Below, one piece after another: positions 1 to 40,178 of a stretch of DNA of 40,178 bases (position 1 is the first letter of the stretch; each line of letters starts with the position of its first letter). Below the pieces are notes generated by a model, which ran no database searches, was not told the DNA's origin, and was given only the letters and a program-made list of their open reading frames with translations. The DNA comes from Promethearchaeota archaeon (GTDB lineage Archaea; Asgardarchaeota; Lokiarchaeia; Sigyniarchaeales; SOKP01), in the NCBI GenBank assembly GCA_019058425.1, contig JAHPYZ010000044.1:1-40178 (forward strand), in the 5' to 3' direction. Position numbers and translations under genes: made by a program.

Positions 1-1
1 G

Positions 2-175
2 GAGATAACAAATAACTTATTAGAGGTTCATAATTACTATTTTGATATCACACCTGCAAAATACATCTCTGGATTTATATCAGATTTAGGTGTGCTAAGT
101 AGGATAGAATTTTTAGAAAAGGTGAAGAACACCCTTCCAATAGAGTGGTTTAAATATTTCTTAGATAAAAAATAA
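2..175 (+). CDS. C-terminal end of an unidentified protein (partial)
   Basis: An open frame enters from the left edge and ends in TAA at 173-175, giving the last 57 residues of a protein. The tail is hydrophilic with several aromatics (VHNYYFDITP near the start, IEWFKYFL near the end), with no membrane segment or known motif that I recognise. The following peptidase gene starts two bases after this stop, so the two are probably cotranscribed. Function cannot be given from this fragment. Confidence 0.55.
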   Translation, partial: EITNNLLEVHNYYFDITPAKYISGFISDLGVLSRIEFLEKVKNTLPIEWFKYFLDKK

Positions 176-177
176 AT

Positions 178-1425
178 ATGGTTATAGAATCAAAAATGAA
201 TGGAGAAGAATTAGAAGCTAAAAAATTAGATAAAAACACCTATGATAAGAACATTAATGTTGATAATGCTTATCGAATAACAAAAAGACTTGCTTTCCCC
301 AGATTGATAGGATCAGAAGGAGAGAAAAAGGCTAGAGAGATTGTAGTCGATGAATTTGAAAAAGTAGGATATAGTCCAATCCATCAAGAAACATTTATGA
401 CTTCTTTTTATAATTGGATTTTTATAAGATTAATTTTTTTAGTTATGGGTTCGCTTTTAATTTTGTTAGCTTTATCAACCTATATTAATCCTTTTCTAAC
501 ACTTGGATTATGTATTTTTACCATTTACATTTCATTTAAAGCACTCGGTATTTCCGTTTCTAGCAAAATTAAATTATTCAAAAATGATGCAAATAATTAT
601 GAGACTGAAAATATTTATACAAGCTTGAAGAGCATCAATTCAAAAGCTAAAGTTATTTTTATGGGGCATTGGGATTCTAAGTCTCAATCATTTCCAAGCT
701 CTACTCGAATAATTATATTCCTTATCTCTGTTTTTGGTTCTTTAATTCTAATGATAATTTATTTAATTTTAAACCTCCTTAAAGTTTTTTTTAATACTAA
801 TATACCTATCTTGAATAATATCTTATTGGATGCCTGTATTATTATTGCTATAATTGGAGTTTTTAATTATTTCAATAAAACAGGTAATGATTCTCCTGGC
901 GCATACGATAATGCAGCTGCAGTAGGTATATTAGTAGAACTCGCAAGATTTTATAAAACAAATCCAATTAATAATATTGATTTACAATTTTTATCTACTA
1001 GTTCTGAAGAATTAAACTTAGGAGGAGCAGTTCATTTTATCCAAAACCACAAAAATGATCTTGATAAAAACTCAACTTATTTCATTAACCTCGATTTAAT
1101 CGGAGGAAATGAACTCATTAGATTAATAACTTCATATGGAATTCCACGAAAAGTATCCTCAAAGAAGTTAAATAAGCTATTTGTGGAAAGTAGTAAAAAA
1201 CTAAATATCAAATTAAAAGATATATATGCTCCTACAGGTGCTTGGTCTGATTATATGCCGATTGTTAATGAGGGTTTTGAAGCATGTTGGCTTGGTTCTC
1301 AGCCGGGTTTAAAATATGTACATACTAAGAATGATACCATGGATCTAGTTTCAAAAGAGGGTTTAAAAAATATATTCCTCTTATGCTTAGATGTCGTAAA
1401 AAAGCTTGATAATGAATATAAATAA
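178..1425 (+). CDS. Membrane-anchored M28-family zinc metallopeptidase
   Basis: Predicted dizinc aminopeptidase of family M28. The expected ligands are visible in order: His164 and Asp166 in GHWDSK, Asp244 in GAYDNAAA, the catalytic and ligand Glu277-Glu278 in SSEELN, Asp306 in NLDLIGG, and His382 in VHTKNDT. Two hydrophobic segments (about 80-120) precede the catalytic part. Two more (about 177-203 and 216-232) lie between the first and second metal ligands, so a membrane hairpin appears to be inserted into the catalytic domain. No cleavable signal peptide is seen. The start lies two bases after the upstream stop, implying coupling; a second ATG is six codons in. The family assignment is firm from the motifs; substrate and which side of the membrane the active site faces are unknown. 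Confidence 0.85.
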   Translation: MVIESKMNGEELEAKKLDKNTYDKNINVDNAYRITKRLAFPRLIGSEGEKKAREIVVDEFEKVGYSPIHQETFMTSFYNWIFIRLIFLVMGSLLILLALSTYINPFLTLGLCIFTIYISFKALGISVSSKIKLFKNDANNYETENIYTSLKSINSKAKVIFMGHWDSKSQSFPSSTRIIIFLISVFGSLILMIIYLILNLLKVFFNTNIPILNNILLDACIIIAIIGVFNYFNKTGNDSPGAYDNAAAVGILVELARFYKTNPINNIDLQFLSTSSEELNLGGAVHFIQNHKNDLDKNSTYFINLDLIGGNELIRLITSYGIPRKVSSKKLNKLFVESSKKLNIKLKDIYAPTGAWSDYMPIVNEGFEACWLGSQPGLKYVHTKNDTMDLVSKEGLKNIFLLCLDVVKKLDNEYK

Positions 1426-1568
1426 AAATACTTTTTTCCGCTCTACATCTATTTTTTATAAATCAATTCTAGGAAAGTTTTAAGAAAGATTATACATAAC
1501 TTAAATTTTATCCTAAGATTTATTTTATCGAAATTAATTAATTAGAAAACAATTAAAAATTACTCAAA

Positions 1569-2567
1569 ATGTTAACTCCAGAACAAATTAAAGAAGTTTT
1601 AAAAAATGATGTGGTCAACCTTCGATTCCATGCAAGAGGAGGACAAGGTGGAGTTACCGCTTCGAATTTATGTGTAGAAGCTTTTTATGGTTATGGTGTT
1701 TGTCAACCCCGTTTTGGTGCTGAAAGGATGGGTTCTCCAACTGAAAGTTACGTAAGACTTTCATCAAATGAAGAATTAGTAAGAACCAATGAGCAAGTTT
1801 ATGGACCTCATTTTGTTTCAGTATTAGATCCATCTCTTTTAGGAGAAATTAATGTTACAGCTGGTATGCCTAAAGGAGGGTGGTTAATTGTGAATACAGT
1901 TATGGATCAAGTTTCATTACAAGAGGTAGTCGGACGAAAAGATATCAATGTGGCAACTATTGATGCAACACGGATAGCAATGGAAGTCTTAGGGAGAAAT
2001 ATAACTAATACTATAATATTAGGTGCTTTAATTCGAGTCTCTCATCTCTTTACATTAGATGAATTATCTGATGCAATTATGAGAAGATTTAAAGGAGCCA
2101 TTGCAGGAAAAAATATTCAAGCTATAAAACAAGCTATAGAAGAAACATGCGTATATGATCTTGGAATTGATATCGATTTTGCTTTAGATACTAAAGTACC
2201 TTGGCAACAAGTAAGACCTGAACTTCCTGGATATAAAGAGATGGATAAAGCAGGAGTATGGTATTGTGACGAGGAGATTATTCCATATGGAAGTTCTCAG
2301 GTACAAACGGGAACATGGGGTGAATGGGAAATTATATGGGATAGAGAAAAATGTACCGATTGTGCTCAATGTTGGTATATCTGCCCAGATTTTGCCATAA
2401 TCCGAGCAAAGGGAGATGATGGACTATGGCATATGGAGGGAATTGATAATTTTCATTGCAAATCATGTCAGAATTGTATTAATATATGTCCTGTAGAAGC
2501 TATAAGTAAACAATTAAAACAAGGTCCTGCTTCTTGTGCAGTGCCTGAGGAAGAAGGAGGTGAATAG
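1569..2567 (+). CDS. porGD: 2-oxoacid:ferredoxin oxidoreductase, fused gamma-delta subunit
   Basis: Residues about 15-200 are the gamma subunit of the pyruvate/2-oxoisovalerate:ferredoxin oxidoreductase family, with the typical FHARGGQGGVTAS start, the PRFGAERMGSP segment and LDPSLL. Residues about 240-325 are the delta (ferredoxin) subunit, with two 4Fe-4S motifs: CTDCAQCWYICP and CKSCQNCINICP. In many archaea these are separate genes (PorG and PorD); here they are one 332-residue polypeptide. The product would pass electrons from the alpha-beta active site to ferredoxin in the cytoplasm. It is first in a GD-A-B operon, and its stop lies close before the alpha start. A 143-base gap upstream with a TTTATTTTA stretch near 1519 may hold the promoter. 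Substrate (pyruvate versus branched-chain 2-oxoacid) cannot be settled by reading. Confidence 0.92.
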   Translation: MLTPEQIKEVLKNDVVNLRFHARGGQGGVTASNLCVEAFYGYGVCQPRFGAERMGSPTESYVRLSSNEELVRTNEQVYGPHFVSVLDPSLLGEINVTAGMPKGGWLIVNTVMDQVSLQEVVGRKDINVATIDATRIAMEVLGRNITNTIILGALIRVSHLFTLDELSDAIMRRFKGAIAGKNIQAIKQAIEETCVYDLGIDIDFALDTKVPWQQVRPELPGYKEMDKAGVWYCDEEIIPYGSSQVQTGTWGEWEIIWDREKCTDCAQCWYICPDFAIIRAKGDDGLWHMEGIDNFHCKSCQNCINICPVEAISKQLKQGPASCAVPEEEGGE

Positions 2568-2586
2568 AACCATTAGTGTAGAACCA

Positions 2587-3801
2587 ATGCGTATTTTTTT
2601 CAAGGAAATTAAAGAACCAATCGAAACCACAATGATTGGAAACTATGCTGTAGCAGGAGGTGTAACACAGACCGATCCAGATGTTATATGTGCATTTCCA
2701 ATTACACCTCAAACTCAATCTGTGGAAGGATTATCTGATGTAGTTCATCATGGAAGATTGAAAGCCGCCTTTATAAATGTTGAATCTGAATTAGCTGCAA
2801 TAAGCTATTCAACAGCAGCTTGTGCAGCTGGAGCGAGAACTTTTACTGCTACAGCATCACAAGGTTATTTATTGATGACTGAAGCTTTACCAATGGCAGT
2901 AGGATGGCGTGTACCCTTAACCATGATGATTTCAGCAAGAGCTTTTAATTCTCCTAACTTATCAATTTGGAATAGTTGGGAATATGTGCAAACTAACTCT
3001 GAATTAGGGTGGAATTGTATTGTTTCTGAGAACGTCCAAGAGACATATGATGCCGCTATATTATCAGTTATGATTTCAGAGGATTCTTTATTTCCAACAA
3101 TGTTTGTCCATGACGGTTTTATTATTTCTCATTCAGTACAGAAATTAACCCTCATCCCTGATGAAATTGTTAGAAATTTGACTCCAAAAAAGCCAAGACA
3201 CCACATAAATACTAAACACCCCGGTACTTGGGGTGGAATCGTGACTCCGGATTATTTCATGGAAGGCAGAAGAAACTTAGAGGAGGCTAAAAAACCGGTC
3301 CTAGGAATCATGAGAAAGTGTTTCAACGATTTTACGAAAGCTACTGGACGTGAATATGACTTAATAGAAACCTTTAATCTCGATAATTCATCAAAAACAG
3401 CATTTCTTACAATGGGATCTATGTGTGGAAACATTATTAGCTGGATGACAAAAAACAGAGATATAGGTTTAATAAAAATTCGCGCTTTCAGACCATTTCC
3501 TTATGAAGAATTACAAAAAATAGTGCGGGAACATAATATCGAGAAAATAATTATATTAGAAAAATCAGATTCATTAAACGGACTTTTACCACCATTTTCT
3601 ATGACAATTGCTTCAGCTTTATATCCACTTGGAACTTTATTTAGAAGTTTTATTGTAGGTTTAGGTGGTCGAGATGTTACGAGGGATGAATTTGATATAG
3701 CAAAAAAGAAAATGTCCACTATCACAGATATGAAAGGGCAATTATATTCTTATCTTGGTGTTAGAGAATCAAAAGATAAAATTTTGGGGGTGGATAGATA
3801 A
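2587..3801 (+). CDS. porA: 2-oxoacid:ferredoxin oxidoreductase alpha subunit
   Basis: Alpha subunit carrying the pyrimidine-binding half of the thiamine diphosphate site. Recognisable family blocks are AFPITPQTQSVEG (about 37-49), VESELAAIS, RTFTATASQGYLLM, the TMGSMCGN segment in the C-terminal part, and GLGGRDVTRDEF near the end. Length (about 404 residues) matches archaeal PorA. The frame is open back to a GTG at 2536 that would overlap the previous gene, but I prefer ATG 2587 because family members begin a few residues before this point. A strong GGAGG sits at 2556-2560, rather far from this ATG, so an intermediate non-ATG start (for example ATT 2572) is possible. The stop is one base before the beta subunit ATG. 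Confidence 0.9.
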   Translation: MRIFFKEIKEPIETTMIGNYAVAGGVTQTDPDVICAFPITPQTQSVEGLSDVVHHGRLKAAFINVESELAAISYSTAACAAGARTFTATASQGYLLMTEALPMAVGWRVPLTMMISARAFNSPNLSIWNSWEYVQTNSELGWNCIVSENVQETYDAAILSVMISEDSLFPTMFVHDGFIISHSVQKLTLIPDEIVRNLTPKKPRHHINTKHPGTWGGIVTPDYFMEGRRNLEEAKKPVLGIMRKCFNDFTKATGREYDLIETFNLDNSSKTAFLTMGSMCGNIISWMTKNRDIGLIKIRAFRPFPYEELQKIVREHNIEKIIILEKSDSLNGLLPPFSMTIASALYPLGTLFRSFIVGLGGRDVTRDEFDIAKKKMSTITDMKGQLYSYLGVRESKDKILGVDR

Positions 3802-3802
3802 G

Positions 3803-4891
3803 ATGTCTCAACCAGAAAGAAATATAATAAAAATGGAAGATTTACTTGCGAGAGAAGGAAAATCTAATGTTTTATTCTTTAACTATGATAATGAAGCATT
3901 TATGAATACTGGTATACAAGAAAGTGGAGGGACCCCCCCATTTGCATCCACAACAACTGGTCCTGCAGGAGAGAAAATACCAGGAAAAGTTGGAGTAAAA
4001 CAAGATTTAGTTACCCCTTTCGCTTTCTATGGATCAAATTCATTATTCTTAGCAACTTTGAATCCCGCATACCCTAATGATTTTATGGGAAAAGTAATGG
4101 AAGCTTTAAAGACTAATGGTTCTTCTTTTGTCCAAGCTTATTCTGATTGTATGAGAGGATGGCGACATCCGGCAGAAGATGCTGTTAAAATATCAAAATT
4201 AGCAACAGATTGTGGATACTGGCCTCTTTATACTATTCGAGTAAGGGATGGTGTACCAACATTCTCATATTACAGAGGATTAGATATAGATAAAGATAAA
4301 TTTGTGGAATATTTGAGATCTATGGGACGATTTAGGCACTTATTCAAGCCAAAGTTTATGGAAAAAGAAATTGACGAAATAATTTACTATACAGAACAGA
4401 GGAATAAAAAGCTAAAAGGATTAATAGAACAATTTGGAGCAGACAAACCAGTTGATATTTACAGAATTAATAGAAAAGCTTTAGAACCACAAACCCACTT
4501 ACATCCAGGTCATGGATTATGCCCAGGATGTGGAGCAGGAATGGTGCTTAATCAAATGGCTACAGCAGCAAGTAAAGTTGCGGGTGATAATATCATTTAC
4601 GTGAATAATACCTCGTGTTCTGAGGTTTCAACCTCAAAAGACAATGTAAGTTCTTGGCGTGTTCCATGGGTTCATCATTTATTTGAATCTGGTGCAACTG
4701 TAGCAGATGCCATAAGTACCACTTATAAAATACGTAAAGCAAAAGGTTTATATGAAGGAGAAGTGCCTTATGTCATTCATATTGGAGGAGATGGTTCAAC
4801 TTACGATATCGGATTCCAATTTCTTAAAGCTGCTCTAATAAGAACAAGCACACTAGTCGAAATGCACGAATATTTAAAAAATCAAAAATAA
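3803..4891 (+). CDS. porB: 2-oxoacid:ferredoxin oxidoreductase beta subunit, circularly permuted
   Basis: Every PorB block is present but the two halves are swapped. The protein begins with what is normally the second half: NVLFFNYDNEAFMNTGIQ (22-39), the cysteine segment SDCMRGWR (114-121), and VEYLRSMGRFRHLF (168-181). After a linker (about 182-232) comes what is normally the N-terminal half: HPGHGLCPGCGAG (234-246), NNTSCSEV (268-275), RVPWVHHLFES (286-296) and the diphosphate/Mg motif GGDGSTYDIGFQ (328-339). All four expected 4Fe-4S cysteines remain (Cys240, Cys243, Cys272, Cys116). The thiamine-diphosphate signature, normally GDG followed about 30 residues later by the Asn of YDNEA, is split between the C and N termini. 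ATG 3803 follows GGGGGTGG (3786-3793) and the alpha stop by one base. The frame is uninterrupted, so this looks functional rather than degenerate. Confidence 0.9.
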   Translation: MSQPERNIIKMEDLLAREGKSNVLFFNYDNEAFMNTGIQESGGTPPFASTTTGPAGEKIPGKVGVKQDLVTPFAFYGSNSLFLATLNPAYPNDFMGKVMEALKTNGSSFVQAYSDCMRGWRHPAEDAVKISKLATDCGYWPLYTIRVRDGVPTFSYYRGLDIDKDKFVEYLRSMGRFRHLFKPKFMEKEIDEIIYYTEQRNKKLKGLIEQFGADKPVDIYRINRKALEPQTHLHPGHGLCPGCGAGMVLNQMATAASKVAGDNIIYVNNTSCSEVSTSKDNVSSWRVPWVHHLFESGATVADAISTTYKIRKAKGLYEGEVPYVIHIGGDGSTYDIGFQFLKAALIRTSTLVEMHEYLKNQK

Positions 4892-5124
4892 ATTTTTTAA
4901 ATCTCTTATTTTTTAGTCAATGTTTCGATTAACTGTTATAAATTGAAATTTTTACAGAAAAAGGAGGAAGAAGAACCTTCATTTATAGTTTCAAATATCT
5001 ATCTTAATGAAGTAAACAGGCTTAAGATAATGATATCAAATTTTAAACATTAAAACTAAGAATAAATATTTTTTTTATTTCTACTTTCTTATATTTCTGC
5101 TTTATTTTAATTAAATCTCAAAAT
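4892..5124. other. AT-rich intergenic region between convergent genes
   Basis: No gene is supported here. It contains a T-rich run just after the porB stop (around 4893-4914), a purine-rich AAAAAGGAGGAAGAAGAA stretch near 4958-4975 with no start codon in a useful frame after it, and an eight-T tract near 5069-5076. The T-runs may end transcription of the por operon; that is inference. Confidence 0.3.
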
Positions 5125-5352
5125 TTAAAAAAAAAAATCTCGAAACGATTTATTAAATTCTTTTAAGAAAGAAGTATTAGTTTTTTCAAATTTAGAGTTG
5201 TCAAACCATTTATAATATCGCTTGTAAAAGTTTGAGTTTTTTTTATCACCAAAATAATTATTTAAAGAAGTTCCATACTCATTTAAGCTCAAACTATTTA
5301 TTTCTGCGATATCAGCAACATCATATATAGATATAATTTCTGTTTCAGTCAT
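5125..5352 (-). CDS. Small hypothetical protein, 75 residues
   Basis: Not recognised. The frame starts with ATG at 5352 and has an AGGAGA Shine-Dalgarno-like sequence about nine bases upstream on the minus strand, which is the main reason for calling it. The product is hydrophilic, rich in Asn, Lys, Phe and Tyr, with an acidic N-terminal part and a basic aromatic middle (YKRYYKWF), and no membrane segment. It lies 25 bases downstream of the nitronate monooxygenase-like gene on the same strand, so the two may be cotranscribed. The end runs into an A/T-rich tract. It could be a chance frame. Confidence 0.45.
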   Translation of the reverse strand: MTETEIISIYDVADIAEINSLSLNEYGTSLNNYFGDKKNSNFYKRYYKWFDNSKFEKTNTSFLKEFNKSFRDFFF

Positions 5353-5377
5353 TATTAAAATTCTCCTATATTTTAAC

Positions 5378-6403
5378 TTAATTTACCATATAATATGCAG
5401 TCCTTAGACATCTTTCAGCCTTGTTTACGATTGAATTAATAATATCTGATACGCTCTCAATTTCCTCTACCAGTCCACAACTCTGTCCTAAGAGAATAAT
5501 ACCATTATCAACGTCTCCCTTATATGCTTTCTCTAATTTTATTACACCATCCCTTATTACCGACATAGAAGTTTCTTCAGCTCTCTTTTCTGTTTTATTC
5601 AAAACCATAGTTGCAGTTTCCGCATAATTATTTTTTAATACCCTAGCAGGACCGAAAACTCCTGTAACCATTTTTGTATCAGAAATAGTTGAATTTTTGA
5701 CTTCATTTTTATAGTTTTCATGAAATTCACACTCTTTTGACGCAATAAGCCTTGTCCCCATAGCAATTGCCCCAGCACCCATAGCTAAAGCTGATGCTAA
5801 TCCTTCTCCGGTCGCATAACCACCACAAGCAATAATTGGAATTTCGGGAAATTCCTGTCTTAATTGCTGCAAAAGAATCAATGTGCTTGCATTTTCATAA
5901 GATTGGTGCCCTCCGCCTTCATGTCCAGTTGCAACAATCCCATCAACACCAATTTTTATCACTTTTTTTGCTAGTTTTAATGAAGGTACTACATGAAAAT
6001 TCTTGATGTTAGATGTCTCTTTTAGTGCTTTAAAATACTTATTATACAAAATTTTTGGTGAACCCGCACTTGTAATTAAATAAGTACATTGATCTTTGAT
6101 TTTTGGATTATCCATTATAAATCTTGGAATTTGCCTACATAGTTTAATTGCATCAGGTTGTAATGCTGCTGTTCTAATATTTAGTCCAAAAGGCTTATCT
6201 GTATACTCAACGACAGTTTTCATACTTTCTTTCAATTGGTTTACAGTAATTCCCTCACTTAATGTTACATGACTTAAAACTCCTAGTCCACCAGCTTCAG
6301 ATACAGCAATTGTAAGTTTTGTCGTGTAAAAGGGTCCCATTGGAGCTGCTATTATAGGATGTTTAATTCCTAGCATTTCAGTTATGTTAGTTTTTATAAC
6401 CAT
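5378..6403 (-). CDS. Nitronate monooxygenase / FabK-like FMN flavoprotein
   Basis: TIM-barrel flavoprotein of the 2-nitropropane dioxygenase family, 341 residues. Visible landmarks are the N-terminal HPIIAAPMG (15-23), AGGLGVLS (37-44), the GHEGGGHQ motif (160-167) holding the family His, and the FMN-phosphate region IIACGGYATGEGLASALAMGAGAIAMGTRLIASKE (given here as two short blocks around 190-200 and 205-224). Family members oxidise nitronates or act as enoyl-ACP reductases; since archaea lack bacterial fatty acid synthesis, an oxidase or other enoyl-reductase role is more likely. I chose ATG 6403; a TTG three codons upstream (6412) is the alternative. GGTTGG lies just before it. The 336-base region upstream contains a perfect inverted repeat that may regulate it. 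Confidence 0.82.
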   Translation of the reverse strand: MVIKTNITEMLGIKHPIIAAPMGPFYTTKLTIAVSEAGGLGVLSHVTLSEGITVNQLKESMKTVVEYTDKPFGLNIRTAALQPDAIKLCRQIPRFIMDNPKIKDQCTYLITSAGSPKILYNKYFKALKETSNIKNFHVVPSLKLAKKVIKIGVDGIVATGHEGGGHQSYENASTLILLQQLRQEFPEIPIIACGGYATGEGLASALAMGAGAIAMGTRLIASKECEFHENYKNEVKNSTISDTKMVTGVFGPARVLKNNYAETATMVLNKTEKRAEETSMSVIRDGVIKLEKAYKGDVDNGIILLGQSCGLVEEIESVSDIINSIVNKAERCLRTAYYMVN

Positions 6404-6739
6404 ATTTTCCAACCTTTTTTATTAAATTTTTAATCAATTTTTAATAAATGAACATCTATTCAATCTAACATTTGTTTGATTTATTAGATATTAGGTTGAA
6501 TAATCAGCATCATATATAAGTGTAACCAATTCGCCAATATTAGTATTAATCTTATATTTAATATGAGTTTTATGGGCGATCTTTAAGAATTACAGAATTT
6601 TTTTAAATAATTTTAACATTTTGAATGAACGATCATTCAAAATTAAAGTAGAAGTAGTATTTGATTTAATCCGTGTTATTAAAAAAAGTAATCTAATTTA
6701 ATAAAGTCTAAAACATAACCTAATTTTTCCCAACTTCAT
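6404..6739. other. 336-base intergenic region upstream of the NMO-like gene
   Basis: No coding frame is supported. It lies 5' of the nitronate monooxygenase-like gene and 3' of the 129-residue unknown gene, both on the minus strand. It holds an imperfect inverted repeat (12-base arms, one mismatch, 6457-6468 and 6491-6502) and a perfect one at 6618-6643 described separately. It is otherwise AT-rich with short T and A runs. Confidence 0.4.
6618..6643. promoter_or_regulatory. Perfect 11-base inverted repeat, candidate operator
   Basis: ATTTTGAATGA and TCATTCAAAAT are exact reverse complements separated by four bases (ACGA). The form, TGAATGA-N4-TCATTCA, resembles operators bound by dimeric TetR/FadR-type repressors. 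It lies about 215 bases upstream of the NMO-like gene, so it could also act on an unseen transcript. No TetR-like gene is in the window. There is no U-tract after it on either strand that would make it an obvious terminator. Confidence 0.45.
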
Positions 6740-7129
6740 TTAACGATATGCATATTCTTTTTTGTAGTATTCCATCATATCATTAATAGCAGGATCAAGT
6801 AGAGATTTTTCGTTGGGATCTTCTAAGATTTTAACCAATTCATCCTTTACAATCTTAAGAATTTGATCGATTGATTTAATTCTCTCATCGGGGGTTGCGT
6901 CAACTAATCCCAAAAGATCTCTTTTATGTTCTATTTGCCATTTACTTACTGCACGCCAACCAATACCTTTAGCGGCTAATACTTCCATTGATATATACTT
7001 AAGAACAATTTTTACGAATTCATTAAATATTACGTGCTGTTCTTGAGCCATATGAACATTTTTAAAATACTCTTCCGCAGCTTTTAGTGCTTTTGGTTTA
7101 AAACTCTTTTCAGGAATCTTTTCAGGCAT
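6740..7129 (-). CDS. Hypothetical helical protein, 129 residues
   Basis: Not recognised. It has an ATG start and no membrane segment. The sequence looks mostly alpha-helical, with long amphipathic stretches (about 13-55 and 80-128) rich in Lys and Glu, a central WRAVSKWQIEHKRDLLGL segment, and an aromatic basic C terminus (YYKKEYAYR). Composition is in keeping with a real soluble protein. It is divergent from the crotonase-family gene, with about 130 bases between the two starts that include a TATA-like box for the plus-strand gene. No function is proposed. Confidence 0.7.
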   Translation of the reverse strand: MPEKIPEKSFKPKALKAAEEYFKNVHMAQEQHVIFNEFVKIVLKYISMEVLAAKGIGWRAVSKWQIEHKRDLLGLVDATPDERIKSIDQILKIVKDELVKILEDPNEKSLLDPAINDMMEYYKKEYAYR

Positions 7130-7187
7130 ATTAATATCAATATGAATTTATTATTTTAGGTATAAAATATTAATTTTTTAACAAAGT

Positions 7188-7197
7188 ATTTATAAAT
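7188..7197 (+). promoter_or_regulatory. TATA-like box of the crotonase-family gene
   Basis: ATTTATAAAT-like sequence (about 7188-7197) would place transcription start near 7218-7222. This is 40 or so bases before ATG 7263, or almost at the alternative TTG 7224 (which would then be near-leaderless). Confidence 0.4.
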
Positions 7198-7262
7198 TTG
7201 TGAAAAACATGTTTTAGCATTAATTGGCTAGAATTTTAAGATTTCAAGCATTATCATACTTT

Positions 7263-8030
7263 ATGCCAATAGAAGTGGAAATTAATTATCCAATTTATAC
7301 AATAATCATTAATAATCCCCATGTGAAAAATGCTGTAGACGGCCCAACTGCTAAAGAATTAGCAGATGCATTCAGAGATTTTGAAAATGACAATGATGCG
7401 CTAGTCGCGGTATTATGGGGTACTGACGGAACTTTTTGCTCTGGAGCAAATTTGAAAGCAATAGCTACAGGAGAGGAGAACCGAATAAATGCCGAAGGTG
7501 ATGGTCCTATGGGTCCTACAAGGATGATATTATCAAAACCTGTAATTGCGGCTGTATCAGGTTACGCTGTAGCAGGAGGGCTAGAGCTTGCATTATGGTG
7601 TGATTTGAGAGTTGTAGAAGAGGATGCGGTATTTGGGGTGTTTTGTAGACGTTTTGGGGTTCCTCTTATTGACGGTGGTACTATTAGACTCCCGAGACTG
7701 ATTGGTTTAAGCAGAGCAATGGACATGATTCTTACTGGGAGACCTGTAGATGCAAATGAATCTCTCTCTTGGGGGTTGGCAAATCGAATAGTTCCCCATG
7801 GGCAGTCTAGAGAAGAAGCAGAAAAATTAGCAATGGAGATAGCTAAATTTCCCCAAACTTGCATGAGAAATGATAGATTGTCTTCCTATCAGCAGTTTGG
7901 TATGGATTTAGCAGTTGCCATGGCTAATGAATTTGACTTAGGATTAAAAACTATTGAAAGCGGAGAACATTTGGAAGGAAGTAAGGCTTTCACTCAAGGA
8001 AAAGGGAAACATGGGTATTTTAATAATTAG
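7263..8030 (+). CDS. Crotonase (enoyl-CoA hydratase/isomerase) family protein
   Basis: Soluble crotonase fold, 255 residues. The oxyanion-hole segments are CSGANLKAI (about 60-68) and GYAVAGGLELALWCDL (about 100-115), whose GGLELA keeps the first catalytic Glu position of enoyl-CoA hydratase (Glu144 in the rat enzyme). The second position (rat Glu164, in FGQPE) is replaced: the matching stretch here reads FGVFCRRFGVPLIDGG. That FCRR-x-GVPLIDGGT form belongs to a recurring crotonase subgroup whose reaction I cannot name, so a plain hydratase label should be avoided. ATG 7263 fits the family N terminus; an in-frame TTG at 7224 would add 13 residues. It is followed 45 bases later by yjbQ on the same strand. 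Confidence 0.85.
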   Translation: MPIEVEINYPIYTIIINNPHVKNAVDGPTAKELADAFRDFENDNDALVAVLWGTDGTFCSGANLKAIATGEENRINAEGDGPMGPTRMILSKPVIAAVSGYAVAGGLELALWCDLRVVEEDAVFGVFCRRFGVPLIDGGTIRLPRLIGLSRAMDMILTGRPVDANESLSWGLANRIVPHGQSREEAEKLAMEIAKFPQTCMRNDRLSSYQQFGMDLAVAMANEFDLGLKTIESGEHLEGSKAFTQGKGKHGYFNN

Positions 8031-8075
8031 ATATATTTTTTTATATTTGCAAATTAAGTATTCTGTGGTAATATT

Positions 8076-8492
8076 ATGATTGAATTTAATGAATTAAGAG
8101 TTAAAACTTCAGAAAGAGAAGCTATTTTGGATATTACAAATGAAATTAGTAGTATAGTTAGAAAATGTAAAATTAAAGAAGGTGTTTGTCGAGTATTTGT
8201 TCCACATACCACTGCTGGTATTACTATTAATGAAAATGCAGATCCTTCAGTAAAAAGGGATATTAGCAATTTTCTGAATAAACTTATACCAATAGGTGGT
8301 GGGTTGGGATATTCATATACCCATGGTGAAGGTAATTCTGATGCTCATATAAAATGCTCTCTAACTGGTCATTCTATTGAAATATTAATTCATAATAATC
8401 GACTTATGCTTGGTACATGGCAAGGAATAATGTTTGCAGAATATGATGGACCACGAAATCGAAGAGTTTATGTGCAAATTCAAGGAGAATAA
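8076..8492 (+). CDS. yjbQ: YjbQ/UPF0047 family protein
   Basis: Small beta-rich protein of 138 residues, the usual family length. Signature blocks are HTTAGITINENADP (about 48-61), the HGEGNSDAHIK segment (about 88-98) and GTWQGIMFAEYDGPR (about 113-127). Family members are conserved across all three domains. The E. coli protein has been reported to show weak thiamine-phosphate synthase activity, but the physiological role is uncertain. His and Asp residues in the three blocks line the proposed active site. It follows the crotonase-family gene by 45 bases and ends at a hairpin, so the two could form a short operon. Confidence 0.88.
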   Translation: MIEFNELRVKTSEREAILDITNEISSIVRKCKIKEGVCRVFVPHTTAGITINENADPSVKRDISNFLNKLIPIGGGLGYSYTHGEGNSDAHIKCSLTGHSIEILIHNNRLMLGTWQGIMFAEYDGPRNRRVYVQIQGE

Positions 8493-8516
8493 ATATCTTT
8501 TAAAGATATTTTTAAT
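8491..8516 (+). terminator. Hairpin plus T-tract after yjbQ
   Basis: AAATATCTTT (8491-8500) and AAAGATATTT (8502-8511) are perfect reverse complements with one base between, beginning inside the yjbQ stop codon and followed by TTTAATTTT. This is a terminator-like arrangement; in archaea the T-tract alone may suffice. Confidence 0.45.
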
Positions 8517-8563
8517 TTTGTTCTAGTATTATTTAATTTAACTACCGAAGTTAGGGGATTTAA

Positions 8564-9631
8564 TTGGAATTTGGATTTAGTTCATTAATGAATTTAACAA
8601 AAATCAAAAAAAATGTTAAGAGAAAGAGGGTTTCCAGCTATAATAAACGTGGTACGAATCATGATAGTATTATCATTAATTCAGAAACCAAATTTGAATT
8701 ATGCAATATTCAAGGTTCTGGAATTATAAAACATATTTGGGTAACTGTCGCAGCGGCAGAATCTGATCCATACTATTTAAGGGAAATTGTAATCCGAATG
8801 TGGTGGGATGGTGAAATTAATCCTTCAGTAGAATGTCCGATAGGAGATTTCTTTGGGGTTGGTCATGCCAAATCTGTAAACTATTGGAGTTTACCTCTTT
8901 CTATGAGCCCTCAGGAAGGTAAAGGATTTAATAGTTTCTGGGCAATGCCTTTTTCAAAAAGTGCAAGAATTGAAGTTGAGAACGAATGTAATACTCCTGT
9001 AATTTTATATTATTATGTTGATTATGAAGAATACTTAGAATTGGATTCTGATTTAGGAAGATTTCATGTTTATTGGAAACGCGAAAACCCATGCAAAGGA
9101 ATGGATTATAGTTTGAAAAAAGCTGAGGATTTTGTTAAAAGAAATAAAACTCACGAAGATGATTATTTACTTTTAGAAGCTGAAGGTGAAGGTCATTATG
9201 TAGGATGTCATTTGGATATCCATAATCTTTATGAAACTGATAAACATAATTGGCCAGGTGAAGGAGATGATTACATGGAAATTGATGATGGTGAAATTAT
9301 TCTGTATGGAACAGGAACAGAAGATTATTTCTGTACAGCTTGGTGTCCTTCAGGTTATTATTGTTCTCCATATTATGGAATTACGTTGCCAGGTGGAAAG
9401 AACTGGAGTGGTAAGATTTCTTATTATAGATATCATATAGAAGACCCGATATATTTTCATAAAAATATAATAGTAAAAGTAGAACACGGCCATGCTAATC
9501 AACGTTCAGATGATTGGAGTTCTACAGTGTATTGGTATCAAACAGAACCTCATAAGAAGTTTAAACCCATCCTACCTGTTAATGAAAGATTACCGAGAGA
9601 AGAGCCAAAAGAAATAAATAACAAGGGTTAA
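8564..9631 (+). CDS. GH172 (DUF2961) family protein
   Basis: Protein of 355 residues with the DUF2961/GH172 layout: an N-terminal SSLMNL and RKRVSSYNKRGTNHDSI stretch, IQGSGIIKHIWVT (about 49-61), the CPIGDFFGVGH block (91-101), GEGDDYMEIDDG (232-243) and GTGTEDYF (249-256), then SGYYCSPYYGI. Characterised GH172 enzymes act on alpha-fructofuranosides (difructose anhydride) or alpha-D-arabinofuranosides using two Glu; Glu233 and Glu253 sit where I would expect those. No signal peptide is seen, so cytoplasmic action is likely. The start is TTG 8564, preceded by AGGGGA five bases away, and it includes family-like N-terminal residues that ATG 8588 would lose. It is convergent with the hydrolase and next to a sugar symporter gene. 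Confidence 0.82.
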   Translation: MEFGFSSLMNLTKIKKNVKRKRVSSYNKRGTNHDSIIINSETKFELCNIQGSGIIKHIWVTVAAAESDPYYLREIVIRMWWDGEINPSVECPIGDFFGVGHAKSVNYWSLPLSMSPQEGKGFNSFWAMPFSKSARIEVENECNTPVILYYYVDYEEYLELDSDLGRFHVYWKRENPCKGMDYSLKKAEDFVKRNKTHEDDYLLLEAEGEGHYVGCHLDIHNLYETDKHNWPGEGDDYMEIDDGEIILYGTGTEDYFCTAWCPSGYYCSPYYGITLPGGKNWSGKISYYRYHIEDPIYFHKNIIVKVEHGHANQRSDDWSSTVYWYQTEPHKKFKPILPVNERLPREEPKEINNKG

Positions 9632-9642
9632 AAAAAATCTAT

Positions 9643-10482
9643 TTATTTTTTGATTTTGATCGGAATTTGATCTTCAATTCTATCTAACCAATCATGAACT
9701 AAAGAGTTAAATAAATCTTCTTGTTCAATTTGTGCGATATGCCCTGCTTTATCTAAAACAGCGAAAGTAGCTCTTGGAAATTTTTCAATTATACTCCAGG
9801 CGTCTTGATAACCCACATTAGAATCTTGTCGTCCTAAAAAGAATAATGTAGGCTTATTAAAGCTTTTATATGTATTATCTACATCAAAAGAGAATGTATA
9901 TCCTTTTTTTTGGATTTTATATAAGAATTTCATATCAGCTATTTTTACAGCAGAAATTCCTTCCATATTTCCTCTTTCCCATACTTTTTGATTAATAGTT
10001 GTTGCTACATCTTCAACCATTTCTAATTCAAAAGGATCTAAAGTGGAGATTAAATTTGAATCTTTTACTAAAATGGTGGGTTCCGGTACTATTCTATTAT
10101 TTGAATTAGCTATGATAACGGGTACCAAAAATAAAATACCATCAATTAAATCTTTCTTTTTCTCAATTAATCCTCTTGCTAAATAACCACCATAGGACTC
10201 ACTTACAATGATAAAATTGTGATCTGGAATTAGTTTTTCTATAAAATCTATCACAATTTTGAGAAAATCATCAGAATTTTTTATCCACTTTTCACTTTTT
10301 GTCTTTCCCATTCCCGGTAGATCAAAGTAAATTCTTCTATAACCGCTTCGAGTTTTAAATATAGGTTCCATACATCCCTTCATAATTCTATGATCTACAG
10401 TCCATCCATGAATCATTAAAACTGGATGTCCTTCACCACAAATTTCATAATTAATTTTTACATCTTCAAGATCACATTCCAT
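9643..10482 (-). CDS. Alpha/beta hydrolase
   Basis: Alpha/beta-hydrolase fold, 279 residues. The oxyanion-hole motif is HGW (25-27); the nucleophile elbow is SESYGG with Ser96; the acid is probably Asp220 in LGRQDSN; the base is His248 in AGHIAQ. FDLPGMGKT (53-61) is the usual loop before the elbow. There is no signal peptide or membrane segment. Substrate is not predictable; esterase, lactonase or C-C hydrolase are all possible. It is downstream of the GPH symporter on the same strand (75 bases), hinting at removal of acyl groups from imported sugars or lactone opening, which is inference. Confidence 0.83.
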   Translation of the reverse strand: MECDLEDVKINYEICGEGHPVLMIHGWTVDHRIMKGCMEPIFKTRSGYRRIYFDLPGMGKTKSEKWIKNSDDFLKIVIDFIEKLIPDHNFIIVSESYGGYLARGLIEKKKDLIDGILFLVPVIIANSNNRIVPEPTILVKDSNLISTLDPFELEMVEDVATTINQKVWERGNMEGISAVKIADMKFLYKIQKKGYTFSFDVDNTYKSFNKPTLFFLGRQDSNVGYQDAWSIIEKFPRATFAVLDKAGHIAQIEQEDLFNSLVHDWLDRIEDQIPIKIKK

Positions 10483-10557
10483 AGTATAATCACCTTATTC
10501 AGATTTATAAATTGAAGAATCTCTGAATTCGAAAAAATTTAGTTTTTGAGATTTACT

Positions 10558-11946
10558 CTATTTTTTTTCTAATCTCTCAATTCTCTCTTTATGTAAAATT
10601 TTTAATTGTTGTTGTTGTTCAACGAAAACTTCATGATTGATCGGGAAGAATTTAAAAACCAGAAGTCCTAACAGTGTTCCAAGGAGAGGTACGAATCCTA
10701 CTAGTGCTTTTAAGCCTATAAGTGCAGTTTCTGATTGAGTTGTTGCATTTTCATCAAAGCCTGTTAAAATACCAACTAATATTAATGTTATTCCTGAAAA
10801 AACTAATGATAATCTAGCTATTAATGTTAAAATTCCATTGTAAGATGCTTCTCGTCTTTTATTAGTTCTTATTTCATCATAGTCTATTGCTGTACTAATA
10901 GCGGGTTCGGTCATAAGCATTCCTGCTGCTCCGAAACCTGGAAAAATTGTAACAAAGAATAGTATAATGAAATCATCTATAAGAATTAGTGGCCATATCC
11001 CTAAAGAAAAAATGATCATTGCAAGGAGTAATCCATATTTTGGTCCTCTTTTAGCATAAATATATCTCCAAAAAGGCACACTTATGAGAATTCCGATTGC
11101 AACTCCAGCAGCAGCAAAACCTACAAAAGCTTCATCTACTTGAAGAATAAATTTAGCATATAATGGAATAACCATTATAGTTAATCCAAAACAAAAGTCA
11201 AGTAACGTGTATGTTAATGCAATTATTATAAAAGGTTTATTTTTCAGAGTCTCTTTAATCGCAGTAAATACTGGCAGTGGTTCATCAATTTGATATTCTT
11301 CTCGTTCTTTTGATCCAAGAAGAGAAAGTAACATTGTAATAGGGATAAAAATTCCAATTAAAAGTCCTGCAACTTCCCATCCTAATGCATCTGCAATCAT
11401 TGGGGGAATCAATATGCCTATAAATGAGGAAATAAAAGCAATTGTATCTTTTACAGCAACAACCGTAGCCCTTTCTCCTTCTTCTTCATACATTTCTGTA
11501 TACAAAGCCGACCATGCAGTCATGCATAGTGTAAATCCAAGATCAAATATGAATAGCATAAGTAGAGCATGCAAAAATATGAAAATTTGTTCTGAACTTG
11601 AGTAAGGTACCCACCAAAGAAGCATAAATCCAATTGTGAAAGGAATCGTTCCTATAACTATATATGGAACTCGACGCCCCCACTTAGTTTTGATTTTATC
11701 CATATAAAATCCAATTATAGGATCATTTATTGCGTTCCAGATACCATATATTACCCACACCCAACCTGAAAGAGCTAGACTGAGATGTGGTCCAGATGTA
11801 GCTGTAACGTAAAAAAATACAAATGAAGCAGAAATCATATTATAGGGAAGTGCTGAAGGTACAGCGCCTAGAGAATAGAGAAGACGACCTTTACGTGAAT
11901 GTACCTTATCTTTATTTTCCATTATTGTTTCAGTCATAATATTCAT
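10558..11946 (-). CDS. GPH-family (MelB-like) sugar:cation symporter
   Basis: Integral membrane protein of 462 residues with about twelve hydrophobic helices. It shows the glycoside-pentoside-hexuronide family marks: an N-terminal YSLGAVPSALPYNM segment, NDPIIGFYMDK (about 75-85), which corresponds to the cation and sugar-binding Asp region of MelB, and KWGRRVPYI in the following loop. Both termini are polar and likely cytoplasmic; the C terminus has a Gln-rich, Lys/Glu-rich helix. It would import glycosides or hexuronides with Na+ or H+. Its neighbours (isomerase-like gene upstream, hydrolase downstream, GH172 nearby) support a role in sugar uptake. The start ATG 11946 has in-frame ATGs at codons 4 and 9. 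Confidence 0.86.
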   Translation of the reverse strand: MNIMTETIMENKDKVHSRKGRLLYSLGAVPSALPYNMISASFVFFYVTATSGPHLSLALSGWVWVIYGIWNAINDPIIGFYMDKIKTKWGRRVPYIVIGTIPFTIGFMLLWWVPYSSSEQIFIFLHALLMLFIFDLGFTLCMTAWSALYTEMYEEEGERATVVAVKDTIAFISSFIGILIPPMIADALGWEVAGLLIGIFIPITMLLSLLGSKEREEYQIDEPLPVFTAIKETLKNKPFIIIALTYTLLDFCFGLTIMVIPLYAKFILQVDEAFVGFAAAGVAIGILISVPFWRYIYAKRGPKYGLLLAMIIFSLGIWPLILIDDFIILFFVTIFPGFGAAGMLMTEPAISTAIDYDEIRTNKRREASYNGILTLIARLSLVFSGITLILVGILTGFDENATTQSETALIGLKALVGFVPLLGTLLGLLVFKFFPINHEVFVEQQQQLKILHKERIERLEKK

Positions 11947-12047
11947 TACTTTTTTTTATTGGTTATTATTTAGTTTTAATTTAAGGTTTATTTAAAGATG
12001 ATAATAAAATTTTCTAACTAACTTAAGTATTTTTTGTTCAAATATAG

Positions 12048-13541
12048 TTATTGATCTTCCTCGAGAATCTCTAAACCTAACATTTTGGCTCCAATTATGA
12101 AAGTTTCTTTCCAATCTCCAATAAAAGTAACACGGTGCCAACCAAAAGTTTCCCAGTCATAATTTTTCATAATTTTCTCTACGTTACTTTTTACTAACAT
12201 TTTTGATACGCATCCTTTATCATCCACCACATTATCAATAATTGTTCCTTGTCTAATTGATATTTTCCTATTAAAAACACTTATTTTTATAGTAGTAACC
12301 TTTTCACCGATTGGGAATTTAACACAAGGGGAAGCACCTAATAAGTGTGTTTCACCATGAAATAAAATTTCATAAGGCGTTGATGGACCATTAACCCCAT
12401 AAAGTTTATTTGGCGCAACACAGTGCATATATGTAATTTGTTCATTTACTAAATCAAAAGTATGGTTAGATACAAATCCATAACGATTGGTTAAATAGAG
12501 TCCAAAAAGGAAACTCACAGTTGAATCCATATCAGATTCACAAATACCATATTTCCCTTCATTACTTAATTCGAAAAAAGCCATACAAGGATAAGCAGGT
12601 AATATTCCCGTCAATAAGAATGTTCCACAATCTGGAGTAAAAATATCAATATCTCTGTCTTGTAATATTTTATTAAAAGCCAAATATAATTTTGCAGAAT
12701 TTAAGATTGTTTTTTCAGATGGTTCTACTTTTAGAGCATTTTTAATCCATTTTTCGGCAATCTTTTTAGCTTCTTCTTCATTTACATTTGAATAATATTC
12801 CAGAATCTCATTCGGATCTCCTCTTATCATCTCTATATCAAAAATCTCTCTCAAATTTTCTTTATACTTTGTTTCATCTATTCTCCATTGATGTGCTTGA
12901 TCTTTACCGGCAGTATCTGTATAAAATTCAAAATCTTTATCGCCACTCATTTTTCCAATTTGTTCAAGAAATTCTGGATGATTTTTCAAAATTTTTTTAC
13001 GTTCTGGATTAAATAATCCTAGTATTACATCCCAATTCATTTTTATTACATCGCTTGCATAAACCAAAACTTTCTTTCCCTTTAAACGCAGTAAATTAAT
13101 TATCGTTTCAATTGGTTTTTCAAATTCTTCAATCTTTTGTGAGGATATTGGAAAGAGCTGATATTTTTTATCCCTAGTATTTGAATATATTTTAGTAAAT
13201 GTATGATCTCCTCCATATATAAAATTAGCAAGGATAACAGGTTTATTGGATTCGATAAATTCAATTCCAGCTTGGACAATTCCTGGATCTCCATAATGAC
13301 CTATTGTAAAGATAATTATGCCATCTGATTTCAGAATATTTCCCTTAATATTATCGACTAAAGGCTTATCGTATGTAGTAATCATAGTTCCCCAATTAAA
13401 AACAACATTTGGAAACTTCTTAATTAAAAGTTCCTTAATCTCATTTATTATTTTATGATTATCATAACCTAAATAGGGCCATCCTGCCTCCCATTGTGGT
13501 TTTCCAATAAAAACTGCTTGAATTTTTATTTTATTCGACAT
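12048..13541 (-). CDS. L-fucose/L-arabinose isomerase-like protein
   Basis: Protein of 497 residues resembling the COG2407-type fucose/arabinose isomerase-like family: an N-terminal Rossmann-like part (KIKIQAVFIGKP, then GIIIFTIGHYGDPG about 73-86) and a C-terminal metal-binding part. Candidate metal ligands are Glu and Asp in CESDMDS, Asp in HTFDLVNE and His in YMHC, followed by ILFHGETHLLG and a small beta domain at the end. True isomerases of this fold interconvert aldoses and ketoses with Mn2+; others in this family have diverged, so the substrate is open. There is no signal peptide. It is transcribed toward the GPH symporter with a 101-base gap, probably as a sugar-uptake unit. Confidence 0.72.
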   Translation of the reverse strand: MSNKIKIQAVFIGKPQWEAGWPYLGYDNHKIINEIKELLIKKFPNVVFNWGTMITTYDKPLVDNIKGNILKSDGIIIFTIGHYGDPGIVQAGIEFIESNKPVILANFIYGGDHTFTKIYSNTRDKKYQLFPISSQKIEEFEKPIETIINLLRLKGKKVLVYASDVIKMNWDVILGLFNPERKKILKNHPEFLEQIGKMSGDKDFEFYTDTAGKDQAHQWRIDETKYKENLREIFDIEMIRGDPNEILEYYSNVNEEEAKKIAEKWIKNALKVEPSEKTILNSAKLYLAFNKILQDRDIDIFTPDCGTFLLTGILPAYPCMAFFELSNEGKYGICESDMDSTVSFLFGLYLTNRYGFVSNHTFDLVNEQITYMHCVAPNKLYGVNGPSTPYEILFHGETHLLGASPCVKFPIGEKVTTIKISVFNRKISIRQGTIIDNVVDDKGCVSKMLVKSNVEKIMKNYDWETFGWHRVTFIGDWKETFIIGAKMLGLEILEEDQ

Positions 13542-13653
13542 TATAATTTTTCTAACTATCTTATTCTATATTAAATTATATCTTTTTTAAAGAGGATTTG
13601 AAAACTTATACTTTTTTAAACCTTAAAAACATAAAATAAAACATTCAATTTGA

Positions 13654-13664
13654 TTTTTTATATG
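13654..13664 (+). promoter_or_regulatory. TATA-like box giving a probable leaderless transcript
   Basis: TTTTTTATATG centred near 13660 is about 25 bases before ATG 13684, the archaeal TATA-to-start distance, so the NIPA-like mRNA would begin at or next to its start codon. No Shine-Dalgarno sequence is present before that ATG. Confidence 0.5.
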
Positions 13665-13683
13665 AAGACCATCATAAATAAAA

Positions 13684-14574
13684 ATGACTGCTAATTTCTA
13701 TTGGTTAGGTGTTATTTTAGCTCTTTTAGCTGGCTCAACTACACAGTTAGGATCTGTTTTTCAAAAAAAAGCAGTTAATGAAGTATCCAGAGAATCCGAA
13801 TTTATGCGAAGTCTAGTTAAAAGACCAACATGGTTGTTGGGAGTAATTTTAAGTTTTGGAGTTAGTTCTATTTTTTTTTTGACAGCTCAAGCATTTATTG
13901 GTCCCGCACTTATTCCTGGGCTTATGGCTTTTGGTTTAATTGTTTTAGTTTTAGGTTCAGTAAAAATTGTAGGAGAAAAGTTGAAAACTGAAGAAATTTT
14001 GGGTATTTTATTAATGATAACAGGGACTTTTTTGCTAAGTATGAGTGGTTTATCAATTGATATTATTGAGACTAATGTGTTAGAATTTGGGCTTTTAATT
14101 CGTACTATTATTTTTACAATCATAATTGTTTTATTATCTCTTACTTGTCATATTTTCCAAAAAAAATTTGAGAAATATAGAGGAATTCTATTAGCCATTT
14201 TATCTGGATTCATGTTTACCTTGTCTAATTTATGGACAAGCCAGTTTATGGGACTAATTACTGGCGGTTTTGGAGGGGGGTTTAATTTAATTCAGTTAAT
14301 TATGTTCATAATAACTGGTTTAATTTTGATTTTTACTAACATTTTTGGTTTAGCAACAATTCAACTAGCCTATAAAGTCGGTCAAGCAAGCAATATGGTT
14401 CCGATCCAAAACGTTCCTACACTTATTGTCCCAATTTTAATATATTTTCTAATATTTTTATTGGCTCCTCCAAGTATTTTTTCCATCATATTTCTAATAA
14501 CTGGTATCTTTTTGATTGGAATCAGTTCTTTTTTATTAGGTAAAAGAGCCGCCCAAATGGAAGAAATTAAATAG
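13684..14574 (+). CDS. NIPA-like / DMT-superfamily membrane transporter
   Basis: Membrane protein of 296 residues with about nine hydrophobic helices. The N-terminal GVILALLAGSTTQLGSVFQKKAV pattern (helix ending in a Gln-Lys-Lys motif), the central LGSVKIVGEKLKTEEILGI and the later YKVGQASNMVPIQNVP resemble NIPA/DUF803 proteins of the drug/metabolite transporter superfamily. Eukaryotic NIPA proteins carry Mg2+; the substrate here is unknown. It is first in a plus-strand group with a PIG-L deacetylase 14 bases downstream, then SCP2 and M24 genes. Confidence 0.75.
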   Translation: MTANFYWLGVILALLAGSTTQLGSVFQKKAVNEVSRESEFMRSLVKRPTWLLGVILSFGVSSIFFLTAQAFIGPALIPGLMAFGLIVLVLGSVKIVGEKLKTEEILGILLMITGTFLLSMSGLSIDIIETNVLEFGLLIRTIIFTIIIVLLSLTCHIFQKKFEKYRGILLAILSGFMFTLSNLWTSQFMGLITGGFGGGFNLIQLIMFIITGLILIFTNIFGLATIQLAYKVGQASNMVPIQNVPTLIVPILIYFLIFLLAPPSIFSIIFLITGIFLIGISSFLLGKRAAQMEEIK

Positions 14575-14588
14575 ATTTCTGAGAAAAT

Positions 14589-15389
14589 ATGGTAAAAATT
14601 ATATTCTTCCAAGCACATCCAGATGATTTAGAACATAAATGTGGTCATTTAATGCATTTTCTTGCCACTGAGAGCAAGGAGAATAATGATATTCGGATTG
14701 CTTCAATGACTAGAGGAGAATTTGGACTTCCAGGGTCTCAATATGATAAATTTAAGGGACATTTTTTAGCAAAGATTAGAACAAGAGAATTATTGAAAGC
14801 AGAGAAAATTCATGGGATTCATTCCGAAAAGATAGATTTTTTTGGTTTTATTGATGGATTTGTACCCTTCAATTCTGAATTTGTAAATACACTCGTTGAC
14901 TATCTCAATGAAGAAAGACCAGACGTAATAATAGCTCCAGAAGCAATTTATACTTGGTATTATCATATGGATCACATAAACACTGGAAAAGCACTATTCT
15001 ACATCATACACAAGAAACTGATTAATTTTACACCAATTCTATATTTCTATACCTCCTTACATCCAAATTTCTTATTTGGATTTAAGAAAAGAAATATTAA
15101 AAATTTAACTTATAAATTAATTGGCTGCTATAGAACACAACAATGGTTATTAAAGTATACCATGTTATCATATCGACCATTTAGTAGGTTTGCGGGAAGA
15201 AAACTCCACGGTTGGAAATATGCTGAACCGTATCGACGTGTTTACTTTAAAAAAAGTAATTTAGAAAATAATAGACAACCACTAATAGTTCGTATTTTTA
15301 CCCATTTTTTTTCAAGTCTACCTTGGACAAAAGCTAAATATCCCCAGAATATTGTGTTAAAACTAAAGGAGAAAAGAGGAAAAAAATAA
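14589..15389 (+). CDS. PIG-L/LmbE family N-deacetylase
   Basis: Zinc-dependent deacetylase-like protein of 266 residues. AHPDDLE (9-15) supplies the His and Asp zinc ligands and the catalytic Asp; HMDH (about 124-127) supplies the third ligand. The family removes N-acetyl groups from GlcNAc-containing lipids, mycothiol or bacillithiol precursors and chitobiose. The C-terminal part is strongly basic and aromatic (FSRFAGRKLHGW, then SSLPWTKAKYP), which may mean contact with membrane or a polyanion. Given the GH20 gene elsewhere in the window, an amino-sugar substrate is plausible but not shown. It lies 14 bases after the NIPA-like gene. Confidence 0.84.
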   Translation: MVKIIFFQAHPDDLEHKCGHLMHFLATESKENNDIRIASMTRGEFGLPGSQYDKFKGHFLAKIRTRELLKAEKIHGIHSEKIDFFGFIDGFVPFNSEFVNTLVDYLNEERPDVIIAPEAIYTWYYHMDHINTGKALFYIIHKKLINFTPILYFYTSLHPNFLFGFKKRNIKNLTYKLIGCYRTQQWLLKYTMLSYRPFSRFAGRKLHGWKYAEPYRRVYFKKSNLENNRQPLIVRIFTHFFSSLPWTKAKYPQNIVLKLKEKRGKK

Positions 15390-15434
15390 TGTTATAAAAC
15401 AAAGTTTAATTAAATTTTTGTAAGGTGAAAATTT

Positions 15435-15776
15435 ATGGCTACAGCCGAACAATTAAAAGAAGCCTTAGAAACTTGGGCAAAAAAACTTGATGACCCAGAA
15501 ATTGCTGAAGAGTTTGAAGATTTTGAAAAAACTATGCAATTTATCTTTCCTGATATCGATTATAGAGTAATGTTAATTTTCCAAGAAAATAAGGCAAAAG
15601 TAGAAGATGGATTCTATGAAAATGCTGAAATGAGTTTAGAAGTTGAGTCTGATTTATTTCTTGGTATATCAACTGGAAAGATCGATCCAATGGAAGCATT
15701 TATGGATGGAACACTTAAGCCAAAAGGAACTATGTCTGATTTGGAGAGATTGGAAATCTTTATGGATTATGATTAA
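15435..15776 (+). CDS. SCP2-like sterol/lipid-carrier domain protein
   Basis: A single-domain protein of 113 residues with the SCP2 sterol-binding fold. The clearest mark is the C-terminal segment LGISTGKIDPMEAFMDGTLKPKGTMSDL, of which the core GKIDPMEAFMDGTLKPKG (about 81-98) is the conserved lipid-tunnel closing region. It lacks a targeting signal and is acidic. Such proteins bind hydrophobic ligands such as fatty acyl-CoA; here perhaps archaeal lipids or precursors. The gene starts with ATG after AAGGTGAAA, and is followed 20 bases later by the M24 peptidase gene. Confidence 0.85.
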   Translation: MATAEQLKEALETWAKKLDDPEIAEEFEDFEKTMQFIFPDIDYRVMLIFQENKAKVEDGFYENAEMSLEVESDLFLGISTGKIDPMEAFMDGTLKPKGTMSDLERLEIFMDYD

Positions 15777-15796
15777 AAATTTTAAGTGAAAATTAA

Positions 15797-16921
15797 ATGG
15801 TAGAACCAATAGGATATAATAAAAAAAGAGCGAGTGAACTTCTTGAACAATTTAAACTTGATGCATTAATAGCTACTACACCAGTTAATGTTTTTTATAC
15901 AACTGGGATTCCTACTCTTCATGTTGCTCCTAATCCAATATTATTTGTTTTGTATAATCAATATCCAAGTTTTTCAATAATAACCAAGGATGGAGAAGTT
16001 ACGCTATTTATTTGGATTTTGTATGATAGTATTGATAAATTTTCTTGGGTTAAGGATTATGAACGTGTTGGCTCCCCTAAAGGAGGTTTGAACCTATTAA
16101 AAGGTAAACTCAAAGATTTAGGCTTGGAAAATGGAAAAATTGGTCTTGAAACTCTTATGCCTAGATACCAATCTGAATTCCTACGAAAAGAGTTTCCAGT
16201 TGCTTCTTTTATTGATGGAGATAACGTATTCTTAGAAATGCGTTTAATTAAATCAGAAGAAGAGATAAAAAGAATTAAAAAATCAACTCAAATTGCCGAA
16301 AAAGCCATTCTTAATTGTATTGAAGCGGTGAAAAAAGGAATTAGTGATAATGATTTACTTAAAATTGCAAGAGCTACTATTGTTAATGAGGGAGCAGATG
16401 GTTGGGATCATTTGACTATGAACATTGGAGATTCTGATCCTGAAGCACCAGGTGTAGGTACAATTGTGAATCCTGGTGATATGATACGATTTGATTATGG
16501 TGCTGTATGGAAGGGTTATGTTTCAGACGTGAGTAGAGATGCAGTTGTTGGGAAAGCTCCAGAAAAAGGCATACTAGCAATGGAAAATATGATAAAAGTC
16601 CAGGAATTTTGTTTAGATAACCTTAAACCTGGAGCTAATCCAAAAATACTATATGAAGATGCATTCAAGTTTTATAAACAAATAGGGAAAGGTCGTTGTA
16701 TGATAATTGGTCATAGTATAGGCTTAGAAACTGAAGAAACTCATATTTTTGGTCCAGGTCACACATATGATGGTCCTATAAAGGAAAATATGGTGCTAGA
16801 TGTAGAGGCATGGCACAATGTTAGAGGTCAAGGATTAGTAGGCATTGAAGACTGTTATAGAATAACTAGTTCTGGTTGTGAAAGACTCTCCAGTTTAGAT
16901 AAAGAAATTTATTTCAAATAA
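15797..16921 (+). CDS. M24 (Xaa-Pro) metallopeptidase
   Basis: Pita-bread-fold peptidase of 374 residues with a creatinase-like N-terminal domain (about 1-150) and a C-terminal catalytic domain. All five dimetal ligands are visible: Asp233 (RFDYGA), Asp244 (VSDVSRD), His306 (IGHSIGLE), Glu337 (DVEAWH) and Glu351 (GIEDCY). Likely an Xaa-Pro dipeptidase or aminopeptidase in the cytoplasm, though related proteins hydrolyse other substrates. It follows the SCP2 gene by 20 bases in the same operon and is convergent with the VOC gene; a run of T at about 16926-16936 separates them. Confidence 0.88.
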   Translation: MVEPIGYNKKRASELLEQFKLDALIATTPVNVFYTTGIPTLHVAPNPILFVLYNQYPSFSIITKDGEVTLFIWILYDSIDKFSWVKDYERVGSPKGGLNLLKGKLKDLGLENGKIGLETLMPRYQSEFLRKEFPVASFIDGDNVFLEMRLIKSEEEIKRIKKSTQIAEKAILNCIEAVKKGISDNDLLKIARATIVNEGADGWDHLTMNIGDSDPEAPGVGTIVNPGDMIRFDYGAVWKGYVSDVSRDAVVGKAPEKGILAMENMIKVQEFCLDNLKPGANPKILYEDAFKFYKQIGKGRCMIIGHSIGLETEETHIFGPGHTYDGPIKENMVLDVEAWHNVRGQGLVGIEDCYRITSSGCERLSSLDKEIYFK

Positions 16922-16935
16922 TCAAATTTTTTTTT

Positions 16936-17343
16936 CTAATTGCTTTTTTTTATTCCTATCACGATACCCTCTTTATTAGTTTGGTATAAACCTTTACTGT
17001 TATCTAAAAGGACAAGTTGATTTTTCCATGGATCTTTTACAATTATACACTTACCAATAGGTATATCGAATGGTCCTTGAACGATAGAACCTCCTGCTCG
17101 TACAAATTCTTGAGCTGCAATTTCAACAGACTCAACAGTAATATCTGTTTCCAACTCATCTGGTTCAGTATGGATAACAATTTCAGCTTCGCTCTCAGGA
17201 ATCTTTAAACCAATACTTGTTGCTGTACGCCAAATAAGTTCATGACCTAATGATCTGCTATAAAAATCTAATCCTTCTTCCAAACTCGAGACAGGAATCC
17301 GAATACAATCTATTTTTGTAAATATTGGCTTTTTTTTCTCCAT
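16936..17343 (-). CDS. VOC/glyoxalase superfamily protein
   Basis: Protein of 135 residues with the paired beta-alpha-beta-beta-beta layout of the vicinal oxygen chelate fold: the first module has RIPVSSLEEGLDFYSRSLGHEL (about 16-37, conserved FYSRSLGHEL core), the second VESVEIAAQEFVRAGGSIVQGP and VKDPWKNQLVLLD. The usual first metal ligand position (His or Gln in the first strand) reads CIRIPV, so metal binding may be altered. Function is unknown; VOC proteins include lyases, dioxygenases and epimerases. It is downstream of the first Gfo/Idh/MocA gene on the same strand (41 bases). Confidence 0.78.
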   Translation of the reverse strand: MEKKKPIFTKIDCIRIPVSSLEEGLDFYSRSLGHELIWRTATSIGLKIPESEAEIVIHTEPDELETDITVESVEIAAQEFVRAGGSIVQGPFDIPIGKCIIVKDPWKNQLVLLDNSKGLYQTNKEGIVIGIKKSN

Positions 17344-17384
17344 TTTTAAGCACTTCTAAATTTTATAAACTAAATAAGAAGGAC

Positions 17385-18524
17385 TTAACTTAATATATAA
17401 TTATTTTGAACCACTTTCAATAAATTTTCATGTATAAATTTAGTTCCCTTTTTCTTGTATATATCTATTAATTCATTCATTGAGGTAGTTCTACCATTAA
17501 TAGCTGATAAATATGCTAAAAGGACTGTAGCTACAGCTTCTTTTGCATGTTCAGGTTTAAATTCAGGTTCTTTATCTTCTAATATACAATCTGTAAAATA
17601 AGAATCTTCAATACCCATTGAAATATGATAATATTTAGGAAAGGGACCATGGTCAATTTTTGGAAAATACCATCCATTCGATTTATCAGCTTGTAGTTTC
17701 TGGGGAGTATAAATTTTAATGGGATTTTCCCAATTGTGATTTTCTATTAAAGTCCCTTCTGTACCAAATAATTCTATTTGATTATATGGAGGAGAATTAA
17801 GAGTAAAACTTAATGTGCATTCTATAATAACACCAGATCGATATTTTAAAAAAACAAACGCATTATCTTCTGCTTTTTCTGGCAAGTTAATTATTTGTTT
17901 AGTAATCCAACAATACGCAGAATCTACTTTATCGTTTAAAATCCAATTTAAAGTGGCAAATTTGTGAACACCCATATCCATTAAAGCTCCTCCTCCAGCT
18001 TTGATTGGATCTGCTTTCCAAGATTTTGGATTTGTAATATTATGAACTTCTGGTACACCTTCATACGTCCTAATCATAAAAACTTTCCCAACTGTTCCTT
18101 GATTTACAAAGTTATGAATAACTTGATGAGCAGGTAAAAAACGATGATTTTCAGCAATCATAAATTTGACTCCTGCTTTCTTAGTAACTTCAATCATTTT
18201 GTCACATCCTTCAAGAGTCGTCGCCATAGGTTTTTCACATAAAATATCTTTTCCTGCTTTGGCAGCCTCAATCACAACTTCTTCATGCGCATGATGAGGA
18301 ACCATAACAAGAACCGCATCAATATCACTCTCTAAAAGATCTTGATAAGATGAAAATGTTTTTAATTTGAAGATTTTAGCTAGTTTGTTTGCTTTTTTTT
18401 GGTTTTTATCATAAACCGATACAAATTTTATTTTGGGATTATCTTTACAACCGACATAATGATAAGGCCAAGCTGAATTGAAAGTGTTGCCAATTCCAAC
18501 TAATCCATATTTTACAGAATTCAT
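17385..18524 (-). CDS. Gfo/Idh/MocA family oxidoreductase (copy 1)
   Basis: NAD(P)-dependent sugar-type dehydrogenase of 379 residues. The N-terminal Rossmann motif is GLVGIGNT (8-15); CEKPMA holds the conserved catalytic Lys; AENHRFLPAHQ and GGGALMDMGVHK follow, with the latter supplying the substrate-site His. Family members oxidise a hydroxyl of sugars, inositol or sugar acids. It is a close paralogue of the gene at 20167-21318: large blocks such as KKAGVKFMIAENHRFLPAHQ are identical. The start is divergent from the SDR gene (103 bases between), suggesting shared control. Confidence 0.88.
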   Translation of the reverse strand: MNSVKYGLVGIGNTFNSAWPYHYVGCKDNPKIKFVSVYDKNQKKANKLAKIFKLKTFSSYQDLLESDIDAVLVMVPHHAHEEVVIEAAKAGKDILCEKPMATTLEGCDKMIEVTKKAGVKFMIAENHRFLPAHQVIHNFVNQGTVGKVFMIRTYEGVPEVHNITNPKSWKADPIKAGGGALMDMGVHKFATLNWILNDKVDSAYCWITKQIINLPEKAEDNAFVFLKYRSGVIIECTLSFTLNSPPYNQIELFGTEGTLIENHNWENPIKIYTPQKLQADKSNGWYFPKIDHGPFPKYYHISMGIEDSYFTDCILEDKEPEFKPEHAKEAVATVLLAYLSAINGRTTSMNELIDIYKKKGTKFIHENLLKVVQNNYILS

Positions 18525-18627
18525 AAATTAGAAAAATTTGAAAAGCCTAAATAAGTTTGTTCTTCAACTTTATCAAAATTCCTTAGTAAAATTAATTTAT
18601 TAATACAGTATAAGTAAAATAAGGTGT

Positions 18628-19410
18628 ATGAAAATTAGATTAAAAGATAAAATTGTTGTATTAACTGGAGCCGCTTCTGGAATTGGCAGATCCACTGCAA
18701 TATTATTTGCCAAAGAAGGTGCAATTCAAATTCTTTCTGATATAGATGAAGTAGGTCTTAAAGAAACCCTTGAAATGATTGAAAATAGTAAAGATAAGAC
18801 TTCAATAATGAAAGTAGATGTAAGAAATCCAGAAGAAGTAAAGAATATGATTGATTCAACCATTGAAAAATATGGGAGAATCGATGTTTTGATCGTTAAT
18901 GCGGGAGTCGTGCGAGTCGGACCAGTTGAGACGTTTCCAGATGAAGATTATGATCTTCTTATAGATGTGAATCTTAAAGGAACTCATCATACATGTAAAT
19001 TCGCTGTTCCTTACTTTAAAAAGCAGAAATTTGGTTCAATTATTACATTAGCTTCTGTTGCTGCTCACATAGGGCAAACTGCTCATGCAAACTATTGTTC
19101 TACAAAAGCGGGAGTTCTGGGATATACAAGAGCTTTAGCTTTAGATTTAGCACCTTATAATATACGGGTAAATAGTGTAAGTCCGGGAGCTACTGATACA
19201 CCAATGCTACAAAGTGATGTGGCAAAACAGGCTAAAGACAGAGGAATCACATACAAAGAAGTTAAGAAAGAGTTTGAATCAGAAGGAGTTTTGGGACGAT
19301 GGGCAACACCTGAAGAGATTGCTACAGGTATATTATTCTTAGCCACTGAAGAATCCTCTTATATAACTGGAGCTGATCTGAGAATCGATGGAGGATGGAC
19401 TACTCAATAA
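18628..19410 (+). CDS. Short-chain dehydrogenase/reductase
   Basis: Classical SDR, 260 residues. Cofactor motif TGAASGIG (14-21), NAG in VLIVNAGVV, catalytic Ser in TLASVAAHIG and the Tyr-x3-Lys in NYCSTKAG, then SPGATDTPM and the C-terminal ITGADLRIDGG. Asp after the second strand (LSDIDE) favours NAD(H) over NADP(H). The start ATG follows AAGGTG by one base plus T, a usable but close Shine-Dalgarno. It lies between the two Gfo/Idh/MocA paralogues, suggesting a shared polyol or sugar oxidation path. A second SDR is at 23481-24230. Confidence 0.88.
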   Translation: MKIRLKDKIVVLTGAASGIGRSTAILFAKEGAIQILSDIDEVGLKETLEMIENSKDKTSIMKVDVRNPEEVKNMIDSTIEKYGRIDVLIVNAGVVRVGPVETFPDEDYDLLIDVNLKGTHHTCKFAVPYFKKQKFGSIITLASVAAHIGQTAHANYCSTKAGVLGYTRALALDLAPYNIRVNSVSPGATDTPMLQSDVAKQAKDRGITYKEVKKEFESEGVLGRWATPEEIATGILFLATEESSYITGADLRIDGGWTTQ

Positions 19411-19443
19411 ATTTAATTAACTTCTTTTTCTATCTTTTTAATA

Positions 19444-20139
19444 TTATTCTAAAGCATTATTAATAGCTGCTCTTGCTAGTAATCTAGTTGAATCTAAAGT
19501 AGGTAAAGGGCAATCATTAGGATCTACAATTAGAGGAATTTCTGTACATCCAAGAACAACGGCATCGCAGCCATTTTTTGCTAGTTTGAGGATTATTTTA
19601 TTAATAATTTTTCTTGATTCCTCCAAAAATATTCCATTTACCAATTCTTCAAAAATGATCTTATCGATTTTATCTTGATCCGCAACTATGGGAATCTCAG
19701 AAGTCATTCTAAACTTCTTAAGAGCATCTGGATATACCGGAGAATTCATGAGATATTTTGTTCCTAGAATTCCTAAATGCTTAAATTTTTGTTTTTTTGC
19801 TTCTTCTCCCACCACTTCTGCAATATGGAGAAATGGGATAGGAGATTTAGATATCATCAAATCATAAGCTTGATGTATAGTGTTATCTGGGCAAATTCCA
19901 AGTTCAGCTCCTGCGTTTGCTACAATATTAGCTGAGTTGAGCATTAAATCTGCTACTCCTTCCCAATTACCATTCCATATATGTTGCATATAATCAGCTA
20001 AAGGCGGAGTATGCATCGTTATTTCGGGATGTCTATATTTAAATAACTTTTCTTGGGCTTCTATACAAATTGTTTTATAACAAAGCGCAGCTCCTTCTGC
20101 ACTACAACAAATAATTCCAATATGTTTTACCAATTTCAA
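19444..20139 (-). CDS. Aspartate/glutamate racemase family protein
   Basis: Protein of 231 residues with two racemase-like halves. The C-terminal cysteine motif is clear (VVLGCTEIPLIV, about 194-205). The N-terminal cysteine motif, normally CNT(M/A)H, is changed to GICPDNTIHQ (about 81-90), with the Cys two residues further from Asn-Thr. IGIICCSAEGAA near the start and HIAEVV in the middle fit the fold. It may racemise Asp, Glu or hydantoin-like substrates, or be a maleate-isomerase relative. It is downstream of the second Gfo/Idh/MocA gene (27 bases), probably in one transcript with it. Confidence 0.8.
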   Translation of the reverse strand: MKLVKHIGIICCSAEGAALCYKTICIEAQEKLFKYRHPEITMHTPPLADYMQHIWNGNWEGVADLMLNSANIVANAGAELGICPDNTIHQAYDLMISKSPIPFLHIAEVVGEEAKKQKFKHLGILGTKYLMNSPVYPDALKKFRMTSEIPIVADQDKIDKIIFEELVNGIFLEESRKIINKIILKLAKNGCDAVVLGCTEIPLIVDPNDCPLPTLDSTRLLARAAINNALE

Positions 20140-20166
20140 TCCCCTTTTATTTTAACTATTACGTTT

Positions 20167-21318
20167 TTACCAATTTAAATTTTTATAATTATTTTGAATT
20201 ACAGGCAAAAAATCTTTCAATATTTTATCTGTTCCTTTTTGTTTTGCGAAATTTCTAAATTCATCCATAGTTGTTATTTTTCCGTTCTTAGCAGAAAGAT
20301 ATGAAAGAAGAACAACAGCAACTGCTTCTTTTGCTTGTTCAGGAGTGAATTCAGGTTCTCTATCTTTTAATATACATTCAGCAAAATATCGATCTTCATA
20401 CCGAGCAGATATCGTATAATATTGGGGATAGGCTCCATGTTCAATAGGTATAGAAGGACTATAGAATTCACCTTTTTTTTCAGCTTCAGAGTGAGATGAA
20501 AAAATTTTGAGAGGATTTTCCCATGAATGGTCTTCATAGATTGTGCCTTTTGTTCCTTGTAATTCTGTACTATTATTTAAAGGATGTACAGTTGTGGATG
20601 ATAAACTGATACTTACGACAGCTCCTGACTTATAACGAAGTAAAATAATTGCAGTATCCTCTCCTTTATTAGGCGGACTTTTTAGCGTTTTTGAACACCA
20701 ACATTGAGCAGATTCAACCTTACCCAAAAACCAGTTTAACATTGCAACTTTATGCACACCTTGGTCCATAACAACTCCTCCTCCACCCTTATCAAATGTG
20801 AAATGCCAGAACTCAGGATCTAAAAATTCTTGAGGATCACAATAAGCGCCTTCATATGTTCGAGCTAAAAAAATATCTCCAATAAACCCTTTATCAAGTA
20901 TTTGTTTTATATACTGATGAGCTGGTAAGAATCGGTGATTTTCAGCAATCATAAATTTTACTCCAGCCTTTTTAGTTGCTTCAATCATTCTATCACATTC
21001 TTCTAGAGTACAAGCCATTGGTTTCTCACATAATACATGCTTACCTGCTTCAGCTATCTTCTCAGTTAATTCAGCGTGTAAAAAATGTGGAACCAGTAAT
21101 AACACTGCATCAATATCACTTTGAAGAAATTTATCAAAATCCGTAAAGGCTGTTAGTTTATTTCTTTTAGACACACGATTTAAATTTCGGTCATTTATAT
21201 CATAGGCAGCAATAAATTTAATGTTAGGATTAGGATCTTTTTTAATCCCTAAAGTATGATAACTGCTTGCATTTCCACATCCAATGATACCAAATTTTAC
21301 TTGTTCTATAGCATCCAT
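20167..21318 (-). CDS. Gfo/Idh/MocA family oxidoreductase (copy 2)
   Basis: NAD(P)-dependent oxidoreductase of 383 residues, paralogue of the 17385-18524 gene. GIIGCGNAS (9-17) is the dinucleotide motif, CEKPMACT carries the catalytic Lys, and GGGGVVMDQGVHKVAMLNWFLG the conserved His. Differences between the copies cluster around residues 160-185 and 255-285, the usual substrate-facing regions, so they probably act on different substrates or in successive steps. The start is divergent from the ABC transporter operon (164 bases). Gene order in the transcript: this gene, then the racemase-like gene. Confidence 0.88.
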   Translation of the reverse strand: MDAIEQVKFGIIGCGNASSYHTLGIKKDPNPNIKFIAAYDINDRNLNRVSKRNKLTAFTDFDKFLQSDIDAVLLLVPHFLHAELTEKIAEAGKHVLCEKPMACTLEECDRMIEATKKAGVKFMIAENHRFLPAHQYIKQILDKGFIGDIFLARTYEGAYCDPQEFLDPEFWHFTFDKGGGGVVMDQGVHKVAMLNWFLGKVESAQCWCSKTLKSPPNKGEDTAIILLRYKSGAVVSISLSSTTVHPLNNSTELQGTKGTIYEDHSWENPLKIFSSHSEAEKKGEFYSPSIPIEHGAYPQYYTISARYEDRYFAECILKDREPEFTPEQAKEAVAVVLLSYLSAKNGKITTMDEFRNFAKQKGTDKILKDFLPVIQNNYKNLNW

Positions 21319-21436
21319 TTTAAAATTTCAATATAGTATAATGAAGAATATACAATTTTATAAGTTAAATAAATTTATTTTACAAAATATCCAATTAATG
21401 TCAATTAATCCATTTTTGTCAAAAGTGCAATAGTAA

Positions 21437-21448
21437 ATACTTATATAG
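21437..21448 (+). promoter_or_regulatory. TATA-like box of the ABC exporter operon
   Basis: AATACTTATATAG region centred near 21444 predicts transcription start near 21468-21472, giving a short leader before GTG 21483. Confidence 0.4.
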
Positions 21449-21482
21449 TGAGTTTCATCTTGAAAAATAAGCGAAATTAAAT

Positions 21483-22466
21483 GTGATAAATAATATGATT
21501 GAAAAAAAATCAGATATTCCAGTTATTTGTACGAGTAAGTTAACAAAAATATATGGTAGAGGTAATGATATTGTTAAAGCCGTAGATCAGATTGACATTT
21601 CAACACAAACCGGAGTTCATGGATTTTTAGGGCCAAATGGTGCAGGAAAAACTTCAACTATAAACATGTTAATTGGTGCAATATCAATTACTAGTGGAAA
21701 GGCTAAAGTAAAAGGAGAGAATGCAGGATCAATACAAGCACGTCGATTAATTGGATTTCTACCTCAAGATCCAGCATTTTATGAGAAAATGACAGGAGAA
21801 CAATATTTAACTTACATAGGGGAATTAAGTGGTTTGAGAAGACAAGATGCTAAAAATAGAACTCTTGAACTCCTAGAAAATTTACAGTTAACAAAAGCTC
21901 GAGAACGCCAAATTGGAAAATATTCTGAAGGAATGAAACAAAGAATTGGAATTGCTGCAGCTCTCATACACGAACCAGAACTTTTAATACTAGACGAACC
22001 AACTTCGAATTTAGATCCTATTGGACGAGCTAATATTATTAATGATATAAAAAATTTATCAAAAAAAGTTAGTGTGTTTGTTTCAAGTCATATATTATCT
22101 GAAATAGAACAGATGTGTGAAAATGTTACTATGATTAATAACGGTAAAATTGTATTAGCTGATACTATTAAAAATATTAAAAAAATGCATTCAATCAAGA
22201 GTAGTCATAATATTATCATATTAAATACAAATTCAAATGAAGATATGATACAACTGTTGCAAGCGAAGGATTTTATATCTAATATTTGGATAGATGAGAA
22301 TGATAGTAAAATTCATATTATTCCAAACGATATTGAATCACTCCAGAAATCTATTCCAAAAATAATTCTTGATAATAATTTAATATTAAGAGAATTCTAT
22401 CAACCAGAAACTTCCTTACAGGATGTTTTTATCGAAATAATGGAAGACGAGGTGAATAAAAAATGA
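21483..22466 (+). CDS. ABC transporter ATP-binding protein
   Basis: ATPase subunit of 327 residues of the ABC-2 exporter (NatA/CcmA-like) type. Walker A is GPNGAGKT (50-57), the Q-loop is in LPQDP (93-97), the signature is YSEGMKQR (147-154, SEG-x-K variant of LSGGQ as commonly seen in this group), Walker B is LLILDEP (167-173) and the H-loop is SSHIL (201-205). About 100 residues after the core form a regulatory tail. GTG 21483 is the start as drawn; ATG 21495 is possible. The stop overlaps the permease start in ATGA, indicating translational coupling. Confidence 0.92.
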   Translation: MINNMIEKKSDIPVICTSKLTKIYGRGNDIVKAVDQIDISTQTGVHGFLGPNGAGKTSTINMLIGAISITSGKAKVKGENAGSIQARRLIGFLPQDPAFYEKMTGEQYLTYIGELSGLRRQDAKNRTLELLENLQLTKARERQIGKYSEGMKQRIGIAAALIHEPELLILDEPTSNLDPIGRANIINDIKNLSKKVSVFVSSHILSEIEQMCENVTMINNGKIVLADTIKNIKKMHSIKSSHNIIILNTNSNEDMIQLLQAKDFISNIWIDENDSKIHIIPNDIESLQKSIPKIILDNNLILREFYQPETSLQDVFIEIMEDEVNKK

Positions 22467-23419
22467 ATAACGGGGAAACAACACGATATAAAAAAATAAT
22501 AAGAGGAAAATTGCTATATCATAGAAAGAATTTGATGCCTTCACTAGTAATGATCAAGAAAACCTTTATTTTTGATTTGTGTACGATAAAGAGATTAGTG
22601 ATCTCAATTTTTTTTATGGTATTTGTTCCTGCTTTGGTTTTGATTTTTACACCCTCATGGGTACTTTCTGGAGATAAATATTTAATGCAATTATTAGGAC
22701 TTGTTACTTGGTATTATAATTTTTCATTACTTTTTCCAATTCTCATTATAGGTTCAACTGGTCCTTTAATTTCTGATGAATTAAAATCAGGAACTTTATT
22801 GTTTCTAGTAAGCAAACCAATTAGTCGTCCTCAAATAATTGTATGCAAATTTATCGCTCTTTATCTATTTGGCGTAATAGTGAGTTTTTTAAGTTTATCT
22901 ATCATCTCTCTAATCGCATTAATTAAATATCCTTTTGTTGATATTGGATTCTACTTATGGATAAATTTTCTCTACTCATTAATTATAATAATCTTTTTTG
23001 GAGGAATTACAATGGGGCTCTCCTCAATTTTTAAAAGATCAAGAAATGTCTTACTTCTTCCACTTGTATTAGTAGTTTTTTCATTTCTTGTCATAATGAT
23101 GTTCAAACCAATGCTATTTTACACTACAGACAATTGGTATGAAAAATATTGGTTATACAATTTCGATATTGGATATCACTTTGCAAATGTTTTTATCTGG
23201 ATTGGAGAATTTTATAATCCTAATTTATTAGATTATTTTAGTTGGTTCTTTATGATTTTTGGAATTGTTAAGTATGAATATGATCCGATTGAATATTCTG
23301 ATGAATTTGTCATAACGGAATATTACCATCCCATTGCTTCATTATTCTACCTAATCATTATAGGAGTATTTTTACTTACTATTGGTATTCTATATTTGAA
23401 AAAACGAGATATTTCTTAA
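22463..23419 (+). CDS. ABC-2 type transporter permease
   Basis: Membrane protein of 318 residues with about six helices (roughly 43-63, 78-98, 128-154, 163-188, 195-213, 289-310). The segment ISDELKSGTLLFLVSKPISR (about 103-122) is the hallmark cytoplasmic loop of ABC-2 permeases that docks on the ATPase. A long, Tyr/Trp-rich loop (about 214-288) lies outside the membrane before the last helix, larger than in most relatives, and may be a substrate or surface-binding part. The start overlaps the ATPase stop by four bases. Substrate is unknown. Confidence 0.87.
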   Translation: MNNGETTRYKKIIRGKLLYHRKNLMPSLVMIKKTFIFDLCTIKRLVISIFFMVFVPALVLIFTPSWVLSGDKYLMQLLGLVTWYYNFSLLFPILIIGSTGPLISDELKSGTLLFLVSKPISRPQIIVCKFIALYLFGVIVSFLSLSIISLIALIKYPFVDIGFYLWINFLYSLIIIIFFGGITMGLSSIFKRSRNVLLLPLVLVVFSFLVIMMFKPMLFYTTDNWYEKYWLYNFDIGYHFANVFIWIGEFYNPNLLDYFSWFFMIFGIVKYEYDPIEYSDEFVITEYYHPIASLFYLIIIGVFLLTIGILYLKKRDIS

Positions 23420-23480
23420 TAACATTTAAAATGTTAAATCTTCTCTATTATGTATTAGAGTGTTCCTATAACCAAGTAAT

Positions 23481-24230
23481 TCAAAAACTCATTCCACCAT
23501 CAATTGAAAGTGAAATTCCTGTACAAAATTCATTTAACGTGAGAAATAAAACAGCTTCCGCTACTTCTTGAGGTGTTCCAAGTCTTCCCATTTTTTGACG
23601 AGCAATATACTGTTGTCTTACTTCTTCATAATTTCCACCACGTTTTTTTATGCGTTCTGTCAGAGAAGGAGTATCTGTTGTACCAGGGCAGATTGCGTTT
23701 ACACGAATTTTATCTTCAATATAATCCGCCGCCATTGCTCTTGTCATTGATAGAACAGCACCCTTAGAAGCTGTGTAGGCTGCTCTATCTTTAACTCCTT
23801 TGAGAGCTAAAATTGAGGAATTGTTTATAATTGTTCCATTTGTTGTTTTTAGGTATGGGATTGCATATTTAGATACTAAATAAATACCGCGAACATTGAC
23901 TGCCATAGTTCTATCAAAATCTTCTGTAGATATAGTATCAACAGCACCTCCAAGTACAATACCTGCATTGTTAAATAGAATATCAATTTTTCCAAAGGTC
24001 TTTATTGTTTCATCAATAATTTTTTTTGCTTCTTCCTCGATAGAAACATCTGCTTGAACAAATATAGTTTCACCACCAATTTTTCTAATTTCTTCACTAA
24101 TTTTTAATGCAGATTTTGTAATTGAATTACAACATACTTTAGCTCCTTCCTTTGCAAAAAGAAAAGCGGTTGTTTTGCCAATACCTGCTCCCGCTCCTGT
24201 TATTATAGCAACTTTTCCTTTTAATTTCAT
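23481..24230 (-). CDS. Short-chain dehydrogenase/reductase
   Basis: Classical SDR of 249 residues. TGAGAGIGKT (12-21), NNAGIV (about 87-92), catalytic Ser in INNSSILALKG, Tyr-x3-Lys in AAYTASKGAV and the C-terminal ISLSIDGG are all in place. The second strand ends in CCNS rather than an acidic residue, which would allow NADP(H). It is the last gene of the minus-strand group GH5, KDG-type kinase, BKACE, UroD-like, SDR, after a 93-base gap, so it may have its own promoter. Confidence 0.88.
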   Translation of the reverse strand: MKLKGKVAIITGAGAGIGKTTAFLFAKEGAKVCCNSITKSALKISEEIRKIGGETIFVQADVSIEEEAKKIIDETIKTFGKIDILFNNAGIVLGGAVDTISTEDFDRTMAVNVRGIYLVSKYAIPYLKTTNGTIINNSSILALKGVKDRAAYTASKGAVLSMTRAMAADYIEDKIRVNAICPGTTDTPSLTERIKKRGGNYEEVRQQYIARQKMGRLGTPQEVAEAVLFLTLNEFCTGISLSIDGGMSF

Positions 24231-24323
24231 TATATCAATTTTAAAAATTGGATTTAATTAATACTATAAAATTGAATTTATTTCATAAAACTTTGATGGA
24301 AAGAGATGATTCCAATTTAAAAT

Positions 24324-25454
24324 TTAGTTATTAAAATCTTTAACAATTTCAGATATTTTTATAATTTTTTGAATATTTCCATTTGGAGATAATTCATCAG
24401 AAACACCTAAAATCAGGTTAGGTGCAAACAAATTTAGGACTTTTTGCGTATATCTTTCGAGATAATCCCAACTATATTCTTTTAAAAATAATATCGAAGG
24501 TAATCCATCTAATAATATCTTTTTACCAATTGCGTCTTTGATTTCCTCTAATGTAACATCACCTTGAGGTTTTGCTGTTAAGGCTTCAAATCCATCAAAA
24601 TTTAAAAATTCTAAATACGGTAGTAAATCCTTAAGGCTACCATCAATATGGATGTGACAGTATTTTCCCGCCTGATGAAGCTGCTTAACTCGTTTTTCAT
24701 AATAAGGTAATAAATACTTCTCAAAGTAATGTGGAGGACTTAAATTTGAATCAAGATTCTCGCCAAAATTAACAATTTCTAACGGCGAATTAGAAATCTG
24801 TTTATACATCTCATTATCACAATTCTCTAGAAATATCATAAAATTCTCTATTTGAGAAGGATATTTCTTCAGATATAATATCGTTCTTGTAAAACCCATT
24901 AATTCTGTGACTAATTTTTTATATGGTGATTTCATCAAATATGTACTTGTGACACCAATATCAGCGATTTGTTTGTCTGCTATCTCATAATTTTCTTTTA
25001 AAAATGAAAAATTTGTGTTTTCTAATATGTATCTCATAATTTTAATATCCTCCAAACTCTTTATTGGATATTCAGTTTTATGTCCCCCAAGTCCGCTACC
25101 AATAGATTCTATGTATTTTAGCGTTCCATGAGGTGTTTTATGGATTGTAATGGTTTCTCCCTCCTTTGTTCCATGTTCAGTCTGAACTTTAATATGGGAA
25201 TCAGGTTCAAATCTTGTACTATAGAGTGGCAGATAAAGTGTTTCTTCAGCATAACGAGGACTTATTTTAAGTTCTTTATAGATTTCTAATTGCGTTTTGC
25301 CATAATATTGGGGAGCTACATAAACTGAGAAATTTTTTTTTAGCCTTGAATATATTTTGTTTCCGAAATACCAATAGTATAGTCGTGGACTGAAGACAAT
25401 TTGATGAGATTTTTTTTTTGAAAATGTATTAAGTATTTCTTGTTTAAGAGTCAT
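24324..25454 (-). CDS. Uroporphyrinogen decarboxylase-superfamily protein (UroD-like)
   Basis: Protein of 376 residues with the UroD/MtaA-type barrel: a C-terminal half with HIHIDGSLKDLLPYL (about 268-282), GFEALTAKPQGDVTLEEIKDAIG (about 288-310; conserved core ALTAKPQGDVTLEE) and KILLDGLPSILF. True UroD residues near the N terminus (the RQAGR motif) are absent, so it is not a heme-pathway decarboxylase. Related proteins include cobalamin-linked methyltransferases and many unknowns found next to sugar-oxidoreductase genes. The BKACE gene ends four bases upstream, so the two are tightly coupled. A role in the same catabolic path is likely but its reaction is unknown. Confidence 0.75.
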   Translation of the reverse strand: MTLKQEILNTFSKKKSHQIVFSPRLYYWYFGNKIYSRLKKNFSVYVAPQYYGKTQLEIYKELKISPRYAEETLYLPLYSTRFEPDSHIKVQTEHGTKEGETITIHKTPHGTLKYIESIGSGLGGHKTEYPIKSLEDIKIMRYILENTNFSFLKENYEIADKQIADIGVTSTYLMKSPYKKLVTELMGFTRTILYLKKYPSQIENFMIFLENCDNEMYKQISNSPLEIVNFGENLDSNLSPPHYFEKYLLPYYEKRVKQLHQAGKYCHIHIDGSLKDLLPYLEFLNFDGFEALTAKPQGDVTLEEIKDAIGKKILLDGLPSILFLKEYSWDYLERYTQKVLNLFAPNLILGVSDELSPNGNIQKIIKISEIVKDFNN

Positions 25455-25458
25455 AAAA

Positions 25459-26262
25459 TTAAAGCCCTAACATTTTTCTTGCTTCCGAAGGGTCAGCAAC
25501 ATCACGACCCACATGACCACAAATATCAATGTAATTTTTTACAATTTCAGCATTGTTTTTAGCGGGTATTCCTTTTTTGATAAATGGGTAATCTTCAGTA
25601 CCAACTCTTATGTGTCCACCATGGGTAAGAACAAAAACCAATAATTTCATTTGTTCTTCACCCATTACACTAACAGTATGAATACTATTAGGAGGCATAT
25701 TTTTTTTTCTATTATTATATTCATTATAATGAGGAGAAGACCATGTTCCACCTGGCCAATTAAAAAACAAAGTTAATATATGAGGGCTTGACCAATCTAA
25801 AAGTCCTTTATCAATTAGATAATTCAGGTTCCAATATGAGCCTTGATGCCAGACTTCCCATTCCGGTTTTATATTATTATCCTTACATTTATTACAATAT
25901 TCCGCTAATTCATTTAGAGGGTGTAAGACATCGATTGCCATTTCAGTAAAATGTTCTGCATGATGAGTTAACATAACTGACATCATTTCTGGTTTTGCCT
26001 TAAAATCACCCTCTCTTTTTGGGATTGATTCACTTGACATTCCAGCTTGGATAATAATATCACATCTTTCCCGTATTCTTTTAATGGTATCGACTTCTTC
26101 TCCACGGGGGAGGTGAATATGCGCGATTGCTGCACCAGCTTCATAACACTCTACTACATCATCAATTAATTGATCTATAGTCTGAGCCCAGTTCTTAATA
26201 TCGGGATAAATCCATGAATTTGCTGTAGTAGCAGTTATTATTATTTTTGAATATTCTATCAT
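25459..26262 (-). CDS. BKACE (DUF849) family beta-keto acid cleavage enzyme
   Basis: Barrel enzyme of 267 residues, the size of the family typified by 3-keto-5-aminohexanoate cleavage enzyme (Kce). KIIITATTA starts the first strand; the zinc ligands are His48 and His50 in AHIHLP and Glu223 in GGHIRVGTEDY, with Arg219 and Asp224 at the positions of the Kce substrate residues. The family condenses a beta-keto acid with acetyl-CoA to give acetoacetate and a new CoA ester. Variation at the substrate pocket makes the natural substrate unpredictable. It sits between a KDG-type kinase (24 bases) and the UroD-like gene (4 bases). Confidence 0.87.
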   Translation of the reverse strand: MIEYSKIIITATTANSWIYPDIKNWAQTIDQLIDDVVECYEAGAAIAHIHLPRGEEVDTIKRIRERCDIIIQAGMSSESIPKREGDFKAKPEMMSVMLTHHAEHFTEMAIDVLHPLNELAEYCNKCKDNNIKPEWEVWHQGSYWNLNYLIDKGLLDWSSPHILTLFFNWPGGTWSSPHYNEYNNRKKNMPPNSIHTVSVMGEEQMKLLVFVLTHGGHIRVGTEDYPFIKKGIPAKNNAEIVKNYIDICGHVGRDVADPSEARKMLGL

Positions 26263-26286
26263 TTTTACATCAAACCTTACAATTTT

Positions 26287-27324
26287 TTATCTTGATACTC
26301 TCCCAGAAGTATCTCCAGCCATTAATTTTAGAACCTCATCAACAGAAACTAGATTAAAATCACCAAAAATTGTATGCTTTAGGCAGGAAGCCGCTACAGC
26401 GAAATTTAAGGCCATTTGGAGATCTTCTTTAAATGTAAGCAACCCATAGATTAAACCTCCCATAAAAGAATCGCCTCCACCTACTCTATCCACGATTGGT
26501 GTTATTTCATATTGTGGACTAATATACATATTACTTCCATCATAAAGGACTGCTGACCATTTATTATGACTTGCAGAAAGTGATCCTCTAAGTGTGATTG
26601 CTACATTTTTTAGATTTGGATATTGTTTAACAATCTCTTCAACTACATATTTATAATTCTCAGCTATAAGCTCTCCCGAAGTTATAACAGTATCTGGAGC
26701 TTTTATACCCAGTACTTTATCTGCATCTTCTTCATTTCCAATTGCAATATCGCAATATTTTACTAACTCAGGCATAACTTCCTTTGGGGTTTTGCCGTAT
26801 TTCCATAATTTACTACGATAATTCAAATCGCATGATATTGTGACGTTTTTTTCTTTTGCAACTTTTACTGCATCAAGACATATGTTTGCTAAATTTTGTG
26901 AAATAGCTGGCGTAATACCTGTCCAATGAAACCAAGAAGCTCCATCGAAAATTGTATTCCAATCAAAATCTTCAGGATTAGCTTCAGATATAGCTGAATG
27001 TGTTCGATCATAAATAACCTTACTTGGTCGAACAGATGATCCCATTTCGAGAAAATATATACCTAATCTATTCCCTCCTCTCACAATATTGTTTGTATTT
27101 ATACCGAATTGTCTTAGGAATTGAATACAAGAGTCAGCAATTTCATTATTTGGTAATTTTGTTATATAATCAACAGGTATTCCATAATTAGCTAAAGAAA
27201 CAGCAACATTAGCTTCGCCACCACCATAAATCAAGTTAAAAGAGCGAGCCTGGTTAAATCGCTTAAAATCAGGTGGAGAAAGTCTTAGCATTATTTCTCC
27301 AAAGTTAACCACTTTACTGACCAT
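26287..27324 (-). CDS. kdgK: PfkB-family sugar kinase, probable 2-keto-3-deoxygluconate kinase
   Basis: Ribokinase-fold kinase of 345 residues. The N terminus has the KDG-kinase-like VVNFGEIMLRLSPP and RFNQARSF, followed by YGGGEANVAVSLANYG (substrate Gly-rich loop) and, near the C terminus, VDRVGGGDSFMGG with catalytic Asp285. It would phosphorylate 2-keto-3-deoxygluconate or a related deoxyketo acid with ATP, placing the cluster in an Entner-Doudoroff-type or uronate route. No aldolase or dehydratase gene is in the window. Fructokinase is the main alternative. First gene of a tight group with BKACE and UroD-like downstream. Confidence 0.83.
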   Translation of the reverse strand: MVSKVVNFGEIMLRLSPPDFKRFNQARSFNLIYGGGEANVAVSLANYGIPVDYITKLPNNEIADSCIQFLRQFGINTNNIVRGGNRLGIYFLEMGSSVRPSKVIYDRTHSAISEANPEDFDWNTIFDGASWFHWTGITPAISQNLANICLDAVKVAKEKNVTISCDLNYRSKLWKYGKTPKEVMPELVKYCDIAIGNEEDADKVLGIKAPDTVITSGELIAENYKYVVEEIVKQYPNLKNVAITLRGSLSASHNKWSAVLYDGSNMYISPQYEITPIVDRVGGGDSFMGGLIYGLLTFKEDLQMALNFAVAASCLKHTIFGDFNLVSVDEVLKLMAGDTSGRVSR

Positions 27325-27450
27325 TAGAAACCCTCTTTTTTAGATTTCATTCTAAAATTAATGAGTATTTTATAATAAAATATAATGATATCTTGAATTA
27401 TTTATGCTTTTTATTTAAATTTATACAGATAATAAATTGTAACATAGATT

Positions 27451-29385
27451 TTAGAGGCTTTTAGTAATTTCTATCTTGTGAATACCATCTTCCTTAGTTC
27501 TTATGAAGATTAATTGTTCTTTTTCATTTTTTTCAATCTCTCCTTCAGAAATTTCAATTTTAAACCCATTTGGATATTGAATTTGAGGAATATATATGAT
27601 TGTGGGTGCTTCTATTGAAGAATCTGCATCAAATTCGAAGCTAAAAGCTTTTGCCTTGTAATCAAAATCCATTCTTAAGGGTTTACCAGAGCAATAGACA
27701 AAATGTGGACGACAGAATCCTTTAATTGCCCTACCACCACTGTTAATATCATTAGGATTTAATTGTTGATCCCTACTAAAAATAGAAAGATCTTCCATAT
27801 TCCAAAGATCTCCCCATTCATTATTGCTATCAGCTGTATAATTCCATTGAGTAGCATGCAACAAATTGGTATCTAGTGCAGTATAGTACATAGTTAATAA
27901 TTCTACGTGCTTGTCCCATGCTGTTTCAGGTTGATTCCTAAATGTATGATACGCTTCTCTTTTATTAAGATCATAAGGTAATCCAAATTCCCCTATTAAA
28001 GTTGGAATTCCTCCATGAATAGATTGCGCTATACTTCTTATATTACCTAATTGGTGTATAAACATTTCTTGAATATTTTTTTTTCCAATTACTATTTTAT
28101 CAGCTATTAAATCATAATTAGCCTTTATCATTGACCGTTTAGTACCTAAGGAAACTCCATCATACCAATGTCCAGCGTGTACTACATTTTCCGGTACATT
28201 AAATGTTATTTTTTCTCCTCTCATTATTCTAATGGGATGTGATTCGAAAAAGATAATAGTATTAGGAATTACTTCTCTTATATTTTTTGTATACTCATAA
28301 ATAAAAGGTGATAAATAATCTTGATAGAAGTTAACTTTTTTACTGTGTTTAACAACAAAATAATCGTTATTTTGAATAATAGGATTACCATCTGTATCGA
28401 ATCCCCAGACACCTTCATTTTTCCATATATCTTCAGCACTTTCAAACCAACAAGTAACTTTTCCTTTATTTAATTCATCTCTTCTAGTTTCCTTGACTCC
28501 AAGTCTTTTTACTTCTTTATACCCTACCACTCGAGAATATCCCGATCCTGTTAAAATTGCATCTATAGGTGTGAAAGTATATCCTAAATCGTCAGTAAGC
28601 TTTTCAGTACCAATACCATCAACTCTTTTTTCAATCCAACCTTGTTCAGGTTCATTCATAGTATCAAATCCAATTACGTAAGGATTATCTTTGACTCGTA
28701 TGGCAACCTGTTTAATTGCATTAATATAATGCGATTGAAAATAATCTTGAGCATTCATTCCATCAATTTTACATGATGGTGCAAAATCTTTACCTCCAAA
28801 AAATAACGTCCACATTGTTCCATTCGCAAATCTAACAGAGTTACTTGACCAATGCAGATGAGGATAAGCATCTGGATTATTAGGATTATACCTATATTGC
28901 ATAACTAAAGCAGCATCAGTTATATCGAATTTTGTGAAATCTAGACCTACCATCTCAAAGGTCCAACCGGGAGCACCATCTCCTCCTGACATTCTACTCC
29001 ACACATCTTGATGAGGATCAATAAATGTATAAAATTGATAACTCTCAGCAATCTTTAGAAGCTCTTCAACATAATCCAAATATTCTTTATCATATTCTCC
29101 TGGTCCGCTATGTTCAAGTGCTTCCCAAGTTACCAAAAACCTAAGACAATTAAAGCCCCAATTTTTTAATCGTGAAAAATGCTCATCTGCTTCTTTTATT
29201 AGAAATGGTCTACCAACGAAAGATACATTTCTATGATCCTTAAAATCTGTTTTTATATGTGTTGCGCCGTTAGGATTATAAGGAACTTTACTGCTACCCC
29301 CTAAATTCACACCTCTTAACAGCACTCTACGTCCTTCTTCATCAAGGAACCACTCATTTTTGATTTTTAGTTTCATTTTATTCAC
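27451..29385 (-). CDS. Glycoside hydrolase family 5 protein
   Basis: GH5 clan-A glycosidase of 644 residues. The first strand reads VLLRGVNLGGSSKVP (21-35), a form I associate with the glucosylceramide/steryl-glucoside hydrolase subfamily. The acid/base Glu245 lies in TMNEPEQGW and the nucleophile Glu466 in LIGEFGLP. HQDVWSR (125-131) is also typical of endoglycoceramidase-like enzymes. About 80 C-terminal residues form a beta-rich domain. There is no signal peptide or anchor, so the enzyme should act inside the cell, perhaps on glycolipids or glycosides. It is divergent from the GH20 gene with only 76 bases between starts, and upstream of the kinase. Confidence 0.85.
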   Translation of the reverse strand: MNKMKLKIKNEWFLDEEGRRVLLRGVNLGGSSKVPYNPNGATHIKTDFKDHRNVSFVGRPFLIKEADEHFSRLKNWGFNCLRFLVTWEALEHSGPGEYDKEYLDYVEELLKIAESYQFYTFIDPHQDVWSRMSGGDGAPGWTFEMVGLDFTKFDITDAALVMQYRYNPNNPDAYPHLHWSSNSVRFANGTMWTLFFGGKDFAPSCKIDGMNAQDYFQSHYINAIKQVAIRVKDNPYVIGFDTMNEPEQGWIEKRVDGIGTEKLTDDLGYTFTPIDAILTGSGYSRVVGYKEVKRLGVKETRRDELNKGKVTCWFESAEDIWKNEGVWGFDTDGNPIIQNNDYFVVKHSKKVNFYQDYLSPFIYEYTKNIREVIPNTIIFFESHPIRIMRGEKITFNVPENVVHAGHWYDGVSLGTKRSMIKANYDLIADKIVIGKKNIQEMFIHQLGNIRSIAQSIHGGIPTLIGEFGLPYDLNKREAYHTFRNQPETAWDKHVELLTMYYTALDTNLLHATQWNYTADSNNEWGDLWNMEDLSIFSRDQQLNPNDINSGGRAIKGFCRPHFVYCSGKPLRMDFDYKAKAFSFEFDADSSIEAPTIIYIPQIQYPNGFKIEISEGEIEKNEKEQLIFIRTKEDGIHKIEITKSL

Positions 29386-29461
29386 AAAAAAGTAATTTTA
29401 TTCAGTTCTACCCTTTCTGATTAATTTTAATAATCACTTATGTTTTTTAATTTTAAAGGAT
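29386..29461. promoter_or_regulatory. Divergent promoter region between GH5 and GH20 genes
   Basis: Only 76 bases separate the two glycosidase starts. It is AT-rich with TTTTAATAAT-like stretches that could serve as TATA elements for either direction, so the two genes are probably coregulated. AAAGGA (29455-29460) is next to the GH20 start. Confidence 0.35.
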
Positions 29462-31084
29462 TTGATATTTACCAAAAGAGTGAGTAATATTCAAAATATT
29501 AACATTATCCCAGAACCCGTACTGTTGAATATTTCTTCTGGAAATTTCATATTAACAGAAGGAACGATAATATATTCAGATCCAGAGTTATGTAATTTAA
29601 GTGAATCTTTGAAAAACCTTCTACTCCCCGCTACAGGATTTAATTTAAATTTAAAAGAAACTAAAGAAAAAACTAGTATTGGTAAAGCAATAAGCCTAAA
29701 ATTAACAGATAGTAAGAAAGAATTAGGATTTGAAGGCTATGCTATTGAAGTAAGTTCAAAAAATATTGATATTACAGCACCTTATCCTGCAGGCATTTTT
29801 TATGGCATTCAGACACTACGACAGCTTCTTCCTCCCGAAATCGATAATAATGTTAAATTAGAAGGTATAAAATGGCAGATCCCTTGTCTAAAGTTAAAAG
29901 ATTTTCCCAGATTTTCTTGGCGTGGATATATGCTTGATGAGGCTAGGTATTTTCACGGGAAGGGAACAGTTAAAAAACTACTCGATATAATGGCTTTATT
30001 AAAATTGAATAAATTCCATTGGCACTTGACTGATGATCAGGGATGGAGAATTGAAATAAAAAAATATCCTAAACTTATTGAGATTGGCTCAAAAAGAGAA
30101 GAAACCCAAGTTGGTGGTTTCCTTAGTAAAAAACGAGATGGGATTCCTCATGCAGGATTTTATTCTCAAGAGGATATTAAAGAAATTATAGAATATGCTG
30201 CTGATCGATTTATTGAAATTATACCTGAAATAGATTTACCAGGGCATACTAGAGCGGCTCTAGCTTCATATCCCAATTTAAGTTGTAAAGGTTACCCCTT
30301 TAGAGTTTCTACACACTGGGGAATTCATAAAGATATACTTTGCGTAGGGAAAGAACAAGTATTTGAGTTTATTCAAAATGTCCTTAAAGAAATAATTGAA
30401 ATTTTTCCTTCTAAAATAGTACATATCGGGGGGGATGAAGTACTCAAAGGTAGGTGGAAAGAATGCTCTGATTGTCAAAAACGACTAGAAAAAGAAGGTT
30501 TAAGCGATGAAAAAGATTTGCAAACCTATTTTATAAATAGAGTATCAGCATATTTAAAATCCTTAAATATAAATGTAATTTGTTGGAATGATGTTTTAGA
30601 TAAAAATTTAGAGGTGAATGTCATTTGTCAATATTGGATCAGGCACATGACAAATATTTTTAAGCATATTGAAAATGGGGGACATGTAATTATGACAAAT
30701 TATAAATATACCTATTTAGATCATTCTTATTCTTTTACACCTCTTAAAATGGCGTATAAATTTGAACCCATTCCAAAAAATTTAGAAGAAAAATATCATA
30801 AACAAGTATTAGGTTTAGAAGCCCCAATGTGGTGTGAGTTTGTACCTAATCTTCAACGTTTAGAATGGCAAACTTTTCCACGCCTTATAGCTTTTGCAGA
30901 AACGGGATGGACTCCAAAAAATATGAAGGATTATTCTTCATTTCAAATTAGATTAAAAAATTTCCTCAGAAGATTAGGATTTATTGGAGTTAACTATGCA
31001 AATCTCCGAGAAGTCAAACCAAATATCTTTAAAGGGTTATTTAAGGTATTTACATTAGTTAGAGAACAAAAAGGAGGAATTTAA
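29462..31084 (+). CDS. Glycoside hydrolase family 20 beta-hexosaminidase
   Basis: GH20 enzyme of about 540 residues. An N-terminal alpha/beta domain (about 15-145) with YPAGIFYGIQTLRQLLP leads into the barrel: FHWHLTDDQGWRIEI (186-199), IIPEIDLPGH (253-262), and HIGGDEVLKGRW (321-332) with catalytic Asp325-Glu326, which work by substrate-assisted catalysis on N-acetylhexosaminides. The C-terminal part keeps the expected Trp-rich sequence (QYWI, APMWCE, FAETGWTP). No signal peptide, so it should act in the cytoplasm. The start is uncertain: TTG 29462 has AAAGGA almost adjacent, and GTG 29480 is an alternative. It releases GlcNAc or GalNAc, which the PIG-L protein might deacetylate. Confidence 0.9.
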   Translation: MIFTKRVSNIQNINIIPEPVLLNISSGNFILTEGTIIYSDPELCNLSESLKNLLLPATGFNLNLKETKEKTSIGKAISLKLTDSKKELGFEGYAIEVSSKNIDITAPYPAGIFYGIQTLRQLLPPEIDNNVKLEGIKWQIPCLKLKDFPRFSWRGYMLDEARYFHGKGTVKKLLDIMALLKLNKFHWHLTDDQGWRIEIKKYPKLIEIGSKREETQVGGFLSKKRDGIPHAGFYSQEDIKEIIEYAADRFIEIIPEIDLPGHTRAALASYPNLSCKGYPFRVSTHWGIHKDILCVGKEQVFEFIQNVLKEIIEIFPSKIVHIGGDEVLKGRWKECSDCQKRLEKEGLSDEKDLQTYFINRVSAYLKSLNINVICWNDVLDKNLEVNVICQYWIRHMTNIFKHIENGGHVIMTNYKYTYLDHSYSFTPLKMAYKFEPIPKNLEEKYHKQVLGLEAPMWCEFVPNLQRLEWQTFPRLIAFAETGWTPKNMKDYSSFQIRLKNFLRRLGFIGVNYANLREVKPNIFKGLFKVFTLVREQKGGI

Positions 31085-31104
31085 TTTAATTTTATTAAGT
31101 CTAA

Positions 31105-32292
31105 TCATACATACTCTATAGTTGCTGGTGGTTTTGGAGTTACATCAAAATAAATGTTCTTAGTCTGAGGGAAAGTAAGTAATTTTTGTGATAATTCTTT
31201 TAATAAATCTAGAGGTAATTTAGTAATAGTTGCAGTTCTCGCATCCTTACTGTTAATAGATCTGATAATAACATCGTATTTGCCTTCTTTATTAGTTTCT
31301 AATTCGTAAAGAATTCTTGTATATCCTTCTAATTCAGAAGCTTTTTTGATTAGTTTACTAAAGTCCCATTCTCCTTTTTCACATAAGGGTTTCTCATAAG
31401 TTCTTTTTCCATCAACAAGTCCTGTAACTTTTTTATTTAATACATCTTCACTTATAGCAGCAAAGACTTGAAATGGTTCTTGTTCACCATCCTTATTTAT
31501 AACCATGATTTTTCCATAAGTTTCTTGATAATACTTCTCAACTGAAGATTCTATAAGATCATGAACTTTTTTCTCAAAAGCAAGATTTTCTTTAGTAACT
31601 GGTCCTATTATTCTTGCTGAAAGTGCAGGTCCAGGAAAAGCTTTTCTGTAAATAAGATCTTGTGGCATATTGAAATATTCAAGGATTTTGCGAACTTCAT
31701 GTTTGGTTAAACTGGCAACAGGCTGGATAGTTGCATCCACATCATACTCAATTTCAACATTATGTTGACTTTTAACAAACCCTTCAAAATGCTCTTCCAT
31801 CAATTCTTTTTCTTCCTCAAGACTCATCGTTTCTTTCAAATCAGTAATTTTGACTCCAAAACTTTCCTCAATATCGGGAAGTATGGTTCCGTCTGCTAAT
31901 AGATCACAGCTTTCTTCACGTATTATTTTACTTATGACATCAGAATAAGCCGCTTTGAAAAGTTTTCGTTTATTTTCAGCATCCGCTTCTCCAAAAATTC
32001 TCGGAAGAAATTCATTTCTGATATCTATTACCCTTACATCTGGAAATAATTTTTGTATATATTCTCGTTCCTCAATACCATTGATAATTCTCATTAACCC
32101 ATGGTCGATGAATACTGGAATTGTATTGATTTTAGCTTCTTTAAGTAAAAGATATGCTGCTGAACTATCTATACCTCCAGAAAGAGCACAAAAGACTTTT
32201 TTATTTTTCGCATGTCTGTTTAGGAATTCGACTGCGGTTTGTACGAACTTCTTTGGCTTTTTAGGAGTATTTATTAATCTATGATTTAACAT
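31105..32292 (-). CDS. guaAb: GMP synthase ATP-pyrophosphatase subunit, divergent
   Basis: The synthetase half of GMP synthase without a glutaminase domain, as in archaea where the two are separate proteins. The PP-loop SGGIDSS (38-44), ADGTILPDIEES, AFPGPALSARIIG and the C-terminal TPKPPATIEYV mark the family. At 395 residues it is about 85 longer than archaeal relatives I recall (about 305-310), because of three insertions: after PDIEES, before the FQVFAAI strand, and a large one before YDVIIRSINS. The usual FPGPGLAVRIIG signature is altered to FPGPALSARIIG. It could be the cell's GMP synthase or a paralogue with another acceptor; no glutaminase gene is nearby. Divergent from pirin. Confidence 0.78.
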   Translation of the reverse strand: MLNHRLINTPKKPKKFVQTAVEFLNRHAKNKKVFCALSGGIDSSAAYLLLKEAKINTIPVFIDHGLMRIINGIEEREYIQKLFPDVRVIDIRNEFLPRIFGEADAENKRKLFKAAYSDVISKIIREESCDLLADGTILPDIEESFGVKITDLKETMSLEEEKELMEEHFEGFVKSQHNVEIEYDVDATIQPVASLTKHEVRKILEYFNMPQDLIYRKAFPGPALSARIIGPVTKENLAFEKKVHDLIESSVEKYYQETYGKIMVINKDGEQEPFQVFAAISEDVLNKKVTGLVDGKRTYEKPLCEKGEWDFSKLIKKASELEGYTRILYELETNKEGKYDVIIRSINSKDARTATITKLPLDLLKELSQKLLTFPQTKNIYFDVTPKPPATIEYV

Positions 32293-32406
32293 AGAATAGA
32301 TTAATTTGTTTCATAAATTAAGTGCTTTTATTAAACGGTTATGATTTATGATTTATTTACATATTTCTATATAGGTTTAATTTTTATAAGGCAAAGAAAT
32401 AACTTT

Positions 32407-33317
32407 ATGACTGAAGTGTTAAATATTATGAAGAAAGTTAGAAAGGTAAAAGTATCCTTAAAAAGTAGACCTACTGTGGAAGGTGCTGGTGTTCGCTTAA
32501 AACGAGCATTTGGATATGCTGATGACTCACTCGATCCATTTCTCCTCCTTGATGATTTTCATTCAGACGATCCTAGGGATTATATGGCAGGATTTCCATG
32601 GCATCCTCATCGTGGTATTGAAACAATAACCTATATATTACATGGAAAACTTGAACACGGTGATAGTTTAGGTAATGGTGGTGTTATCGAAGCAGGTGAT
32701 GTACAATGGATGACATCCGGATCTGGTATAATACACAATGAAATGCCTAAGTCCAATAAAACAGATAGTTTAATCTGGGGATTCCAACTTTGGGCTAACC
32801 TTCCCGCCTCACATAAGATGATGGAACCACGATATAGAGATATTAAAAAAAGTCAAATTCCAGAAATTCAATTAAAAAATGATAATATAAAAATTAAAAT
32901 CATATGTGGTGTAATTGATGGAGTTAAAGGACCAGTTCAAGACATAATTACTGAACCAGAATATTTAGATATTTCTATTAGTCCAAATTCAGAATATATT
33001 CATCCTGTTAAATCTGGACATAATGTTTTTGCTTACACAATTGAGGGGAAGGATATTTTGATGATAAGAAAGAGGAACTAGTGAAAAAAGAGACTTTAGT
33101 GTTATATCGAGATGGAGATGCTGTAAAAATCACAACAAATAACCAAAATGTACGCTTTTTACTTGTCTCTGGGAAACCTTTAAATGAACCTGTTGCTTGG
33201 CACGGACCAATTGTTATGAACACTCAAGAAGAGCTGGAAATTGCTTTTAAAGAGTTCAGAACAGGAAATTTTCTAAAGAGTCCTAATAATATTAACTTTG
33301 ATTACTGGAAGCAATAG
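32407..33317 (+). pseudogene. Pirin family protein, interrupted by a one-base frameshift
   Basis: Cupin-fold pirin. The N-terminal part (to stop 33079-33081) keeps all four metal ligands: HPHRG and, 40 residues on, HNE. The reading frame breaks at 33051-33052: adding one G in AAGGATAT restores a continuous family-like sequence through EGKGYFDDKKEELVKKETLV into the second frame (33082-33317), which has RFLLVSGKPLNEPVAWHGPI and MNTQEEL, the pirin C-terminal hallmark. As it stands the first frame ends with an unrelated tail (KDILMIRKRN), and a GTG overlaps the TAG (TAGTG), so a two-piece protein by reinitiation is conceivable. A homopolymer sequencing error is equally possible. ATG 32407 is preferred; 32428 and 32341 are alternatives. 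Confidence 0.8.
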
Positions 33318-33416
33318 ACAATTTTTAACTTCTTGCAATACAATAATCTTAGAAGAAATAGATTCAGAATAAAGAAAAAAATCTGTTTGGGAATAACATT
33401 GAATGAATTTATATGA

Positions 33417-33439
33417 TTTTTTATTTTTTTTTTTATTTT
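33417..33439 (+). terminator. Poly-T tract downstream of pirin
   Basis: A T-rich run with eleven consecutive T (33424-33434), about 100 bases after the pirin stop, the pattern on which archaeal RNA polymerase terminates without a hairpin. A-runs on the top strand at about 33501-33528 could serve the opposite direction. Confidence 0.35.
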
Positions 33440-33484
33440 AAATATATTTATCATTATATTTGATCAGAAATGGAATATTTTAAG

Positions 33485-33530
33485 TTTTCAAATTTTTTCT
33501 AAAAAAAAAAACCTAAAAAAAATTTTGAAA
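33485..33530. repeat. AT-only imperfect inverted repeat before the endonuclease gene
   Basis: TTTTCAAATTTTTT (33485-33498) can pair with AAAAAAAATTTTGAAA (33515-33530) with a one-base bulge; the loop includes eleven A and ACCT. It lies 35 bases upstream of the GIY-YIG gene. Given the base composition it may be chance. Confidence 0.25.
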
Positions 33531-33564
33531 TCAAATAAAATGTTCAATATAAAGGTTATAATAT

Positions 33565-34644
33565 ATGAGTAAAGATCAAGATTCTAAGATTTCAAGTTGT
33601 GATACAATTCAAGAATCTCATGGACGTATATACTGTGCTATTAATAGTCTAAATGAAAAGAAATATATTGGTAAAGTTGAATTTCCAAAAACAATTAAAG
33701 AGCGGTGGAAAGAACATGAAAATGAAGGTAAATTGCTAACGAAAATGCGGGAAGAAAATCCAAATAAAAGAATTTATGGTACACACTTAAACAATGCAAT
33801 CGCAAAATATAGATTGTGTATTTGGAAAGTTAAAAAAATAGATATTGCATTTTCTAAAGATGAGCTAGATATAAAAGAAACATATTGGATTAAATTTTAC
33901 AAATCGTATGATCGACGTTATGGATATAATTTGACTTTTGGAGGAACAGGAGGAAAACAAACTGAAGAAGTAATTCAAAAAATTAGTGAATCAATGAAAA
34001 AAAGATGGAAAGATCCAAAATATCAAAATAATTTCTATAAGGGTATTGCAAAATTTAATAGATCAAAGAACTATCGAGAAAAAATGAGTGAACTAGTTAA
34101 ACAAAGGTGGCAAGATGAAAATTATCGAGAAAAAATGTCGATTGCTTGTAAAAATAATTGGACAGATTTAAAATATCGTGAAAAAGTAATAGGTGGTGTA
34201 AAGGAAAGCTTTCTAAATCCAGTAATTAAGAAAAAACATAGTGAAAGTCTTAAAAAATCATGGGAAAATCCTCAAAGAAGACAGCAACATAGTAAAACCT
34301 TAAGTAAAGTTATAACTAAAAAATGGCAAGATCCTAAATATAGGAAAAAACAATTTATATCTAAATCAAATGTTTGGAAAAAAAAATGGGAAGACCCCAA
34401 ATTCCGAGAAAATTATAGTAAAATTAGAAAAAAGAAAATATTAGATATTAAACAATTTTTACTTGATATAAAAAACGGAGCAAAACAAGAAGATATTGCT
34501 AGAATTTACAAAATCAAATCTCATCATACTCAGAATCGAATTATTAAAGAGCTTTTAGAACAATTTAATATTAATACCTTAAAACAGGCAAGAATTTTTC
34601 TTAAAGATAAAGATATAAATGAATTATTAAAGGATCTCTCTTAA
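33565..34644 (+). CDS. GIY-YIG homing-type endonuclease with 17-residue tandem repeats
   Basis: Protein of 359 residues. The GIY-YIG nuclease domain spans about 20-128: GRIYCAINS (20-28), KKYIGK (32-37), catalytic Arg47 in ERWKEH and Glu105 in KETYWIKFY. After a GGTGGK hinge come eight copies of a short repeat, consensus W-x-[DN]-P-x-[YF]-R-x-K-x-S, anchored at 148, 165, 182, 199, 216 and 233 (period 17) and then 254 and 275 (period 21). Trp is kept in six of the eight. These very basic repeats probably track along DNA, like NUMOD-type modules of homing nucleases. The C-terminal 290-359 looks like a helix-turn-helix (EDIARIYKIKS). Free-standing gene, not in an intron. Confidence 0.82.
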   Translation: MSKDQDSKISSCDTIQESHGRIYCAINSLNEKKYIGKVEFPKTIKERWKEHENEGKLLTKMREENPNKRIYGTHLNNAIAKYRLCIWKVKKIDIAFSKDELDIKETYWIKFYKSYDRRYGYNLTFGGTGGKQTEEVIQKISESMKKRWKDPKYQNNFYKGIAKFNRSKNYREKMSELVKQRWQDENYREKMSIACKNNWTDLKYREKVIGGVKESFLNPVIKKKHSESLKKSWENPQRRQQHSKTLSKVITKKWQDPKYRKKQFISKSNVWKKKWEDPKFRENYSKIRKKKILDIKQFLLDIKNGAKQEDIARIYKIKSHHTQNRIIKELLEQFNINTLKQARIFLKDKDINELLKDLS

Positions 34645-34706
34645 AGATAAACTCAACTTTTCAACAGATAATGTTACCACCACGGAGATAGATTTTAAAT
34701 GCGGAA

Positions 34707-35300
34707 TCAAGATCTATTTTCAATTCTGATGTTATTTCGCAGGTTTCGTCCAAGAATAATTAGAATTACCCCTGGTATTAAAAACAAGGAATAAACCATC
34801 GAATCTTGCACTAAATATATAAGTAAACCATCTAAATACATCCATAAAAAATTAAAAATCACTAAAAGAACAATTCCATTTAGATGGAAAACAACTAAAA
34901 TTCCTCCAAATATCATCGTAACTATAGCAAGTTTTATATTTCCCTTTAAAGTTTTTATTGGTCTAATTATAAAGTAAATATATAAAAACATTATATTAAC
35001 TAAGACAAAAAAATCTAAAAGTAGAGAACTGATATAGCCCAATAAGAAATTTCTAAGAGTAATATATGGAAATATTGGTAAAAGAATACATATAATAATT
35101 AATTCCATAAAAAATGAAATAATCACTATTGATCTAAATCTATCTTTTATCTCCATAATATTCTCATAAATTGCAGTGATTTTTAACCATTTTGACGTTA
35201 TATATAAAAAAATTAAAAATTTATATAAATCTATTGATGGTACGACATCAAAAAACCACTTTTTCAAGATCTCGCTTTTTGTTAATATCTGGGAAACCAC
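34707..35300 (-). CDS. Hypothetical multi-pass membrane protein
   Basis: Not recognised. About four to five hydrophobic helices are visible (about 55-75, 84-112, 122-155, 168-186) in 197 residues, ending in a basic tail ([13 protein letters not shown]). The start is uncertain: the frame is open to a GTG at 35300, but that start and the next ten codons lie on the complement of the displaced pirin fragment, so the genuine 5' end is more likely TTG 35267 or ATG 35159, or the gene has lost its start at this junction. It is convergent with the GIY-YIG gene (62 bases), and the two occupy the segment between the two pirin 3' ends. Confidence 0.55.
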
Positions 35301-35410
35301 TTAAAGAACCTGTGGCGTGGCGTGGACCAATTGTAATGAATACACAAGAAGAATTGAGTATTGCTTTTAATGAATATCAAAATGGTACTTTTATAAAATA
35401 TAATCCATAA
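35273..35410 (+). pseudogene. Displaced 3' fragment of a second pirin gene
   Basis: Forty-five codons matching only the C-terminal end of pirin: [20 protein letters not shown], then VMNTQEEL and the usual acidic helix, ending in TAA. Compared with the nearby pirin (33153 on), 32 of 42 residues are identical, but many silent positions differ, so it is an old or foreign copy. Homology starts abruptly at CGCTTTTT, exactly the first shared codons. No pirin N-terminal sequence precedes it; upstream is the membrane-protein gene in the opposite direction. An open frame extends to 35192 but its first 27 residues are unrelated to pirin. Confidence 0.75.
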
Positions 35411-35497
35411 TTTTTGACTCTTTATTTTTTCTCTTTTATATAATTTTAAATGATTGAATTACTATCATTTATTTAAAATCTTTAAAGTGAGTTTTAC

Positions 35498-35767
35498 ATG
35501 GAAGAAGAAGTCCCATCGGAATTAAGAGAAAAAATTCAAAAAAATGTTGATAAAATATTTGATAAGTGGCTTCACAAAGCTGCAAAAAGTGAATCAATAG
35601 AAGGAATAATTAAAAGCTTAATGGTGGAAAAAATAATGAATGTTCTTGGAGCCGTCATGAAGAGAACTGTTGTAAGAAAAGTAGCTAAAAGAGCTGTAAG
35701 GAAAGCTGTTGATAAATACTGGGAAAAAAATCAAACTAGCATTCTGGAAAAAATTAAAGATTTATAA
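35498..35767 (+). CDS. Small basic helical protein, 89 residues
   Basis: Not recognised. ATG start about 75 bases after the pirin fragment, preceded by GTGAG. It begins acidic (MEEEVPSEL) and continues in a long Lys/Arg-rich amphipathic helix pattern (VMKRTVVRKVAKRAVRKAV, about 53-71). No cysteine and no membrane segment. It could bind nucleic acid or a membrane surface. Followed by the amidohydrolase gene after 80 bases. Confidence 0.65.
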   Translation: MEEEVPSELREKIQKNVDKIFDKWLHKAAKSESIEGIIKSLMVEKIMNVLGAVMKRTVVRKVAKRAVRKAVDKYWEKNQTSILEKIKDL

Positions 35768-35847
35768 GTTTTTTATTCTTTTTTTAAAGAAGTTTTATGT
35801 AGTATTACGATATATTTTACAAAATTTCAAAATTTAATTGGATCATT

Positions 35848-36708
35848 ATGTCATCTCTACAAGATTTTAAAATATTCGATTCTCATGCCCATACTTATGG
35901 AGTATTTCTTGCGCCTCATGAGGATGTAATAAGTTATATGGATCATTATAATGTGGAAAAGGCTATTATTACAACGATAAATAGAGTGAAATATCACAGT
36001 AAACAAAAAGAATATGCCTCTAATACGGAAACTCCAATTGATTTCACCAAGTATTTAGATATTATTAAGAATTTAATGCCAAAAGGACAATTATCTCATC
36101 AAGATGTGATTGATATATATAATAAAGCACCGAATAGATTTTATAAAATGTTTTGGTTCAATCCTAAATTAAATCCTGAAGAAGAAGAGGAAAATTATGG
36201 AATTCTGGAAGACCACTTTAAAAAGGGATTTGTTGGAGTTAAAATACATGGAAGTTTTAATTTCTTTAAATTTCCTGAAGAAATATTAAAACTAGGTACA
36301 TTTATGCAAGAGTATAATAAAGATATAATACTCTTTATTCATTCACATCCGAAAACAGAATTTCACGATGGTACAGAGCCTCAAAATATAGCAAAATTAG
36401 CAATAAAATTTCCAGATTTAAGAATCATTGTTGGACATGCTGCATATTGTATGGAATATGCTATGCAAGTAGGCTTATTATTGAAGAAATATGACAATTT
36501 ATACTTTGAGACAAGTTGCTCTCCTTCTTTAGGGATATATAATCTTATTAAAACATTGGGTCATAAAAGATTAGTGTTTGGCTCTGACTCTCCAACTACA
36601 TCGACTTTACAAATTGAAATTGAAAAAATTATATCATTACCAAGAATTTCAAATGAAATAAAGCAGGATATTTTTTATAATAATGTATCAAACTTACTGA
36701 AATTATAA
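35848..36708 (+). CDS. Amidohydrolase-superfamily (amidohydrolase_2-like) protein
   Basis: Metal-dependent barrel hydrolase of 286 residues. Landmarks in order are DSHAHT (11-16) on strand 1, VGVKIHG (about 130-136), FIHSHP (about 163-168), VGHAAYC (about 192-198) and the strand-8 Asp in FGSDSP (about 247-252). The family includes decarboxylases and hydrolases that act on aromatic or lactone substrates; which applies here is unclear. An acidic helix-rich insertion (about 50-105) separates strand 1 from strand 2. No signal peptide. It has its own 80-base upstream gap with no strong TATA box. Confidence 0.82.
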   Translation: MSSLQDFKIFDSHAHTYGVFLAPHEDVISYMDHYNVEKAIITTINRVKYHSKQKEYASNTETPIDFTKYLDIIKNLMPKGQLSHQDVIDIYNKAPNRFYKMFWFNPKLNPEEEEENYGILEDHFKKGFVGVKIHGSFNFFKFPEEILKLGTFMQEYNKDIILFIHSHPKTEFHDGTEPQNIAKLAIKFPDLRIIVGHAAYCMEYAMQVGLLLKKYDNLYFETSCSPSLGIYNLIKTLGHKRLVFGSDSPTTSTLQIEIEKIISLPRISNEIKQDIFYNNVSNLLKL

Positions 36709-36985
36709 AATTACTACTTTTAAACTACGTATTAAACAATTGGATTTATTCTTAAACAATTTTTCCAATTATTTTAAAAAAATCATATTTTTGATAGATA
36801 AAAAGTCTTTATCATTTTTGTATATCTTGAAATTATTAATAAGTTAATTTTATATTAGCTTATTATTAAACTGTGAGATTTCTAATCGATATTCGATTTT
36901 TTATTTTTAATTTAATAATAAACCAATTAAAAGACGAATCCTATTTTTATTAAATTATAACTTTTAAAAATATACGGTCGATTAA
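36709..36985. other. AT-rich intergenic region, 277 bases
   Basis: No gene or RNA is supported. It has TATTATTAA-type runs and a TATACGG near 36971, too close to GTG 36986 to act as a standard TATA box; TTTTTATTTTTAATTT at about 36899-36913 is a better candidate but too far to judge. Confidence 0.3.
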
Positions 36986-37558
36986 GTGAGTTATTTAAGG
37001 GATAATAAACTCTGGGAAGAAGAAGATAATATAAATTGGGATGTTATAGAAATTTCGAAAGTAGACGACAAAATTATTAGGATTTTAATCGACAATTTGA
37101 AATTAGATACATCTGATTTATCAGAAAACTTCTTCATATCTTTTGAAAGCCTTTTAAAGCTTGGAAAGAGGATAGGACCTGAGCTAGATTTATTCATCGA
37201 AGAGAATAATGAAATTCATAATTGTAAAGTTGAAACATTCAATTTTATACTAGATTTTGTTAAAAATAATACTCTTAAGTATGTTTTAGTACCCCAGTTG
37301 TATCATCCTGATTTTGTGACCAGAGCAAGAACTATACTGAAACTCGCCCAAACAGGTGATTTAAGTTACCTACATTTTATCTTACCATTATTAAATGATC
37401 CTGATGATTCTGTCAGGTGGTCAGTAATTCGATTTTTGAATATGCATAAACACCTTTTAAAAAATCCCCTTGTATACAAAGAAATGAAATGCTATATTGG
37501 AAAGGAATTAAATCCTGTAATCAAGGAAAAAATGATAGCCTTATTTAAAGAAGTATGA
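36986..37558 (+). CDS. HEAT-repeat-like protein
   Basis: All-helical protein of 190 residues. The C-terminal part has HEAT/armadillo-type helical pairs: VPQLYHPDFVTRARTILKLA (about 102-121) and ILPLLNDPDDSVRWSVIRFL (about 132-151), where DPDDSVRWSV is the typical turn and Arg of PBS-lyase HEAT-like repeats. The acidic N-terminal 80 residues may hold earlier degenerate repeats. Such proteins are scaffolds for protein contacts; Asgard genomes have many near signalling genes. GTG is the start; the next ATG in frame is far inside. Convergent with the 343-residue unknown gene. Confidence 0.68.
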   Translation: MSYLRDNKLWEEEDNINWDVIEISKVDDKIIRILIDNLKLDTSDLSENFFISFESLLKLGKRIGPELDLFIEENNEIHNCKVETFNFILDFVKNNTLKYVLVPQLYHPDFVTRARTILKLAQTGDLSYLHFILPLLNDPDDSVRWSVIRFLNMHKHLLKNPLVYKEMKCYIGKELNPVIKEKMIALFKEV

Positions 37559-37590
37559 TAGCATTTCTTTAATTATTCTATTTTCTCATC

Positions 37591-38622
37591 TTAGATATTA
37601 TGGATAAACTTGATAATAAAAGTCTTCAAAATGGGAGTTAAATCTTTTTTCCATGCCATCCCATCAAGTCTTTTTGTTTTTATCGTTTTACTAAAGATTG
37701 TGATAACATTTAAAACAAGATATCTGATATTATCCAAAGTGTTAGTACGTTTAAGCTTTTCTGTTAATCCCGAGAATATATCATCTGCTAAATTATGAAC
37801 CAATAAATCTTTAAAACCATCAAAATCATAAAGTGTTCCGAATTTAAAATATGATGATAAAAATTGTGCTACCGCATTCTCTATTTCTTTATCAGCTATT
37901 TTCTCTTTACTTATGCATGAAGTTTTAATCATCCTTTCTATTAATAATCCTTTGAATCCTGTATCTGGTTTAATTTCATATGTGGTTTTTTCTTTAAATT
38001 TAAGTTCTTTCTTGGTTTTTTCCTCCTTTCTTGCAACCAAAACATTTACATAATCTTTTACAATAACATTTGATAATCCAGAACGTAATATTACTATGTG
38101 TGTGTCAATTTTTTCCATTCCATCAAAGTGAGTAGGAACATTATCAATATGCCTTTCCACTATATCATTAATGCTAAGATTCTTAGACTCAAAGGGACTG
38201 AAAAAAATCTCGTATAGAGCACTAAAATTATGTTCTTTAGTATCTTTACTGAGTATATTCCTTATGTATTTATCATATTCTAGAAAGAATTGGAAAATGC
38301 AATCGTCAACAGCCAGACTTATATCATCTTGTGGATATTGAGCTCTACTTAAATATTTCTTATACTCCAATCGTATTTTTTGAGCTCTGATCCATTCAAA
38401 AGCTAAATCTAAAAGTTCTTTTCCTTCTACTAACATATCTTTAAAATAAAGTAAAGTTTCATAAACATCATTATAATTAGAACCTATGGATTGATTTACT
38501 AAAAACTTGGATATAATCTGAGTTGGTCCGGAATTTTTTAGTTGGTTTTGGATTCTTTCATAATATCTTAATAATTTATCCTTCTCAATTCTATAAATTT
38601 CTTCAATGCTTATTTTTACCAT
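37591..38622 (-). CDS. Hypothetical protein, 343 residues
   Basis: Not recognised. Soluble, mostly helical by eye, with no membrane segment or signal peptide. The N terminus (about 1-40) is a charged helix (KDKLLRYYERIQNQL), the middle has a basic-acidic switch KEEKTKKELKFKEK (about 204-217), and the C-terminal third is hydrophobic-helical. No P-loop, zinc or catalytic motif is seen. It follows the 344-residue unknown gene by 28 bases on the same strand, so they form a two-gene unit divergent from the Rab-like GTPase. Confidence 0.72.
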   Translation of the reverse strand: MVKISIEEIYRIEKDKLLRYYERIQNQLKNSGPTQIISKFLVNQSIGSNYNDVYETLLYFKDMLVEGKELLDLAFEWIRAQKIRLEYKKYLSRAQYPQDDISLAVDDCIFQFFLEYDKYIRNILSKDTKEHNFSALYEIFFSPFESKNLSINDIVERHIDNVPTHFDGMEKIDTHIVILRSGLSNVIVKDYVNVLVARKEEKTKKELKFKEKTTYEIKPDTGFKGLLIERMIKTSCISKEKIADKEIENAVAQFLSSYFKFGTLYDFDGFKDLLVHNLADDIFSGLTEKLKRTNTLDNIRYLVLNVITIFSKTIKTKRLDGMAWKKDLTPILKTFIIKFIHNI

Positions 38623-38650
38623 TTTTAATGTTTTACTCTTTTCTTTTAAA

Positions 38651-39685
38651 TTATTCTAGTTTATCAAGAATGAATCCTATTTTCTCGAGATCTTCTTCTG
38701 AAGTGGCACCCCATCTCTCAAACTCAATATGTGGATTTAATACACTAAGAATTTGTGTAAGATCCTTGTTTCCATCTAATAAAAGTCTTAGATTTTTCTT
38801 ATAATAAGACAACTTCTTGTTTTCTTCAATATCTCCATTTTGCTGAATTAGGATGACTCCATAACTTCTTGAAACCTCATTTTCGATACTATTTTCTTCT
38901 AAATATACTACTTTTTTTTCTCCATACTTTAATTTAATCTTTCTAATGTTAGGATAAATTGCTTTTTTGTTATAAATTTCTAAAGTTTCACTTATCAGGT
39001 TTTCATAGTAATTTGGTAAAATTGCCATAACATAATAAGATGGTATGTGATCTAAAAATGATTTTCTTAAAGGATCATCTCTAATGACTGTGTAGAGATT
39101 TGATATCTTTATATTTTCACTTGTTTTTCTCTCAATTAATCCAACACAATAATATCTCTGCTCTTTCTCCCAATATGCTTTTCTAGACGCTCCTAGAGAA
39201 TATTCAATTAAGTTAATACCTCTTGCTAATTCACTATTTATGAATTTATTATAATCAAATCGATCTCCTACCAGATTTTCATTTACAACTTTACCCTGAA
39301 TAATACTGGGATGAATATATTTGGAAATTTCATCATAAATTAATTTAGTATCTTCTGTATATGGAGTACTAATCAATGCAAAGAGATTGGTTGTCCCTTC
39401 TTCTGTGTCGATTGAAGAATTGAGAGTAAAAAAAGATTGAAGAACATCAGCTCCTTCATACTTTGTATCGTGTATAGAAAGTGAAGCTTCAACAAATTCG
39501 AGTTTCCAATTGTTACCAACACCCGAAGCTGCTGTTAAAAAAACGGGACCTAGAAATCTATATGAAAGCATCTTTAAAGCATTAATTTTCATATAGTCAA
39601 ATTCATCCGAAGATTTGATTGTATCAAATACAAGGTTATCTTCATTACTATAAAAAAGACCTAAAATAATATCTCCTGTTTTCAT
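38651..39685 (-). CDS. Hypothetical protein, 344 residues, divergent from the GTPase
   Basis: Not recognised. The first 150 residues alternate strands and helices (GDIILGLFYSNEDNLVFDTI; then FLGPVFLTAASGVGN, KLEFVEASLSI, TNLFALISTP), a pattern that could be a longin- or profilin-like fold, but I see no decisive motif. The C-terminal part is charged and mixed. No membrane segment. The ATG 39685 is the first gene of a two-gene minus-strand operon whose promoter region is shared with the Rab-like GTPase. That placement makes a regulator or partner of the GTPase a reasonable but unproven idea. Confidence 0.72.
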   Translation of the reverse strand: MKTGDIILGLFYSNEDNLVFDTIKSSDEFDYMKINALKMLSYRFLGPVFLTAASGVGNNWKLEFVEASLSIHDTKYEGADVLQSFFTLNSSIDTEEGTTNLFALISTPYTEDTKLIYDEISKYIHPSIIQGKVVNENLVGDRFDYNKFINSELARGINLIEYSLGASRKAYWEKEQRYYCVGLIERKTSENIKISNLYTVIRDDPLRKSFLDHIPSYYVMAILPNYYENLISETLEIYNKKAIYPNIRKIKLKYGEKKVVYLEENSIENEVSRSYGVILIQQNGDIEENKKLSYYKKNLRLLLDGNKDLTQILSVLNPHIEFERWGATSEEDLEKIGFILDKLE

Positions 39686-40010
39686 TTAATCTGTTTGATC
39701 GGTTATTGGTTTTTTTAACTCCTAATAAATAATTACCCATAAAGTTTTAAGTTTAATCATTTTGAAAATTTTTTTAAACTAGGAGTAGGACAAGCTAATA
39801 CCTTGATATGAAGTATTAGAAAATGTGTGTTATTAGAACCAAAACAAAAGTATTTTCAACCTACATTTAAAAAGAATAAAATTCATTTAAGTAATATCGT
39901 AAGAGGTATAATAATATAAATACTAAAATTGATTTAATTACCTAATACTTTAAGGTTTAATGAAAATGGCGAATTATAAGACTTACCTTAAAAGGAGGTT
40001 GTGATAAATA
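39686..40010. promoter_or_regulatory. Divergent intergenic region before the Rab-like GTPase gene
   Basis: About 325 bases between two divergent starts. Toward the GTPase there is a TATA-like ATAATATAAATA (39911-39922), predicting transcription start near 39945, then an ATG-led 14-codon frame (39960-40004) whose end overlaps a strong Shine-Dalgarno AAAGGAGG (39991-39998). A 6-base inverted repeat TAATAC/GTATTA (about 39797-39819) may be chance. No other gene is seen. Confidence 0.45.
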
Positions 40011-40178
40011 GTGGTTTCTTATGACTACACATTCAAGATACTTTTACTCGGTGATGCGTCTGTTGGCAAAACATCTTTCACGAAGCGCTATTGCTATAAT
40101 ATATTCAACCCAAGTGAAAGGCTAACTATTGGTGTAGATTTTCATGTAAAAACCATCAATATAGATACTCTTGAAGGA
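40011..40178 (+). CDS. Rab-like small GTPase (5' part, truncated by window edge)
   Basis: The first 56 codons of a Ras-superfamily GTPase. FKILLLGDASVGKTSFTKRY gives strand 1, the G1 P-loop (GDASVGKT, 14-21) and the first helix; LTIGVDFHVKTI holds the switch I Thr39 and the IGVDF block typical of Rab proteins. The start is GTG 40011, with AAAGGAGG at 39991-39998; the frame has a TAA just upstream at 40005-40007, so no earlier ATG is possible. Only the N-terminal part is visible, so membrane anchoring or extra domains cannot be judged. Such eukaryote-like GTPases are expanded in Asgard archaea, which is the main evidence for the host lineage. Confidence 0.93.
   Translation, partial: MVSYDYTFKILLLGDASVGKTSFTKRYCYNIFNPSERLTIGVDFHVKTINIDTLEG

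What the first reader, a model, noticed from the sequence alone, without database searches (positions are those of the whole stretch)
3803..4891. Circularly permuted beta subunit of 2-oxoacid:ferredoxin oxidoreductase
In PorB proteins such as that of Pyrococcus furiosus, the order is GH-x-CxGCG, then the ATGC cysteine, PWIH, GGDG-x-x-DIG, then YDNEAYMNTGIQ, the CPTGW cysteine and EYL-x-QGRFKHL. Here the YDNEA...GRFRHLF half comes first and the HPGHGLCPGCG...GGDGSTYDIGFQ half second, within one uninterrupted frame. The new ends fall in the loop between the helix after GGDG and the strand before YDNEA, so the thiamine-diphosphate signature is split between the C and N termini. The natural ends are joined by a roughly 50-residue linker. 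All four cluster cysteines and all cofactor residues remain, arguing for a working enzyme. I know of no described PorB of this form.
Basis: partly seen in the sequence, partly recalled or inferred. Interest (0 to 1): 0.87.

Follow-up and report, generated by a model that had tools for sequence, protein, structure and literature searches.

The report
Circularly permuted oxoacid oxidoreductase beta subunit
A group of archaea related to the ancestors of eukaryotes carries a metabolic enzyme subunit whose two halves are joined in the opposite order from normal, with the key cofactor-binding residues kept; this looks like a real natural rearrangement that has not been described.

Summary
The ORF at 3803-4891 (362 aa) is a 2-oxoacid:ferredoxin oxidoreductase beta subunit (PorB type) with the C-terminal half first (residues ~17-207) and the N-terminal half second (~229-352). 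It is no assembly error: 51 of 60 loci from a scan of 84,980 species have the same order in a full ORF; the other nine are cut by contig ends, inserts or truncation. It is in 67 of 83 genomes of the window's class (Lokiarchaeia and kin) and was seen in 0 of 144 of the phylum's other classes. It forms one clade under strong purifying selection (dN/dS 0.04-0.06), beside porA and a fused porCD. Four cluster cysteines and both Mg residues are invariant. The old ends are joined by about the natural tail plus head, which suggests tandem duplication and trimming. The genome also has two canonical-order betas, so this is a third enzyme, substrate unknown. Five paper searches found no description. In passing: four relatives carry a 30-31-nt hairpin insert by active-site codons, best read as a bulge-helix-bulge pre-mRNA intron.

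The parts
3803..4891 (+). circularly permuted beta subunit (PorB type), 362 aa
3866..4345 (+). canonical C-terminal half (residues 22-181), comes first; holds Asn30 (Mg) and Cys116 (cluster)
4343..4519 (+). junction of the natural C-tail and natural N-head (residues 181-239)
4502..4843 (+). canonical N-terminal half (residues 234-347), comes second; holds Cys240, Cys243, Cys272 and GDG (329-331)
3803..3883 (+). new N-terminus (residues 1-27) before YDNE
4844..4888 (+). new C-terminus (residues 348-362) after the GDG helix
2536..3801 (+). porA, alpha subunit, ordinary domain order (POR_N then PFOR_II); exact start uncertain
1569..2567 (+). fused gamma-delta subunit (POR domain, then 4Fe-4S motifs)

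Best explanation
It is a working, naturally circularly permuted beta subunit of a ferredoxin-dependent 2-oxoacid oxidoreductase of the POR/VOR/oxalate-oxidoreductase branch. It pairs with the alpha subunit and the fused gamma-delta subunit encoded just upstream. The polypeptide starts at the strand before YDNEAFMNTG, runs to the former C-terminus, continues through the former N-terminus, and ends after the helix that follows GDG. Folded, both halves would close one ThDP-Mg site (Asp330 near the C-terminus, Asn30 near the N-terminus) and one proximal 4Fe-4S cluster (Cys240, Cys243, Cys272 plus Cys116). It arose once, in an ancestor of most of the window's class (Lokiarchaeia), probably by head-to-tail duplication of a beta gene followed by loss of the outer parts. 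Shown: order, conservation, single clade, selection, operon. Inferred: activity, the closed site, the substrate (a 2-oxoacid, perhaps pyruvate) and origin by duplication.
For: Swapped two-piece matches. Same order in 52 full ORFs including the window's, the others 52-93% identical to it, and in 67 of 83 class genomes. One clade, 100/100, in 100% of 200 bootstrap trees, 19 permuted against 37 canonical rows. Invariant C116, C240, C243, C272, D330, N30. dN/dS 0.039-0.058 in five pairs. Beside the beta, alpha clusters in 36 and gamma-delta in 33 of 37 loci compared (two of them repeat a genome), while flanks vary. Junction length is about tail plus head. AlphaFold model pTM 0.81; all 21 Foldseek hits with E <= 0.001 are POR-family chains.
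Against: No activity, expression or complex structure. 16 of 83 class genomes gave no permuted match, several of them nearly complete, so it is not essential. Two canonical enzymes coexist. Writing the permuted protein twice did not join the canonical profile's two matches (0 of 52).
Confidence: 0.85

Rival explanations
1. Assembly or binning artefact: a rearranged contig that mimics a permutation.
For: The 60 records are all titled MAG; contamination of the own genome is 7.4%.
Against: Same order and nearly the same spacing (YDNE to CxGC 212 or 215 residues) in 52 ORFs from many assemblies, including the chromosome record CP070831.1 and a 4.36-Mb single-contig genome, G087.
Confidence: 0.01
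2. The permuted protein is no longer catalytic: it serves as a structural, regulatory or electron-carrying subunit.
For: It is a third paralogue beside two canonical enzymes and has a long stem branch (1.57 changes per column).
Against: Cluster and Mg residues invariant; dN/dS about 0.05.
Confidence: 0.08
3. The enzyme is active but not a pyruvate enzyme: a class-specific oxidoreductase for another 2-oxoacid. (This overlaps with the main explanation and differs from it only in the substrate.)
For: Two canonical PorB-type betas already present; long stem; score far below NCBIfam's equivalog cut-off (212.5 of 405 bits), though the canonical betas of the class miss that cut-off too (0 of 83 genomes over it).
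Against: Best models are pyruvate ones: PorB 212.5 bits against oxalate 184.4 and VOR-type 173.6; PorA_Arch 303.8. Neighbouring genes vary and give no hint.
Confidence: 0.45
4. The permutation came from a split gene whose halves were later fused in reverse order, not from tandem duplication.
For: The end product would look much the same; no duplicated intermediate was found either.
Against: The junction keeps about a whole natural C-tail and N-head and the ends overlap by about 8 profile positions, as duplication and trimming predicts. In the 20 loci fetched from genomes without the permuted gene, N-half and C-half lie next to each other in canonical order.
Confidence: 0.2

Closest known systems
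PorB, pyruvate:ferredoxin oxidoreductase beta (9bt4_C, Methanosarcina acetivorans; NCBIfam PRK11865)
   Same: Both halves homologous (33% identity in Foldseek's aligned part), same four cysteines, GDG and DNE/NTG residues, same kind of alpha/gamma/delta partners.
   Different: Order of halves swapped; the D-to-N spacing of 28 (37 of 37 canonical betas) is broken; natural ends fused.
Oxalate oxidoreductase beta (5c4i_C, Moorella thermoacetica)
   Same: Second best sequence match; counting along the alignment, its residues 24, 27, 52 and 225 stand against Cys240, 243, 272 and 116 (that these are its cluster ligands is recalled).
   Different: Canonical order.
Canonical beta genes of other classes of the phylum (for example loci L129, L130, L131, L134, L141)
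   Same: Closest canonical sequences found; C-half 39-44% identical in these five, up to 47% in G166.
   Different: Canonical order; gamma and delta lie in different reading frames in 16 of 16 such operons where both were matched, while they are one ORF in the window.
Archaeal cbf5 pre-mRNA introns (PMC2738675, passages seen), for the insert in four relatives
   Same: Very short insert with hairpin and bulge-helix-bulge-like ends in a protein gene, patchy by lineage.
   Different: Metabolic gene, Lokiarchaeia, splicing not shown.

Membership tests
OFOR beta subunit (PorB type) | CxGC plus two more cysteines for the proximal 4Fe-4S cluster | tested here: met
   C116, C240, C243, C272 in 52 of 52; the same four in 37 of 37 canonical. 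CxGC was part of the filter that picked the 52; the other two were not.
OFOR beta subunit (PorB type) | GDG and Asn residues that bind Mg (StOFOR GDG 89b-91b and Asn118b, PMC5020499, passages) | tested here: met
   D330 and N30 in 52 of 52; GDG and NE were part of the filter, but the nine loci left out failed for contig ends, inserts or truncation. Invariant in A1.
OFOR beta subunit (PorB type) | Canonical order, Asn 28 residues after the Asp of GDG | tested here: not met
   28 in 37 of 37 canonical; here Asn30 precedes Asp330.
OFOR beta subunit (PorB type) | Curated model cut-offs | tested here: not met
   NCBIfam 212.5 of 405 bits; Pfam TPP_enzyme_C 18.6 of 21.9 bits, while the two canonical betas of the same genome score 69.5 and 64.0. 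Some permuted relatives do better (31 of 32 matched at E <= 10, best E 2.1e-6).
OFOR beta subunit (PorB type) | Encoded with alpha and gamma/delta partners | tested here: met
OFOR beta subunit (PorB type) | 2-oxoacid:ferredoxin activity with ThDP and CoA | not testable with these tools
   no assay
Natural circular permutation | Both halves homologous, order exchanged, doubling one form aligns with the other end to end | tested here: met
   (doubled canonical against the permuted profile, eight examples printed). The opposite doubling did not join (0 of 52), perhaps because about 30 extra residues lie at the new ends.
Natural circular permutation | Same three-dimensional fold, new ends close together | tested here: inconclusive
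   Model pTM 0.81 but no coordinates and weak loops.
Archaeal bulge-helix-bulge pre-mRNA intron (insert in four relatives) | Hairpin insert with cuts in two 3-nt bulges that restore the frame | tested here: inconclusive
   A strict scan holds such a solution in 3 of 4 (best-ranked in L040 and L046, second-ranked in L061; in L064 it fits only by eye, with a bulged base). The motif alone is not specific: 21 of 22 insert-free relatives have some comparable hit.
Archaeal bulge-helix-bulge pre-mRNA intron (insert in four relatives) | Splicing shown on RNA | not testable with these tools
   no RNA data

The most novel reading that the evidence does not exclude
One duplication-and-trimming event founded a class-specific, permuted ThDP/iron-sulfur enzyme with its own substrate in Lokiarchaeia, cutting a motif whose spacing is fixed elsewhere; its active-site codons then became a landing site for mobile DNA, leaving spliced bulge-helix-bulge introns in an Asgard metabolic gene.
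Probability: 0.4. Interest if true: 0.85.

Novelty: new variant of a known kind. Interest (0 to 1): 0.74.

Why it matters
Natural circular permutation of a catalytic subunit in central carbon metabolism, with the cofactor motif divided between the two ends, is unusual and gives a direct test of how much chain order matters for folding and cofactor assembly in a ThDP/4Fe-4S enzyme. It may serve as a marker of the Lokiarchaeia class. It can be missed by domain annotation: Pfam's ThDP model falls below its cut-off on the window protein. The insert in four relatives would, if spliced, extend archaeal pre-mRNA introns to Asgard archaea.

Tried and rejected
Assembly artefact: rejected. Dead copy: rejected on dN/dS. 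Structural check of the closed site: not possible, since coordinates were not given and the second aligner was not on hand. Substrate from gene neighbours: no constant neighbour beyond the operon. Foldseek supports the family, not the order, since it aligns sequentially. The canonical HMM against the doubled permuted protein did not join into one match (0 of 52 gained over 50 bits). The BHB motif scan was not specific by itself: 21 of 22 controls (22 of the 52 full ORFs, picked by hand; one of them, L060, was cut at a wrong place) had a comparable hit. In L061 the best-ranked scan solution does not restore the protein, the second does; in L046 the minimum-energy fold of the longer stretch is not the bulge-helix-bulge form. 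Scripts stopped with an error after part of their output; the rest was redone.

Literature: ten searches over open-licence PMC. Five looked for a permuted PorB or a permutation in these enzymes or in Asgard archaea, four for introns in archaeal protein genes, one for structures (59). No title or abstract listed showed a permuted PorB or an Asgard pre-mRNA intron; lists were cut. Only listings were seen, except passages of PMC6957218, PMC2738675, PMC5020499 and PMC12397907. Most subscription papers and all bioRxiv preprints are not covered.

Full report
What is there. The ORF 3803-4891 codes for 362 aa without a stop. By sequence it is a beta subunit of the 2-oxoacid:ferredoxin oxidoreductases: NCBIfam PorB (PRK11865) 212.5 bits, oxalate oxidoreductase beta 184.4, VOR-type beta 173.6; PDB 9bt4_C E 3.5e-48 and 5c4i_C E 3.5e-44. 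Each of these two structures aligns in two pieces in reverse order; for 9bt4_C window residues 22-193 match the C-terminal half and 228-347 the N-terminal half. Upstream lie alpha (2536-3801; POR_N, PFOR_II) and a fused gamma-delta (1569-2567; POR, Fer4), in ordinary domain order.

Is it a true circular permutation? A profile made from 37 canonical-order betas finds profile 124-303 at window residues 17-207 and profile 12-131 at 229-352; positions 124-131 occur twice. A profile of the 52 permuted proteins matches canonical proteins in two pieces, and in one continuous piece when the canonical protein is written twice in a row (eight examples printed; for L134_c0 107.5 and 161.4 bits become 274.7). 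Writing the permuted protein twice did not join the canonical profile's matches (0 of 52), perhaps because of the roughly 30 extra residues at the new ends (all). In 37 of 37 canonical betas the Asn of the NE motif lies exactly 28 residues after the Asp of GDG; here Asp330 and Asn30 lie near opposite ends of the chain. From RFRHL to CxGC there are 59 residues; canonical C-tails measure 24-37 residues (median 30, n 37). N-heads were measured only within the 22 residues kept before CxGC (6-22, median 21.5, n 26), so their full length is a minimum; heads printed look like 18-28 residues. The old ends thus seem fused with little or nothing added.

Not an artefact, and limited to one class as far as seen. 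A scan of one genome for each of 84,980 species with patterns from the window protein gave 60 relatives; record titles are Lokiarchaeota/Lokiarchaeia, Helarchaeota and Sigynarchaeota, with one 3.7-kb contig titled Bathyarchaeota. 51 of the 60, and the window, have a full ORF in permuted order. The nine others are four with a short insert (below; one of these, L046, also runs into a contig end), four cut by contig ends, and one truncated at codon 36. The scan's patterns reach close relatives only. Among 227 genomes of the phylum, 67 of 83 in the window's class carry it (14 of 19 in the own genus, 37 of 46 in other genera of the family, 13 of 14 in other families of the order, 3 of 4 in other orders). 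This is my count from the table: 66 with best E under 1e-100, plus G141 with an 83% identical fragment at a contig end. None of 144 genomes of other classes shows it: their best E is 5e-39 and no listed match spans both halves, but the list of matches was cut short, so a very divergent copy is not excluded. Twenty loci fetched from genomes without the permuted gene (19 from other classes, one, G159, from the own order) all show N-half before C-half on one strand. That the class is Lokiarchaeia is inferred from the record titles.

One origin, strong selection. With halves put in canonical order, 19 of the 52 permuted sequences form one side of a branch (100/100, 100% of 200 bootstrap trees; stem 1.57) against 37 canonical ones. 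dN/dS is 0.039-0.058 in five comparisons. C116, C240, C243, C272, D330, N30, N35, W289 and H291 are the same in 52 of 52. The filter that chose the 52 required CxGC, GDG-DIG and an NE..TG motif, so for those positions this adds little; none of the nine loci left out failed for want of a motif in an otherwise complete ORF. The 32-row alignment, drawn from the same loci, agrees.

The genome is not short of canonical enzymes. The own genome has two canonical-order betas, in a porCDAB-like and a porDAB-like cluster. In 80 of 83 class genomes the PorB model finds a match with E below 1e-99, which the permuted window protein does not approach (7.5e-63), so canonical betas are nearly general there. 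The permuted enzyme is thus a third one. The tree keeps it apart from all canonical betas, and the closest canonical sequences are mostly in other classes. Gene neighbours outside the operon change from genome to genome, so the substrate is open. I lean to a 2-oxoacid with ferredoxin as acceptor; pyruvate is favoured only by model scores.

How it would work (inferred). In solved relatives ThDP sits between alpha and beta, GDG and an Asn hold Mg, and the CxGC loop holds the proximal cluster (PMC5020499, passages). The alpha subunit keeps the PITPQT and VESE stretches and the Arg of its ARA motif when aligned with 9bt4_B; that these contact substrate and ThDP is recalled. AlphaFold with 32 relatives gives pTM 0.81 and pLDDT 71.5, with poor cofactor loops, perhaps because alpha and cofactors are absent. 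All 21 Foldseek hits with E <= 0.001 are POR-family chains, with TM about 0.4, as that search cannot swap halves. So the fold family is supported and the closed site is not shown.

Origin (inferred). Fusion of nearly complete natural ends plus a short overlap at the new ends is what head-to-tail duplication followed by trimming leaves. No intermediate was found.

A second finding in four relatives. In L040, L046, L061 and L064 the permuted porB is interrupted by 30 or 31 nt at or within a few nt of the codons after MNTG. The inserts differ in sequence but each forms its own hairpin; mononucleotide shuffles folding as well: 65, 10, 0 and 30 of 2000, in that order. With flanks the z-scores are -1.3, -0.5, -4.3 and -2.2, and in L046 the minimum-energy fold is another one. 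A strict bulge-helix-bulge scan holds, in three of four, cuts that return the conserved protein (top-ranked in L040 and L046, second-ranked in L061); L064 fits only by eye with a bulged base; the motif alone is common by chance (21 of 22 controls). The rest of these genes is open for 237-326 codons and strongly conserved: in six pairs pN is 0.05-0.15 against pS 0.70-0.88, and dN/dS is 0.028 and 0.065 in the two pairs where dS is finite. So the interruption is probably removed from the RNA; translational bypassing is a less likely rival. On the tree the trait needs two changes among three placed rows; L046 was not in it. The known parallel is cbf5 in Crenarchaeota (PMC2738675, passages). None of four intron searches listed an Asgard case.

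Verdict. Real, conserved, apparently undescribed: a new variant of a known enzyme family. Activity, structure and substrate remain to be shown.

Noticed in passing
L040, L046, L061, L064 (just after MNTG; homologous to window about 3913): 30-31-nt hairpin insert in the permuted porB, best read as an archaeal bulge-helix-bulge pre-mRNA intron; the rest of the gene stays under purifying selection.
   Followed up: partly
L065:4001-4108 and L049:3994-5089 (same isolate, E44_bin85): One contig has porGD-porA and only the first 36 codons of porB, another has unrelated genes followed by a complete porB; the two share 115 bp (93%). Looks like an integrative element inserted near the intron site. Contigs not joined; inference.
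   Followed up: partly
L095:2050-2400 (-), also L015:2079-2231, L030:6072-6275, L034:6150-6248, L047:2888-3091, L096: Scraps of the porB 3' end, besides a full or longer copy in most. In L095 an FrhB-like gene lies between intact gene and scrap, and beyond the scrap, after two small ORFs, comes a homologue of window gene 6740-7129, as if incoming DNA had supplied a new porB.
   Followed up: partly
window 3803-4891: Pfam's ThDP model scores below cut-off on the permuted window protein (18.6 of 21.9 bits) but well above it on the two canonical paralogues, so annotation by domain can miss it; some permuted relatives score better.
   Followed up: yes
L056 (WJJB01000299.1): Record titled Bathyarchaeota carries a Sigynarchaeota-like permuted porB on a 3.7-kb contig; mislabelled bin or transfer.
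   Followed up: no
window 1569-2567: Gamma and delta subunits are fused in one ORF next to the permuted beta, while the canonical clusters of the same genome have delta as a separate ORF.
   Followed up: no
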